DNA of 64,000 nucleotides, from positions 1 through 64,000 of the forward strand of contig JABCZI010000012.1 in NCBI GenBank assembly GCA_013289765.1, in the 5' to 3' direction. How positions within the stretch are numbered: the first letter of the stretch is position 1; every line of letters begins with the position of its first letter. Position numbers and translations under genes: made by a program. The notes below the pieces were generated by a model. That model ran no database searches. It saw nothing but the letters and a program-made list of their open reading frames with translations, and had not been told where the DNA came from. Positions 1-64,000 of this stretch are shown in pieces. Source of the DNA: Acidobacteriota bacterium. Its GTDB lineage: Bacteria > Acidobacteriota > Terriglobia > Terriglobales > Acidobacteriaceae.

Positions 1-623
1 AGATTGATGCGCTGATGGAGGCGGTGGATAAGAGCATTCCGCAGCCGGCGCGCGAACTGGACAAGCCGTTCCTGATGCCGATTGAAGATATTTTTTCGAT
101 TCAGGGACGCGGCACGGTGGTTACCGGAAGGATCGAGCGCGGCAAGGTGAAGGTGGGCGAGGAAGTGGAAATTGTGGGCTTCCGCGACACGCGCAAGACG
201 GTGGTGACCGGCGTCGAAATGTTCAAGAAGCAATTGGACGAAGGTCTGGCGGGCGATAATGCCGGGCTGCTGCTGCGCGGCATCGCGAAAGAAGATGTGG
301 AACGCGGCATGGTGCTGGCCAAGGGTGGATCGATTACGCCGCACACCAAGTTCAAGGCGGAAGTCTACATCCTGACCAAAGAAGAAGGTGGACGACACAC
401 GCCGTTCTTCAAGGGATATCGTCCGCAGTTCTATCTGCGAACCACGGATGTGACCGGAGTGGCGGAGTTGCCGGCGGGCACGGAGATGGTGATGCCGGGT
501 GACAACGTCAGCCTGGTGATTGAGTTGATCACGCCGGTGGCGATGGAGAAGGGCTTGCGCTTCGCCATTCGTGAAGGCGGACACACGGTCGGCGCCGGAA
601 CCATTGCGGAGATTGTGCAGTAG
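1..623 (+). CDS. tuf: Elongation factor Tu, C-terminal part (5' end off the window)
   Basis: EF-Tu is the GTPase that delivers aminoacyl-tRNA to the ribosome. The reading frame is open to the left edge (codons read ...[10 protein letters not shown]), so the ATG at 15 is internal and the G domain is missing from view. What remains is the end of the G domain plus beta-barrel domains 2 and 3. The stretches [20 protein letters not shown] and [19 protein letters not shown] and the C-terminal [16 protein letters not shown] are near-invariant in EF-Tu. The gene leads into rpmG, tRNA-Trp, secE and nusG, the common bacterial order for a tuf copy next to the rpl-rpo block. Identity is certain; only the 5' extent is unknown. 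Confidence 0.97.
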
Positions 624-636
624 CAAGGGAAAGACA

Positions 637-653
637 GCGGAGCTTTGCTCCGC
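637..653. repeat. Small perfect hairpin after tuf
   Basis: GCGGAGC TTT GCTCCGC forms a perfect 7-bp stem with a 3-nt loop, 14 nt after the tuf stop. It is not followed by a T run, so it is more likely an RNA processing/stability hairpin or repeat remnant than an intrinsic terminator. Confidence 0.5.
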
Positions 654-665
654 AAGGACAGTCGA

Positions 666-683
666 GGGCGGCTGTCCCCACAT
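666..683. repeat. 18-nt dispersed repeat, copy 1 (GGCTGTCCCCACAT family)
   Basis: GGGCGGCTGTCCCCACAT occurs here between tuf and rpmG and again, identical over 18 nt, at 3308-3325 between rplA and rplJ. A shorter 13-nt match (GCTGTCCCCACAT) is at 44805-44817. With the preceding GGACAG it can form a short stem with CTGTCC. Confidence 0.6.
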
Positions 684-723
684 AAGCAACATAAGCAGCG
701 GAGTCAGAACTAGGGAGTGAGAA

Positions 724-876
724 ATGCCCCGAGAAATTGTTACGTTACAGTGCGGTGATTGCAAAGAGCGGAATTATTCGACGACGAAGAACCGGAAGAC
801 GACGACGGAGCGGCTGGAGTTTAAGAAATTCTGCAACCGTTGCCGTAAGCATACGCCGCATAAAGAAGTGAAGTAG
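724..876 (+). CDS. rpmG: 50S ribosomal protein L33
   Basis: A 50-residue protein, too short for the ORF track. It starts [10 protein letters not shown] and has the L33 zinc-ribbon pattern: CGDC near residues 10-13 and CNRC near 37-40, with the intervening [10 protein letters not shown] segment typical of L33. Length matches the family (about 50). It is a component of the large ribosomal subunit near the E site. The zinc-binding (C+) form is present, so the protein probably needs zinc. The position between tuf and tRNA-Trp/secE is the usual one in many bacterial phyla. Confidence 0.95.
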
Positions 877-942
877 CCAGTACCAAGTACCTAGTACCCA
901 GAACGGCAGGACTGGCAACTGGGTACTGGCAACTGGGTACTG
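877..942. repeat. Inverted heptamer-repeat element A (rpmG/tRNA-Trp spacer)
   Basis: The left arm reads as 7-nt units AGTACCA AGTACCT AGTACCC. The right arm carries the same units on the other strand (CTGGGTA CTGGCAA CTGGGTA). AGTACCCAG (893-901) is the exact reverse complement of CTGGGTACT (919-927), and CAGTACC pairs with GGTACTG at 936-942, so the spacer can fold into a hairpin directly before the tRNA. Function unknown. Confidence 0.75.
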
Positions 943-947
943 AATTT

Positions 948-1023
948 AGGGGCGTAAGCTCAACGGTTAAACTGTCGGTCTCCAAAACCGAACTTGGGGG
1001 TTCGAATCCCTCCGCCCCTGCCA
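948..1023 (+). tRNA. trnW: tRNA-Trp (anticodon CCA)
   Basis: A 76-nt cloverleaf. The acceptor stem AGGGGCG pairs with CGCCCCT, followed by G and an encoded CCA. The anticodon stem TCGGT/ACCGA encloses the 7-nt loop CTCCAAA, giving anticodon CCA. The T-arm contains GGTTCGAATCC. The D-stem has one mismatch (C12 x A23 by my numbering). The location between rpmG and secE is a conserved position for tRNA-Trp. It is probably co-transcribed with its neighbours and processed out. Confidence 0.97.
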
Positions 1024-1059
1024 AATTTGGAAGGAAGCCGCGAAAGGGCTAGAAGCAAC

Positions 1060-1332
1060 ATGGGAGTGGAAACGAAGAAGATGGCAAACTCAATCGCAGC
1101 CGCTGGAGATAATTTCGGAGACCGGCTCAAGGCCTGGCCGGAGCGCGTCAAGGTGTTCTATAACGACGTGCGCACAGAAATGCGCAAAGTTACCGCGCCC
1201 TCATGGAAAGAAGTGCAGGCTACCACCGCGGTTGTGGTAATCACGGTCTTCATTTTTGGCGTCTACTTTTTTGTGGTCGATAACGTGATTCAAAAAGGCG
1301 TTAACCAGCTGTATAGCTATTTCGGAAAATAG
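1060..1332 (+). CDS. secE: Preprotein translocase subunit SecE
   Basis: A 90-residue SecE, the small essential clamp of the SecYEG protein channel. The conserved amphipathic segment ([20 protein letters not shown]) precedes one transmembrane helix (about residues 60-80, [20 protein letters not shown]). The ORF-track start at 994 lies inside the tRNA and cannot be used. ATG 1060 is in frame and gives a normal single-helix SecE; an alternative ATG is at 1081, preceded by GGAG. nusG follows after 43 nt, the classical secE-nusG pair. Confidence 0.93.
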
Positions 1333-1375
1333 GACGGACGCGTCGGACGGAAAGCGCGAGACCCGGAGTTTAAAC

Positions 1376-2008
1376 TTGATCATGCAGGACGAAGAGAAAA
1401 ACGAAGCCGCCGCAGGCGGGGAGCAATCCTCCGGAGCGGATGGAGTTGCTGTCAGCAGCGAACCGCCCCGTAATCCGAACATGAAGTGGTACATCATCCA
1501 CTCTTATTCAGGGTTCGAGCGCAAGGTGAAAGAGTCGCTGGAATCGCGCGTGCAAGCCTTCGGGTTGCAGGAAAAGATCGGCAAAGTGCTGATCCCGACC
1601 GAATCCGTCACGGAAGTGCGCGGCGGCAAAAAATATACATCTGAGCGCATGTTCTATCCCGGCTACGTGCTGGTCGAAATGGACATGGACGATCATGTCT
1701 GGCATGTGGTGAAGTCGACACCGCGCGTCACCGGATTCGTTGGCACTGGGCAGCAGCCGACGCCGCTTTCCGACGAAGAAGTTCAGCACATTGTTTACAA
1801 AGTGGCCGACAGCCGCGAGAAGCCCAAGCTCAAGGTTAAGTTCGAGAAGAACGAGACTGTGCGTATTTCCGAAGGGCCGTTCGCTACGTTCCAGGGCATT
1901 GTCGACGAAGTGAATGAGGACCGCGAAACGCTGAAGGTGATGGTAACGATTTTCGGCCGCTCAACCCCGGTGGAGTTGGAATTCAACCAGGTGGAAAAAG
2001 TAGCGTAA
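1376..2008 (+). CDS. nusG: Transcription termination/antitermination factor NusG
   Basis: NusG binds RNA polymerase and couples transcription to Rho and to ribosomes. An acidic N-terminal tail of about 35 residues precedes the NGN domain ([20 protein letters not shown], then [20 protein letters not shown]). The C-terminal KOW domain has [23 protein letters not shown] 1376 is 7 nt after GGAG (1365-1368); ATG 1382 in the same frame is 13 nt away, so TTG is slightly favoured. It lies between secE and rplK, as in most bacteria. Confidence 0.96.
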
Positions 2009-2010
2009 TT

Positions 2011-2050
2011 GCCTAGCTAGAAGCTAGGAGCTAGAAGCTTAGGAGCTTAA
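2011..2050. repeat. Heptamer-repeat element B (nusG/rplK spacer)
   Basis: Direct units AGCTAGA AGCTAGG AGCTAGA run from 2015 to 2035, followed by decayed AGCTTAGG and AGCTTAA. The TAGGAG produced by the array is the only Shine-Dalgarno-like sequence upstream of rplK (ATG 2057), so the repeat may supply the ribosome binding site. Confidence 0.7.
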
Positions 2051-2056
2051 GAAGTC

Positions 2057-2488
2057 ATGGCAAAGAAAGTTACAGGTTTCGTAAAGTTGCAGATCGCGGC
2101 GGGCAAGGCGACTCCGGCGCCGCCGGTAGGTCCGGCACTGGGCCAGGCGCAGATTAACATCATGGAGTTCTGCAAGCAGTTCAACGCGCGCACGAACCAG
2201 AAAGAGATGGAGGGGCTGATTATCCCGGTCGTGGTGTCGGTTTATAACGACCGCTCGTTCACCTTCATCACCAAGACGCCGCCGGCCTCGATTCTGCTCA
2301 AGCGGGCCGCTGGCATCGCCAAAGGCTCCGGCACGCCGAACAAAGATAAGGTCGGCAAAGTCACGGCGAAGCAAATCGAGGACATCGCTCGACAGAAGAT
2401 GCCTGACCTGAACGCCGCATCCGTTGAAACGGCAATGAAGAGCGTTCGCGGGACGGCCCGTTCGATGGGCATTGAAGTAGTTGGGTAA
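2057..2488 (+). CDS. rplK: 50S ribosomal protein L11
   Basis: L11, 143 residues (usual 140-143), part of the GTPase-associated centre with 23S rRNA helices 43/44. The N-terminal domain begins [20 protein letters not shown] followed by [20 protein letters not shown], the near-invariant proline-rich linker that binds thiostrepton-class antibiotics. The C-terminal RNA-binding domain ends RSMGIEVVG. It lies between nusG and rplA in the standard order. Confidence 0.98.
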
Positions 2489-2599
2489 GCGGGGGCGGCA
2501 GAACAAGCGGGTTGCCCGTTCCAAACAAGTTGAGATTGTGTCGAAATTACCACGGCTCACCGGAGCAACGATGAGCGGTGGAAGACAAGGAAAGTAAAA

Positions 2600-3307
2600 A
2601 TGAAAAAAGAAGGAAAGAATATGGCCAAGGCGCACGCCGCAGTCGAGCAGCGTCCTTATGTTTTGCAGGATGCGGTTCCACTGTTGCAGAAGGTGAAGTT
2701 CGCGAAATTTGATGAGACGGTTGAGATCACATTGCGGCTGGGCGTCGATCCTAAGCATGCCGACCAGATGGTGCGCGGCACAGTCGTTCTGCCGCATGGT
2801 CTCGGCAAGTCGAAGAAGGTTCTGGTGATCGCTTCCGGCGACAAGATCAGAGAAGCCGAAGCAGCCGGCGCCGATTATTTTGGCGGCGAAGAGATGGTGG
2901 AGAAGATTACGAAGGAAAACTGGACTGACTTCGACGCGCTGATCGCCACTCCTGACGTGATGAAATCCGTTGGACGATTGGGTAAGATCCTCGGACCGAA
3001 AGGCCTGATGCCGAATCCGAAGACTGGAACGGTGACCGTTGACGTGGCCAAGGCGGTGCAGGAAGTGAAGGCGGGCAAAGTGGAATTCCGCACCGACAAG
3101 ACGGCTCTCGTGCATGTCCCGGTGGGAAAGATTTCGTTCTCGCCCGACAAGCTGATTGAGAACGCGACCGTACTGATCACCAGCGTGATCAAGGCCAAGC
3201 CGTCCGTTGCCAAGGGCAAATATATCAAGGGCTGCACACTGAGTTCGACCATGGGGCCGGGGATTTTGCTGGATACGTCTCCGATTGAGACCGCAGCCAA
3301 GGCTTAA
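2600..3307 (+). CDS. rplA: 50S ribosomal protein L1
   Basis: L1, 235 residues from this ATG or 228 from ATG 2621 ([10 protein letters not shown]); both have GGAAAG-type ribosome binding sites. It forms the mobile L1 stalk that handles E-site tRNA. In many bacteria it represses its own operon. Signature [20 protein letters not shown], then [20 protein letters not shown] and a C-terminal [12 protein letters not shown]. It is separated from rplK by 111 nt with no obvious regulatory structure beyond ordinary spacer. Confidence 0.97.
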
Positions 3308-3325
3308 GGGCGGCTGTCCCCACAT
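3308..3325. repeat. 18-nt dispersed repeat, copy 2
   Basis: GGGCGGCTGTCCCCACAT, identical to 666-683, directly after the rplA stop codon and before rplJ. Confidence 0.6.
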
Positions 3326-3364
3326 TAGTCAAAACAAGATCACGAGATCATAGAGGATTCGACA

Positions 3365-3913
3365 ATGGCGGTTACCAAGGCAAGAAAACAGGAACAGGTT
3401 GCGAAGCTCAGTGCGGAGCTGAAGAACGTCTCCAACGCTGTCGTTGCCACCTATACAAAGATGACCGTGTCACAAGATTACGAACTGCGCAAAGCTCTGC
3501 GCGGCGCGGGCGCGAAATATCAAGTCGTCAAGAACACGCTGGCGGAGCTCGCGGCCAAGGGCACCAAAGTCGAGGAAGGGTTAAAGAACCTTTCCGGCGT
3601 GACCTCGATTGCTTACACCACTGGCGATCCGGTGGCTATGGCTAAGGCGCTAACCAAGTACGCCAAGGATGCGCCTGAGTTCACCTTTAAGGTGGGCGTG
3701 GTCGAGGGCCGCGTGATTTCGATCAAAGAAATCCAGGCGCTGGCCAGCATGCCGTCGAAGGAAGAGCTTTATTCCAAACTGCTGTTCCTGATCAGCGCGC
3801 CTGCGCAGCGTCTAGTTACTGTGATGAATGCGGTGGGACGCGACGTGGCGGTTGTGATCAGCCAGGGCGTGGAGAAGGGTAAATTCAAGGGCGACGCTCC
3901 GGCAGGCGCGTAG
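3365..3913 (+). CDS. rplJ: 50S ribosomal protein L10
   Basis: L10, 182 residues, the stalk base that binds L7/L12 dimers through its C-terminal helix. The N-terminal half carries VVATYTKMTVSQDYELRKAL and the RNA-binding KYQVVKNTLAELA. The start ATG is preceded by GAGG. The family is usually 165-180 residues, so this is full length with a short GDAPAGA tail. Confidence 0.96.
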   Translation: MAVTKARKQEQVAKLSAELKNVSNAVVATYTKMTVSQDYELRKALRGAGAKYQVVKNTLAELAAKGTKVEEGLKNLSGVTSIAYTTGDPVAMAKALTKYAKDAPEFTFKVGVVEGRVISIKEIQALASMPSKEELYSKLLFLISAPAQRLVTVMNAVGRDVAVVISQGVEKGKFKGDAPAGA

Positions 3914-3915
3914 CG

Positions 3916-3960
3916 CGGGCGCCCTCGCCCACGCTGCCGGGCAAAGTGCCCGGCCCACAT
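3916..3960. repeat. Hairpin repeat in the rplJ/rplL spacer (GGGCGCCC / TGCCCGGC family)
   Basis: CGGGCGCCCTCGC (3916-3928) is followed by a perfect hairpin GCCGGGCA AAG TGCCCGGC (3936-3954) and CCACAT. The same hairpin-plus-CCACAT pattern recurs at 61600-61625, and the 13-mer CGGGCGCCCTCGC recurs inside mutS2 at 27487-27499. There is no T tract, so it is not a standard terminator; it could still modulate rplJ:rplL expression. Confidence 0.6.
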
Positions 3961-4128
3961 GGTTCGGGACGGTGAAGGCCGTCCGAAGAGATTTGGTTAT
4001 CTGCAAGTCAGGGGTTGCGCGGTTCGGATTCAGGCGTTGTCTGGCGCCGGAAGATGAGCCTGCCGCACTGGAAACCCGGCCCAGGATAATGAAATAAAAA
4101 TTCATAACTCGAAAAGTGGAGAACTAAC

Positions 4129-4509
4129 ATGGCAGACCTGCAACAGTTGGAAGAATCAATCGTGGCTTTGTCGCTGCTGGATGCGGCACAGCTGGTGAAG
4201 AAACTCGAAGAGCGCCTTGGCGTCTCGGCGGCTGCGGCAGCGCCGGTGATGATGGCTGGCGGTGGCGGCGCGGCGGCAGCTGCTCCGGCAGAAGAGAAGA
4301 CGGAGTTCACCGTCCTGCTCAAGGAAGTCGGCGCCAATAAGATCAATGTGATCAAAGCGGTCCGCGAAGTCACCAGCCTGGGCTTGAAAGAAGCCAAGGA
4401 ACTGGTGGATGGAGCGCCCAAGGCAATTAAGGAAGGCGTTTCCAAGGACGAAGCCGAGACCATCAAGAAGAAGTTTACTGAGGCTGGCGCCGTTGTCGAA
4501 GTGAAATAG
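4129..4509 (+). CDS. rplL: 50S ribosomal protein L7/L12
   Basis: L7/L12, 126 residues, the multicopy stalk protein that recruits translation GTPases. Dimerisation N-terminus ([20 protein letters not shown]), an Ala/Gly-rich flexible hinge ([20 protein letters not shown]), then the globular CTD with [20 protein letters not shown]. The rplJ-rplL gap of 215 nt is longer than usual. The hinge is built almost entirely of Ala, Gly and Pro. Confidence 0.97.
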
Positions 4510-4645
4510 GCGCGCTGGCATCGTCCTGGAGGTTTTCTCTTAAGGGTTTGGCGAGGATTTGGCGGCACCGGGGCTCTTGAGGACCGGTTTGGCACCAGAT
4601 CTTGTGCAACTTCCAGGAAATATTCATGTTCTAGTTGTGAAGCTT

Positions 4646-4683
4646 GGGAAGCGGTGTTAGCATCTAACCTAACACCGCTTCCC
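4646..4683 (+). promoter_or_regulatory. Strong hairpin between rplL and rpoB (attenuator or processing site)
   Basis: GGGAAGCGGTGTTAG (4646-4660) is the exact reverse complement of CTAACACCGCTTCCC (4669-4683), giving a 15-bp perfect stem with an 8-nt loop. No T run follows, so complete termination is unlikely. In E. coli the same interval holds a partial terminator and an RNase III site that set rpoBC below rpl expression; an analogous role is inferred here. The rest of the 463-nt gap (4510-4972) shows no convincing gene. Confidence 0.65.
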
Positions 4684-4972
4684 CTGGCCTCACTCATCGC
4701 GGGCGAGACCCGCAGGGAAGCTTGGGCACTGTTCCGTGGGCAGGCGGAACGGAAACGGCCGAAGGAAACTGGCGCGAAACATACAAATCAAGATTGGCGA
4801 AACGCCTTGCATGGCGTCCGCGGGATATCTTGTCCCTGCGGATGCCTCGTCGTGTTTTCCGGCATAAACAGGTTCACAGCAACGTCTTAAGCAGCGTGGC
4901 GCGATCGGCGCCCCACATTCCGCGGGTTATCGCAGCGCACGGCTGCGCCTGACATTTGGGAGTTTCTTGACG

Positions 4973-9435
<4,463 letters not shown>

Positions 9436-9436
<1 letters not shown>

Positions 9437-9587
9437 AGTACCGAGTACCTAGTCCCGAGTGTAAAGCGAGACTTCGGGACTAGGAGCACTCTTAAACAAG
9501 TTTGAAGAAGAACGTTCCGCTCATTAGGAGCTCTCGAATGACGCGGGACATAAACCTCGGTACCCGGTACTAGGTACTCGGTGCTGA
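9436..9587. repeat. Inverted heptamer-repeat element C (rpoB/rpoC spacer)
   Basis: The left array AGTACCG AGTACCT AGTCCCG is complemented twice. TCGGGACTAGG (9474-9484) pairs with CCTAGTCCCGA. ACTAGGTACTCGGT (9569-9582) is the exact reverse complement of ACCGAGTACCTAGT (9440-9453). The two pairings exclude each other, so alternative RNA folds are possible between two essential genes. Confidence 0.75.
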
Positions 9588-9613
9588 CAGAGAGCAGGAA
9601 GCGGAGGAACACC

Positions 9614-13801
<4,188 letters not shown>

Positions 13802-13819
13802 GTCAACCAACATTAAACT

Positions 13820-13864
13820 CGGGGGCAGAACTTGTTTTATTTAAACCAGTTCGCCCCCGTTTTA
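13820..13864 (+). terminator. Intrinsic terminator of the rpl-rpo operon
   Basis: CGGGGGC[A]GAACT and AGTTCGCCCCCG form a 12-bp GC-rich stem with one bulged A around an AT-rich loop, followed at once by TTTTA. It starts 19 nt after the rpoC stop. This is the clearest end of the long transcript. Confidence 0.88.
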
Positions 13865-13870
13865 CTGTGT

Positions 13871-13926
13871 TGTCATCCTGAGCGCAGTGAATGCGCGAAG
13901 CGAAGCATTCACGAAGTCGAAGGATC
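13871..13926. repeat. TGTCATCCT...AAGGATC hairpin repeat, copy 1
   Basis: The element has end sequences TGTCATCCTGAGCGCAG and GAAGTCGAAGGATC around a hairpin GTGAATGC...GCATTCAC. A second copy with the same ends but a different stem sequence lies at 33252-33312. Both copies sit just downstream of a gene (rpoC here, rpoD there). Confidence 0.7.
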
Positions 13927-14004
13927 ATCCCTATCCGCTCATACTGAAGAGGAGCCAGGCAAAGCATCTCACGATGCGTTTCTGTTTAGCGCGGCATCAT
14001 ACTC

Positions 14005-14033
14005 TTGAAAGGTTGCACCAGGATTTGTAAAGT
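14005..14033 (+). promoter_or_regulatory. Sigma-70-type promoter for the YihY/BrkB gene
   Basis: TTGAAA (14005-14010), 17-nt spacer, TAAAGT (14028-14033). The spacing is ideal and both hexamers are close to consensus. The predicted transcript would start near 14040, leaving a 55-nt leader before ATG 14095. Confidence 0.6.
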
Positions 14034-14094
14034 AATCCGGACTAAACACCCGGAGACTCGCATCCTTTTGAAGGCATCGACTTACTAACTACTT

Positions 14095-15051
14095 ATGCAC
14101 GCTAACGCCAAGCGATTGCCGAACGAGGCACCTGCCTTAGTTCCCTCGTTGCAACCAGCGTCTCGCCGCCATAAGCTAGGGCCAGCGATGCTTCGTTTTC
14201 TGCGCCTTCTGCGGCTGGCTGTGTGGCGTGCTTTTCAGCACGATGCATTTTCCATCGCGAAGGCCTCAGCATATTCTTCCATCCTAACCTTCTTCCCTGC
14301 ACTGCTGGTTGTCGGTTCGGTACTGGCCACATGGCACAAGGGCGCGCCTTTCATGCGCGAGATCACGTATGCGCTATCCCGCATTCTTCCGGCTGGCACC
14401 ACTACTGCGATGAGCTTTCTGCGAGGTGCGGGAGAACGCCCCGTGGGCCTGCTCATTACTGCGTCGTTACTGACGCTGTGGACCGCGTCCGGAGTCATGG
14501 TCTCTTGGATGGAAGGTTTTCGCCGCTGTTACGAGCTGCCGAAAATCTGGGGATTGGTGAAAGAGCGGATGATTTCATTCCTGCTGGTAGTTTTCGCTCT
14601 TCTTCCCATGACTTTCGCCACGCTGCTCGTAGCCTTCGGCAGCAAAATCGAAAGTGACATTCTGTATTACAGTGCGCGTGAATTCAGCCCGTACATCCTG
14701 CTGATGTGGACCGTGATCCGCTGGGTGATCGCCATTTTGACCAGCATTGCGGTGATTGCGCTCATCTATCACAACGCGGTGCCGCGCACTCAACCCTGGC
14801 AAAGCGTAATTCCGGGTGCCACACTGGCCACCGGCTTGTGGTTCTCCACCACGCTGCTGTTTGGCAGCTACCTGCGGCACTACGCCGACTACAGCATTAT
14901 TTACGGCTCGCTCGGCGCCGGTATCGCGCTGCTGGTCTGGATGTACATGGTCTCGCTGGTCGTCCTCGTAGGTGCGGAATTCAACGCCATGCTCTTCCCG
15001 CGCGCCATGCTGGGAAAAGAATTGATCGCGATCAGCGGCCCACGGGAGTAA
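14095..15051 (+). CDS. YihY/BrkB family inner-membrane protein
   Basis: A 318-residue protein of the YihY/virulence-factor-BrkB family (once misnamed RNase BN), with about six membrane segments. Early family motif: FSIAKASAYSSILTFFPALL. Late motif: IIYGSLGAGIALLVWMYM followed by LVGAEFNAML. Biochemical function in the family is unsettled; it is an integral cytoplasmic-membrane protein. ATG 14188 is an alternative start that removes a polar 31-residue leader. It stands alone, downstream of the rpoC terminator with its own promoter. Confidence 0.88.
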   Translation: MHANAKRLPNEAPALVPSLQPASRRHKLGPAMLRFLRLLRLAVWRAFQHDAFSIAKASAYSSILTFFPALLVVGSVLATWHKGAPFMREITYALSRILPAGTTTAMSFLRGAGERPVGLLITASLLTLWTASGVMVSWMEGFRRCYELPKIWGLVKERMISFLLVVFALLPMTFATLLVAFGSKIESDILYYSAREFSPYILLMWTVIRWVIAILTSIAVIALIYHNAVPRTQPWQSVIPGATLATGLWFSTTLLFGSYLRHYADYSIIYGSLGAGIALLVWMYMVSLVVLVGAEFNAMLFPRAMLGKELIAISGPRE

Positions 15052-15195
15052 GCAAACCACGGAATTGCCCGTCCTATAGAAAAATCTAAACTCGCCGATG
15101 ATCTATTGTTAACGGAAGTTTCACGGGGAATTTCGCCCTCAGCCGTTACAATTAAATAATCTCCAAAGCAAAATTAAATTCAGGACAAGGACCCA

Positions 15196-16758
15196 TTGAA
15201 GTCACGTAAGGCGGAAGTCACTACAAAAATCTCCTATGCGGACGCGTCCGCATCGTTTTCCCCAGTCGGCGGAGTTCTGTCAGCCCGCCGCGCTAAGATC
15301 ATCTGCACCATCGGTCCGGCCTGCCACGACGAGGCCGCAATGCGCGATTTGCTGCGCTTAGGCATGGACGTCGGACGCTTGAATTTTTCTCACGGCTCGC
15401 ACGAGGATCATGCTCGCAACATCCAGCGTCTGCGAAGCGCCGCTGAAAAAGAAAACCGTTCCATCTGCATCCTGCAAGACCTGCAAGGCCCGAAGATCCG
15501 CACTGGACGCCTGGAAAATCACAGGCCTATTTTGCTGGAAAGCGGCTCTACAGTCGTCATCACCCCGCGCGATGTCGCCGGCACGCCAACCCGCATCTCC
15601 ACAACATTTCCAGATCTAGCCCGTGAGGTCGTCGCCGGCGCACGCATTCTTCTGCGTGACGGCCTGATCGAGTTGCGGGTGCGCAGCGTGCGCGGCGGAG
15701 ATGTCGTTTGCGACGTTCTCAACGGCGGAATGCTCGGCGAGCACCAGGGCATCAACCTGCCCGGCACCGCCCTGTCGATTCCTGCGATGACTGAAAAAGA
15801 CCGGAAGGATCTCGAGTTCGGACTGAAGCAAGGTGTGGATGCGGTCGCGCTTTCTTTCGTACGCTCCGCCGCCGACGTAAATATGGTCCGGGAACTTGTG
15901 GCGGGCCTCGGCCGCGATATTCCTTTAATCGCCAAGTTGGAGAAACCCCAGGCCATCGACCACCTCGAAGAAATTCTGGAAGTGGTAGACGGCGTGATGG
16001 TGGCCCGCGGCGATCTTGGCGTCGAAATGGCGCCGGAAAAAGTTCCAGTCATTCAGAAGCATGTGATCCGCCGCTGTGCCGCCTGGCGTAAGCCGGTGAT
16101 CACGGCCACGCAGATGCTCGAGTCCATGATCGAAAATCCGCGCCCCACGCGCGCCGAAGCGAGCGATGTGGCGAACGCGATTTTTGACGGAACCGATTCG
16201 GTGATGCTCTCAGCCGAAACCGCCAGCGGGCGCTATCCGCGCGAGGCGGTGGCCATGATGTCGCGAATTGTGATCGAGGCCGAAAGCAATATGGGCGAGT
16301 TCACCCAGCCTCGCCGCCGCCGCGATAATCACGGCCTTTCCGTCGCTGAGACGATCTGCGAATCGATTGCCCATGCGGCTGAAGACCTGCCCATGGGAGC
16401 CATCGCGGTTTTTACGGAAAGCGGCAACACCGCGCGCATGATTTCAAAATTTCGACCGCAGGCGCCCATCTACGCCTTCACGCATGTTGCTTCCGTGGTA
16501 CAGCGCGCCAATCTTTTCTGGGGAGTGCATCCGATCCGCTGCGGCCATGCGCCGTCGACCGATGAGATGGTTCAAGTGGCTGAGAAGGAGCTTCTGGCTC
16601 GCGGAGTGCTGAAGCCTGGAGCGGTGTTAGGAGTAGTTGCGGGTACACGCCAGGCGTCTGGTTCCACGAACTTCATGCGCCTGCACACGGTGACCGTGGA
16701 AGAGGCCGCCGCCAAGGGCGCAACACGCAAACGCGCTGCCAAGCGCCAGAAGCTATAA
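15196..16758 (+). CDS. pyk: Pyruvate kinase
   Basis: Pyruvate kinase converts PEP and ADP to pyruvate and ATP in the last step of glycolysis. 520 residues, about 40-50 longer than typical, with a polar N-terminal extension of about 30 residues before RRAKIICTIGPACHDEAAMR. Active-site motifs: LNFSHGSHEDH, ILQDLQGPKIRTG, and the signature IAKLEKPQAIDHLEEI followed by MVARGDLGVEM; TATQMLESMIENPRPTRAE is present. The C-terminal domain ends in a basic KRAAKRQKL. The start is TTG 15196 after AAGGA; no ATG is available nearby. The stop codon overlaps a TATAAT that may drive the next gene. Confidence 0.96.
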   Translation: MKSRKAEVTTKISYADASASFSPVGGVLSARRAKIICTIGPACHDEAAMRDLLRLGMDVGRLNFSHGSHEDHARNIQRLRSAAEKENRSICILQDLQGPKIRTGRLENHRPILLESGSTVVITPRDVAGTPTRISTTFPDLAREVVAGARILLRDGLIELRVRSVRGGDVVCDVLNGGMLGEHQGINLPGTALSIPAMTEKDRKDLEFGLKQGVDAVALSFVRSAADVNMVRELVAGLGRDIPLIAKLEKPQAIDHLEEILEVVDGVMVARGDLGVEMAPEKVPVIQKHVIRRCAAWRKPVITATQMLESMIENPRPTRAEASDVANAIFDGTDSVMLSAETASGRYPREAVAMMSRIVIEAESNMGEFTQPRRRRDNHGLSVAETICESIAHAAEDLPMGAIAVFTESGNTARMISKFRPQAPIYAFTHVASVVQRANLFWGVHPIRCGHAPSTDEMVQVAEKELLARGVLKPGAVLGVVAGTRQASGSTNFMRLHTVTVEEAAAKGATRKRAAKRQKL

Positions 16759-16769
16759 TCGCCGGGTAT

Positions 16770-17060
16770 ATGTCGCAGGAATATCTATCCATCGCAATCT
16801 GGGAGCCTCTGGCCGGTATGGAGTCGGCATCGCTCGCGACCATGCGCGAACTGAATTTGATCGTTTCAAGCAAAGGATATGGACGCGACCTTCTTTACCG
16901 TGGTGGAGATTCTCACTATTTGCTGCTTCGTTATTGGAATTCCGAACAGGCGCGCAGCAGCGCTCAGGAAGATCCCGAAATCCTTCGCTGCTGGGCTCGC
17001 CTGGGAAATGAAATTAAAATCCTGAAGGTCTACGAGAAGCTGGAAGAAGTGGGCGTATAG
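16770..17060 (+). CDS. Small conserved protein, possibly dimeric alpha-beta barrel (ABM-like)
   Basis: 96 residues, soluble, no signal peptide. The pattern (YLSIAIWEPLAGMES near the start, then HYLLLRYWNSEQA) resembles ferredoxin-like 'antibiotic biosynthesis monooxygenase' folds, but I cannot assign an enzyme activity. It begins 11 nt after pyk. A TATAAT at 16754-16759 overlaps the pyk stop codon and would start a transcript almost at the ATG, so it could be expressed separately with a very short leader. Confidence 0.65.
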   Translation: MSQEYLSIAIWEPLAGMESASLATMRELNLIVSSKGYGRDLLYRGGDSHYLLLRYWNSEQARSSAQEDPEILRCWARLGNEIKILKVYEKLEEVGV

Positions 17061-17102
17061 AAGTGGCTGCTCCAACTGTTCCGGAGATGAGATTCATTGA
17101 CT

Positions 17103-17771
17103 ATGTCCCAGCAGCCTCAACCTTTCACCGACGTTTCCGCCGACCCTTTTGTGCGCGGATTTCTACATCGCTCCGCCCATCCGAACGGTGACAGCCTTGT
17201 CCTGACGCACGGCGCCGGATCGAATTGCCAGGCGCCGCTGCTAATTGCCCTGGCGCAAACTTTTACCGACGCGGGCTTTGTCGTGTTGCGTTGCGATCTT
17301 CCGTTCCGTCAGGATCGTTCCTTCGGCCCACCCGGACCCGGTGATGCCAAACGCGATCGCGCGGGATTGACGAATGCAATTGCGGCGATCAAGAACCTGG
17401 CAGGCGGCCGCATTTTTCTTGGAGGGCACTCCTACGGCGGACGGCAAGCAAGTATGCTCTGCGCCGAACAGCCAGAAGAGGCCGTTGGCCTGCTACTGCT
17501 TTCCTACCCTCTTCATCCGCCTCGCAAGCCCGAACAGCTTCGCACTCAACATTTCTTCAATCTGCGGACGCCGGCCTTATTCGTCCACGGCGTGAGCGAT
17601 CCCTTTGGCTCGATCCAGAAAATGCAACAAGCGCTGAAGATAATTCCGGCGAAGACGAAGCTTCTTTCCGTCGAAGGTGCTGGTCACGATCTAGGATTTA
17701 AGGGAAAATCCAAGCGGCCAGAACTGCCAGCAACTGTATTGACAGAATTTCAAGGTTTTTTCGCAACTTGA
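17103..17771 (+). CDS. Alpha/beta hydrolase of the KANL3/Tex30-like family
   Basis: 222 residues from ATG 17103; GGAG at 17083 and GAG at 17088 precede it, and the TTG at 17097 is less likely. Alpha/beta-hydrolase fold features: LVLTHGAGSNCQAP (oxyanion region), the nucleophile elbow GGHSYGGRQ (Ser in GHSYG), acid region VHGVSDPFGS and catalytic His in GAGHDLGF. Substrate unknown; the family includes uncharacterised dienelactone-hydrolase-like proteins. It lacks a signal peptide and is probably cytoplasmic. Confidence 0.85.
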   Translation: MSQQPQPFTDVSADPFVRGFLHRSAHPNGDSLVLTHGAGSNCQAPLLIALAQTFTDAGFVVLRCDLPFRQDRSFGPPGPGDAKRDRAGLTNAIAAIKNLAGGRIFLGGHSYGGRQASMLCAEQPEEAVGLLLLSYPLHPPRKPEQLRTQHFFNLRTPALFVHGVSDPFGSIQKMQQALKIIPAKTKLLSVEGAGHDLGFKGKSKRPELPATVLTEFQGFFAT

Positions 17772-17773
17772 GA

Positions 17774-17796
17774 TCCGTGAAGATCCGTGGCCAAAG
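17774..17796. repeat. CCACGGAT-family repeat (reverse orientation)
   Basis: Read on the minus strand this is GGCCACGGATCTTCACGGAT, matching the units at 57831 and 60847. It fills the gap between two convergent genes. Confidence 0.55.
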
Positions 17797-17800
17797 CCTT

Positions 17801-18646
17801 TTAGTTCACCCAGCCTGATTTCGATCCCCCGTTCCCCTTGCCCGGATCGTCATCCGGTGGAACGTAATTGCCGTGCTCGTCGAAATGGACGTCGCGGTCA
17901 TGCTGGCGCATGTAAACCTCAAACTTTTTCGCTGCGCGTCGCCGCTTCCATCGGTAATAGTCATTGCGATATCCGAAATAGCTTTCTGAAGCGGAAAGCA
18001 TGAGTCCCTTGCGCGGCAGGAATTTCAAATAGAGGTAGCCGAACAGCAATCCGCCGAGGTGCGCGAAGTTCGCGACTCCGCCGCTTTCCTGAATCGCTCC
18101 CGCCAGAGTCAGAAACACAATGCCCCACACGAAATACTTCGCCTTGATACGGAACGGAAGCGGGAACATCATGATTTCGCTTTCGCCGTACAACACGCCG
18201 AAAGCGACAAGCAGGCCGTAAATCCCGCCCGAGGCCCCAATCGTAGTAGTCACTGGAGAGAGTCCCAGAATATGCGTGTAGCTCATGGCGACTGTGGTAA
18301 GCGCGGCCGCGATCGTGCAGAAAAAGTAATACTCCAAAAAGCGTTTCGATCCCCAATCGCTCTCCAGTTGCGAACCGAACATCCACAGAGAGAGCGCATT
18401 GAAAATCAGATGGAGCAGTTGAAAGTGCAGAAACGAATATGTGATCAGCTGCCACACCATCCCGTGCATTACGAGCTTCGGGATCAAGCCCAGGTAAACG
18501 CTGACCCATTCATGAGCCTGAGGGGAGGCAACTTCCGTGATGGCCATGAACAGATAGATCCCGGCGTAGACGAGAATCAGCCGCTTCACCCAGCGCGTGA
18601 ACGGGGGGAGGCTCAACGAGATCGTATTACCGCGATTCATCGGCAT
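17801..18646 (-). CDS. Rhomboid family intramembrane serine protease
   Basis: About 281 residues from the ATG at 18646, chosen because GAGG lies 7 nt upstream; the track start at 18673 is a TTG without a site. Catalytic Ser in GASGGIYGLL and catalytic His in ANFAHLGGLLFGYLYL. The conserved loop region HGMVWQLITYSFLHFQLLHL precedes NALSLWMFG. Six or so membrane helices, then a basic cytoplasmic tail with RWKRRRAAKKFEVY and a low-complexity end. Rhomboids cut membrane proteins within the bilayer; the substrate is unknown. It is convergent with the upstream hydrolase. Confidence 0.92.
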   Translation of the reverse strand: MPMNRGNTISLSLPPFTRWVKRLILVYAGIYLFMAITEVASPQAHEWVSVYLGLIPKLVMHGMVWQLITYSFLHFQLLHLIFNALSLWMFGSQLESDWGSKRFLEYYFFCTIAAALTTVAMSYTHILGLSPVTTTIGASGGIYGLLVAFGVLYGESEIMMFPLPFRIKAKYFVWGIVFLTLAGAIQESGGVANFAHLGGLLFGYLYLKFLPRKGLMLSASESYFGYRNDYYRWKRRRAAKKFEVYMRQHDRDVHFDEHGNYVPPDDDPGKGNGGSKSGWVN

Positions 18647-18722
18647 GGCGGGGCCTCGACTACCGCAAGACAAAGACTGAGGTGGCTGAGATTCATGGTA
18701 TCAGGTCGCAGTCAACGGCAAC

Positions 18723-20135
18723 TCAACGCTCCGGTGTGGGCACAACGGTCAAACTGCGGTGTCCGCCCGCGTCGACCGCCCTGACAGCAAAGATGACATT
18801 GTCCTTTGAAAGTTTCAGCGTAGCGCGCGGAACATTGCCAATTTTTTGGACGTGTTCCCATTCTGGACTGGTTGTGGCCCGCCATAGAACTTCATACTCT
18901 GTTGCCGCGTCGCCGGAAGACGCTTGCCAAGTGATCGTCGAGTCATTCTCCAAATCCTTTGTGAGCACGTGGACATTGGCTGGGGGCGCCGGCCCTGATG
19001 CAAGGGACGCCAGAATGGCCGCATTCAGCCTTGCCACGTGCGCCACGTAATCAAAGTTCACAAATTTGATCAGGTCGCCATATTCAATGCCGCTTTCCGT
19101 TCGCACGTTCTGATGCTGATGGTGAAAGTCCTCGCGAAACTCAGTGAATCGCACGGCGGCGTAGCCTTGCTGATTGAAGGAATAATGGTCGCCTCCGCGG
19201 AGATACCGGTCCAGCCGGAAGACCAGTAGCGGCTTCACGCCGACGTGATAAGTGCGGCCCACATCGGCGACATAGCGCGCCAGTTGCCGCGAGGCAGAGT
19301 CGTTCTCGCCGCCCAATCCACGAATCTGCCGAATTTCCTGCTCAGTAGCAGCAGCGGGCAGTCCCTCGGAAAAGACGCGCACCACTGAATGATCCTGCCC
19401 GGCACTACTGTCTCCACCGACGATGTCATTGTTCAATACAGCTTCAATGTTCCAGCCTTCTTCCCTGGCCATTTTGGCGAAGTGATGGCTTCCGTTCAAC
19501 CCCTGCTCTTCGCCCGCAACCGCGAGAAAAACAATTGTGGCGGGAAACTTTAGCGTGCTCAACACTCGCGCGCATTCCAGGCTGACGGCGGTTCCGCTGC
19601 CGTCGTCATTCGCGCCCGGAGCGTCGCCCTTCAGGTCGAGAGTATCGCTGTTCCGCGAATCGTAGTGCCCGGTGACCAGTATGATCCGCTTCGCGCTAGC
19701 CGCGTCCGTACCTTTCAAGACCGCATAAACATTGGTAATTTCGGTAGGCTGGGGAATCCGGTCGGCGGCCGGCTCGGTGAACCTGTCGGTCTTCACCTCC
19801 AGGCAGCCGCCGCAATCTTTCGAATACTGCTCGAATTCTGACTTGATCCACTCTCGCGCCGCGCCCACTCCATGTCCAGCCGCGATAGAACTCGAGTCCT
19901 GCGGGGAAATCGTCACCCGGGTTCCGAAGCTCACCAGCTTTTCGACATTCGCCCGAATGCGCTCGGCGGAAACCCGCTGCAGTGCAGCAGAGATGCGCGC
20001 GTCCACCGCCATGGGCTCGGCGGCAGATCCTGATTTATCCGTCGATCCTTTATCCTGGGCGGGCAACCCAGCGTTGGCAGCCAGCACCAACAAGAGGCCT
20101 GTTAGCCAGGGTCTTTTAACGAGATGAGAAATCAT
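18723..20135 (-). CDS. Secreted M28 family zinc aminopeptidase
   Basis: 470 residues with a signal peptide (LTGLLLVLAANAGLPA) and GGAG 6 nt before the ATG. M28 metal ligands: VTGHYDSRNS (His/Asp), GANDDGSGTA (Asp), AGEEQGLNGS (Glu pair), and a late RGGDHYSFNQQGY (His). The last 90 or so residues (APPANVHVLTKDLENDSTIT) look like a fibronectin-III/beta-sandwich domain. It probably releases amino acids from peptides outside the cytoplasm. It is transcribed divergently from the LysW-like gene. Confidence 0.93.
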   Translation of the reverse strand: MISHLVKRPWLTGLLLVLAANAGLPAQDKGSTDKSGSAAEPMAVDARISAALQRVSAERIRANVEKLVSFGTRVTISPQDSSSIAAGHGVGAAREWIKSEFEQYSKDCGGCLEVKTDRFTEPAADRIPQPTEITNVYAVLKGTDAASAKRIILVTGHYDSRNSDTLDLKGDAPGANDDGSGTAVSLECARVLSTLKFPATIVFLAVAGEEQGLNGSHHFAKMAREEGWNIEAVLNNDIVGGDSSAGQDHSVVRVFSEGLPAAATEQEIRQIRGLGGENDSASRQLARYVADVGRTYHVGVKPLLVFRLDRYLRGGDHYSFNQQGYAAVRFTEFREDFHHQHQNVRTESGIEYGDLIKFVNFDYVAHVARLNAAILASLASGPAPPANVHVLTKDLENDSTITWQASSGDAATEYEVLWRATTSPEWEHVQKIGNVPRATLKLSKDNVIFAVRAVDAGGHRSLTVVPTPER

Positions 20136-20278
20136 GTAGGCTCCGCGGATGCAAATGTCAAGGGCAACAGCCGGTTACCGCCGTACAAAATAAATCGCCC
20201 TCTACCAGCCCCACCCCTTGACCTGTACCGGAAGAGAATCTAAATATTATCAAGGGTATCTAAGGAAGTGGAGGAATC

Positions 20279-20476
20279 ATGGTTCTTTGTCCCGAGTGCG
20301 AAACGAATTTGGATGTCGAAGAGGAAGAGGTCGACGAGGGCGAGATTGTTTCTTGCCCCGAGTGCGGCACTGACTTCGAAGTGGTCACTACCAGTCCACT
20401 GGAGTTGAAGGCGGTCGAGGCCGGATACGTGGAAGAGGAAGCAGAAGTGGAGACCGAAGACGGTGACGAGTCCTAG
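20279..20476 (+). CDS. LysW-like zinc-ribbon acidic protein
   Basis: 65 residues, starting after a strong GGAGG. Two CPEC motifs (VLCPECETNL and VSCPECGTDFEVVTTSPLEL) form a zinc ribbon, followed by a very acidic tail. This is the architecture of LysW, the carrier protein whose C-terminal Glu holds intermediates of lysine or arginine synthesis. However, the tail ends TEDGDES rather than the EDWGE-type end needed for carrier activity, and no lysX/lysZ genes are near. It is either a divergent carrier or a zinc-ribbon relative with another role. The 3' end overlaps the next gene. Confidence 0.7.
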   Translation: MVLCPECETNLDVEEEEVDEGEIVSCPECGTDFEVVTTSPLELKAVEAGYVEEEAEVETEDGDES

Positions 20477-20903
20477 ATCGCGCCTGGCGGGTACGCTCGC
20501 AAACCTGTTTTCTCTCAGCGCTCTGCTTTTGGCCGTTCTTGCCTCTCCATGCTTACCTGTCAAAGTGCCAGCCGTTGCCGCTTCCGCGCGGGAAAAGCTA
20601 AAGCCGACGGATCATTACGCCCTTATTTTTGGAACGGTTTGGGGACCCGACGATCACCCCGTTTATGGAGTGACGGTCAAGATACGCCGTGCGCGCGACA
20701 AAAAGCCCAAGTGGGTACTCACTTCCGATCATGCCGGCGAATTTGCCCAGCGCGTTCCGGCCGGGAAAGCCGAATACGAAGTTTGGGCCGATCTCAAGGG
20801 AGTCAAAACTAGAAGTGGCGAGAGATTGTATCTGGCGCAGAAGGTGGCGGTCCACGTAGAGTATGACGAGCGCGTCGATATCGGTTTACATCTGACCAAG
20901 TAA
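20463..20903 (+). CDS. Secreted carboxypeptidase-regulatory-like domain protein
   Basis: 146 residues from GTG 20463, overlapping the LysW-like gene by 14 nt, so the two are probably translationally coupled. N-terminal signal sequence (FSLSALLLAVLASPCLPV). The body, from FGTVWGPDDHPVYGVTVKIR onwards, matches the CarboxypepD_reg/transthyretin-like beta-sandwich found in many acidobacterial exported proteins. No catalytic residues. Role unknown; perhaps carbohydrate or protein binding at the envelope. It is followed by a second protein of the same type. Confidence 0.7.
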   Translation: MTSPRSRLAGTLANLFSLSALLLAVLASPCLPVKVPAVAASAREKLKPTDHYALIFGTVWGPDDHPVYGVTVKIRRARDKKPKWVLTSDHAGEFAQRVPAGKAEYEVWADLKGVKTRSGERLYLAQKVAVHVEYDERVDIGLHLTK

Positions 20904-20921
20904 AGAAATGTAAGTAAAGAA

Positions 20922-21314
20922 ATGAAAGAAGAGAAATTCAGCCGCATGACTCCTAGACGTCCTTTCAAGACCGCCTCTGTGATAGCCGCCGCTTTCGTTC
21001 TTATCGTATCGGGGATTGCCCACGCCTCTCCCGATAAGAAAGAAAAACAACAAGGCCGGCTGCTATTCGGAAAAGTACTTGATCAGCACGATAATCCCGT
21101 TCCCGGAGCCATCGTCTACCTTACCGACACGCGCACCCACGCCGTAAAGACGTACATTGTCAGCCAGGAAGGCACTTACCGTTTTCCCGGCCTCTCCACG
21201 GTCGATTACGAAGTCTATGCCGAGTACGACGGCCGCAAGAGCGACACGAAATCAGTGAGCCAGTTTGATGACCGGTCACAGGTCTACGTCGATCTCAGAA
21301 TCAACACTCGGTGA
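20922..21314 (+). CDS. Secreted carboxypeptidase-regulatory-like domain protein (second copy)
   Basis: 130 residues with a signal peptide (FKTASVIAAAFVLIVSGIAHA). Mature part: GKVLDQHDNPVPGAIVYLTD, a textbook carboxypeptidase-regulatory-like motif, followed by QEGTYRFPGLSTVDYEVYAE. It resembles the preceding protein in fold and in size, and is separated from it by only 18 nt, so a local duplication is likely. An internal ATG (MTPRRP, 8 codons later) is an alternative start. Confidence 0.75.
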   Translation: MKEEKFSRMTPRRPFKTASVIAAAFVLIVSGIAHASPDKKEKQQGRLLFGKVLDQHDNPVPGAIVYLTDTRTHAVKTYIVSQEGTYRFPGLSTVDYEVYAEYDGRKSDTKSVSQFDDRSQVYVDLRINTR

Positions 21315-21391
21315 AGGCATACAACTTTTTCCGTTCAGACGGGTTCAATAGATATGGCTTCAATAAAGGAAGTTATTGCGGGAGGACGACC

Positions 21392-21988
21392 TTGAAAGTA
21401 TTGCGCCGGCTTCACCTTCACAATCTCTATGCCTTGGCCGCAGGGCCAATGTTTGTGCTCTTGATCGCAGCGGGCGTGTCCGCTTTTGCCCAAGAACGCA
21501 CGATGAGCCCATATCAGGACGAACAAGATGGCGTCAGCGCCGGCGGCAAGTGGACCGCGTTCCGCTCCGAAGACAAAATGACCGGCGCGAAGAAAGTTCG
21601 CTTCGAACTTCTGGCCAATAATTACCTTCGCGAAGACCCCGACTCCAAACCGCGAGTCGAACTCGTCTGTAGCAATGGCAAGTTTGAGCGGGCCGACTTC
21701 ACTCCCGGCGAAAGGTTGGGACGGCCGGATTATCCAGGCTTCTGGGGACAGCCCAAGATGGAAGTAATGGTTCGCATCGATGGCAGCCACGACCATAAAG
21801 GATGGAACTGGGTGCGCGGACATTTTCTGGCCATGGACAAAGGCACGGTGCGCGGCATGATTGGAGCCGAAGTGTTCAATTTGGAAGTGCGAACCAGAAG
21901 TGGTCCTCAGATCGCCGAGTTCTCCCCGGCAGGTTTGGATCTGCAAGAGGTGAGAAAGGTTTGCGACCTCACCCCGCATAAGCCTTGA
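21392..21988 (+). CDS. Secreted protein of unknown function
   Basis: 198 residues from TTG 21392, chosen because GGAGG (21381-21385) lies 6 nt upstream; the track start at 21311 has none. Signal peptide LYALAAGPMFVLLIAAGVSAFA. The mature domain (GGKWTAFRSEDKMTGAKKVR... VELVCSNGKFER) is beta-rich and faintly recalls the VasI/TagO-type fold in which a treated sample and an RC/VC-G segment alternate, but this is only a resemblance. Third of three small exported proteins downstream of the LysW-like gene. A terminator-like hairpin follows. Confidence 0.65.
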   Translation: MKVLRRLHLHNLYALAAGPMFVLLIAAGVSAFAQERTMSPYQDEQDGVSAGGKWTAFRSEDKMTGAKKVRFELLANNYLREDPDSKPRVELVCSNGKFERADFTPGERLGRPDYPGFWGQPKMEVMVRIDGSHDHKGWNWVRGHFLAMDKGTVRGMIGAEVFNLEVRTRSGPQIAEFSPAGLDLQEVRKVCDLTPHKP

Positions 21989-22012
21989 CCACCTCCACCG
22001 CGAGCTCTTCCA

Positions 22013-22040
22013 GGGCTGAGCCTAACGGCTCAGCCCTTTT
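22013..22040 (+). terminator. Probable intrinsic terminator after the secreted-protein cluster
   Basis: GGGCTGAGCC TAAC GGCTCAGCCC is a perfect 10-bp stem with a 4-nt loop followed by TTTT. It lies 25 nt after the stop codon at 21988 and upstream of lemA. A weaker GGGCT CTC AGCCC hairpin follows at 22051-22063. The GGCT...AGCC repeat type is common in this window, so it may also be a repeat. Confidence 0.6.
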
Positions 22041-22167
22041 GTTGCTGACAGGGCTCTCAGCCCGTGGTCGGTCATGTCCGCCGGGTACCCAACAGTCACT
22101 TGCATGCCTGCCACACTCCTGTTCCACTAAAGCCGTTGTTCGACGCAAGCCGATAATGGAGGGCAAC

Positions 22168-22737
22168 GTGATCACAGGGGCGGCGTTCCTGCTGTTCGTC
22201 GTGGGTGTAGCGGTTTACATAGTCGTCCTCTATAACGAACTGGTGCGGCTGCGCAATGACAACGATCGCGCCTGGGCCAACATCGACGTGCTGCTCAAAC
22301 AACGTCACGACGAGATTCCCAATCTGGTCGAGACGGTGAAGGGATACATGCAGCACGAGCAGCAGACGTTAACGGCTGTAACCCAAGCGCGTGCCGCATC
22401 GATGAATGCGGCAAGTATTGGACAGAAAGCGCAGGCTGACGCGATGATGACAGGCGCGCTGCGCGGCTTATTCGCCGTGGCGGAGAATTATCCTCAGCTC
22501 AAAGCCAACGACAATTTTCTCAAACTACAAACGCGCATCAGCGAATTGGAAGAACGCATCGCCGATCGCCGCGAGTTCTTCAACGACGACGTTAATACCT
22601 ATAACACCCGCATCGGCCAGATCCCGGAAGTGTTTGTGGCCAGCTTTATGGAGCTAAAGCCCCGCGACATGTTCAAAGTGTCCGAAGAAGACCGCAAGCT
22701 GGTGGAAGTTAAGTTCCAGAGTGCTGCGGGGGCGTAG
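22168..22737 (+). CDS. lemA: LemA family protein
   Basis: About 189 residues. The track ORF begins at 21985, but that part is not LemA-like. GTG 22168 has GGAGGG 4 nt upstream; ATG 22156 is the alternative, although it overlaps that site. One N-terminal membrane helix (TGAAFLLFVVGVAVYIVVLY) then the coiled LemA domain: DNDRAWANIDVLLKQRHDEI, PNLVETVKGYMQHEQQ and LQTRISELEERIADRREFFN. LemA proteins are membrane-anchored with a periplasmic helical bundle and poorly known function. The usual partner (TPM-domain/YgcG protein) is not adjacent. Confidence 0.92.
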   Translation: MITGAAFLLFVVGVAVYIVVLYNELVRLRNDNDRAWANIDVLLKQRHDEIPNLVETVKGYMQHEQQTLTAVTQARAASMNAASIGQKAQADAMMTGALRGLFAVAENYPQLKANDNFLKLQTRISELEERIADRREFFNDDVNTYNTRIGQIPEVFVASFMELKPRDMFKVSEEDRKLVEVKFQSAAGA

Positions 22738-22886
22738 CGAAGGCCCGGGCGCTAAAGACAGTTCTAGAGAACGCAGCGCCACTCCCCATTTTCCGTCAGA
22801 AATAATTTCACCTGCCCTAAGCCACTCGCCTCCCTTTGTGCAACTAACGCTTATAACGTTTTGAATTCACAATGACGAGGTGGACT

Positions 22887-23249
22887 ATGCTCAATAACTT
22901 AGTAAAATCGATTCTCAAAACCGCAGTGCATTTTCTCGAACAGTCCGACCGCGTCGCAAGCGACTTGCGGGACCGTGTTGCCGACGGATACGAGAGCGCC
23001 GCTGACCGGGTTTCTGACCTGCGAGACCGGGCCCAGGATCTTTATGAAGGCGAAGACCACACTCTCCGCAATGTGCTGGTTTTTGCCGCCGGTGTTGGCG
23101 TCGGCATTGGAGCTGGCATGCTGCTTGCGCCCGCGAGCGGCGAAGAAATCCGCGGTTCAATCGGCGACAGAGTGCAGGACATCAGCGACCGCGTCCGCGA
23201 CCGGTTCTCGTCGGAAACGGGCAGGGCTACGGGGACAGAAGGCCGATAA
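22887..23249 (+). CDS. YtxH domain-containing small membrane protein
   Basis: 120 residues from ATG 22887, with GAGG 6 nt upstream; ATG 22872 would include that site in the coding region. The N-terminal half is a charged, amphipathic helix with repeated LRDR/ADRV pieces. A glycine-rich hydrophobic stretch follows (VLVFAAGVGVGIGAGMLLAP), then GEEIRGSIGDRVQDISDRVR. This is the YtxH/gas-vesicle-GvpP-like pattern seen in stress-related proteins. Function unknown. It is convergent with hemB. Confidence 0.75.
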   Translation: MLNNLVKSILKTAVHFLEQSDRVASDLRDRVADGYESAADRVSDLRDRAQDLYEGEDHTLRNVLVFAAGVGVGIGAGMLLAPASGEEIRGSIGDRVQDISDRVRDRFSSETGRATGTEGR

Positions 23250-23374
23250 TTTCCTGAGATAGGCACGGGCGCACGCGTCTCTTTTCCGGCTTGGGCGCAG
23301 TTGTGTCTTTGCTCTGTGCCCCCTTGTGTTTGCTTTTATCCAGGCCCGCGATGCAGCCCCTGGGGAGATGCGTC

Positions 23375-24472
23375 CTATCCCAGCAACCGCGCAGCGTCTT
23401 TTGCGTAGTAAGTGAGGATGATGCTGGCCCCGGCGCGGCGAATGCTCAGCAGGGATTCCATCATGACGCGGTCGCGCTCGATCCAGCCGTTGCGCGCGGC
23501 GGCTTCGATCATCGCGAACTCGCCGGAGACTTGATACGCCGCCAGTGGCAGGTCAAAGCGCTCGCGGGCGGCTGCAATGACGTCGAGGTAAGGCATGGCC
23601 GGCTTGACCATGATCATGTCAGCGCCTTCTTCAATATCGAGTTCGATCTCGCGCATGGCTTCGCGCAAGTTGGCTCCATCCATCTGATAAGAACGGCGGT
23701 CGCCGAATTGCGGCGCGGAATCTGCAGCCTCGCGAAACGGCCCATAGAACCCGGATGCGAACTTGGCAGCGTACGAAAGAATCGGAGTATTAATAAAGCC
23801 GGCATCGTCAAGTGCGCGGCGAATGGCGGCAACCCGCCCATCCATCATGTCGGATGGAGCGATGACGTCGATGCCGGCACGCGTCAGCGAGACGGAGCTG
23901 CGGGCAAGAAGTTCCAGGCTGGCATCGTTATCGATTTCGAAGTCGGAAGTTGAGCCCGATGCCGAAGAATCGATCCCGCGCTTTCCCGAGGCGTTCGGGA
24001 CCGCACCATCGCGAGCTGCGGATTCACGTTCTGCAACCGCCGCACCGAGCGACTTCGGTGTCGACGCCCCCTTCACAATGCCGCAATGTCCGTGCGACAT
24101 GTATTCACACAGGCAAACATCGCCCATCAAAACCAGCTCGGGCACTTCGCGCTTCATAGCGCGGGCGGCCTGCTGCACGATTCCGTCCTCCGCCCAAGCT
24201 CCAGTAGCGACATCGTCTTTCTTCTCGGGAAGACCAAAGAGAATCACCGACGGCACGCCTAGGGAATGAACTTCCCGCGCCTCTTTCACCGCCTCGTCCA
24301 CCGAAAGATTAAATACTCCTGGCATGGAGCCGACTGCCTTCCGTACCCCTTCACCCGGGCAAACGAACATGGGGTAGACGAAGGCTTCGGGAGTCAAACG
24401 AGTCTCGCGCACCATATCGCGAAGCTGGCTGGTGCGGCGAAGACGACGGAGGCGGGTGACCGGAAAAGCCAT
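23375..24472 (-). CDS. hemB: Delta-aminolevulinic acid dehydratase (porphobilinogen synthase)
   Basis: HemB condenses two 5-aminolevulinate molecules to porphobilinogen in tetrapyrrole synthesis. 365 residues versus about 325 for the family. The Zn-type metal site is present ([14 protein letters not shown]), with catalytic lysines in [16 protein letters not shown] and [12 protein letters not shown], and APSDMMDGR. The extra length is an insert of about 42 residues between HGHCG and [12 protein letters not shown]. It is rich in Ala/Ser/Gly, next to the zinc site and the active-site lid. No other haem gene is nearby. The insert is in frame, so the enzyme is probably functional. Confidence 0.96.
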
Positions 24473-24740
24473 GTGGCACCTGGAATTTCTGAGCGTAGCG
24501 CATCAAATCGTCGCCCATCAAATCAAGGGCAGCGCCTGTAAGGTTTCTGAACAGCTAGGCGACGCTCCACGCCCAGCGCAATTTTATCAGGGACTGGCGG
24601 CAGGCAGGACTCTGATCTCGTAAAGGCTTTATTTGCAGGTGCCGGCGACGTTGCGCCGCACGGTGAATGTGACCAAAGTAATGTGTAGTACCCCGAAACC
24701 AATCTAGAATCCGTACGTTTGTCCATAAACTGGAAGTCGG

Positions 24741-26492
24741 ATGACGCCACTCCGCCGACATCGCTGGTTCGTGCTCGCGGGCGCGATTACGCTGGCATTT
24801 GCCATGGTGTCTTTGGCAGTGCCACGCGGTCTAGTGCTGACCGCGATTTCTGATGTCGGATATTTTCTGCTGATCCTCTCAGTCGGCGTGGCCATGTTCT
24901 TCAATGCGTGGTCGATGCGGGGTGTCACCCAGCGTTTCTGGATTCTGATGGGCGCGGGATGCATTCTCTGGGCCAGCAATCTGGCAGCCTGGACCTATTA
25001 CGAAGTACTGCGCCGGACGAATGTCCCCATCGTGTCGTTCATGGATGTGTTCTTGTTTCTCCACTTGATCCCAATGATCGCGGCAGTTGGGTTGCGTCCC
25101 CACCGCTCCGAAGGCGAACAAAAATTCCGCTTGGGTACGCTGGATTTCTTTCTTCTACTAATCTGGTGGGTGTTCCTCTATGCGTTCGTAGTCTTTCCTT
25201 CCCAGTACATGTTGGTGAATGCGGCCTTGTACAGAAAAAACTTTACCTCACTCTATCTGGTAGAAACCGGAGTGCTGGTATTAGTCCTGGGAATTGCCGG
25301 CCAAGGAGCCACGGGTGGATGGAGGAAGGTCTATTTGAATCTGATGCTGGCCAGCGCTGTGTACGCTGTGGGCTCCAACTTCTTGAGCATGGCGCTTTCC
25401 AACGGGAAATACTACACCGGAAGTCTCTACGATGTTCCTCTGCTCGGCACCGTAAGCTGGATGGCCGCAACGGCCCTTACCGCGCGCCAGTGGAAGTCAG
25501 AGGCTGAACCGGCGCCGGCAGAGGACAAATGGGGCGCGATGGCGTTGCACCTCGCCATGCTGGCGATTCTTTCGCTGCCGGTACTGGGCCTCTGGGCTTT
25601 CCGGTGGGACGATTCGCCGGCGTCGACCCGCTCGTTCCGATTGTTCACGGTTCTGGCAGCGATGCTGGTGTTGGGCTCTTTTGTTTTTGTACGTCAGTAT
25701 CTTCAGGACCGGGAGTTGATCCATCTGCTGGACCATTCGCGGCGCAGCTTCGAGAACGAGCAACGGTTGCAGAGCCATTTGGTGCAAAGAGAAAAGCTGG
25801 CTTCCCTGGGTCAATTAGTTGCGGGGGCGGCGCATGAAATCAATCATCCGCTGACGGCAATCATGAGCTATTCAGAAAAACTTTGGTCAACTCAGCGGTT
25901 GAGCAGCGAGCAGGACGCGCTTGTCCGGAAAATCGTGAGCCATTCGCAGCGCACTCGCGACCTCATTTCCAATCTTCTGAGCTTCGCCCAGCAAGCTTCC
26001 GGGGAAAAAGCGATAGTGGATTTATCCATGCTTCTGCAGCGCAGCGTGCAAATGCGGGAGCTCCAACGGCACGATCAGAAAATCCGAATCGAAACGGTAA
26101 TCGATCCGAATGTGCCCAAGGTCTGGGGAGACGGTCACCGTCTGTTCCAGGCGTTCGTGCAGATCGTCGAAAATGCCTTGGACGCGCTTGAGGAAGCGGG
26201 CGGAGGATTGCTCGAGGTCAGCGCTCGCCTTCAAGGAGAGGAAGTGGTCGTCCAGTTTTCCGACAACGGACTAGGAATCAAGGAACCGCATCGGGTGTTC
26301 GATCCTTTCTATACCACGAAGCCCATCGGCAAAGGCACAGGCCTCGGTTTAAGCGCTGTCTACGGGGTAGTGCAAGATCATCAAGGCCAGATTACCTGCC
26401 ACAATAAGCCGGAGGGCGGAGCGGTGTTCGCGCTCCACTTGCCTGTCGCCACAGCGCGCGAAGCCCAAGTGCTGGCGGCGGCCCAATCCTGA
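24741..26492 (+). CDS. Membrane-bound sensor histidine kinase (orphan)
   Basis: 583 residues. The N-terminal half has about seven to nine hydrophobic helices (e.g. WFVLAGAITLAFAMVSLAV, LDFFLLLIWWVFLYAFVVF) and no recognised ligand domain. A short coiled coil then leads to HisKA with the phosphorylatable His in LVAGAAHEINHPLTAIMSYS. HATPase_c: N box QIVENALDALEEAG, G1 FSDNGLGI, F box VFDPFYTTKPIGKGTGLGLS. No response regulator lies within this window next to it, so the partner is elsewhere. The gene is followed by mutS2 after 71 nt. Confidence 0.92.
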   Translation: MTPLRRHRWFVLAGAITLAFAMVSLAVPRGLVLTAISDVGYFLLILSVGVAMFFNAWSMRGVTQRFWILMGAGCILWASNLAAWTYYEVLRRTNVPIVSFMDVFLFLHLIPMIAAVGLRPHRSEGEQKFRLGTLDFFLLLIWWVFLYAFVVFPSQYMLVNAALYRKNFTSLYLVETGVLVLVLGIAGQGATGGWRKVYLNLMLASAVYAVGSNFLSMALSNGKYYTGSLYDVPLLGTVSWMAATALTARQWKSEAEPAPAEDKWGAMALHLAMLAILSLPVLGLWAFRWDDSPASTRSFRLFTVLAAMLVLGSFVFVRQYLQDRELIHLLDHSRRSFENEQRLQSHLVQREKLASLGQLVAGAAHEINHPLTAIMSYSEKLWSTQRLSSEQDALVRKIVSHSQRTRDLISNLLSFAQQASGEKAIVDLSMLLQRSVQMRELQRHDQKIRIETVIDPNVPKVWGDGHRLFQAFVQIVENALDALEEAGGGLLEVSARLQGEEVVVQFSDNGLGIKEPHRVFDPFYTTKPIGKGTGLGLSAVYGVVQDHQGQITCHNKPEGGAVFALHLPVATAREAQVLAAAQS

Positions 26493-26563
26493 TTTCGGCC
26501 CCTGGGGGGAAGCAGTTCATCGCATGCGGCTGCGCTACTCGCCCTTCCTGTAACATAAATTCA

Positions 26564-29068
26564 ATGCCTCACCCGCTTATCCATAATTCCTCGCGTGTGC
26601 TCGAGTTTGATGCGCTGCGCGAATTGCTGCGGGATTACGCTTCTTCGCCGCTGGGCCAGTCCCGCATTGCGGAGCTCGCGCCATCCACTGATCCCGCTTG
26701 GATTACCGAACAGCAGGAGTTGGCCGAAGAAATACGCGAGTTCCGGCGCTCGGGCGGCACCTTCCATTTTTCCGGCCTGCTCGATGTCACCAAACTGGTC
26801 GAGCGTGCCCGCATTGTGGGGGCGATTCTCGAAACCACAGAAATCCGCGATGTTTTATTGGTGGTAGACCGCGCCGCGGAGTGGCGCGAGGTTGCGCTGC
26901 ATCCTCCGGCGAACATGAGGACGAGCTGGAAGCGAACCGCAACTCTTTCCGCAACCGTGCCCGACTTCACCGAGTTTCTTCGCTATTTTCGCCACAAGAT
27001 TGAACCGGATGGCACACTGGAAGACCGCGCTTCGCCCGACCTGGCACGCATTCGACGCGAGATCGAAAAACAGCGCCGCGGCATTCAGGAATCCCTCCGC
27101 GGATATTTACGGCGGTTGGCCGAAGGCGGCGCGGTGCAGGACGAACTGATTACCATCCGCGGCGAGCGCTTTGTCATCCCGATAAAAATCGAACAGAAAC
27201 GGCGCGTGCAAGGCGTCGTGCATGGAGCGAGTTCCAGCGGTCAAACTGTATTCGTCGAACCGCTCGAGACCATTGAGCAGAACAATGAACTGGTGCGTTT
27301 GCTTGATGAAGAGCAAGCAGAGATTTATCGCATTTTGCTCGAGATGACACGGCGCATTGGGGAGCAGGCAAGCGCGATACTGGTGTCGGCTGAAGTCCTC
27401 GGCGAATTGGAACTACAGTTTGCCAAAGCGCGCTTCGCCGAAGAGTACAACTGCGTGGCGGTAAAGTTGACTGGGTCGTGTGGGGACGGGCGCCCTCGCG
27501 AGCCTGCCGTGAGCGAAGCCGAAGGGTCTATGGCGGGCGAAGCTCGCCTGCTTCTGAACAACGCGAGACATCCGCTGCTCGAGCGAAATTTAAAACTCAA
27601 AGGTTTCTCGGTGGTCCCAGTCAGCCTTGAACTCGAACCCGACCGTCGCCAACTAGTAATCACCGGCCCCAACACCGGAGGCAAAACCGTAACGCTCAAA
27701 ACCGTCGGCCTGCTCGCGCTCATGGCACAGTCGGGAATCCCCGTCCCCGCCGATCGTGCGGAGATGCCCGTCTTCGATGCGGTGCTGGCCGATATCGGCG
27801 ACTATCAATCGATCGAGCAGAATCTCTCTACCTTTTCGGCTCACATAACCAACATCGATTTCATTTCGCGCACCGCGACGCCGCAGTCGCTGGTGCTTCT
27901 GGACGAATTGGGTTCGGCTACCGATCCCGAGGAAGGCGCCGCGCTGGCGGTCGCGATTGCCGGACACTTTGGCCGCATCGGCTCGATGACCGTGATTTCC
28001 ACGCATCACACTTCTTTGAAAGTTTACGGCGCCAATACCCCGGGAGTGATCAACGCGTCGGTCGGCTTCAACGAAGCCACTCTGCAACCTACTTACGAAT
28101 TGAAGATAGGCGTGCCCGGAGCTTCGGCGGGAATCAACATCGCGCAGCGCCTGGGATTGAATCCAGCGATCATCGACGCCGCGCGTGCGCGCCTCGGCAC
28201 GCAAGCTCGCGATATCGGCGAATTTCTCGACAAGCTCCACGCCGGGCTGCGCGAGATGGAAAGCGAGCGTCTCCGCCTGAAAACGCGCGAGCAGGAATTG
28301 GAGAAGGAAAAAGCGCGTCTGGCCACCGAAGGCAAGCGGGAGCAGCAGTTCAAGATTCGCGAGTTGGAGAAAAAACTCGAAAGCGTTCTGCGCGACTTCG
28401 AATACCACGCGCGCGAAGCCGTAAATGCCGTGCAGGAAAAAGCGGCCGCGCAAAAAGTCTCGAAAGAAGCCGAGGCGCGTATCGCAAAATTGCGCCGCGA
28501 ATTTCGCGAGCAATTCGACTCCACCGTAGTGGCGCATGCCAGCGGCGCCGACCAGGGTGATCCGCACGCGCAGCCGCAGGTGGTCAAGGAGGTTTCCGAA
28601 GGCGATACCGTCAGACTGAAATCAACCGGCCGCGCGGCAACCGTCTCGCGCCAACTGGACGACTCCCACTTCGAAGTGGCCATGGGCGCGATGAAGATGA
28701 AGATCGCCCGCGACGATATCGCCGAGGTGCTAGCCAGCATGCGGGCAAAGGAATCTCCGGTACAAGCTGCCCGCGCCCGGGGAATTTCAGTTTCGCTCAA
28801 TAACGAAAACGAAAGCCAGAACGCGCCTTCGGAAATCAACGTGATCGGTTACAACGTAGACGATGCCACCCGCGCCGTGGAGAAATTTGTGGACCACGCC
28901 TTCCTCGCCGGACTGCCCCGCGTGCGCGTCGTGCACGGCAGCGGCATGGGCATCCTGCGCAAAGCCCTGCGGCAGGCGTTGCAGCAGCACCCGCACGTGG
29001 AATCCGTAGCCGAGCCTCCGCAGAACGAAGGCGGCGGAGGAGCGACGGTGGTGGAGTTGCGGGTGTAG
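26564..29068 (+). CDS. mutS2: Endonuclease MutS2 / ribosome-collision factor (MutS2, Smr domain)
   Basis: 834 residues; typical 780-790. Core ATPase with Walker A in ITGPNTGGKTVTLKTVGLL, Walker B LVLLDELGSATDPEEGAAL and the switch region STHHTSLK. A coiled coil (KTREQELEKEKARLATEGK) and a C-terminal Smr nuclease domain (RVRVVHGSGMGILRKALRQA) complete it. MutS2 suppresses recombination or splits collided ribosomes, depending on species. An extra stretch of about 25 residues, TGSCGDGRPREPAVSEAEGS onwards, lies between the clamp part and LNNARHPLLERNL. Its DNA (27478-27550) shares a 13-mer with the repeat at 3916, so it looks like a repeat inserted in frame. Confidence 0.94.
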   Translation: MPHPLIHNSSRVLEFDALRELLRDYASSPLGQSRIAELAPSTDPAWITEQQELAEEIREFRRSGGTFHFSGLLDVTKLVERARIVGAILETTEIRDVLLVVDRAAEWREVALHPPANMRTSWKRTATLSATVPDFTEFLRYFRHKIEPDGTLEDRASPDLARIRREIEKQRRGIQESLRGYLRRLAEGGAVQDELITIRGERFVIPIKIEQKRRVQGVVHGASSSGQTVFVEPLETIEQNNELVRLLDEEQAEIYRILLEMTRRIGEQASAILVSAEVLGELELQFAKARFAEEYNCVAVKLTGSCGDGRPREPAVSEAEGSMAGEARLLLNNARHPLLERNLKLKGFSVVPVSLELEPDRRQLVITGPNTGGKTVTLKTVGLLALMAQSGIPVPADRAEMPVFDAVLADIGDYQSIEQNLSTFSAHITNIDFISRTATPQSLVLLDELGSATDPEEGAALAVAIAGHFGRIGSMTVISTHHTSLKVYGANTPGVINASVGFNEATLQPTYELKIGVPGASAGINIAQRLGLNPAIIDAARARLGTQARDIGEFLDKLHAGLREMESERLRLKTREQELEKEKARLATEGKREQQFKIRELEKKLESVLRDFEYHAREAVNAVQEKAAAQKVSKEAEARIAKLRREFREQFDSTVVAHASGADQGDPHAQPQVVKEVSEGDTVRLKSTGRAATVSRQLDDSHFEVAMGAMKMKIARDDIAEVLASMRAKESPVQAARARGISVSLNNENESQNAPSEINVIGYNVDDATRAVEKFVDHAFLAGLPRVRVVHGSGMGILRKALRQALQQHPHVESVAEPPQNEGGGGATVVELRV
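27478..27550. repeat. Repeat-derived in-frame insert within mutS2
   Basis: CGGGCGCCCTCGC (27487-27499) is identical to 3916-3928 in the rplJ/rplL spacer, and both are followed after a few bases by CTGCC. The segment GTGAGCGAAGCCGAAGGGTC also resembles the GAGCGC...GTCGAAGGATC ends of the hairpin repeat at 13871. Translated, it gives a Gly/Arg/Pro/Glu-rich insert missing from ordinary MutS2. Confidence 0.55.
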
Positions 29069-29337
29069 ATTTGTCATGCAAGCGCATGCGAGAGGTTGTA
29101 CTGGCGATTCGACGTAGCTTCGATCCGGACGCACCAAGGCCGCGTAAGTGATACAAACATCCAGAGTGTGGCGCTATCAGCTAATTTAGGACGTGCTTTT
29201 CCGCTGGCATCAACGGGATATTCCTGTATTCCACAGGTTTTCCGCAACCGAATGAGGCCGAGTTCTTCCGCTCGATACCAGCTTGGCTCACAATCCAAGT
29301 GGAGAAGTCCCAAGCCTTCGAAAAGCTACCACCATCC

Positions 29338-31323
29338 ATGCCCACAGAAGACTTCAAAGAAACGCTGAAGCAGCAGGCGGACATCGTCCGCATCATCGGC
29401 GACTACATCAAGCTGAAGAAGGCTGGGGCGCAGAACTATTCCGGGCTGTGCCCGTTTCATGGCGAGAAGACACCATCGTTCTCAGTGCATGCCACGCGTC
29501 AGTTCTATCACTGCTTCGGCTGCGGCGTTTCAGGGGACGTGTTCAGCTTCGTTCAGAAAATCGAGAACATCACTTTCCCCGAGGCTCTCCGTTTGGTAGC
29601 GCAGAAGCTCGGCGTCCCGCTGCCGAAGACCACATACTCCAGCCCCGGAGAAGCGAAAGAAGCCAGGCTGCGCGCTCAACTGTACGACGCGCAGGAGCGC
29701 GCCGCCGCATTTTTCCAGGAATGCCTGAAACGTCCCGAAGGCGCCCGCGCGCGGGAATACTTGCAGGGCCGCGGCTTGGACGCAGAGACGATCGCCCGCT
29801 TCCGCATTGGCTACGCTCCCGATTCCGGCTTCCTCCTCCGCGACCGTCTCGCCGGAGAATTCGACGAAGAAGTTCTGCGTGAGAGCGGCTTGTTCTCGTG
29901 GAAGCAGGAAGAACGGGAAGACCGGCCTCCGGCTTCCCGTCCCCGGCGCGCGGAAGCAGGTGCAAATAGTGCTGCAGAACCCGAATCCCGGAAGCCGGAA
30001 GCCGGAGGCCGGAACCCGGGCGCCGCCGCCATGTACTCAAAGTTTCGCAACCGCGTCATGTTTCCTATCGCCAGCGACGCGGGAAAGATCATCGCATTCA
30101 CCGGACGAACCCTCGCCACCGACGAGAAATCCGGCCCGAAATATTTGAATTCACCCGAGACCGCGATTTACTCCAAAGGCCGCGTCTTATTCAATCTCGA
30201 CCATGCGAAAGAAGCGATCCGCAAATTGGATTACGCCATCCTCGTCGAAGGACAAATGGATTGCATTTCCGTGGACGCAGCCGGATTTCACAATGTGATT
30301 GCCAGCTCCGGCACTGCCTTCACCGAAGTCCAGGCGAAGTTGCTCGGCCGATTCAGCAAGAATGCCGTAGTGAATTTCGATCCCGACACCGCCGGAGCCA
30401 AAGCCACCGAGCGCACGCTTGGCCTGCTGACCGAGGAAGAATTTCAGATCAAAGTTCTCACGCTTGAACAGGGTTTCGATCCCGATCTCTATCTCCGCCG
30501 CAAAGGCAAAGAAGCCTACGGCGAAGCGCTGCGCACTTCGCAGAAATATTTTGACTATCTCATCGACCGCGCGCGCAGCCACTTTCCCGTTCGCAGCGCT
30601 GAAGGCAAAGTGAAAGCTGTGAATTATCTCCTGCCACACATTCAGCGCATACCCAGCCGGATCGTGCGCGACGAATTAGGCCAGGAGATCGCGCAAAAGC
30701 TCGGCATCGATTCAGCCGTGCTTCGCCAAGAGCTGCGGCATGTCGCTTCCGAGCGTTCGGCATCGTCGGTGAAATCCTCCGCCGAAAATCAAGCCACCGA
30801 TGCCGAGCGCATTCTCGTGCGTGCCCTCGCCTCCGCGCGCCAGATGAATCCCGACGCCGAGCATGTCTCCGCCCGCGATGGCGCCCGCGAGGTTGTTAAA
30901 GACGAAGAGTTCGATCCTGCACGCCAGGCCCAGTATGCATTCCAGAGCGAAGGTCTGCATCGCGGCCTGGCGACCGAATCGCTGGTCGAGGCGCTACTCA
31001 CCGCCGGGGCTGAAGTTGCCGATGTAATGGAAGTACCCTGCTCCGAAAGTGAGCGCCGCATGCTGGCTTCCATCCTATTGAAAGAGGACGAGGAACTCAC
31101 TGCGGAGCGCCTCGACGGCGCCGTCCGCGCTCTGCGCCGCATTCATTTACGCCGCCGCTTGGAGGAAACGCAGCGCCAACTGAAGAAACCGGGCCTCAGC
31201 GACGATAAAGTACGGATGAAAGAGCTATTGCTCGAGGTAGAACGCTTGAGCCGTGCCTTGCGCGATCCCAGCCTGGCGGAAGATGGGCTCAAAACCGCCC
31301 TTGGAAATAAGAAAAGTGCGTGA
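29338..31323 (+). CDS. dnaG: DNA primase
   Basis: DnaG makes RNA primers at the replication fork. About 661 residues from ATG 29338 (MPTEDFKETLKQQADIVRII); the GTG at 29299 would add 13 residues with no better site. CHC2 zinc finger CPFHGEKTPSFSVHATRQFY then HCFGCG. TOPRIM: AILVEGQMDCISVDAAGF and VVNFDPDTAGAKATER. A C-terminal helicase-binding region follows. Between GLFSWKQ and YSKFRNRVMFPI there is an insert of about 40 low-complexity residues (Pro/Arg/Ala/Glu-rich), encoded by an inverted heptamer-repeat array. It sits upstream of rpoD, as in macromolecular-synthesis operons, but 225 nt away. Confidence 0.95.
   Translation: MPTEDFKETLKQQADIVRIIGDYIKLKKAGAQNYSGLCPFHGEKTPSFSVHATRQFYHCFGCGVSGDVFSFVQKIENITFPEALRLVAQKLGVPLPKTTYSSPGEAKEARLRAQLYDAQERAAAFFQECLKRPEGARAREYLQGRGLDAETIARFRIGYAPDSGFLLRDRLAGEFDEEVLRESGLFSWKQEEREDRPPASRPRRAEAGANSAAEPESRKPEAGGRNPGAAAMYSKFRNRVMFPIASDAGKIIAFTGRTLATDEKSGPKYLNSPETAIYSKGRVLFNLDHAKEAIRKLDYAILVEGQMDCISVDAAGFHNVIASSGTAFTEVQAKLLGRFSKNAVVNFDPDTAGAKATERTLGLLTEEEFQIKVLTLEQGFDPDLYLRRKGKEAYGEALRTSQKYFDYLIDRARSHFPVRSAEGKVKAVNYLLPHIQRIPSRIVRDELGQEIAQKLGIDSAVLRQELRHVASERSASSVKSSAENQATDAERILVRALASARQMNPDAEHVSARDGAREVVKDEEFDPARQAQYAFQSEGLHRGLATESLVEALLTAGAEVADVMEVPCSESERRMLASILLKEDEELTAERLDGAVRALRRIHLRRRLEETQRQLKKPGLSDDKVRMKELLLEVERLSRALRDPSLAEDGLKTALGNKKSA
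29914..30022. repeat. Inverted heptamer-repeat element D, inside dnaG
   Basis: The right arm reads as 7-nt units CCGGAAG CCGGAAG CCGGAGG; the left arm holds the same units reversed. CCGGCCTCCGGCTTCC (29922-29937) and GGAAGCCGGAGGCCGG (29997-30012) are perfect 16-bp inverted repeats, 59 nt apart. The architecture matches the intergenic elements A, C and F, but this one is read through as protein. Confidence 0.8.
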
Positions 31324-31548
31324 AACAAAATGCCGGTTAAAGCCATCTAACTATTTAGGAGAATTAGGGATAGGGGCGGTTAGCGGGAATTATCCGTAGG
31401 GCAAGTAATAGACGGTGCGGTACTTATGTGCTAGACTTGATAAGTTTGCACTAGGTGCACAACTCCGCACTACCCCAGCTTCCCACCTTTTCAGACTGTA
31501 TCACGACGCTCCGCGCGAGCGAATTGACGAATTTGAGGACACAACCTC

Positions 31549-33240
31549 TTGGCTCTTGAAGACAAGTACGACGACATAAAAAAGCTGGTCGACGCCGGCA
31601 AAGAAAAAGGTTACCTGACTTACGACCAGGTAAACGAATTAATCCCTCATGACGTGGTCAGTCCCGAAGACCTCGACGACCTGCTGACTACCATCGGCAC
31701 CCAAGGGATCGACGTTCTGGAAGGGCCGAAGTCGCCTTCCGCCGCGCTCGATAAAAAATTCGACGAAGCCGAAGAGGGCGAGGACGTCGAACTCGACCTC
31801 ACTCCCGGCGCTCTGGAAAAAACCAACGATCCCGTCCGCATGTACCTGCGCGAGATGGGCACTGTCCCTTTGCTCACGCGGGAAGGCGAAGTCGAAATCG
31901 CCAAGCGCATTGAGCGCGGACAGCTGCGCGTGCTCAAAGCTCTCTCCCGCTCGCCCATCGTAATTCATGATCTGCTTGCCATGGGTGAGGATCTGAAGAA
32001 AGGCGTGCGCTCCATTAAGGAAGTCGTCACCTTCGACGAGGAAGAAATTACCGACGAGATTCTGCAGAACCGCCTGAACGAATTTACCGGCAAGATCGAC
32101 AACATGGCCAAGCTGTACAAGAAGGTCGCCCTGTTGCAGGAAAAATACGTTGCCGTGTCGCAGAAAAAGCGGCCCAAGGACCATCGCCGCGCCCGCCGCA
32201 ATCTGGCGCGCTCCGTGGTGAAGGTCTCGCTCGCGGTGCGCAAGCTGGGTTTCACCAACAACGAGCGCAAGCGCCTCATCGATCGCGTCAACAAGACTGT
32301 CGACAGCATGCGTTCGCTCGACCGCCAGGCTGGGAACCTCGAGCGCAAAGCGGAAGCAACCCGCAGCGAAGAGCAAAAAAAAGAATATCGCCGCCAGTCC
32401 CGCGCCATAAGAAGCGAGATTGAAAAGCTCGAAGCCGAAGCCGGCCTCTTGTTTCTGGAGATCAAGCGCACCCAGCGCGAAATCATTCAGGGTGACATGG
32501 ACGCCGAGCAGGCCAAGCGCGAGCTGATCGAGGCCAATCTTCGTCTGGTAGTTTCAATCGCGAAGAAGTACACCAACCGCGGCCTGCAGTTCCTAGACCT
32601 GATTCAGGAAGGTAACATCGGCCTGATGAAAGCCGTCGACAAATTCGAATACCGCCGCGGCTACAAGTTCTCGACCTACGCCACATGGTGGATTCGGCAG
32701 GCGATTACGCGTGCCATCGCCGATCAGGCCCGCACCATCCGCATCCCGGTCCACATGATCGAGACTATCAACAAGCTGATCCGCACCTCGCGCCAGCTTG
32801 TCCAGGAGCTGGGACGCGAACCTACCAGCGAAGAAATCGCCAAGCGCATGGACATTCCTGTTGCGAAAGTCCGCAAGGTGCTGAAGATCGCGCAGGAGCC
32901 GATCTCCCTCGAAACGCCCATCGGCGAAGAGGAAGATTCGCATCTTGGCGACTTCATCGAAGACCGCGCCGTAGTCTCTCCGGCCGAAGCTGTGATCAAC
33001 GTGAACCTCAAGGACCAGACCGGACAGGTCCTGCGCACGCTGACCCCGCGCGAAGAAAAAGTAATCAAGATGCGCTTCGGCCTCGAAGATGGCAGCGAGC
33101 ACACTTTAGAAGAAGTCGGCCAGTCGTTCGCCGTAACCCGCGAACGCATCCGCCAGATCGAAGCCAAAGCGTTGCGGAAGCTGCGTCATCCGTCGAGGTC
33201 GCGCAAGCTGCGGGCGTTCATGGATGGAGTAAGAGACTAA
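31549..33240 (+). CDS. rpoD: Primary sigma factor RpoD (sigma-70)
   Basis: 563 residues, TTG start about 10 nt after GAGG. Region 1.1 ([20 protein letters not shown]) and region 1.2 ([20 protein letters not shown]) are present. Region 2 has [20 protein letters not shown] and [20 protein letters not shown] (the -10 reader). Region 3 has [20 protein letters not shown]. Region 4 has [20 protein letters not shown] (the -35-reading helix-turn-helix). The non-conserved segment between 1.2 and 2 is moderately long and charged. This is the housekeeping sigma factor. The 225-nt gap before it (31324-31548) shows no gene. Confidence 0.97.
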
Positions 33241-33251
33241 CTTCACACATC

Positions 33252-33312
33252 TGTCATCCTCAGCGCAGCAGAACGATTCGCGAACGCGAATCGTTCTGCG
33301 GAGTCGAAGGAT
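33252..33312. repeat. TGTCATCCT...AAGGATC hairpin repeat, copy 2
   Basis: The ends match copy 1 (TGTCATCCTCAGCGCAG and GGAGTCGAAGGATC), but the centre is a different, longer stem: GCAGAACGATTCGC GAAC GCGAATCGTTCTGC, 14 perfect bp. It starts 11 nt after the rpoD stop, so it could protect or shape the 3' end of that message. Confidence 0.72.
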
Positions 33313-33375
33313 CCCTAGCAGCGTAGGTGCCCCTGATTCGCGTCGAGGTTTCCTTACGACAACCATCTTGGGAGG

Positions 33376-33427
33376 GGCACGGATTCAGCCGTGCCGTACG
33401 GAGCCAATAAAACCTGGGCTTTAGCCC
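33376..33427. repeat. Two small hairpins (GGCACGG...CCGTGCC and GGGCT TT AGCCC)
   Basis: GGCACGG ATTCAG CCGTGCC (33376-33395) and GGGCTTTAGCCC (33416-33427) lie in the gene-free rpoD-dnaB interval. Similar CTTCAGC/CTTTAGC-centred hairpins appear at 48802-48819. They look like another dispersed repeat type, not terminators. Confidence 0.5.
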
Positions 33428-33689
33428 TTGAGGGGAATTCGTAAGTCTGAGCTTTCTATGCGCGGCATCCCCTTTGACAGCGTGCAAGTTATTGCAACTC
33501 CCGCGCTTCATAATTCGCACGGGAACAATTCCTTCCGCATTTTCCTCAGCCTTCCACAAGGAAGTCTCATCGTCCACAGTTTCTTCACACTCCTGTAATG
33601 TTTTTCTGTTGCGATGCGCAACGTTCTGCCCCAAAGTGGATTCATCGAAAACGTTGGAACTCTCAACGCTTGCCGAACGATGATTGCGG

Positions 33690-34011
33690 TTACGCCAGTG
33701 GGAGATGGCAATTCTCGAGAGTGAATTGCCAGGGGAAATCGGAAATGCGCGCGAGCGCGTGCTGGTTGCCCGGGCACTGCGGCCTCCTCTACTGCCGGCT
33801 CAATGAGCCGATTAGGCCGCTGGCCGCCGCATCGGTTGCGGAGAGCGATTCTTCGAATCGCACTTTTGCAACTCGTACTGGTAAAGATGGCGCTCGCAGC
33901 GAGCGCTGTCGAAGCGGTGCAGTCGTCCCGCCGCCTTCGGTGACGGGAAGGCAGGACGAGGGTGTTCTACGAACAATGCGGCCTGGATGGCTGGTCCAGG
34001 CCGCATTTTTT
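33690..34011 (+). ncRNA. Candidate structured non-coding RNA between rpoD and dnaB
   Basis: The 1.0-kb gap 33241-34251 has no credible protein gene. In it, five perfect or near-perfect stems follow one another: GGCAATTC/GAATTGCC (33707-33730), CGGCTC/GAGCCG (33796-33810), GCGATTC/GAATCGC (33845-33861), GCGCTCGC/GCGAGCGC (33890-33906) and a two-part stem TCGTCC..GCCTTC / GAAGGC.GGACGA (33923-33959). The series ends in a strong intrinsic terminator. It lacks the tmRNA CCA end and the RNase P and SRP signature sequences. 6S RNA or an unknown RNA remain possible. The 5' end is a guess. Confidence 0.4.
33975..34011 (+). terminator. Strong intrinsic terminator in the rpoD-dnaB gap
   Basis: AATGCGGCCTGGA (33975-33987) and TCCAGGCCGCATT (33995-34007) form a perfect 13-bp stem with a 7-nt loop, followed by a T run (six T including the last stem bases). 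It is 735 nt after rpoD, too far to be that gene's natural end, which implies another transcript ending here. Confidence 0.85.
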
Positions 34012-34251
34012 CGTGGCCTTGCCGGCAAACTTCCTTCTTCACCAATCTGTTTGCAGTTACGCTTGACTTCTGGTTCGCCGTTTGTTCTCCTTTAAGTTAT
34101 GGGGCCAGGCGAGTTGCGTTTCGCGATCGAGTGTGGGGGCCAAACTTTTTTCCAATCGGGCGCATTTTGCAGAGGGTGCACCTCGCATTCACAAGCTTCT
34201 TCAGGTTAGTGTGCGGTTGGCGTTTCTGGACATTGGAGAACTAGATCTAGC

Positions 34252-35616
34252 GTGGCCACGACCGATTACAGTATCAGCACTCTTCCCGCGAACGTAGAAG
34301 CCGAGCGTTCAATCCTGGGCGCGATTCTGCTCGATAACTTTGCTTACAACCAGGCCGCCGAGCATTTGCGGATCGAAGATTTTTCTCTGGACTCACACCG
34401 GCGGATTTATTCGCGCATGGTCGATCTGGCTGAGTCCTCGCGTCCGATCGATATGATCACGCTGATCGAGGAGCTTGACCGTCACAAGGATTTGCAGCCC
34501 ATTGGCGACGTTGGCTATGTGTCGAGCCTGCTGCATGGGGTTCCGGATCGGCCGAGCATTGAGCACTATGTCAAGATTGTCCGCGATAAAGCCCTGCTGC
34601 GCGGGCTGATTCACGCGGCCAATACCGCGATTGCGCGGGCGTCCGATCAATCCGATGCCGCCGAAGAAGTGCTCAGCGACGCCGAGGCTGCGATCTTCCA
34701 GCTCTCGGAAAAGCGCATTGGGCGCGGATTCATGGGCGTGCAGGAAATTGTGCGCGAATCGTTCGGCTCGATCGATGCGCTCTTGCAACGCGGGCAGCGC
34801 ATTACGGGATTAGCCACGCACTACGAAAATCTCGACGAGATGACCAGCGGCCTGCAGCGCTCAGATTTGGTGATCATTGCGGCGCGGCCTTCGATGGGCA
34901 AGACGGCGTTCGCCATGAACATCGCGGAGAATGCATCGATCAAGGATGGGAGCGTCGTGGGAGTGTTCTCCCTGGAAATGTCGCGCGAGGCTCTGCTGTT
35001 ACGCCTGCTGTCCTCGACGGCGGAAGTTGACGCGCACAAGATGCGGACAGGGACATTCTTTCAGGATGACTCGCGCAAGCTGTCTCGGGCATTGGAACAA
35101 CTGGCGCACGCGCCGATTTTCATCGATGACACGCCCGGCATATCGCTGAGCGAGATGCGCGCCAAAGCGCGGCGACTGAAGCAATCGCAGGGCAGGCTTG
35201 ACCTGATCATCGTGGACTATCTGCAACTGATGTCGGGCGGCAGCAAGCGTTATGAAAACCGCACGCAGGAAGTGTCCGCGATTTCGCGGGGACTGAAAGC
35301 GCTGGCGAAGGAACTAAGCGTGCCGGTGATTGCGCTCTCTCAGTTGAGCCGCGCTCCGGAGAGCCGGGGCGGTGACCATCGTCCGCAACTCTCCGATCTG
35401 CGCGAGTCAGGATCAATCGAGCAAGATGCTGATGTGGTGATGTTCATTTTCCGCGAAGAAGTTTATAAGCAGGACGATCCTGACTTACAGGGCAAGGCTG
35501 AAATCATCATCTCGAAGCAGCGCAATGGACCGACGGGCAAGCTGATGTTGGCGTTCCGAAAAAACTGCACCAGATTCGAGACGATGGTCGAAGGTGGTCT
35601 GGCGCCGGAAGATTAA
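34252..35616 (+). CDS. dnaB: Replicative DNA helicase
   Basis: DnaB, 454 residues, the hexameric helicase that unwinds the fork and recruits DnaG. N-terminal domain: LPANVEAERSILGAILLDN. RecA-like C-terminal domain: Walker A ARPSMGKTAFAMNIAENA, GVFSLEMSREALLLRLLS, Walker B LDLIIVDYLQLMSGG, arginine-finger area ISKQRNGPTGKLML. The start is GTG 34252; GGAG lies about 13 nt upstream. No intein or insertion is seen. It is followed by a 335-nt gap with only weak hairpins and then the convergent lepA. Confidence 0.97.
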   Translation: MATTDYSISTLPANVEAERSILGAILLDNFAYNQAAEHLRIEDFSLDSHRRIYSRMVDLAESSRPIDMITLIEELDRHKDLQPIGDVGYVSSLLHGVPDRPSIEHYVKIVRDKALLRGLIHAANTAIARASDQSDAAEEVLSDAEAAIFQLSEKRIGRGFMGVQEIVRESFGSIDALLQRGQRITGLATHYENLDEMTSGLQRSDLVIIAARPSMGKTAFAMNIAENASIKDGSVVGVFSLEMSREALLLRLLSSTAEVDAHKMRTGTFFQDDSRKLSRALEQLAHAPIFIDDTPGISLSEMRAKARRLKQSQGRLDLIIVDYLQLMSGGSKRYENRTQEVSAISRGLKALAKELSVPVIALSQLSRAPESRGGDHRPQLSDLRESGSIEQDADVVMFIFREEVYKQDDPDLQGKAEIIISKQRNGPTGKLMLAFRKNCTRFETMVEGGLAPED

Positions 35617-35951
35617 AGGTCTACAGGAATTACTGTAGTGTTACGCGGTATCTACCTTAGAGGATTCGAGTTGCAGGCCGCGGGCATCCTGTGGAAAAGC
35701 TTGTGGAATTGGTAGCGCATCACAAAATCGCTGGTTGGAAACTCAGTTCAATATTTGTTGCCGGCTAAGTCTTGGAGCCCTAAGGCTCTGAATAGTAACC
35801 AGTTAGGCAATTCACTCGACATTAACATAACCCCAGATTGGCAAAAGGTTTAGCAATCACAGTTTTGAGATTTGCACATTTTGGAGATTTGAGGCTCCCA
35901 GGATTGGAGGACCTGCCGCAGGGAAAAGGAGGGAACTCAATCATTCCGAGG
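35617..35951. other. Gap between convergent dnaB and lepA
   Basis: 335 nt, AT-richer than the surroundings. Only short stems are visible (CTACAG...CTGTAG near 35621, GAGCC CTAA GGCTC near 35777). No gene, tRNA or repeat of the window's families is recognised here. Confidence 0.5.
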
Positions 35952-37760
<1,809 letters not shown>

Positions 37761-37804
37761 AGATTGAGGGCTAATCTTTGATTTTAACAGGCATAGAGGA
37801 ACGC

Positions 37805-37840
37805 AGTGGGCGGTGGTAGTGGCCAGTCGTACGTCAGTGA
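37805..37840. repeat. Possible heptamer-repeat remnant (lepA/maf spacer)
   Basis: GGTGGTA GTGGCCA GTCGTAC GTCAGTG can be read as loose 7-nt units like those in the lpxA/lpxI spacer (GTGGCCA). Only one arm is visible, so this is a weak member. Confidence 0.4.
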
Positions 37841-37885
37841 TTTGCAGTCGGGGACTCGATACTTCCTCGACTAGAATTGGATTGC

Positions 37886-38449
37886 ATGATCGTCCTTGCT
37901 TCTGCGTCTCCGCGCCGCCAGGAGTTGTTGCGCAACGCCGGCATTCCATTCACGGTGCAACCCGCCGACATTAACGAAACGCCGTTAGCAGGTGAATCCC
38001 CGAGAGCATGCGCCGAACGGCTGGCGCGGGAAAAGGCGCTGGCGGTCTGGCAGAATCGATCACAGGACTATGTTCTGGGTGCGGATACGATTGTGGTGGT
38101 CGATGGCGCAATTCTGGGCAAACCTCGCGACCGTGACGACGCTCTCCGCATGCTGCGATTGTTGTCGGGCCGGACACATGTTGTAATTACTGGAGTGTGC
38201 CTGGTTGGGCCAGTGTCCAGTAACATCCAAATCGCCGCAGAGATCACTTTCGTGACTATGTGCGAAGTCTCCGACGATGAGATTCGCGACTACGTCGCTA
38301 CTGGCGAGCCTATGGATAAGGCCGGAGCTTATGCAATTCAGGGAATCGCCTCGCGTTGGATTCCTCGAATTGAGGGCGATTACAGCAATGTGGTGGGACT
38401 ACCGGTAGCGCTGGTGTACGCCATGTTGCGCGAGCGAGGAGCGATCTAG
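37886..38449 (+). CDS. maf: Maf-like nucleotide pyrophosphatase
   Basis: 187 residues from ATG 37886 ([20 protein letters not shown]); the track start TTG 37877 adds 3 residues. Maf proteins hydrolyse non-canonical nucleoside triphosphates (dTTP/UTP or modified bases) and affect septation. Conserved: [28 protein letters not shown], and [26 protein letters not shown] 8 nt before the ATG could be a -10 box giving a nearly leaderless mRNA. Full length. Confidence 0.94.
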
Positions 38450-38518
38450 ATTATGCGGGCTGCTGGTAGGCGTGGATAGAAAGCGTGAAGAGTAATTCCG
38501 AGTAACAGGGAGTCCAGG

Positions 38519-38725
38519 CTAAACTTTCTTTTCCTCTTCTTTTTCTTTCGTTTCTTTCTCGGGGTCTTCCTTCGGGTCTTCCCCTTCCTTCATCGCGGCT
38601 TTGAAGTTACGGATGCCTTCGCCCATGCCTTTGCCCAGCGAGGCAAACTTGCTGGTGCCGAAGATCAGAAGGATGATCGCGATGATCAGTATTAGATGCA
38701 ACGGCTGAAAAAGACCTTCACCCAT
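38519..38725 (-). CDS. tatA: Twin-arginine translocase subunit TatA/TatE
   Basis: 68 residues from the ATG at 38725, which follows GGAGGAATT. The track ORF start at 38980 is not real. One N-terminal membrane helix (LHLILIIAIILLIFGTSKFA), the hinge, the amphipathic helix GKGMGEGIRNFKAAMKEG and a highly charged Lys/Glu tail are the TatA pattern. TatA multimers form the pore for folded proteins with RR signal peptides. No tatB or tatC is adjacent. Confidence 0.92.
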   Translation of the reverse strand: MGEGLFQPLHLILIIAIILLIFGTSKFASLGKGMGEGIRNFKAAMKEGEDPKEDPEKETKEKEEEKKV

Positions 38726-38939
38726 AATTCCTCCACAGTCTAGCCGCAGGAGCCCGGCAAATGCGGCGCAGGCCACCGGACTCTCTACGAAAAGTCTAGG
38801 CCATGCCAGGCAGGGAGTCAAAGAATGCAGGGCCGCGCACTGGTTGGTTACGCATCTGAATATCTGAATGCTTACCAAGGCAGCTGCGGGAAGTCTAATC
38901 TCTCCGAATGAGTATTGGAGATAAATGTGGGAGGAATCG

Positions 38940-39620
38940 GTGATTCGCAAACGTTGCGCCTTTACATTCGTAGTGTTCATTTTCTGTCACGCTTTTTTCC
39001 CCGCAACTTCTCAAGGACAGGCACAAACCGGCTCCGCGCCAGAACACCGCAAGACCAGTGAACCTTACACCGGCGACCTCACGATTTTCGACTCCCCTGG
39101 GCGCGCGGAGCGGCTGCAAATCAATCGCGTGATGGATATCCTGTCCATTACACCTGGGAAAGCAGTGGCCGATATCGGAGCGGGGTCGGGCTGGTTCACT
39201 GTGATAGCGGCGCGGAGAGTTGGCCAAGCGGGAATCGTATATGCAGTCGATATCAATCCGGAGTCGATTCGCTACGTCAGCGAGCGCGCGAAGAAGGAGC
39301 AACTGCAAAACGTCAAAACCATTCTAGGCAAAGGCGACAACCCTGTTCTTCCCGCCGGTGCAGTCGATTCAGTCTTGCTGTTGAAGACGTATCACGAGGT
39401 AGCGAAGCCGGTCGCTCTTCTGCGAAATCTGCGGGCGTCGCTGCGTCCCGGAGCGAAGGTTGGAATCATCGACCGCAATGGAAACGGCGAAAATCATGGC
39501 GTGGGTCGTGACGTCGTGATCCAGGAAGCTCGGCAGGCGGGTTACCGGTTGCAGGAACAGTATGATTTTGTGAAGGGCGACAAGATGGATTATTTTCTGG
39601 TATTCACTCCAGAACCGTGA
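38940..39620 (+). CDS. Exported class I SAM-dependent methyltransferase
   Basis: 226 residues from GTG 38940, chosen because GGAGG is 5 nt upstream; the ATG at 38925 lies before it. An N-terminal signal-like sequence (CAFTFVVFIFCHAFFPATSQ) precedes a Rossmann methyltransferase with motif I VADIGAGSGWFTVIAARRVG, then VYAVDINPESIRYV and LKTYHEVAKPV. Such exported 'methyltransferases' are common in Acidobacteriota, yet SAM outside the cytoplasm is not expected, so the activity is uncertain. The 3' end overlaps the convergent EthD-like gene by 17 nt. Confidence 0.82.
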   Translation: MIRKRCAFTFVVFIFCHAFFPATSQGQAQTGSAPEHRKTSEPYTGDLTIFDSPGRAERLQINRVMDILSITPGKAVADIGAGSGWFTVIAARRVGQAGIVYAVDINPESIRYVSERAKKEQLQNVKTILGKGDNPVLPAGAVDSVLLLKTYHEVAKPVALLRNLRASLRPGAKVGIIDRNGNGENHGVGRDVVIQEARQAGYRLQEQYDFVKGDKMDYFLVFTPEP

Positions 39621-39927
39621 CCTCGTCGACTACCGGCCAAGTCGTGCGGGTCAAGTCAGCAAATATTGCGAGGTCGGCATCGGAAGCCGCTCCCTGCGGG
39701 CTCGCCCATGCCGCTTCCATTCTCGGCCGATCATCGAAGTAGAGCTCGACTATTGCGTCCCATCCGGGCGGCTGTCGTGTGGCATCCTTACTGGCAAAAT
39801 TCTGAACATACTTTCTCAAGCCGGGCAGATTCATCGCCAACAGACCATGAACTTCCCGCATGTGCCGGCGGAACTGTTCAGGAGTCAATTCTGGACGCCG
39901 ATACACTACGACCATAAACTTCAGCAT
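39604..39927 (-). CDS. EthD domain-containing protein
   Basis: 107 residues from the ATG at 39927 (MLKFMVVVYRRPELTPEQFR); the track adds 7 residues. EthD-family ferredoxin-like dimer: TPEQFRRHMREVHGLLAMNLPG, and a C-terminal ADLAIFADLTRTTWPVVDEVT. Family members act as small decarboxylase- or monooxygenase-like proteins of largely unknown role. It overlaps tail to tail with the preceding methyltransferase gene. Confidence 0.8.
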   Translation of the reverse strand: MLKFMVVVYRRPELTPEQFRRHMREVHGLLAMNLPGLRKYVQNFASKDATRQPPGWDAIVELYFDDRPRMEAAWASPQGAASDADLAIFADLTRTTWPVVDEVTVLE

Positions 39928-39944
39928 ATAAGCTTCTTCAGCGA

Positions 39945-41180
39945 TCAAACGCTTTCGATCATTTCTGCAAGCAGCAGCGCCCGCCGCGGTAGCTCGGAAA
40001 CGACGATGTATTCGTGCAGGGCATGGGCGCCTTCACCAACGCCGCCCATGCCGTCGAGCGTGGGAATGCCCAGGCCAGCGGTGAAATTTCCGTCGGAGCC
40101 GCCGCCCACTGACGCTTCTTCGAGCTTCCATCCAATCGCGTCAGCAATGTTCTGGGCTTTCTTGTACAACGCTGCCACTCCAGACGTTCGCTCCATTGGC
40201 ATTCGATTAATGCCGCCCGTCATCTCAACCTTGCAGTGTTTGTCGAATACTTTGAGCGACCGCAGCTTGCGGTCAATGCCGGCAGCTTGTTTCGCGCGCT
40301 TGATGCGTACATCGATCGCCACCGAGGCCTCAGCCGCAATCACGTTGGTGCGGGTTCCCCCCTCGATCACGCCGGGATTCACGGACAAACCTTTCGGCAA
40401 ATCATTTAATTTAGCGACTACCGCGATTTGGCGCGCGAGCTCTAGTATCGCGCTGTGACCCTTTCCTGGATCCAGCCCGGCATGCGCAGCCACGCCCTTC
40501 ACGGTTAGCTTATATTCGCCTACGCCTTTGCGGGCGGTCTTGACGGCACCGCGAAGTCCGGCAGCGGGTTCGAGCACCAGAACTCCGGCGGATTGTTTTG
40601 CCAATGACTCAGTGATGGCGCGGGACGAGCGGCTGCCGACTTCTTCATCGGAAACCAGAAAAACCGTGACCGGCCGCGAGAGTTCGCCATGCCAGTCTTG
40701 CAGAGCTTCGATCGCATGAAGGATGAGGGCGATGCCTGACTTCATGTCGAGCACGCCAGGGCCGAACAGATGTTCGTCCTCAATTCTGCAGGGCATTTTC
40801 GCCAGCGTTCCCAGGGGATAAACCGTGTCGTAGTGCCCCAATAACAGTACGGGCTTGCGGTCCGCAGAACTCGCGCGCGTTCCGGCAAAGTCGACTTGCA
40901 GGCTGTCGCCGAAATCATCACTGCTGTGAAAGCGGATACGTCCACCACGGGTGGCAAACTTGGAAGCAAGAAATTTCGCTATGCAATCAACGGCTTGCTT
41001 GTTATCGCTTGGGGATTCGATTTCGACAAGCTCGCGGACTGTTTTGACCATCCGATCCTGGCATTGATCGAAATAGCGCAAGCGATCGGTACCTGTGGTG
41101 CGCGGTGCAGTTGTTGTCGCTCTTTTTGTTTTCTTCTTCGTTTTGGTCTTGGGCACTCTTGCCTCTCGCTGCGGACTCAC
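39945..41180 (-). CDS. M20 family metallopeptidase (carboxypeptidase G2-like)
   Basis: 411 residues with a Lys/Thr-rich N-terminus (KTKTKKKTKRATTTAPRTTG) that may be translated or may precede a later start. Di-zinc M20 signature: LLLGHYDTVYPLGTLAK (His/Asp), GVLDMKSGIALI (bridging Asp), SDEEVGSRSSR (catalytic and ligand Glu), and GEGAHALHEYIVV (last His). The dimerisation domain GVAAHAGLDPGKGHSAILEL is intact. Close to glutamate carboxypeptidase/CPG2; substrate likely an N-acylated or folate-like amino acid, but this is inferred. It diverges from fabZ. Confidence 0.9.
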   Translation of the reverse strand: MSPQREARVPKTKTKKKTKRATTTAPRTTGTDRLRYFDQCQDRMVKTVRELVEIESPSDNKQAVDCIAKFLASKFATRGGRIRFHSSDDFGDSLQVDFAGTRASSADRKPVLLLGHYDTVYPLGTLAKMPCRIEDEHLFGPGVLDMKSGIALILHAIEALQDWHGELSRPVTVFLVSDEEVGSRSSRAITESLAKQSAGVLVLEPAAGLRGAVKTARKGVGEYKLTVKGVAAHAGLDPGKGHSAILELARQIAVVAKLNDLPKGLSVNPGVIEGGTRTNVIAAEASVAIDVRIKRAKQAAGIDRKLRSLKVFDKHCKVEMTGGINRMPMERTSGVAALYKKAQNIADAIGWKLEEASVGGGSDGNFTAGLGIPTLDGMGGVGEGAHALHEYIVVSELPRRALLLAEMIESV

Positions 41181-41208
41181 CTTCGCCGTGAAATACGGCG
41201 CGGTACAG

Positions 41209-41214
41209 TATAAT
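41209..41214 (+). promoter_or_regulatory. -10 box upstream of fabZ
   Basis: A perfect TATAAT lies 23 nt before the fabZ ATG. No good -35 is present at normal spacing, so confidence is moderate. Confidence 0.45.
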
Positions 41215-41237
41215 CTTCAGGCTGATTGGGACGAATC

Positions 41238-41783
41238 ATGATTCAGAGCACTTCTTCCGAGACCGACGCGGCCGCATCGAAGACGGCGCTCGATATTCAC
41301 GACATCCTGAAAATCCTGCCGCACCGTTATCCTCTGCTGCTGATTGATCGCGTGCTGGAGTTGAAGCGTAAAGAAAGCATTGTAGCGATCAAGAATGTCA
41401 GCATTAACGAACCGTTTTTCAACGGCCATTTTCCGGGATTGCCCATCATGCCCGGAGTGCTGATTGTGGAAGCGATGGCCCAGGCCGGGGGAGCACTGTT
41501 GCTTACCGAAGTGGAAGATCGCGGGAATAAGTTGATGGTATTCACCGGTATTGAGCGCGCGAAGTTTCGCCGTCCCGTGAGCCCCGGTGATCAGCTTAGA
41601 ATCGAAGTGGAAGTGAAAGGCTGGCGCGTCATTCCGCGTAGGATCGCGGCCAAGATGCATGGCGTCGCCTATGTTGCGGGGCAAAAAGTGGCCGAAGCCA
41701 CGATATCGTGCCAGCTTATCGATAGCTCGGGTGGTCGCGGCGATGGATCGGGTGCTGCGGATGATGGTGCGGCTGGGGAATGA
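41238..41783 (+). CDS. fabZ: 3-hydroxyacyl-[acyl-carrier-protein] dehydratase FabZ
   Basis: 181 residues from ATG 41238; family 145-155, with an extra N-terminal stretch and a Gly/Asp-rich C-terminal tail ([19 protein letters not shown]). Hot-dog fold; catalytic His in [20 protein letters not shown] and Glu in VEAMAQAGG. It dehydrates 3-hydroxyacyl-ACP in fatty-acid elongation and competes with LpxA for 3-hydroxyacyl-ACP, which explains the common fabZ-lpxA pairing seen here (57 nt apart). Confidence 0.95.
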
Positions 41784-41840
41784 ACCGCGATCGGGCACAG
41801 GTGCGATGGAACCATTTTCCCAGGATGAAATGATTCGACC

Positions 41841-42617
41841 ATGAACATTCATCCCACGGCCATCATTGATTCGGGCGCCAAAGTTCCAGCATCGTGCACG
41901 GTTGGACCCTACTGCGTGATTGGAGCGGGCGTCGAAGTTGGGGAGCGATGCCGCTTGGCGTCGCATGTTGTCGTCGAAGGGCCAACGAAAATCGGGGTCG
42001 ACAACTCTTTTTTCCCTTTTTCCGCGATCGGTATGGCGCCGCAGGATATTTCCTATCGAGGTGAACCCACGCGATTGGAAATCGGCGACCACAACGAGAT
42101 TCGCGAGTGCGTCACCATCAGCCGCGGTACGCTGAAGGGCGGCGGGGTCACCAGGGTGGGCGACCACGTGCTCATCATGGCTTACGCGCACATCGGACAC
42201 GACAGCGTAATCGGCGACCACTGCATGCTGGTGAACGGGGCCACATTGGGCGGGCATGTGACGGTTGAAGAATGGGCGGTGGTGGGCGCGCTATGTCCGG
42301 TGCATCAGTACGTGCGGATCGGGGCGCATGCTTACGTCGGCGGCGGAACTACGATCACGCAGGATGTGCTGCCGTTTTCCATGACGTCTGCGGCGCGGAA
42401 TACTCATGCCTATGGGATGAATAAGGTAGGGCTGGAGCGTCGCGGCTTCTCGGCGGAGCGTATCCGTAGGATTCATCATGCTTACAAGACTCTGCTGGCG
42501 TCGAAGATGAACACATCGCAGGCGCTGGAAAAACTGAAAGGTAAGACCGACCGTGGCGAAGATGTGGATATGCTGATCCGCTTTATCGAAGCTTCGGAGC
42601 GCGGAGTGATTAAGTAA
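41841..42617 (+). CDS. lpxA: UDP-N-acetylglucosamine acyltransferase
   Basis: LpxA, 258 residues, first enzyme of lipid A synthesis. Left-handed beta helix built of hexapeptide repeats (IHPTAIIDSGAKVPASCTVG, VEVGERCRLASHVVVEGPTK). Catalytic His in AYAHIGHDSVIGDHCMLVNG. C-terminal helical domain with NKVGLERRGFSAERIRRIHH. Between fabZ and lpxI, a typical lipid A cluster order. Confidence 0.96.
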   Translation: MNIHPTAIIDSGAKVPASCTVGPYCVIGAGVEVGERCRLASHVVVEGPTKIGVDNSFFPFSAIGMAPQDISYRGEPTRLEIGDHNEIRECVTISRGTLKGGGVTRVGDHVLIMAYAHIGHDSVIGDHCMLVNGATLGGHVTVEEWAVVGALCPVHQYVRIGAHAYVGGGTTITQDVLPFSMTSAARNTHAYGMNKVGLERRGFSAERIRRIHHAYKTLLASKMNTSQALEKLKGKTDRGEDVDMLIRFIEASERGVIK

Positions 42618-42618
42618 A

Positions 42619-42689
42619 GTGGCTAGTGGCCAGTGATCAGTGGCCAGTTAATACTGCGCTGCCCTCTAATCACCGGACATTGACCACTG
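42619..42689. repeat. Inverted heptamer-repeat element F (lpxA/lpxI spacer)
   Basis: The left arm reads GTGGCTA GTGGCCA GTGATCA GTGGCCA. The right arm TGACCACTG (with CACCGGACAT before it) is the same unit reversed. CAGTGGCCA and TGACCACTG pair with one G-T. The same architecture as elements A and C. Confidence 0.65.
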
Positions 42690-42692
42690 CTT

Positions 42693-43541
42693 ATGCAACC
42701 TATCGGGCTCATCGCCGGCAATGGCAAGTTTCCTCTGCTCGTGCTTGATGCGGCGCGTGCGGCGGAGTATGAAGTTGTCGTTGTTGCGATCAAAGAAGAA
42801 GCTTTTCCTGAAATTGAAAATCACGGGGCCGCGTCTGTTCATTGGTTATCGCTGGGTGACCTTTCCAAGCTGATTGAAGTTTTTCATCGCGAAGGCGTAA
42901 GCCGCGCCGTTATGGCTGGGCAGGTCAAGCACAAGCAGATATTTTCCGCGATCCGCCCGGATTGGCGCCTGGCTAAGCTTCTGCTTTCTCTCACAACCCG
43001 CAATACCGACAGTTTGCTGGGAGCGGTAGCCAAGGTCCTGGCGGAAGAAGGAATCATACTGGAAAATTCCACGTGGTTACTCGAACCGCTGCTGGTGAAA
43101 TCCGGAGTGCTCAGCCGGCGCGCGCCCACCGAACAGGAACGCAAGAACGTTGACTACGGCCGGGCCGTCGCCCGCCAACTTGCGCAGCATGATATTGGGC
43201 AGACCGTCGTCATTGGCGAAGCGGCCTGCGTTGCGGTCGAAGCCATGGAGGGCACCGATGCGACGATTGAGCGTGCCGGACACATCATGGGCTCGCTGCA
43301 CGGCGACGCTTCTACCCTGAGCCGCGCGCTCACGGTGGTCAAGATCGCGAAGCCCAATCAGGATATGCGCTTCGACGTTCCCGTCATCGGAGTGAAGACG
43401 ATTGTAGTGATGCAGTCAGCGGGAGCAACCTGCCTTGCGCTGGATGCAGGAAAGTGTCTGTTGCTGGATGGAGAGAAGGTTCTTGATGCGGCCAATGCGG
43501 CCGGGATTGCGGTGGTCGCGGACGTTGTTTTGCCAGCCTGA
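42693..43541 (+). CDS. lpxI: UDP-2,3-diacylglucosamine pyrophosphatase LpxI
   Basis: 282 residues. LpxI (DUF1009 family) hydrolyses UDP-2,3-diacylglucosamine to lipid X, replacing LpxH in many phyla. N-terminal IGLIAGNGKFPLLVLDAARA and central AGQVKHKQIFSAIRPDWRLA. C-terminal catalytic domain: VVIGEAACVAVEAMEGTDAT, IERAGHIMG and the end KQ...PNQDMRFDVPVIGVKTI. The expected neighbours lpxB and lpxD are not seen in this window. Confidence 0.93.
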   Translation: MQPIGLIAGNGKFPLLVLDAARAAEYEVVVVAIKEEAFPEIENHGAASVHWLSLGDLSKLIEVFHREGVSRAVMAGQVKHKQIFSAIRPDWRLAKLLLSLTTRNTDSLLGAVAKVLAEEGIILENSTWLLEPLLVKSGVLSRRAPTEQERKNVDYGRAVARQLAQHDIGQTVVIGEAACVAVEAMEGTDATIERAGHIMGSLHGDASTLSRALTVVKIAKPNQDMRFDVPVIGVKTIVVMQSAGATCLALDAGKCLLLDGEKVLDAANAAGIAVVADVVLPA

Positions 43542-43571
43542 TTCAGAGGGTGACTTCGAGCGGCATCTTGA

Positions 43572-43901
43572 CTAGTCGGCTCCCATCGAGCGACGCGACC
43601 TTCTGACGGCCGCTATCGGACGCTTACGAGGATCACCCTTGCGGAAATCGTGCATAGCCCGTGTGAGATCGTGCGCGGTCTGCAGATTCATCCAGAATTC
43701 AGCGGAATTTTTGAAGTATCCGGCAAGAAGGAGTGCCGTTTCGGGGGTGATGCCTCGTTTCCCGCGTACCAACTCATTCACACGGTTTAACGGGATGGTG
43801 AGAGCTCTCGCCAGTTCAGCCTGGGTCAGGCCAAGAGGCTCAAGAAATTCCTCTAGTAGGATCTTCCCGGGATGCGTTGCGATACGATTGCTCGGCAACA
43901 T
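43572..43901 (-). CDS. higA: HigA-type antitoxin (XRE family)
   Basis: About 109 residues from the ATG at 43901 (MLPSNRIATHPGKILLEEFL); the track start at 43931 would overlap higB. Helix-turn-helix: LGLTQAELARALTIPLNRVN then ELVRGKRGITPETALLLAGY. The N-terminal HPGKILLEEFLEPLGLTQ is the HigA (VapI-like) signature. The C-terminal tail is basic. It presumably binds and neutralises HigB and represses the pair's promoter. Toxin gene first, antitoxin second, the usual hig order. Confidence 0.9.
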   Translation of the reverse strand: MLPSNRIATHPGKILLEEFLEPLGLTQAELARALTIPLNRVNELVRGKRGITPETALLLAGYFKNSAEFWMNLQTAHDLTRAMHDFRKGDPRKRPIAAVRRSRRSMGAD

Positions 43902-43912
43902 TGCGCTTCTCC

Positions 43913-44203
43913 TCAGTGGTAATCGACGCATCGGACTTCGTGTGCTGTGCCGTTCGTAAAGCGAAACACTATACGATACTGGTCATTCACCCTCAAGCTG
44001 TAAAGCCCTGCCCAGTCACCGCGCAGTTTTTCCAGCCGGTTTGAGGGCGGCATGCTAAGGTCGGTGAGCATGCCGCTCGCATTCAGCAAGTCCAACTTGG
44101 TTTGGATACGTGTCCACAATGCCGGCGCAATTCTTCGGGCAGCTTTAGTGTTATGCCCATGGAAAATGTCTTCCGTCGGTTTGTCTCCAAAGGAGACAAT
44201 CAT
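43913..44203 (-). CDS. higB: HigB-type toxin (RelE superfamily mRNA interferase)
   Basis: 96 residues. RelE/HigB fold: RRIAPALWTRIQTKLDLLNA, a central PSNRLEKLRGDWAGLYSLRV and the C-terminal NDQYRIVFRFTNGTAHEVRC. The HigB family cuts mRNA on the ribosome; the Arg/His residues used for catalysis are present in RLEKLRG and YRIVFR. The stop is 11 nt before the higA start. The pair, with DinB-like and transporter-like genes, interrupts the lpx/Gfo-Idh cluster. Confidence 0.9.
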   Translation of the reverse strand: MIVSFGDKPTEDIFHGHNTKAARRIAPALWTRIQTKLDLLNASGMLTDLSMPPSNRLEKLRGDWAGLYSLRVNDQYRIVFRFTNGTAHEVRCVDYH

Positions 44204-44210
44204 TTCAGAT

Positions 44211-44239
44211 ACTATACATAGTTACCGTGTATATGTACA
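44211..44239 (-). promoter_or_regulatory. higBA promoter and overlapping palindromic operator
   Basis: On the minus strand TGTACA, 17 nt, TATAGT. The -10 ends 7 nt before the higB ATG, which predicts a leaderless message. ACTATACATAGT (44211-44222) is a palindrome overlapping the -10 box and is a likely HigA binding site. Confidence 0.55.
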
Positions 44240-44272
44240 TTACTGAGTGCGGCCGCCTGCGCTTCATTTAAG

Positions 44273-44773
44273 ATGAAAATAATGACTTCCTCAATTTCCG
44301 AATCCGCGCTTATCGCTGATCAGCTGCGCCGCGCTTTCGAAGGCGATGCCTGGCATGGCCCAGCTCTGCTTGAATTGCTGGACGATGTAGACGCTGCCAC
44401 GGCTGCGGCGAAGCCGCTGGCTGACGCTCATAGCATCTGGGAACTTGTCCTGCATATCGCTGCGTGGGACGCCGCAGCCTGCCGCCGGCTGGGCGGAGAG
44501 AAAATCCAACCTACAGGGGTTGCGAATTTTCCCGTCGTTCCTAAACCCACCGATGCGGCGTGGCGCAAGTCCGTCGCTCAAGTGAAGCGCACGCACGATG
44601 TGCTGATAAAGACGGTCGCGGTTTTGCCCGACGCTCGGCTGCGCGAGCGGGTTCCGGGAAAGAAATATGACTTCTGCCACATGCTGCATGGGGTGGCGCA
44701 GCATGAGCTGTACCATGCAGGACAGATTGCCATTTTAAAGAAGGCGCAAGCCGCAGTCGCGAGGACTAAGTAG
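44273..44773 (+). CDS. DinB/YfiT-like putative metal-dependent hydrolase
   Basis: 166 residues (163 from ATG 44282). DinB-type four-helix bundle with three metal-binding His: ADAHSIWELVLHIAAWDAAA (first His region) and HMLHGVAQHELYHAGQIAIL (the H-x3-H pair). Family members use thiols such as bacillithiol or mycothiol, or have unknown substrates. TAAGAT 7 nt before ATG 44282 could be a -10 box. It is divergent from higB. Confidence 0.85.
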   Translation: MKIMTSSISESALIADQLRRAFEGDAWHGPALLELLDDVDAATAAAKPLADAHSIWELVLHIAAWDAAACRRLGGEKIQPTGVANFPVVPKPTDAAWRKSVAQVKRTHDVLIKTVAVLPDARLRERVPGKKYDFCHMLHGVAQHELYHAGQIAILKKAQAAVARTK

Positions 44774-44804
44774 TCCGCAACTCCTCAGTTGCCATGCCGA
44801 CAAC

Positions 44805-44817
44805 GCTGTCCCCACAT
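44805..44817. repeat. GCTGTCCCCACAT repeat fragment
   Basis: 13-nt match to the 18-nt repeats at 666 and 3308, in the gap between the DinB-like gene and the DMT-family gene. Confidence 0.45.
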
Positions 44818-44834
44818 GAATCTCAACTAAAGCT

Positions 44835-45164
44835 TTACCACTGCTTGAAAATCACCGCCACGGCGGCGACGATCATCGCGAAACCGACGGCGTGGTTCCA
44901 GCGCACTGGTTGTTTGAGATAGAAGACGGAAAACACTGAGAACACCAGCAAGGTGATGACTTCCTGAATGGTCTTGAGTTGTGCGGCGCTGAATTCATAG
45001 GAGCCGATACGATTCGCCGGCACCTGAAAACAATATTCGAAGAAGGCGATCATCCAGCTGATGACGATCACTTTGAATAGCGGCACCTCGCGGTATTTCA
45101 AGTGACCGTACCAGGCGAAGGTCATGAAGATATTGGAGATGGTAAGCAGCGCAATAGTTCGCAT
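44835..45164 (-). CDS. DMT family (DUF486) small membrane protein
   Basis: 109 residues from the ATG at 45164 (MRTIALLTISNIFMTFAWYG). Four hydrophobic helices: IALLTISNIFMTFAWYGHLK, FKVIVISWMIAFFEYCFQVP, a middle segment TIQEVITLLVFSVFSVFYLK and the end VGFAMIVAAVAVIFKQW. The segment NRIGSYEFSAAQLKTIQE is typical of the DUF486 family, relatives of small multidrug transporters. Substrate unknown. It is divergent from the Gfo/Idh gene, with overlapping upstream regions. Confidence 0.85.
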   Translation of the reverse strand: MRTIALLTISNIFMTFAWYGHLKYREVPLFKVIVISWMIAFFEYCFQVPANRIGSYEFSAAQLKTIQEVITLLVFSVFSVFYLKQPVRWNHAVGFAMIVAAVAVIFKQW

Positions 45165-45227
45165 GTCGTGAGCTGGTGCTCCTTTCGCGGTTGGGTGCAA
45201 CCCGCAGCGTGGCGGGAGTGATTTGGA

Positions 45228-46355
45228 TTGACGCAATTTCGGTCGCCGCGTCTATTGCAGATGCTCTTTTGCGGCTTAACGTTTACAATTTGGTGTTCCT
45301 GTGGCAACCGGCCAGCCGAGAGATCCTTCCTGCAAGCTGACAATCCAATTCCCGTCGCGGTGGTGGGTGTGGGTGTCTTCGGGCGCAATCACGCCCGAGT
45401 TTACCAAGAGCTGGAACGGCAGGGCGAGGCCGTGCGGCTGGTCGGCGTGGTTGATTCCGATCTCAACCGGGCCGACGCTGTCGCTCGCGAGTTTGGCTGC
45501 CGCGCTTTCGGGTCAGTCAAGCAGATGCTCACCACGCATAGCGAAATCCGGGCTGCGTCGGTGGCCGCGCCAACCGTTCATCATCTGGCCGTGGCCCGCG
45601 CACTCATGCAAAAGGGAGTTGATGTTCTGATCGAGAAGCCGCTGGCCGCGTCGCTGGCCGAAGCTGACGAATTAGTGCAACTCGCCGCCGCTCACAAACG
45701 TATTGCTCAAGCCGGACACCTCGAGCGTTTCAATCCAGCGGTACGTGCCACGATTCCGCTACTTACACAGCCCATGTTCTTTGAGGTTCACCGGCTCAGC
45801 GTCTTCACCCCGCGATCCCTCGATGTGGATGTGGTGCTTGACCTGATGATTCATGACCTGGATATCGTTCTGTCCTTCGCAAATTCTCCGGTGAAAGAAG
45901 TTCGCGCCGTCGGGTTGCCTATTCTCTCCGGCAAGGTTGATATCGCTAATGTGCGGCTGGAATTCGCGTCTGGATGTGTGGCAAACTTTACCGCCAGCCG
46001 CGTCTCGACCGAACGTGTGCGCAAGCTGCGCTTCTTTCAACCGCAGCAATATGTTTCGGTTGATTACGGGCGGCAGGAAGTTCTGGTTTTCACGGTCGGA
46101 GCCGACGATGGAGCCGATTCCGGCGCTCCCACCGTCAACCCGCAAATTAAAGTCGCCAAGCCGCCTGTGACGTCAGAAGAGCCGTTACACGCAGAGTTGA
46201 AGTCGTTCCTGCACGCCGTGCGGCAACGATCCACGCCTGTCGTGCCACTAGAGGACGGCCGCCGCTCTCTCGCGCTCGCCCTCGATGTTATCGCCGCGAT
46301 CCGCGAGCATGGAAAGAAAGTCGGCGTTGCGGGTTTGGCGAAGGCGAAAGGCTAG
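45228..46355 (+). CDS. Gfo/Idh/MocA family oxidoreductase (lipid A cluster type)
   Basis: 375 residues in the track ORF; the true start is uncertain because the first 38 residues are not family-like and no good start codon lies just before NPIPVAVVGVGVFGRNHARV, the NAD-binding GxGxxG. Catalytic EKP region: DVLIEKPLAASLAEADELVQ, then GHLERFNPAV, a motif I associate with members placed in lpx clusters, and DLMIHDLDIVL (His-Asp pair). In Geobacter-type clusters an enzyme of this family follows lpxI. A sugar-nucleotide 3-dehydrogenase role for lipid A is inferred, not shown. Confidence 0.85.
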   Translation: MTQFRSPRLLQMLFCGLTFTIWCSCGNRPAERSFLQADNPIPVAVVGVGVFGRNHARVYQELERQGEAVRLVGVVDSDLNRADAVAREFGCRAFGSVKQMLTTHSEIRAASVAAPTVHHLAVARALMQKGVDVLIEKPLAASLAEADELVQLAAAHKRIAQAGHLERFNPAVRATIPLLTQPMFFEVHRLSVFTPRSLDVDVVLDLMIHDLDIVLSFANSPVKEVRAVGLPILSGKVDIANVRLEFASGCVANFTASRVSTERVRKLRFFQPQQYVSVDYGRQEVLVFTVGADDGADSGAPTVNPQIKVAKPPVTSEEPLHAELKSFLHAVRQRSTPVVPLEDGRRSLALALDVIAAIREHGKKVGVAGLAKAKG

Positions 46356-46388
46356 GCGCCCATCCCCTCGCTGAGCGCGTGCAACTCC

Positions 46389-47366
46389 CTACTCGGAGTG
46401 TTGTCGATGCTTGCGCAACTGAATGTCGATCCCAACCATCGGCCCGTAGACATTGATGCCATAGTTTCGAATTCCCCAGTTCGGCTTACCGTTGCCCTGG
46501 GATAAATCAAGATTCGATATGTGCATGAAATTCAAACCGCCCGAAATTGCATAGCGAGGATTGATGTTGTATCGCACCCCACTGCCCATGTTCACGGTAA
46601 ACGTGAAGTCCTCCCCTTGGGCATAGAGCACCCCTTTCGGTCCCTGAGCGTCGATGTGCCCAAGGCCGAGGCGGATATCAAAGTAGGGCGCTACCCTGGA
46701 ATTACGCGGCACGAAATTACGACGAACACCCATGATCCAGGAGAAATAGCGGCTCTCAGGGCCCCTCGGAATCGCGGTAATAGAACCGGTGCACGTGAGA
46801 TCCCAATTGCCGCGGAGAATTAATGGACCTGATATGCCGCTCATATGCCAACGGAGAGAACCGAAGATAGGTACGAGTGTGTATTTAAGAGGATATGTGT
46901 TGTAGACATCGCCTACGAAAATGTCCAGAGGAAAGGGGACGTTGATGGGAAGCCATCCCGCGTCCAAGGAGAATTCGAGCTTGTTTCTGTAATAAATTTC
47001 CCGGTTGAAGTCAGGACGTTGGGGAGGCTTTAGCTTTTCGAACGTTACTGAGTCGTTTGGATCTTCTGCCGGAGTATTCTCCAGCGCTGTTGGTGGCTTG
47101 TCTGGGGATGCGTCGGGGTGGAGCGAGGTTTCGGAAGCGAACAATGAGTCGTCCAAGGGCGTCGGGGTCGCACCTTGTTCGCCAAAATATTCGACAGGGG
47201 CAAGAGCTGGCACAGCGATAGTCTGGCTTTCGCGAACCAACTGGATCGTCTCTTCACGCGATGGGTCGGCATGATCCATGGAGACAGCGCCCGACTGGGA
47301 AAACGCGGAAAGGGCGACGAGACTTGGAGTCAGGCTTAGAATCACCGATCGCTTGCGAGCGTACAC
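46389..47366 (-). CDS. Acyloxyacyl hydrolase / PagL-like outer-membrane protein
   Basis: 325 residues from the GTG at 47366, chosen because AGGAGG lies a few bases upstream; the track start at 47513 is too long. Signal peptide VILSLTPSLVALSAFSQSGA. After a 100-residue linker comes a beta-barrel domain: PLDIFVGDVYNTYPLKYTLV, then YAISGGLNFMHISNLDLSQG. The HxSN of FMHISN matches the catalytic His-Ser of the PagL lipid A 3-O-deacylases, and NPRYAISGG precedes it as in that family. It would trim lipid A acyl chains at the outer membrane. It is near the lpx genes. Confidence 0.75.
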   Translation of the reverse strand: MYARKRSVILSLTPSLVALSAFSQSGAVSMDHADPSREETIQLVRESQTIAVPALAPVEYFGEQGATPTPLDDSLFASETSLHPDASPDKPPTALENTPAEDPNDSVTFEKLKPPQRPDFNREIYYRNKLEFSLDAGWLPINVPFPLDIFVGDVYNTYPLKYTLVPIFGSLRWHMSGISGPLILRGNWDLTCTGSITAIPRGPESRYFSWIMGVRRNFVPRNSRVAPYFDIRLGLGHIDAQGPKGVLYAQGEDFTFTVNMGSGVRYNINPRYAISGGLNFMHISNLDLSQGNGKPNWGIRNYGINVYGPMVGIDIQLRKHRQHSE

Positions 47367-47465
47367 TAGAGCCTCCTGTGGAGCAGCGCTCCACAGTGTA
47401 ATGCCACAACTTTTGCAAAATTGCCAGAGCATTTCTCGGACGCGGGATAGTAGAGCCAACAGCGT

Positions 47466-47507
47466 TTTACAAATATTTACACACCTAAGTCGCACACCAT
47501 TTGTAAA
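47466..47507. promoter_or_regulatory. Inverted repeat in the divergent pagL-like/tonB-like gap
   Basis: TTTACAAAT (47466-47474) and ATTTGTAAA (47499-47507) are exact 9-nt inverted repeats, 24 nt apart, in the AT-rich 281-nt gap between two divergent genes. It is a candidate binding site for a dimeric regulator. Confidence 0.4.
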
Positions 47508-47647
47508 GAGCATAATCCCTTAAAAGATGCGAAAATAAAGGTAGCTTGCCACTCCTATTCGCAGCGTCATCCTTGCCACGACCGGATGCAACGAAGCGAG
47601 GGGAATCCGTGTCTAACGGACAAGCCAAGTTCAGACAAGCTTAGCTC

Positions 47648-48742
47648 ATGCCGATCACGCAAATTCCATTCCAGGATCCGGTGGCGCCTCCCGAAAAGCC
47701 GCAGCCGGAGCAGCTCGGGCTCTACGATGCCCGCGGATGGGAAACCGCCTACCGGGCGATGGACGACGATGCTCGGGTGCCGCATCTTCTGATTCAGTTG
47801 CAGGACGACCTCGCGCGCTCCCGGCGGCGGGAAGCCGCGTGGATTTCCATCATCACGCATTTGGTCCTGATCATTTTTATCTTCAATATTGAAAAGTTTG
47901 AGAAGTATCTTCCGTGGCATTCGGCGGTCGTGGTGAAAAATTCACCCAATGCCAAAGATTTTACTTTTCTGGAACTGCCGCCCGATCTACAGAAAGCTCA
48001 GCGCAAGCCGAACACGAACATCGCTTCCGACAAGAACCGCATAGCGATGACCCGACATCCTGAGTTGGATGTAAAAGAGCTACGAAAGAGTTTGGCGACA
48101 CCGCCCGCAGGAAAGCCGGGATCTAGTGGCGCACCAACAGCCCAACAGCAACTCGCGCCGCCGGCTGCGGCACCTGCGCAAAATCCATCTACTTCTCAAC
48201 AACAGCCGGATCAGCAAATCGCGCGCGCAGAACCCACCGCGAAGCCGAACATTGCGAATGAGTTCAGCAAGTTTGGCGGGCCCATGTCGGCCGGTTCGGC
48301 GATTCAAGAGGCTACACGGGCAGCGGCGGCCAGACGCGGCGCTGGGCAACAGGGCGCTGGCGGCGATTTCGGGCTAGGCACGGGCGCGCATGGGCGCCAA
48401 ATGGGCAATCTCGACGTGCTTAGTGACACGATGGGCGTCGACTTCGGTCCCTACCTTCAGCGTGTGCTGCATGACGTGAAACAGAATTGGTACAACGCGA
48501 TCCCGGAATCCGCGCAGATGAAAAAGGGAAAGCTCTCCATTGAGTTTGCTATTACCAAAGATGGAAAAGTCGCGGGCATGAAGCTGGTGGCCCCTTCGGG
48601 AGACATTCCCTTGGACCGCGCGGCTTGGGCTGGCATCACCGCTTCCGATCCATTTCCTCCATTACCCAGCGAGTTCGGAGGACAATATCTGGCGCTGCGA
48701 TTTACCTTTTTCTATAACCCGTCCAAAGAAGATTTGGAATAG
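47648..48742 (+). CDS. TonB/TolA-like energy-transducing membrane protein
   Basis: 364 residues. About 65 cytoplasmic residues, one membrane helix (AWISIITHLVLIIFIFNIEK), then a long Pro/Gln/Ala-rich periplasmic stalk, and a C-terminal TonB-like domain (YLQRVLHDVKQNWYNAIPES, then KKGKLSIEFAITKDGKVAGM). Proteins of this type pass proton-motive force or tension to the outer membrane. The long N-terminal cytoplasmic stretch is unusual for TonB, so the partner proteins (ExbB/D or TolQ/R) remain to be identified; none are adjacent. Confidence 0.8.
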   Translation: MPITQIPFQDPVAPPEKPQPEQLGLYDARGWETAYRAMDDDARVPHLLIQLQDDLARSRRREAAWISIITHLVLIIFIFNIEKFEKYLPWHSAVVVKNSPNAKDFTFLELPPDLQKAQRKPNTNIASDKNRIAMTRHPELDVKELRKSLATPPAGKPGSSGAPTAQQQLAPPAAAPAQNPSTSQQQPDQQIARAEPTAKPNIANEFSKFGGPMSAGSAIQEATRAAAARRGAGQQGAGGDFGLGTGAHGRQMGNLDVLSDTMGVDFGPYLQRVLHDVKQNWYNAIPESAQMKKGKLSIEFAITKDGKVAGMKLVAPSGDIPLDRAAWAGITASDPFPPLPSEFGGQYLALRFTFFYNPSKEDLE

Positions 48743-48801
48743 CTTCCGTTCAATGACCTGAACGGCCGGCGAAACTCTCCACGATGCATGAACGTGGAAG
48801 A

Positions 48802-48819
48802 GCGGCGCTTCAGCGCCGC
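48802..48819. repeat. CTTCAG-loop hairpin
   Basis: GCGGCGC TTCA GCGCCGC forms a perfect 7-bp stem in the gap between two convergent genes. Related in style to the hairpins at 33376-33427. Confidence 0.45.
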
Positions 48820-48856
48820 GTAAAGTTTACAGAATCAGCGCAGGCTTCAGCCCCCG

Positions 48857-50893
48857 TTACCAGACACTGCACCGATTCTGATTTACCATCGGCGATCCCG
48901 CCTTGCAGTGAAAAGCTTCTTGAAATTCCGGCATGTTCGAGACTACGCCGTTGGTGCGGTATTTCTCGGGAGAATGAGGATCTACCGTGGCGCGTAGGCG
49001 CTTGGTCTCGTCCCGGGATTCCCCACACCAGCTTTGACCATAGCCCACGAAGAATCTTTGATCGGGGGCGAGATCGTCGAGCGCTGGCAAGTTTTCTCCC
49101 TTGGTATCTTCCTTCCACGCCTTATAAGCCAGAATCAGGCCGCCCAGATCCGCGACATCCTCGCCCAGGGTTAGTTTCCCGTTGATCTTGATGTCATCGA
49201 TAATGGTGTAACCGGAATACTGATCAGAAACGCAACTGGCGCGCTTAACAAACTCTTTGCCATCCTCCTCGGTCCACCAGTCGCGTAGATTGCCTTGCGC
49301 GTCGAACTGGCGGCCTTCGTCATCGAAGCCGTGGGTCAGTTCGTGGCCGATGGTGCCTCCGGTGTCGCCATAGTTCGGAGCGGCATCGGAAGTAGGATCA
49401 AACGCCGGCGGCTGCAACACTCCTGCAGGGAAATTGATGTCATTCATCTGCGGATTGTAATAAGCGTTCACCGTTGGCGGAGTCATGTCCCACTCGCCGC
49501 GATCGAGAGGTCTGCCAATCTTGGCGAGCTGGCGCTCAAACTCAAATTTCCGGGCGCGGTTTACGTTGCCCAACTCATCTTCGCGAACAATGTCGAGTTT
49601 GCTGTAGTCGCGCCACTTATCGGGATATCCGATTTTATTGGCCATGCCTTGCAGTTTGACCAGCGCCTGTTGCTTGGTGGCCGCCGACATCCAGGGCAAG
49701 GAGTTGATGTCCTGCTGCATGGCTGTCTCGATTTCTTTCACCATCTTTACCGCTTCCTGCTTGGCCGCCGGACCGAAATATTTCTCGACATAGACCTGAC
49801 CCAACGCTTCGCCTAGATCGCTGTCCACCCCCTCAGTGCAGCGCTTCCACCGGGGTTGCAGTTGCTCCTGACCGCGCAGCGTCTTGCCATAGAACGCAAA
49901 GTTCTCGTTAAGAAATGCCGCCGACAAAAATGGAGCATCCGCGTGCACCAGGTGCCAGCGCAGGTAGGTCTTCCAGTCAGGCAAACTTTCTTTGTCAAGT
50001 TCCTCATTCAAGACTTTGAAGAAACCAGGAGACGCCACGTTCAGCGAAGCCAGCGATGGCAATCCTACCTTAGTGAAATAAAGCTGCCACGGAAAATCGG
50101 GAGCGAGTTTTCCCAGCTCGCCGCTGCTCATCTTATGGTCAAGGTTTTTAGGATCGCGGCGTTCGACCCGCGTCATCGAGCCTTTCGCCAGCGCGGTTTC
50201 GATGCGCATCACGGTCTGCGCCTCCGCGGACGCCACGTCCGGCTTATCGCCCAGCAATTCAAACATCTTCTCGACGTGCGCCAGATACCCTTTGCGCAGT
50301 TCCACGGATTTGGCGTCATCCTTGACGTAGTAATCCCGGTCCGGCAGTCCCAGCCCGCCTTGGTCGGCCTCCGCGATTACTTGCGTGGCGTCTCTGAAGT
50401 CCTGTGTCGAGTCGAAGCGAAACAGAACGTTCTCGTGAATCATGGATGCGGCCACGCCGGCAATTTCCGGCTTCGACGCGATCCGCGCGATTCCTTCGAG
50501 CTCAGGCTTCAGCGGATCCGCTCCCTTGCTCTCGATCGCTTTCTCGTCGATGCAGGAAGCGTAGTAGTCGCCAATTTTCTGCGCGGCCGGGTTGCGGTGA
50601 GGATCGGGTGCGGCGGCAGTTTCCAGAATTCCTCGCAGCCGTGCCAGATTCTCATCCTGCATTTTCGAGTATGTGTCCCAGGAGGACTGGTCGGGAGGAA
50701 TGGGATTGTTCTTCATCCATCCGCCACAGGAATATTTGAAAAAGTCCACACAAGGATCGACACTGCGATCCATCGAAGTCACATCCAAAGCCGGTTCATG
50801 CTTCGATACTGGAGCCGAGGATTGTTGGCCGGCTGCCGGACTAAATAAAGACGCAGCTAGAAGTGCAATCACACCAATTCGCAAAATTCCCAT
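48857..50893 (-). CDS. Secreted M13 family zinc metallopeptidase (neprilysin-like)
   Basis: 678 residues from the ATG at 50893 (MGILRIGVIALLAASLFSPA, a signal peptide), GGAG upstream; the track's 77 extra N-terminal residues are not used. Zinc site IGHELTHGFDDEGRQFD (HExxH). NAYYNPQMNDINFPAGVLQP, the substrate-binding NAYYNP motif, and GEDVADLGGLILAYKAWKED, the third ligand. It ends in the family's CSVW. M13 enzymes cut small peptides; this one is periplasmic or secreted, with cysteines in DPCVDFFKYSCGGW likely forming disulfides. Confidence 0.95.
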   Translation of the reverse strand: MGILRIGVIALLAASLFSPAAGQQSSAPVSKHEPALDVTSMDRSVDPCVDFFKYSCGGWMKNNPIPPDQSSWDTYSKMQDENLARLRGILETAAAPDPHRNPAAQKIGDYYASCIDEKAIESKGADPLKPELEGIARIASKPEIAGVAASMIHENVLFRFDSTQDFRDATQVIAEADQGGLGLPDRDYYVKDDAKSVELRKGYLAHVEKMFELLGDKPDVASAEAQTVMRIETALAKGSMTRVERRDPKNLDHKMSSGELGKLAPDFPWQLYFTKVGLPSLASLNVASPGFFKVLNEELDKESLPDWKTYLRWHLVHADAPFLSAAFLNENFAFYGKTLRGQEQLQPRWKRCTEGVDSDLGEALGQVYVEKYFGPAAKQEAVKMVKEIETAMQQDINSLPWMSAATKQQALVKLQGMANKIGYPDKWRDYSKLDIVREDELGNVNRARKFEFERQLAKIGRPLDRGEWDMTPPTVNAYYNPQMNDINFPAGVLQPPAFDPTSDAAPNYGDTGGTIGHELTHGFDDEGRQFDAQGNLRDWWTEEDGKEFVKRASCVSDQYSGYTIIDDIKINGKLTLGEDVADLGGLILAYKAWKEDTKGENLPALDDLAPDQRFFVGYGQSWCGESRDETKRLRATVDPHSPEKYRTNGVVSNMPEFQEAFHCKAGSPMVNQNRCSVW

Positions 50894-50969
50894 GTGAGAC
50901 TTTCTCCGTTTGCCCGCCGAACAAGTGGCGGCGGCGGCAGATATTTGTATGGATTTCCCGGCAACAAGA

Positions 50970-51389
50970 CTACTGCATTTCCGGAATAATGCGAAAGGAC
51001 CGTTTGTGGCTTGGCCGATAAATGGAAAAGTCGCGCCGGTCCAAGGTGAAAATCGTATCGATCTTTTCCCGGCCAGCCAGATAAACGAGAGCGGCATCGG
51101 CAAGTTGGGGACGGATGCTTTCATATCTCTTCATTAGTGCCGCGATAGCTTTGGCTTCCGCACTCGCCAGTGGCAGCAAAGCAAGAAATCCTACATGCAT
51201 ACTGCTTAAGAGTTGTTGAACTGCCCGGGGCGAGCTGCGTAAGAGCCATGCGGCCTCGGTGATAACGGGCCAGCACGAAAGCAAAGGCGCGGCTAACTCA
51301 GGAAGCGCTTCCACGCATTGCTGGTGATGAGTGTCTTCGCGAGAAAGAATTGCGACGAGTGGACCGGTGTCGACGAGCACCCGCCTCAT
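50970..51389 (-). CDS. vapC: PIN domain toxin (VapC-like)
   Basis: 139 residues. PIN nuclease acidic residues: VLVDTGPLVAILSRED (first Asp), WPVITEAAWLLRSSP (Glu), LADAALVYLAGREKIDTIFT (Asp), and LDRRDFSIYR (Asp). VapC toxins cut tRNA or rRNA. It overlaps the upstream RHH antitoxin gene by 4 nt (ATGA), indicating coupling. The N-terminus begins MRRVLVDTGPLVA with no leader. Confidence 0.88.
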   Translation of the reverse strand: MRRVLVDTGPLVAILSREDTHHQQCVEALPELAAPLLSCWPVITEAAWLLRSSPRAVQQLLSSMHVGFLALLPLASAEAKAIAALMKRYESIRPQLADAALVYLAGREKIDTIFTLDRRDFSIYRPSHKRSFRIIPEMQ

Positions 51390-51640
51390 TTGTTCTTACC
51401 GAAGCCGTCCAAGTGCCGTCGGTTTGTGCTCAAGTCTCTTGGCGCCCGTTGGACGCAACCAATCAGCCCCGCTGCCTCCGCAAGCTCGAGAGCAGAACAG
51501 GTATCGCCTGCTTTTTCCAGATAGTTCTCCAGAGCGACCCGCACGAGATCTGACGGCCTTTGTCCCTTCCGCCGAGAGTGGCCGCGGAGGCGGGCGCCAA
51601 GCTCCGTCGGAACCCGGACTGTAATGCGTTGCGAGTTCAT
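51386..51640 (-). CDS. vapB: Ribbon-helix-helix antitoxin (VapB-like)
   Basis: 84 residues from the ATG at 51640 (MNSQRITVRVPTELGARLRG); the track start at 51670 reads through the promoter. RHH DNA-binding core: QRITVRVPTEL beta strand, then RPSDLVRVALENYLEKAG. The C-terminal part (ELAEAAGLIGCVQRAPRDLS) would mask VapC. The start is set by a TATAAT 7 nt upstream and by two direct repeats overlapping the coding prefix of the longer ORF. Confidence 0.82.
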   Translation of the reverse strand: MNSQRITVRVPTELGARLRGHSRRKGQRPSDLVRVALENYLEKAGDTCSALELAEAAGLIGCVQRAPRDLSTNRRHLDGFGKNK

Positions 51641-51669
51641 GTCAGACATTATACCAATTATGTCAGACA
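51639..51669 (-). promoter_or_regulatory. vapBC promoter/operator with 21-bp-spaced direct repeats
   Basis: ATGTCAGACA occurs at 51639-51648 and 51660-51669, exactly 21 bp apart, two turns of B-DNA. An extended -10 TGGTATAAT lies between them, 7 nt before the vapB ATG. The repeats are natural binding sites for the RHH antitoxin. Confidence 0.6.
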
Positions 51670-51784
51670 CAAACTAGACGGGATTGCGCAGATTTCGTGA
51701 GTTCAGTTTCATGGAAGTCCGGTCGCGAGAGGAACAAATCCCAATATATGCCGGGCGCCCTTTCATGCGGCGTACAATACGCAC

Positions 51785-51940
51785 GTGGTCAATGCTCTAC
51801 GCAAAAACGAACCCGCCCGGAAGCATTCGCGGCACGCGGTTTACGCCACGGAAACTGCGGGCCTTCTGCTGATCGCGTTTCTCCTGCTTGTCCTCACCGT
51901 AATTCGCTACTGGCACGCCATTCACTGGAGCTTGCGCTGA
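51785..51940 (+). CDS. Small single-pass membrane protein, coupled to miaA
   Basis: 51 residues, too short for the ORF track. GTG 51785 starts MVNALRKNEPARKHSRHAVY; one strong membrane helix follows (TAGLLLIAFLLLVLTVIRYW) and the protein ends HAIHWSLR. The stop TGA at 51938-51940 is 2 nt before the miaA GTG, so translation is probably coupled. TACAAT 6 nt before the GTG could be a -10 giving a leaderless mRNA. Basic N-terminus, helix orientation likely N-in. Function unknown. Confidence 0.55.
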   Translation: MVNALRKNEPARKHSRHAVYATETAGLLLIAFLLLVLTVIRYWHAIHWSLR

Positions 51941-51942
51941 CA

Positions 51943-52911
51943 GTGGCTTCCGCGCGGCCTGAACCGCTCCTGGTGGTTGTGCTCGGTCCCACAGCCAGCG
52001 GAAAGACCGCGCTGTCTCTTGCGCTTGCCGAGCGCTTCAACGGCGAGATCGTGAATTGCGATTCCGTCGCCATGTACCGCGAGTTTGACATAGGGACGGC
52101 CAAGCCCACGCCTTCGGAACGTGCCCGCGTTCCCCACCATCTGCTCGATTGCGTTGCTCCCGCCAGCCACATGACAGCCGGTGAGTACGCCCGCCAGGCA
52201 CGGCAAGTGCTCGACGAGATCAAATCGAGAGGACATTTACCGGTGATCGTCGGCGGGACTGGGCTCTATCTGCGCGCTCTGCTCGAAGGTTTGTTCCCCG
52301 GCCCACAGCGATCGGAAGAATTGCGTGAGCGTCTGCGCGAGCGGGCACAAATCCGCGCGTCTGATTATCTTCATCGCATCCTCCAGCGCTTGGACCATGC
52401 TGCGGCAAAGAAGATTCACGCCAACGATATTCCCAAGCTCATTCGCGCCATCGAAGTGTGCCTCGCTTCGCGGCAGAAGATTACTGGCCTGTGGCAGGAA
52501 CGGGGGCGGGAGCCGTTGCCGGGCTTTCGCATCCTGCGAATTGGCCTGGATCCTGAACGTCAAGCCCTGTATGCCCGAATCAATCATCGCGCGCAACAGA
52601 TGTTTGAAAACGGATTAGTCGAAGAGACGAAACGGCTGGTCGAGAAGTATGGCGATACTGCAGGCCCGCTCTCCTCACTCGGCTACAGGCAGGCGGTGCA
52701 ATTCCTGCGAGGAGAGCTAACGCAAGAACAAGCGTTGCAGGCTGCGCAACAGAGTCACCGAAATTACGCCAAGCGGCAGATGACCTGGTTTCGCCGCGAA
52801 CCGGCGGTGCATTGGCTACGCGGCTTCGGTGATGATGCCCACATGCAGCAGGAAGCCGCCACTCAAGTAGAAAGAGACATACAACAGGCTTTCACCGATG
52901 AACGCGGATAA
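51943..52911 (+). CDS. miaA: tRNA dimethylallyltransferase
   Basis: MiaA adds an isopentenyl group to A37 of tRNAs reading U-starting codons. 322 residues from GTG 51943; the track ORF start at 51697 covers the small upstream gene in another frame. P-loop GPTASGKTALSLALAERF, then GEIVNCDSVAMYREFDIGTA, PHHLLDCV and GGTGLYLRALLEGL. Late: GYRQAVQFLRGE and RNYAKRQMTWFRRE. Full-length family member. Confidence 0.95.
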   Translation: MASARPEPLLVVVLGPTASGKTALSLALAERFNGEIVNCDSVAMYREFDIGTAKPTPSERARVPHHLLDCVAPASHMTAGEYARQARQVLDEIKSRGHLPVIVGGTGLYLRALLEGLFPGPQRSEELRERLRERAQIRASDYLHRILQRLDHAAAKKIHANDIPKLIRAIEVCLASRQKITGLWQERGREPLPGFRILRIGLDPERQALYARINHRAQQMFENGLVEETKRLVEKYGDTAGPLSSLGYRQAVQFLRGELTQEQALQAAQQSHRNYAKRQMTWFRREPAVHWLRGFGDDAHMQQEAATQVERDIQQAFTDERG

Positions 52912-52953
52912 ATCCGACAGAATTCTGCCGCTTCTTCTGCTATCGTTCTGTGC

Positions 52954-54834
52954 ATGAATCGTGCAACGGCCTTCTTGCTTTCCGCTCTCCTGTTCACAAC
53001 CTCGGCTTTTGCCAAAGATAAAGATAAAGACAAATATCAGCGTCCCGGCCCAATTCGTGAGACGCACTCCGGCGACAAATGGGCCGAGAAGACTCTGAAG
53101 AAGCTGACGCTCGAGGAAAAAATTGGCCAGGTGTTCATGATCTGGTGCCGTGCCAGTTTTCTGAACGTGGAGAACCCGGAATACCTGCAATGGCTCGACT
53201 CCATGCAGAAGTATCACGTGGGTTCATTCGCGATGAGCGTCCATGTGGACGGCCCATATCTGCTGCGTACCGAACCTTATGAGGCCGCGGAATTACTCAA
53301 CCGTCTGCAAAAAGAATCCAAACTTCCTCTAATATTTGCCGCCGATTTTGAGCGCGGCGTCTCCATGCGGCTGATGGGCACCACCGTCTTCCCGCACGCC
53401 ATGGCTTTCGGCGGAGATGGCAAGCCCGAAGATGTTGAGACCTTCGGCCGCATCAGTGCCGAGGAAGCGCGGGCCATCGGCATACAGTGGAATTTCTTTC
53501 CCGACGCCGATGTTAACTCGAACCCGGCGAATCCCATCATTAATACGCGTTCCTTCGGAGAAGACCCGAAGCAAGTCGGCGATCTGGTCGCGGCTTATAT
53601 CAAGGGCGCGCACGAAGGCGGAATGCTGACCACCGTCAAACACTTCCCCGGTCACGGAGACACTGCGACCGATTCTCATCTCGGAGTGGCCAGCGTGAAC
53701 GTAGACCGGGCACACCTGGATTCGATTGAGCTGCCTCCCTTTCGCCAGGCCATCGCCGCCGGAGTGGATTCAGTGATGGTGGCGCACGTGACGGTGCCTG
53801 CGCTCGATTCCGATCCGAATCATGTGGCTACCATTTCTCCGGTGATCGTCACGGATTTGCTTGAGAAGCAGCTGGGTTTTAAAGGAATCATCGTCACTGA
53901 TGCACTCGACATGGCAGGCCTGACGCTTCTTTTCGCCAACAACATCGGGCGCGCCGCCGTCGAGGCGTTCAAAGCCGGCAACGATTTATTGCTCATTCCC
54001 GCGGATTTTCCCGCTTCCTACAATGCCATGCTCCAGGCCGTGCAGTCGGGTGAAATTTCCGCAGAACGACTTGACCGTTCCGTGCTCAAGATTCTGAAGG
54101 CGAAGGCATCTTTGGATTTGCAGCATGCCCGCCTGGTAGACGTAAACGCCATCGCATCGGTGATGGCCAAGCCGCAGAACATAGCGCTCGGCCAACAGAT
54201 GGCCGATGCTGCGGTTACGCTGGTGCGCGACAACGGCAAGGTTCTGCCCCTCAAATCCAAGGGAACCGAGAAGGGTGGTCTTCCGTATACAAGACAAGAG
54301 GAGACACATAACCAGACGTTGGCTCTGATCTTCTCCGATGACGTTCGCGCTGAATCAGGGCGCGCCTTCGTTCGCGAGTTTCGGGCTCGGATCACGGACG
54401 CCCGCGTTCTATACGTGGATCCGCGCTTCGCGGCAGGAATGACCGACGATGTGCTGAAGGCGGCGGATGAAGCCCAGGCCGTGGTCGCCGCCGTATATGT
54501 GGTTCCGAACGGAGGCAAGATGGGAAACACGGTCGCCATGGCGGACGCGACGGAAACGTTGCTGCAGCGGTTGTTGGATCGGGCGGCCACAAAAATGGCA
54601 GTCGTCGCCATGGGAAATCCGTACCTGGCAACCGGCTTCCCGAAGGTTGAGAATTATATGTGCACGTTTTCCAACGCAACGGTTTCGGAAGCAGCCGCGG
54701 TGAAAGCGCTGTTTGGAGAAATCGCCATTCGCGGGCATCTGCCCGTAAGTATTCCTAATGTTGCGCAACGCGGAGCGGGTATCGAACGTCCCGCTCAACT
54801 CGCTATTGGAGGGTCTGAACATGCGCAGAAATAA
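52954..54834 (+). CDS. Secreted glycoside hydrolase family 3 protein (beta-N-acetylhexosaminidase-like)
   Basis: 626 residues with signal peptide NRATAFLLSALLFTTSAFA. The GH3 catalytic domain has TVKHFPGHGDTATDSHLGVA, the NagZ-type KHFPGHG-x5-DSH motif with the His/Asp pair used for catalysis, and IIVTDALDMAGLTLL with the nucleophile Asp. A C-terminal domain of about 250 residues with an alpha/beta look follows. Likely releases N-acetylglucosamine from murein or chitin fragments outside the cytoplasm. TATCGT is 7 nt upstream of the ATG (extended -10 candidate). Confidence 0.92.
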   Translation: MNRATAFLLSALLFTTSAFAKDKDKDKYQRPGPIRETHSGDKWAEKTLKKLTLEEKIGQVFMIWCRASFLNVENPEYLQWLDSMQKYHVGSFAMSVHVDGPYLLRTEPYEAAELLNRLQKESKLPLIFAADFERGVSMRLMGTTVFPHAMAFGGDGKPEDVETFGRISAEEARAIGIQWNFFPDADVNSNPANPIINTRSFGEDPKQVGDLVAAYIKGAHEGGMLTTVKHFPGHGDTATDSHLGVASVNVDRAHLDSIELPPFRQAIAAGVDSVMVAHVTVPALDSDPNHVATISPVIVTDLLEKQLGFKGIIVTDALDMAGLTLLFANNIGRAAVEAFKAGNDLLLIPADFPASYNAMLQAVQSGEISAERLDRSVLKILKAKASLDLQHARLVDVNAIASVMAKPQNIALGQQMADAAVTLVRDNGKVLPLKSKGTEKGGLPYTRQEETHNQTLALIFSDDVRAESGRAFVREFRARITDARVLYVDPRFAAGMTDDVLKAADEAQAVVAAVYVVPNGGKMGNTVAMADATETLLQRLLDRAATKMAVVAMGNPYLATGFPKVENYMCTFSNATVSEAAAVKALFGEIAIRGHLPVSIPNVAQRGAGIERPAQLAIGGSEHAQK

Positions 54835-55405
54835 AGTTTCCACACTGCTTTCGATCGCAGCCGCGGCTGCATCCGTGTTGCTTGCAGGATGCACGGTGAA
54901 CGTGAAGAAGGAAGCGAATGGCCAGGACAAGCAGGTCGATATCAATACGCTGCTCGGAGGAATCCACGTCAGCAAAGACGCTGATGTTTCCGATATCGGG
55001 CTAGACGTATATCCCGGCGCCCGTCTCAAGGAAAAAGGTAAGGACGAAAACAGCGGCGACAAGAGTGCCAACGTCAGAATCTCCGGCTTCGGATATGGAT
55101 TGAAGGTCGTGGCACTCGAGTACGAGTCCGATGACGCTCCCGCTAACATTCTCGCCTTCTACAAAGACCGCTTGAAAAAATATGGCAACGTTCTCGAATG
55201 CCACACTTCCAAAGGGCGGTGGAACGTCAACACGCAAAGACACGGATCGAATGAGTTGACCTGCGAAAACAGCGGCGGCAATGACATCGAGCTCAAGGTG
55301 GGTAAGCAAGACGATCAGCACATCGTGGCTGTAAAAGCGGAAGGCAAGGGCTCGAGCTTCTCGCTGGTTTATGTGCGCACGCATGGCAAGGATGCCGAGA
55401 TTTAG
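54821..55405 (+). CDS. 'YPGAR' lipoprotein of unknown function (copy 1)
   Basis: 194 residues from ATG 54821, GGAGGG 7 nt upstream, overlapping the GH3 gene by 14 nt. Lipobox: AAAASVLLAGC, then a polar linker. The domain has LDVYPGARLKEK, VVALEYESDDAPANILAFYK and DRLKKYGNVLECHTSKG. The same domain recurs in the next gene, so these are tandem duplicates. The lipobox makes this copy a membrane-anchored lipoprotein, while the second lacks it. The YPGA...FYxxxL pattern is common in exported acidobacterial proteins of unknown role. Confidence 0.8.
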   Translation: MRRNKVSTLLSIAAAAASVLLAGCTVNVKKEANGQDKQVDINTLLGGIHVSKDADVSDIGLDVYPGARLKEKGKDENSGDKSANVRISGFGYGLKVVALEYESDDAPANILAFYKDRLKKYGNVLECHTSKGRWNVNTQRHGSNELTCENSGGNDIELKVGKQDDQHIVAVKAEGKGSSFSLVYVRTHGKDAEI

Positions 55406-55457
55406 CCGTTGGCTGAGAGATGTCTAGTAGCGCTTGTATCAGTTTAAGGAGGAAAAT

Positions 55458-56039
55458 ATGTTTCGCCCAATCTTCGCGGTCGCATTCGGCATCGCCATTG
55501 CAATGCCAGCTTTTGGCGCCCAATCCCAAAAGCCAGACGGCGCTCAGGACAAAGATAAAAACTTCGACGTTCGAAGCTCAGTGGGGGATTTGCACCTGGG
55601 GAGTGATGCGGACGCACGCAAGGCGGGGCTGCCGCTCTATCCCGGTGCGCGGCTTCGGCACGACGAGGAGAATGGCGATGCCGTCAATGTGGGCGTTCTG
55701 ACCGAAGCTTTCGGCTTGAAGCTGGTGGTTGCCAAATACGACTCCGAGGATGGACCGGAGAAAGTGATCTCTTACTACCGCGAGCGTCTGAAAAAATATG
55801 GCAAGGTGCTAGAGTGCCACACGCGTGAGCACGGTGGCGACAGCCACGCCGACTTCGATGACGACAAACATTCCAAAGAACTCAAGTGCGAAGGCGACAA
55901 CACTGGCCCGGTGACGGAACTGAAAGTGGGCACCGAAGATAACCAGCACGTGGTCGCCATTGAACCCAGGGATGGCAAAAGCGGCTCAACTTTCGCTTTG
56001 GTCTACGTTCACACCCGCGGCAAGCAAGGCGATATCTGA
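55458..56039 (+). CDS. 'YPGAR' secreted protein of unknown function (copy 2)
   Basis: 193 residues from ATG 55458, GGAGG 5 nt upstream. Cleavable signal peptide (PIFAVAFGIAIAMPAFGA) instead of a lipobox. Body: GLPLYPGARLRHDEENGDAV, VVAKYDSEDGPEKVISYYRE and RLKKYGKVLECHTREHGGDS, clearly paralogous to copy 1 over the whole length. One copy is anchored, the other soluble. Confidence 0.82.
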   Translation: MFRPIFAVAFGIAIAMPAFGAQSQKPDGAQDKDKNFDVRSSVGDLHLGSDADARKAGLPLYPGARLRHDEENGDAVNVGVLTEAFGLKLVVAKYDSEDGPEKVISYYRERLKKYGKVLECHTREHGGDSHADFDDDKHSKELKCEGDNTGPVTELKVGTEDNQHVVAIEPRDGKSGSTFALVYVHTRGKQGDI

Positions 56040-56125
56040 ACCATGCTTCAGCCAGCGGCGGCCGCGCGGCCCTCGGACGCCGTTGATCGTGCGATACTTT
56101 CAAGCTAGCCCTTCTCTAGACTTCC

Positions 56126-56797
56126 ATGGATCATCCCTGCTATAAGTGCGGGCAGAGTATCGAAGATGGCAAAGCCTTTTGTTCGCAATGTGGCGCGCCC
56201 CAGATTCGCGTGGCGGTCGCAGAAATTCCGGCAGAATCTTTGGAAGCGGGCGATGGCTCATCGCCAGCACTGGTCCACGAAGCCGCCTCGGGTTTTCCTG
56301 ATTCTCCAATAAAATCGCTGCCCGCGCGCTGGTCGTTTGCAGTGCGGCCCTGCGCTCTGGCGGCCGCAGTCGCAGTGGGGCTGATGTTCCTTGGCTTGAA
56401 TCCGTTCGTCGCCGCGCTCGGCGCAGGATTTCTGGCCGCCACATTTTCGCAGCGCCGCAGTCCCAGTTCCCTCATTCGACCCGCGATGGCTGCAAGGCTC
56501 GGCGCATTCAGCGGGCTGCTGCTTTTTGGAATGTCAACGATCCTGGAGACTGTGGTCGTCGCCGTTCTTCACAAAGGTCCGGAGATACGAAGCGAAATGA
56601 TGGACAAGGTTCAGCAGGCCGCCGCGCGCTATCCCGGTCCGCAGGTCGAACCCTTTCTGGATTTCGTGAAGTCTCCCGGCGGGTTCGCGTTCATGATGGT
56701 GGCATCTTTGTTTTTTGGGTTGGTGGCTTTTCTTGTTCTCGGTGGAGTTGGAGGAGCGATCAGTGCGGCCTTTGTGAGAAGACGCAATCGGCCGTAA
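56126..56797 (+). CDS. Zinc-ribbon membrane protein of unknown function
   Basis: 223 residues. N-terminal zinc ribbon (CYKCGQSIEDGKAFCSQCGA), a linker, then at least three hydrophobic helices (CALAAAVAVGLMFLGLNPFV, FSGLLLFGMSTILETVVVAV, FAFMMVASLFFGLVAFLVLG). Architecture of the 'zinc-ribbon domain plus membrane' proteins widespread in bacteria. No function assigned. Confidence 0.75.
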   Translation: MDHPCYKCGQSIEDGKAFCSQCGAPQIRVAVAEIPAESLEAGDGSSPALVHEAASGFPDSPIKSLPARWSFAVRPCALAAAVAVGLMFLGLNPFVAALGAGFLAATFSQRRSPSSLIRPAMAARLGAFSGLLLFGMSTILETVVVAVLHKGPEIRSEMMDKVQQAAARYPGPQVEPFLDFVKSPGGFAFMMVASLFFGLVAFLVLGGVGGAISAAFVRRRNRP

Positions 56798-56865
56798 ACG
56801 CTGATGTCGCCTGGTCTCCGCGGGCGTATTGACGGCGCTTCTCATTGATGCGGCCAGCCTTGGCC

Positions 56866-56895
56866 TTGCCGCGGGCGGCGCACCCCGCGTATGAT
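56866..56895 (+). promoter_or_regulatory. Candidate promoter for pyrB-pyrC
   Basis: TTGCCG (56866-56871), 18 nt, TATGAT (56890-56895). The ATG at 56891 used by the track lies inside the -10, which supports the later start at 56915. Confidence 0.35.
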
Positions 56896-56914
56896 TCACG
56901 GTTTGCATTCTGCT

Positions 56915-57829
56915 ATGAATAAACCGGCGCGCGGCTCCTTGCTCGGCATTGAGCACATGGAGGACGAGGAGATCCTGGGTCTGCTGAAGCTCGCGCGGCG
57001 CATGAATCCTCTCAAGGCTCGTCCGCTATTGCGCAACAAGAAAATAGTGTTGCTGTTTTACGAAGCGTCCACGCGCACGCGGTCTTCGTTCGAGATCGCC
57101 GCCAAGTCGCTTGGCGCCATCACCACGCTGGTGCAGTCTTCGGGATCGAGCATCGAAAAAGGCGAGTCACTGATCGACACTGGCTACACCTTGCAAGCCC
57201 TGGGCGCGGACGCCATCGTCATTCGTCATCCCGCGGCGGGAGCGCCTCACTTGCTGGCAAAGCATCTCGATATTCCCGTCATCAGTGCCGGCGATGGCAT
57301 GCACGAACATCCTTCACAGGCTTTGCTCGATGCTTTCACGATTCTGAAGCACAAGAAATCGTTCAAGGGACTCCGTGTAGCGATTATCGGAGACATCTTG
57401 CACAGCCGGGTGACGCGGTCGAACTGTTATTTGCTGAGCAGATTTGGAGCGAAGATTACGCTTTGCGGTCCGCCCGAGTTCGTGCCCGATGTGGCTGCGA
57501 CCCTCGCTCCAGGTTTGCGCGTCACCCGTCATATTGAAGATGCGCTGCGCGATACGGATGTAATTATGTTGTTGCGGCTGCAAAAGGAACGCCTCGCCGG
57601 GCAAAAGATTCGCGTGCAGGACTACGTTGAGCGTTACCAGATGACCGCGCCGCGCGTGAAGCTGGCCAGGCGCGATGCCATCGTCATGCATCCCGGGCCG
57701 ATTATTCGCGGTCTCGAGATCACTTCGGAGGTTGCGGACGGTCCGCAATCGGTCATCATGGAAGAGGTCCGCAATGGTGTTCCCACGCGCATGGCGATTT
57801 TGGCTAGAGCGTTGGGAAAGGCGAAGTGA
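56915..57829 (+). CDS. pyrB: Aspartate carbamoyltransferase catalytic subunit
   Basis: ATCase makes N-carbamoyl-aspartate, the first committed step of pyrimidine synthesis. 304 residues from ATG 56915 (MNKPARGSLLGIEHMEDEEI). Carbamoyl-phosphate site LLFYEASTRTRSSFEIAAKS; the active-site HPSQALLDAFTILKH; HPGPIIRGLEI near the C-terminus. No pyrI regulatory subunit is adjacent. pyrC follows after 47 nt. Confidence 0.95.
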   Translation: MNKPARGSLLGIEHMEDEEILGLLKLARRMNPLKARPLLRNKKIVLLFYEASTRTRSSFEIAAKSLGAITTLVQSSGSSIEKGESLIDTGYTLQALGADAIVIRHPAAGAPHLLAKHLDIPVISAGDGMHEHPSQALLDAFTILKHKKSFKGLRVAIIGDILHSRVTRSNCYLLSRFGAKITLCGPPEFVPDVAATLAPGLRVTRHIEDALRDTDVIMLLRLQKERLAGQKIRVQDYVERYQMTAPRVKLARRDAIVMHPGPIIRGLEITSEVADGPQSVIMEEVRNGVPTRMAILARALGKAK

Positions 57830-57866
57830 GCCACGGATTTTCGCGGATTAGCACGGATTGGATCTA
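57830..57866. repeat. CCACGGAT-family repeat in the pyrB/pyrC spacer
   Basis: GCCACGGATTTTCGCGGATT followed by AGCACGGATTG; same unit as at 60847. It fills nearly the whole gap between the two genes and does not belong to pyrC, whose real start is ATG 57877. Confidence 0.6.
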
Positions 57867-57876
57867 CAAACCGACA

Positions 57877-59187
57877 ATGCCAAACGACAAATCCAAATCG
57901 CGATCGCTGCTGATTAAAGGTGGGCACCTGATCGATCCTGCGGCGAAGATCAATGCGCCCATGGACGTCCTGCTGCGCGATGGCCATGTTGCAGAGATCG
58001 CACTGCCGAACAAAATTCGCGGGGAAGCGGCCGAGAAGTTCGATGCGCGCGGGCTGATGGTTGCTCCGGGACTTATCGACCTGCACGTTCATCTGCGCGA
58101 GCCAGGGCAAAGTTATAAAGAGACAATTGCCAGTGGCACCGCGGCCGCCGCTGCCGGCGGATTTACATCGGTGTGCACCATGCCGAACACCGCTCCCGTG
58201 GTGGATACCGCGGAGTGGGTCGCGTGGTTGCGGCATCCCGAGCGCGGCGCCGTGGTCAATGTTTTTCCAATCGCCGCCGCGACTCGCAGTTCGCGCGGCG
58301 CGGCGCTCACCGATTTTGCCGCGCTGCAGCGCGCCGGGGCAGTGGCGGTTACCGATGACGGAAAGCCCATTCTTGACGATGACATCATGCGCGCGGCTCT
58401 GCGCCTCGGGGCTGAATTGAATTTGCCGGTTGTGCAGCATGCCGAAGATACGCGCCTGACCGAGGCGTGCTCGATGCACGAAGGGCCGACCAGTTTTCGC
58501 CTTGGACTGCGCGGCATGTCATCCACCGCCGAAGCGAATGTCGTGGAGCGCGACGTAACCCTCGCGCAGGAGATTCGCGAATCGCGTCTGCACGTCGCGC
58601 ATCTCTCCACTGCCGACGCGCTCAAAGCGGTGCGCCGCGGCAAGCGGGCCAAGGCGCGCGTAACCTGCGAAGTCACGCCGCACCACTTCGTTCTTCTCGA
58701 CCAGGATGTGGGAGAGTACAACACGAATTTCAAGATGAACCCGCCGCTGCGCGCGGCTTCGGATCGCGAAGCCATCCTGGTCGCGCTCGCCGACGGCACG
58801 GTGGATGCCATTGCTACCGATCACGCCCCTCACGCCACGCACGAAAAGCAAGTCGAGTTCGAGCACGCATCTTTCGGCATCACGGGCCTCGAAACCGCAT
58901 TGGCGCTGGCGATTACGAAGCTGCATCGCGAACACAAAATTCCTTTGACGCGCATCGTCGAACTCTTCACCGCCGGCCCGGCGCGTGTCTTCGATCTCCG
59001 CGGCCGTGGTTCGCTGGTCCGCGGCAACTTTGCCGACGTTACCATCTTCGACCCCAAAAAGCGCTGGACATTCGAAGCCGACAAATCACGGTCGTTGTCG
59101 CACAACACTCCGTTTGATGGCTGGCAGTTCACCGGGAAAGTTGTGGCGACGATTGTGGGCGGGAAGATCGCGTACCGGACGGAGTGA
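57877..59187 (+). CDS. pyrC: Dihydroorotase
   Basis: Dihydroorotase (class I, PyrC/AllB-type amidohydrolase), 436 residues from ATG 57877; the GTG at 57826 would translate the repeat. Metal site LIDLHVHLREPGQSYKETIA (HxH), then GFTSVCTMPNTAPVVDT, and the late TDHAPHATHEKQVEF (catalytic Asp). FKMNPPLRAASDREA is present. It closes the pyrimidine ring after pyrB. Confidence 0.95.
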   Translation: MPNDKSKSRSLLIKGGHLIDPAAKINAPMDVLLRDGHVAEIALPNKIRGEAAEKFDARGLMVAPGLIDLHVHLREPGQSYKETIASGTAAAAAGGFTSVCTMPNTAPVVDTAEWVAWLRHPERGAVVNVFPIAAATRSSRGAALTDFAALQRAGAVAVTDDGKPILDDDIMRAALRLGAELNLPVVQHAEDTRLTEACSMHEGPTSFRLGLRGMSSTAEANVVERDVTLAQEIRESRLHVAHLSTADALKAVRRGKRAKARVTCEVTPHHFVLLDQDVGEYNTNFKMNPPLRAASDREAILVALADGTVDAIATDHAPHATHEKQVEFEHASFGITGLETALALAITKLHREHKIPLTRIVELFTAGPARVFDLRGRGSLVRGNFADVTIFDPKKRWTFEADKSRSLSHNTPFDGWQFTGKVVATIVGGKIAYRTE

Positions 59188-59204
59188 GTCCCCGATTCAA
59201 GCGA

Positions 59205-59251
59205 CCCCGTGTGAAACTCGCGGATCCGGATAAAAATAAAAACACGGATCA
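59205..59251. repeat. CCACGGAT-family remnant
   Basis: Sequences CGCGGATCCGGAT and ACACGGATC recall the GCCACGGATTTTCAC family, here after pyrC. Weak. Confidence 0.35.
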
Positions 59252-59258
59252 AATGGAC

Positions 59259-59486
59259 GTAAAATCCTTGGAATCAACGAGTTAGATTTTGTTGATCCGG
59301 CTATAATCTTAACTCTAAAGGACTTAGCTGTAAAATACTCCAGGCAAAGGACTTACTGGATACACCGTCGCGGTAAGTCGTTTGGAATCAGCGAAGCGGA
59401 TTGGCTGCTCGGCCGTAAAATCCTGAGCCAAAGGGACTTAGGGGTAAAATCTTGAGGCTGAAGGAGTTAGCTATTTGATATTTAGT
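59259..59486. repeat. 114-bp imperfect tandem duplication built of 27-nt units
   Basis: Six units of exactly 27 nt start at 59259, 59301, 59330, 59373, 59415 and 59444, most beginning GTAAAATC and ending GACTTAG or GAGTTAG. Units 1-3 and 4-6 line up with an offset of exactly 114 nt for each. Stop codons occur in all readings I tried, so it is not coding. It occupies most of the 421-nt gap between the convergent pyrC and kbl. Confidence 0.75.
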
Positions 59487-59608
59487 TGTAAAGAACAGAT
59501 GCTGAATGAGATAGTATGACGCATTGGCGGGTGCGAAGCAAGGGGAATCGTAAGGCCAACATGATCCCCGCCCTTGCGCTAGAAGTCTGCAAAGTTCGGT
59601 GACCGGCC

Positions 59609-60823
59609 CTATCCCAGTATTCCCATCCTTTTACCCACTCTCCCCAGCACCTCCAACGCCTGCTGCAACTCCTCATTCGTATGCGTCGCGGTCATGATGG
59701 TGCGGATGCGGGCTTTGCCTTCGGGCACGGTGGGGAAGGCGATGCCTGTGCCGAGCACGCCTTCTTGGAACAGTTCGCGGGAGAAATCCATGGTGAGTTT
59801 GCCGTCGCCGATGATGATCGGAGTGATTGGAGTCTCGCTGGCCGGAGTGGCGCGGCCGCCGATGTCGAAGCCGAGCAGGCCGAGTTCTTTTTTCCAGAAG
59901 CGTGTGTTCTCCCAGAGCTTCTCCATGCGCTCGGGTTCGTTTTCGAGGACATCGAAGGCAGCAATGCATGTGGCTGCGACCGACGGCGGATGCGAAGTGG
60001 AAAAAAGAAACGGGCGGGCCCGGTGATAGAGGAAATCAATCAGATCGCGCGTCCCGCAGACGTATCCGCCCAACGCACCGATAGCCTTCGATAACGTTCC
60101 GACTTGTATATCGACGCGGCCATGAACATTGAAATGATCAATGGTCCCGCGGCCGTTGCGGCCCAGGACGCCGGACGCGTGAGCGTCGTCGACCATCATA
60201 ATAGCGCCGTATTTTTCCGCCACATCGCATAGGCCGGGCAGAGGACCGATGTCGCCATCCATCGAGAAGACACCGTCGGTGATCAGCAGCTTCTTGCCGG
60301 GCTCAGCTTTAATGCTGACAAGTTGTTCTTCGGCGTGAGCAATGTCTTTGTGGCGAAAAACCAGAATCTTAGCCTTCGATAGCCGAGCGCCATCGATGAT
60401 CGAAGCGTGATTGAGGGCATCGGAGACGATGAAATCGTCCTTGCCCAGCACCGCCGAAACCGTGCCCGCATTGGCCGCGAAGCCGGACTGAAAAACTACA
60501 CAGGCCTCCACGTTTTTGAAGCGCGCGATCTTTTCTTCGAGCTGCATGTGGATCTTCATGGTGCCCGCAATGGTGCGCACCGCGCCCGAACCCACACCGT
60601 ATTTGCGCGTTGCCTCGAGCGCCGCCTCGCGCAGTTTGGGATGCGTGGTCAGTCCCAGATAATTATTTGACGCCAGATTAATGACTTTCTTGCCATCAAA
60701 CGTGCAGAGGGGCGCCTGCTCATCTTCCAGCACGCGCAGTTTGAAGTGCGTGCCCTTGGTTTTCAATTCGTTGAGCTGGTCGGTGAGATAAGAGAGCGGG
60801 TTGGTGCGGGTTGCGGTGGTCAT
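59609..60823 (-). CDS. kbl: Glycine C-acetyltransferase (2-amino-3-ketobutyrate CoA ligase)
   Basis: 404 residues from the ATG at 60823 (MTTATRTNPLSYLTDQLNEL), GAGG upstream. PLP-dependent alpha-oxoamine synthase: NNYLGLTTHPKLREAALEAT, the CVVFQSGFAANAG, MMVDDAHASGVLGRNGRGT region with the Asp and His that hold PLP, and DIQVGTLSKAIGALGGYV carrying the Schiff-base Lys. Converts 2-amino-3-ketobutyrate plus CoA to glycine and acetyl-CoA, the step after Tdh. Confidence 0.95.
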   Translation of the reverse strand: MTTATRTNPLSYLTDQLNELKTKGTHFKLRVLEDEQAPLCTFDGKKVINLASNNYLGLTTHPKLREAALEATRKYGVGSGAVRTIAGTMKIHMQLEEKIARFKNVEACVVFQSGFAANAGTVSAVLGKDDFIVSDALNHASIIDGARLSKAKILVFRHKDIAHAEEQLVSIKAEPGKKLLITDGVFSMDGDIGPLPGLCDVAEKYGAIMMVDDAHASGVLGRNGRGTIDHFNVHGRVDIQVGTLSKAIGALGGYVCGTRDLIDFLYHRARPFLFSTSHPPSVAATCIAAFDVLENEPERMEKLWENTRFWKKELGLLGFDIGGRATPASETPITPIIIGDGKLTMDFSRELFQEGVLGTGIAFPTVPEGKARIRTIMTATHTNEELQQALEVLGRVGKRMGILG

Positions 60824-60842
60824 GTCGTGCCTCGGAAGATTC

Positions 60843-61040
60843 TTTGCCACGGATTTTCACGGATCAACGCGAATAGAGCCCGATTAGTGTATCGCCTGCA
60901 GCAGGGCGGCGGAACATTAGAGCGTTCCATGTGTTACTGCAAGGTTGATATGGCACGAATCAATTTCGGCAAACTCCTTCGGACGGCACTCGTGTCTTCC
61001 CTGATCCTTCAATCCGCAGTGCGTGTAAATCCGTGGCAAA
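60843..61040. mobile_element. 198-bp element with terminal inverted repeats (MITE-like)
   Basis: TTTGCCACGGATTTTCAC (60843-60860) and GTGTAAATCCGTGGCAAA (61023-61040) are inverted repeats matching at 17 of 18 positions. They enclose a 162-nt interior with no credible gene, lying between two genes of one operon. No clear target-site duplication is visible. The ends belong to the CCACGGAT family seen elsewhere. Confidence 0.55.
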
Positions 61041-61047
61041 TATGCAA

Positions 61048-61524
61048 CTAGAACATAATCGGGTTGCCGGTCTCGATGCTGGTTTCGCAAAGAAGCTTCA
61101 TGTTGTTGAAGAACTCTTTTTCGGAGTCTGCGAGGATGTCGCTTGAATGCAGCACGGTATTGACTTCTTTCAGCAGCGCCGGAGATTCGTTGATGGGGAT
61201 CCAGTCGCCGGTGTGCGTACCGTCGTACAAAACCTTTTCCAGCAGGATGGGAAACTTTGGACCGGGAGTTCCCTGCAGGGCACGGAGAAAGCTTCTCAGA
61301 TTTTTCACACGCGTGATGTTGCCCAGGAAGATGGAGAGAATGAACCCGCCGTGCTCGCAGGAATCGGTGAGCCACTGGTCGTGCGCGTCCCATTCTTCGT
61401 CGGTCGGATCGCCGTCCAGCAGGGGCTCGCCAGAGTCATCGTAGATAAGCCGGTCGGGAAATGGATGCGGCTTGGCCTTACCGTCGCGAATGCAGGTGCA
61501 GCGCACGAATGCGTCAAGGCTCAT
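61048..61524 (-). CDS. Protein of unknown function between tdh and kbl
   Basis: 158 residues from the ATG at 61524 (MSLDAFVRCTCIRDGKAKPH); the track adds 18. Soluble, acidic, no signal peptide. Notable pieces: CTCIRDGKAKPHPFPDRLIY, DPTDEEWDAHDQWLTDSCEH and the C-terminal LCETSIETGNPIMF. I do not recognise a family. It is co-directional with tdh and kbl and lies between them, so it may be co-expressed with threonine breakdown; that is guilt by association only. Confidence 0.7.
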   Translation of the reverse strand: MSLDAFVRCTCIRDGKAKPHPFPDRLIYDDSGEPLLDGDPTDEEWDAHDQWLTDSCEHGGFILSIFLGNITRVKNLRSFLRALQGTPGPKFPILLEKVLYDGTHTGDWIPINESPALLKEVNTVLHSSDILADSEKEFFNNMKLLCETSIETGNPIMF

Positions 61525-61599
61525 GAGTTGACTCTTTAGTGCTGTTAGTCCTTCTAATAAATTCTTGTCTCTGACCAATATATTGTGGCGGAAGCATTC

Positions 61600-61625
61600 G
61601 CGGGCAAGAGTGCCCGCGCCACATA
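61600..61625. repeat. GCGGGCA...TGCCCGC hairpin repeat
   Basis: GCGGGCA AGAG TGCCCGC then GCCACAT; same pattern as 3936-3960 (GCCGGGCA AAG TGCCCGGC CCACAT). Located just after the tdh stop codon. Confidence 0.55.
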
Positions 61626-61641
61626 GTCCCTATCACACGGG

Positions 61642-62694
61642 TCATTTCACTCCGTTTGGGTACACCAATATTTTACTGGCTTCGCCGGTTTTCAGGCGTT
61701 CCATGGCTTTGGCAAAATCTTTCATGGGGATGCGGTCGGTGATTGCTGGATGCAGGTCGAGCTTGCCAGCTTTGAGCAAGGCGGTCATCTGGTACCAGGT
61801 CTGGTACATGCGGCGTCCGTTAATGCCCTGCACCGTGATGCCTTTAAAAATAATATCTTCGGAAAAATTCAACGAAATAGGTTTGGAAGTCAGGCCGAGA
61901 AGTGAAATTCTTCCGCCGCGCCGCACGATGTCGAAGGCGGTGCGAATTGAATCGGGGTGGCCGGCCATCTCGAGCACAACGTCCACGCCCAGGCCGCCAG
62001 TCTTCTCCATCACCACGGCGCTGACATTTTCTTTCGAGGGATCGAGTACGTAATCCGCTTTCATGTCGCGCGCGATCTTGCGGCGGTGCTGGTTTACTTC
62101 GATAGCGAAGACGCTGGTTGCGCCGACGGCGCGGGCTACGGCGATGGCGAATAATCCGATCGGCCCGCATCCTGTGATAGCCACGGTTTTCGCGGCAATT
62201 TCGCCCGCCAGAACGGTATGAACCGCATTGCCAAGGGGATCAAGAATCGATGCGTATTCGACGGGAATGGCCGGGTCGAGTTTCCAGATGTTCGATTCTG
62301 GAATAACGACGTACTCGGCGAAGGCGCCGTCGGCATCCACGCCAATGATTTTCACGTTCTGGCAGATGTGAGCTTCGCCAGTACGGCATTGCAGGCACTT
62401 GCCGCAGGCCACGTGCATTTCGGCGGAAACAAAATCTCCTTCTTTGACGCTTGTGACCTCGTCGCCGAACGCCGCAACCTCTCCGCAGAATTCGTGGCCT
62501 GGAATGAGTGGAGGATGAATGCGATTTTGCGCCCAGCGGTCCCAGTTGTATATATGCAGGTCGGTGCCGCAGATGGAGGCGACCTTTACTTTCACGAGAA
62601 CGTCGTTGCGGCCGAAGGCTGGAATCTTCACCTCGCGGATCTCGGCGCCAGGCGCAGCCTCCGGCTTTACGACGGCAAGCATTGTGGACGGCAT
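61642..62694 (-). CDS. tdh: L-threonine 3-dehydrogenase
   Basis: 350 residues. Zinc-dependent medium-chain dehydrogenase: catalytic zinc ligands in SICGTDLHIYNWDRWAQNRI (the Tdh-type CGTDLHIY) and PGHEFCGEVAAFGDEV; structural zinc CGKCLQCRTGEAHICQN; NAD site AITGCGPIGLFAIAVARAVG. Oxidises threonine to 2-amino-3-ketobutyrate, the substrate of Kbl downstream. The CGTDLHIYNWD motif separates it from sorbitol dehydrogenases. Confidence 0.93.
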   Translation of the reverse strand: MPSTMLAVVKPEAAPGAEIREVKIPAFGRNDVLVKVKVASICGTDLHIYNWDRWAQNRIHPPLIPGHEFCGEVAAFGDEVTSVKEGDFVSAEMHVACGKCLQCRTGEAHICQNVKIIGVDADGAFAEYVVIPESNIWKLDPAIPVEYASILDPLGNAVHTVLAGEIAAKTVAITGCGPIGLFAIAVARAVGATSVFAIEVNQHRRKIARDMKADYVLDPSKENVSAVVMEKTGGLGVDVVLEMAGHPDSIRTAFDIVRRGGRISLLGLTSKPISLNFSEDIIFKGITVQGINGRRMYQTWYQMTALLKAGKLDLHPAITDRIPMKDFAKAMERLKTGEASKILVYPNGVK

Positions 62695-62789
62695 GAGCTA
62701 CCTTAGGAATTCCTGATCAGACACAAAACGTTTGATTCTAACACCGCAAGAGTTCCGTTGTTTGCGTGAGCGACGAAGATCAGAACAAG

Positions 62790-63347
62790 TCACCGTTCCT
62801 TCGGCAATCGATTGTCAGGCTTTGGCGGCGCGGTCTTGAAGGCTTCCGACTTGCCTCGCGGGATGCTCAACGTCTTCCATTCGCTTGAGCGCAGATGCTT
62901 GCATAAGAACACGATCTGCCCGGCGTGCTGCGCATAGTGGGCGATCTGGCGGTTGATGGCCTGCAGCGCCGTATGCGGCTCGCCGCGAATCGTCACGGTG
63001 CGCATCACGTCCTCGGGCTTGAGCGGTTCGAGGGCAGCGAAGACGCAACCCCATCCTTCTTCCCACCAGTTCATCACATCCGCACGAGTGGTTCCGGCGC
63101 TGAGTTCAAACTCCCGGTCGCGAAAGCGGTCTGGCTTCTCGCCATCGCTGGTGAGGAAGCCAGTGAAACGTGAGCGCATATTTCCCGCGAGATGTTTTAC
63201 CAGGATCGCGACGGAATTCGATTCGGGATCGAGGGTGACAAAAAAATCGTCGTCGCGAAGCTGTGACATGGCGCTCTCTGCCATGCGTTTGTGCCCGCGG
63301 AACTGGCGGACCGCTTCTTCGAGATAATGCGAAGCAATGTCTGACAT
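62790..63347 (-). CDS. DinB-like protein (DUF1572 family)
   Basis: 185 residues from the ATG at 63347 (MSDIASHYLEEAVRQFRGHK), GAGG 7 nt upstream; the track adds 37 residues. Four-helix DinB-type bundle: VAILVKHLAGNMRSRFTGFL (first His), NRQIAHYAQHAGQIVFLCKH (H-x3-H). Substrate unknown. Start lies 11 nt after the hydantoinase-B-like gene ends, so they are probably in one operon. Confidence 0.85.
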   Translation of the reverse strand: MSDIASHYLEEAVRQFRGHKRMAESAMSQLRDDDFFVTLDPESNSVAILVKHLAGNMRSRFTGFLTSDGEKPDRFRDREFELSAGTTRADVMNWWEEGWGCVFAALEPLKPEDVMRTVTIRGEPHTALQAINRQIAHYAQHAGQIVFLCKHLRSSEWKTLSIPRGKSEAFKTAPPKPDNRLPKER

Positions 63348-63357
63348 GAACTTTCCT

Positions 63358-64000
63358 CTATGGGTTTGATGCGGGGATAATTGGGATGACACGCCCGCGT
63401 CCGGGTGCCGGCCGGCCCCAGCCGCCTCCGCCCGGCGATTCAATTCTAATTCGCTCACCGGACAGAAGGCGTGTGCTGAACTTCCCTGGCATTTCTTCGA
63501 CCAGGCCGTTCTGCCGGATTACGCTGGCACGCCCGGCGCTTCCCGCGTCGCCGCCGGCCAGACCCCACGGAGCGTGGGTGCGCCGGTCGGCTAGCAGCGT
63601 CACTTCACAGTCGGTAAGAACTTCGATCTCGCGAATAATTCCATCACCGCCGCGGTGCTCGCCATCTCCTCCGCTGGCGGAACGAAGCGAGTAATGGCGA
63701 ACCCGCAAAGGGTACGCGTACTCCAGCGCCTCCGCCGGCGTGTTCAGCGAGTTTGTCATATGAGTATGCACGCCAGAGACACCATCTTTGCCGGGGCGCG
63801 CGCCCATGCCGCCGGCGATTGTCTCGTAGTATGCAAAGGGGTTCTTCGTGCGCGGATCGATTCCACCGATGGTTAAGTTGTTCATGGTACCGGAGGCGGC
63901 GGCAGGAATCTGGCCAGGAATTGCTTGAGCCAGAGCGCGCAGAAGAACGTCAACGATTCGTTGCGAAGTTTCCACATTCCCGCCGGCAACTGCCGCAGGC
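63358..64000 (-). CDS. Hydantoinase B / oxoprolinase family protein, C-terminal part
   Basis: The frame is open to the right edge (minus strand reads AVAGGNVETSQRIVDVLL...), so only about the last 214 residues are visible. Recognisable HyuB pieces: AAASGTMNNLTIGGIDP, FAYYETIAGGMGARPGKDG, HTHMTNSLNTPAEALEYAYP, and GEHRGGDGIIREIEVLT, ending in a Gly-rich SPGGGGWGRP. It would be the ATP-dependent ring-opening subunit for hydantoins or 5-oxoproline, normally paired with HyuA, which would lie beyond the window. Confidence 0.92.
   Translation of the reverse strand, partial: PAAVAGGNVETSQRIVDVLLRALAQAIPGQIPAAASGTMNNLTIGGIDPRTKNPFAYYETIAGGMGARPGKDGVSGVHTHMTNSLNTPAEALEYAYPLRVRHYSLRSASGGDGEHRGGDGIIREIEVLTDCEVTLLADRRTHAPWGLAGGDAGSAGRASVIRQNGLVEEMPGKFSTRLLSGERIRIESPGGGGWGRPAPGRGRVIPIIPASNP

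Follow-up and report, generated by a model that had tools for sequence, protein, structure and literature searches.

Heptad arrays in the window

The window analysed here is a 64,000-nucleotide stretch of an Acidobacteriota genome (contig JABCZI010000012.1) that carries rpmG, tRNA-Trp, nusG, the ribosomal protein genes rplK, rplA, rplJ and rplL, then rpoB and rpoC and, farther along, lpxA and lpxI. The first-pass annotation had read four spacers as tandem 7-nucleotide units, three of them as inverted pairs able to fold. All four proved to be periodic (Table 1), and the three pairs gave fold z-scores against shuffles of -5.8 in the rpmG/tRNA-Trp spacer, where the hairpin encloses no gene, -4.8 in rpoB-rpoC, and -2.6 in lpxA-lpxI, the last with a degenerate right arm. 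The rpoB-rpoC duplex reaches -51.7 kcal/mol and ranks 0 among the 51 right segments compared. The nusG/rplK array lacks an inverted partner, folds no better than its shuffles (z = 0.06), and doubles as the source of the AGGAG preceding rplK. In an Rfam search of the window, tRNA was the sole match.

Table 1. Heptad arrays in the window, in window coordinates.
Feature	Units	Position	Strand	Remark
Left arm	AGTAGCC AGTACCA AGTACCT AGTACCC	872..899	+	Overlaps rpmG stop codon
Right arm	Reverse complement AGTACCC AGTTGCC AGTACCC AGTTGCC AG	907..941	-	
Single array	AGCTTCT/AGCTCCT	2011..2050	-	nusG/rplK spacer
Left arm	AGTACCG AGTACCT AGTCCCG	9437..9457	+	Immediately 3' of rpoB stop codon
Right arm		9554..9587	-	Upstream of rpoC; pairs with 9437-9457 arm over ~95 nt
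Additional array	GGCTTCC dialect	29975..30025	-	
Left arm	AGTGGCT AGTGGCC AGTGATC AGTGGCC	42618..42648	+	3' of lpxA stop codon
Right arm, degenerate		42668..42690	-	Upstream of lpxI; inverted partner of 42618-42648 arm

Conserved stretches of other kinds lie in some spacers of the window. In rpoB-rpoC (positions 9437-9637 and orthologues), the heptad arms flank a conserved hairpin, GTTCCGC...GCGGAAC, whose loop contains GCTCTC; a GAGAGC 3' of the right arm could pair with this loop as a pseudoknot. There is no Rfam match. Immediately upstream of rplA, at positions 2488-2600 and in orthologues, the stretch ACCACGG..(hairpin)..GCGGTGGGAGAC is conserved and structured; it resembles an L1-binding site but is positioned between rplK and rplA. 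The long rplJ-rplL spacer (positions 3913-4128 and orthologues) is likewise conserved and resembles a structured RNA (GGTTATC...GGGGTTGCGCGGTC...GTTGTCTGGCGC...CGCACTGGAAACC...GATAACGAA).

Genome-wide periodicity, unit grammar and layout

An excess of lag-7 periodicity over shuffled spacers across the genome had been set as the test of the initial proposal, and it was found. Using 1.49 Mb of contiguous sequence from the same genome, with genes called and a cluster defined as at least 16 of 21 lag-7 matches, we counted 46 intergenic clusters; Markov shuffles yielded 0 and 2. The other lags from 4 to 13 gave at most 7 intergenic clusters each, lag 14 gave 31, as expected, and lag 15 gave 15. Coding DNA follows the usual multiples of three instead of lag 7.

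RGYNNYY describes the grammar common to the units; it scores 2.95 bits per unit versus 2.17-2.30 in column-permuted arrays. The free NN (AC, CG, TN, AN, GG or TT) defines what we call a dialect, and the dominant units in this genome are AGTACCN, AGTCGTT, GGCTTCC and AGCAATT. A pattern control that reads RGYNNYY backwards is inflated through GGCTTCC-type arrays.

Layout was scored more strictly, on about 118 arrays, where shuffled spacers yield roughly 15. Successive arrays within one spacer are predominantly in the order +- (18 cases, against 4 of ++, 3 of -- and 1 of -+), and the two arms of a pair share their unit at 6.17 of 7 positions, compared with 3.79 for permuted partners (maximum 5.17). 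Arrays are densest between tandem genes (0.66 per kb), less dense between convergent genes (0.52) and sparse between divergent ones (0.14); in tandem-gene spacers, 42 of the 93 arrays are located no more than 15 nucleotides from the upstream stop codon, where 20.4 +- 3.4 are expected. From this dependence on gene orientation and stop-codon position it follows that the arrays are situated in transcribed spacers.

Turnover at orthologous sites

Orthologous spacers were compared across 80 nusG loci from relatives. Between rpoB and rpoC, most species have a left arm 3' of the rpoB stop codon and a right arm farther downstream, in dialects that include AGTACCG, AGTCGTT, AGTTCTC, AGTGGCC, AGTTGCC and AGCTATC. 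Duplex folding gave -45.7 kcal/mol for a species' own arms versus -36.2 kcal/mol for swapped arms, with a median rank of 4 of 51. On the RpoB tree, with dialects assigned by eye from the duplexes, the 25 typed species require at least 16 dialect changes, through which the arms remain complementary. Thus the view that period and symmetry persist while the unit varies was borne out by these changes, except that the unit is not arbitrary, being held to RGYNNYY.

At the rpmG-tRNA-Trp site, 75 relatives show octads, other palindromes or heptads in a wide range of dialects; closely related species can thus differ even in element family, with layout and pairing preserved. The rplK-rplA spacer occurs among relatives in both filled and nearly bare states. 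In lpxA-lpxI, six relatives have GGCC-dialect hairpins, and in a further genome (L232) TTGCC arms enclose a 459-nucleotide insert with an IVP gene.

At lag 8 the relatives show a further periodic class of 60 clusters, to which N-runs contribute a few; lag 7 has 142 clusters and other lags about 10. This period-8 inverted-arm family, with units such as GTAATTGG, GATTGTGT and GATCGGGA, occupies heptad sites in L111-L117, L121, L138, L153 and others (nusG, rplK and secE spacers). Other palindromic repeats, GGCGTCATCCTGAGCGAAGCGAAGGATC and GTAGAGACGCGGCTTGCCGCGTCTC, which resemble GTAG-tagged REPs, were seen at the same post-stop sites in L115, L118, L130 and L134 (rpmG-tRNA site) and others. Separately, many relatives (L111-L113, L116, L122, L133, L135, L141) have between nusG and rplK an extra small, aspartic-protease-like open reading frame (MGTF..KVWNP..EALVDTGA..) that is absent from the window.

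A PF05635 gene between heptad arms

Within the 1.49 Mb, only two pairs of matched arms lie 200-1,800 nucleotides apart, and both enclose IVP genes. These two inserts and that of L232 encode a four-helix bundle protein matching PF05635 (E = 1e-36). The whole genome contains six PF05635 genes (23S rRNA IVP, or S23), all of them flanked by inverted heptad arms, with a different dialect at each, and each of the six heptad-armed loci encodes a four-helix bundle of the PF05635/TIGR02436 type. No IVP gene in this genome is flanked by the window's main AGTACC dialect; such genes are found in the relatives L270, L286 and L290. The window arrays, having no gene, are therefore classed only as gene-less relatives of these elements.

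Solved structures related to the protein include 2gsc and 2rld, and the Xanthomonas S23p is a homopentamer of four-helix bundles (PMC4990558). A weak match (E = 0.005) places Avd of diversity-generating retroelements in the same bundle superfamily; an identification of the IVP protein as Avd was rejected, with NF033474 scoring 17 bits against a curated cut-off of 80.

Among PF05635 loci from relatives, the wider phylum and plasmids, 37 of 43 passed the arm test, compared with 2 of 421 control genes. Gene-bearing control matches, HslV and a MobA-like gene, were dismissed because the arrays flanking them are unrelated. In a larger set, periodic inverted arms flank 85 of 91 PF05635 loci, with period 7 in 78, 8 in 5 and 9 in 2; the remaining periods between 4 and 12 are each matched by one locus at most. 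Some IVP arms from other phyla depart from the RGYNNYY grammar. Most of the plasmid matches belong to Nostoc, Calothrix and their allies, from which heptamer repeats were originally reported. Two others are a locus with octad arms in Gemmatirosa (Gemmatimonadota) and a heptad-armed one in Azospirillum lipoferum (L307), inserted in the LSU (23S) rRNA gene. Of 87 genes other than IVP on three stretches of cyanobacterial plasmid, 2 passed the test, both of them direct neighbours of the IVP gene. In two of the plasmids (Pseudanabaena galeata, L299, and Anabaena sp. 90, L304) a heptad-armed four-helix bundle gene stands between cas6 and cas4, at the identical position within a type I-D CRISPR operon. 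A search of viral contigs gave no confirmed IVP relative.

Of 247 Acidobacteriota genomes, 81 have both RGYNNYY arrays and PF05635, 21 only the arrays, 35 only PF05635 and 110 neither, an odds ratio of 12 on raw counts that ignore phylogeny. PF05635 is thus unmatched in 21 of the 102 genomes with heptads.

These numbers bear on one alternative, plain simple-sequence repeats, in which polymerase slippage favours 7-nucleotide units, and chance and template switching produce the hairpins between inverted arrays independently of any gene. Such a view agrees with the excess of heptamers in the genomes of numerous bacteria (Mrazek 2007, as cited in PMC4679880) and with the differences in heptamer copy number among Coxiella strains (PMC4990558). 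It is nevertheless improbable in light of the +- polarity (18 against 1), the unit common to both arms, the placement after stop codons, the near absence between divergent genes, and the association with PF05635 at 85 of 91 loci.

The dprA-topA site

One of the IVP loci, between dprA and topA, could be followed through 28 congeners. The gene and its arms are present in 24 of them, gene remnants in two (L339, L346), a hairpin without the gene in one (L343) and no visible element in one (L360). The last was considered as a clean empty site and rejected, given that the end of dprA is rearranged and a deletion may be responsible. Neither movement nor a clean unoccupied site bearing a target duplication was observed. 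Dialect and protein vary together: AGCTGTC arms go with IVP proteins 72-85% identical to the one in our genome, AGCTTCT arms with proteins 61-68% identical, and AGCTNTT/GGCTCTT arms with proteins 42-61% identical. Over all loci, with same-site pairs excluded, arm similarity tracks IVP similarity (Mantel r = 0.26; permutation maximum 0.085), and L281, from another family, has the AGCTGTC arms of our element although at a different site. The host codons AGC TTC at dprA-topA resemble the unit, and we considered whether the host sequence seeds the first unit; this is suggestive at that site, but the variety of dialects at rpoB-rpoC shows that it does not apply generally.

A second alternative is that the hairpins are host RNA structures under selection for 3'-end protection, processing or cistron insulation, with compensatory drift, and that IVP genes are tolerated or land there. 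It draws on the long stable rpoB-rpoC stems of most species, the hairpin of some family at rpmG-tRNA in most relatives, and the post-stop enrichment. A stem does not require a 7-nucleotide tandem form, however, and the dialect is replaced altogether between species whose RpoB proteins are 98% identical, as between the window and its nearest relative, L112, at rpoB-rpoC. Moreover, one site is filled by several families, and the IVP subfamily follows the dialect across sites. We therefore regard this explanation as unlikely, if the strongest of the alternatives.

Comparison with known systems

The first-pass annotation named the cyanobacterial STRRs and knew of no comparable system described in acidobacteria. 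The heptad system does have precedents in 23S rRNA intervening sequences (IVSs), cyanobacterial heptamers and a Nostoc tRNA-Leu intron stem, all of which share its architecture. In 23S rRNA IVSs with S23p, as in the present elements, a PF05635 gene is looped out of a long inverted-repeat stem; in Coxiella burnetii, tandem heptamers (GACAGAT) lie upstream of the S23p reading frame of what is considered a selfish element (PMC4990558). The present elements differ in that they sit between protein or tRNA genes, number hundreds without a gene, and can change dialect site by site. All elements of the window and of its genome lie outside the 23S rRNA gene, inside which we found only that of L307; given this location, they are not 23S IVSs, although the architecture is shared.

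Cyanobacterial STRRs and other described heptamers (GGGGACT in Nostoc and GGGAATC in Xanthomonas, PMC4692102; TAACTGA in Beggiatoaceae, PMC4679880) are likewise intergenic 7-nucleotide tandem units in many copies. Their sequences differ from those found here, though several fit RGYNNYY once reverse-complemented (AGTCCCC, AGTTATC), and they were described as direct repeats or G-quadruplexes with no link to S23/IVP (PMC4692102, PMC4679880). In the Nostoc tRNA-Leu(UAA) intron, the P6b stem is built of Class I TDNGATT or Class II NNTGAGT repeats; this 7-nucleotide repeat stem with two free positions swaps motif at a fixed site and keeps its fold (PMC4476775); unlike the present elements, it lies inside a group I intron with no known IVP gene.

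A third alternative takes the arrays for the termini of a DNA transposon, or for REP-like repeats, moved by a Y1 (RAYT/TIRYT) transposase. REP/RAYT and TIRYT repeats are likewise short palindromes outside genes, commonly on their 3' side, and acidobacterial TIRYTs with long inverted repeats have been described (PMC3733652). Since none of the six Y1_Tnp matches in our genome is flanked by matched heptad arms, we consider this origin very improbable.

A general link between heptads and S23/IVP had no earlier mention in the non-subscription literature searched.

Proposed origin of the arrays

From the observed architecture, PF05635 association, placement, arm complementarity, fast dialect turnover and link between IVP subfamily and dialect, we conclude that the window arrays are probably (roughly 0.8) arms of S23/IVP-type hairpin elements, in which a PF05635 gene occupies the stem loop and most copies are gene-less. 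The window's own arrays are best read as gene-less members. A full element consists of a PF05635/TIGR02436 four-helix bundle gene inside the loop of a long stem whose arms are tandem 7-nucleotide, sometimes 8-nucleotide, units in inverted orientation; in most copies, including those of the window, the gene would have been lost or never present, leaving bare hairpins. The spreading mechanism first suggested thus appears right in kind, with gene and arms presumably moved or exchanged as one unit, and the IVP protein may recognise its cognate periodic stem. Placement after stop codons and between cistrons parallels that of 23S rRNA IVSs in dispensable rRNA helix tips. By analogy with those IVSs (PMC4990558), the transcribed stem would be cut by RNase III, and insertion between cistrons would therefore be tolerated. 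Slippage and arm-to-arm template switching could account for the uniformity of unit number and sequence within a site.

More tentatively, and at somewhat less than even odds, S23/IVP genes and their heptad or octad inverted arms may form one cross-phylum, transcript-level mobile class, in which the protein recognises its own periodic stem and mobilises gene-less hairpins in trans. The heptamers of cyanobacteria, Beggiatoaceae, Xanthomonas and acidobacteria would then be largely its remains.

To our knowledge, the role and mobility of the S23 protein and 23S IVSs have been unsettled since 1990, and bacterial heptanucleotide repeats have no accepted origin. The S23/IVP link would account for inverted heptad pairs 3' of stop codons, and for the sharp differences among close species in orthologous spacers of essential operons. 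With its tight association across phyla and its matching protein and arm types, it offers a shared frame for S23 and the heptamers, joining two old puzzles, heptad repeats and ribosomal insertions, in a form that can be tested.
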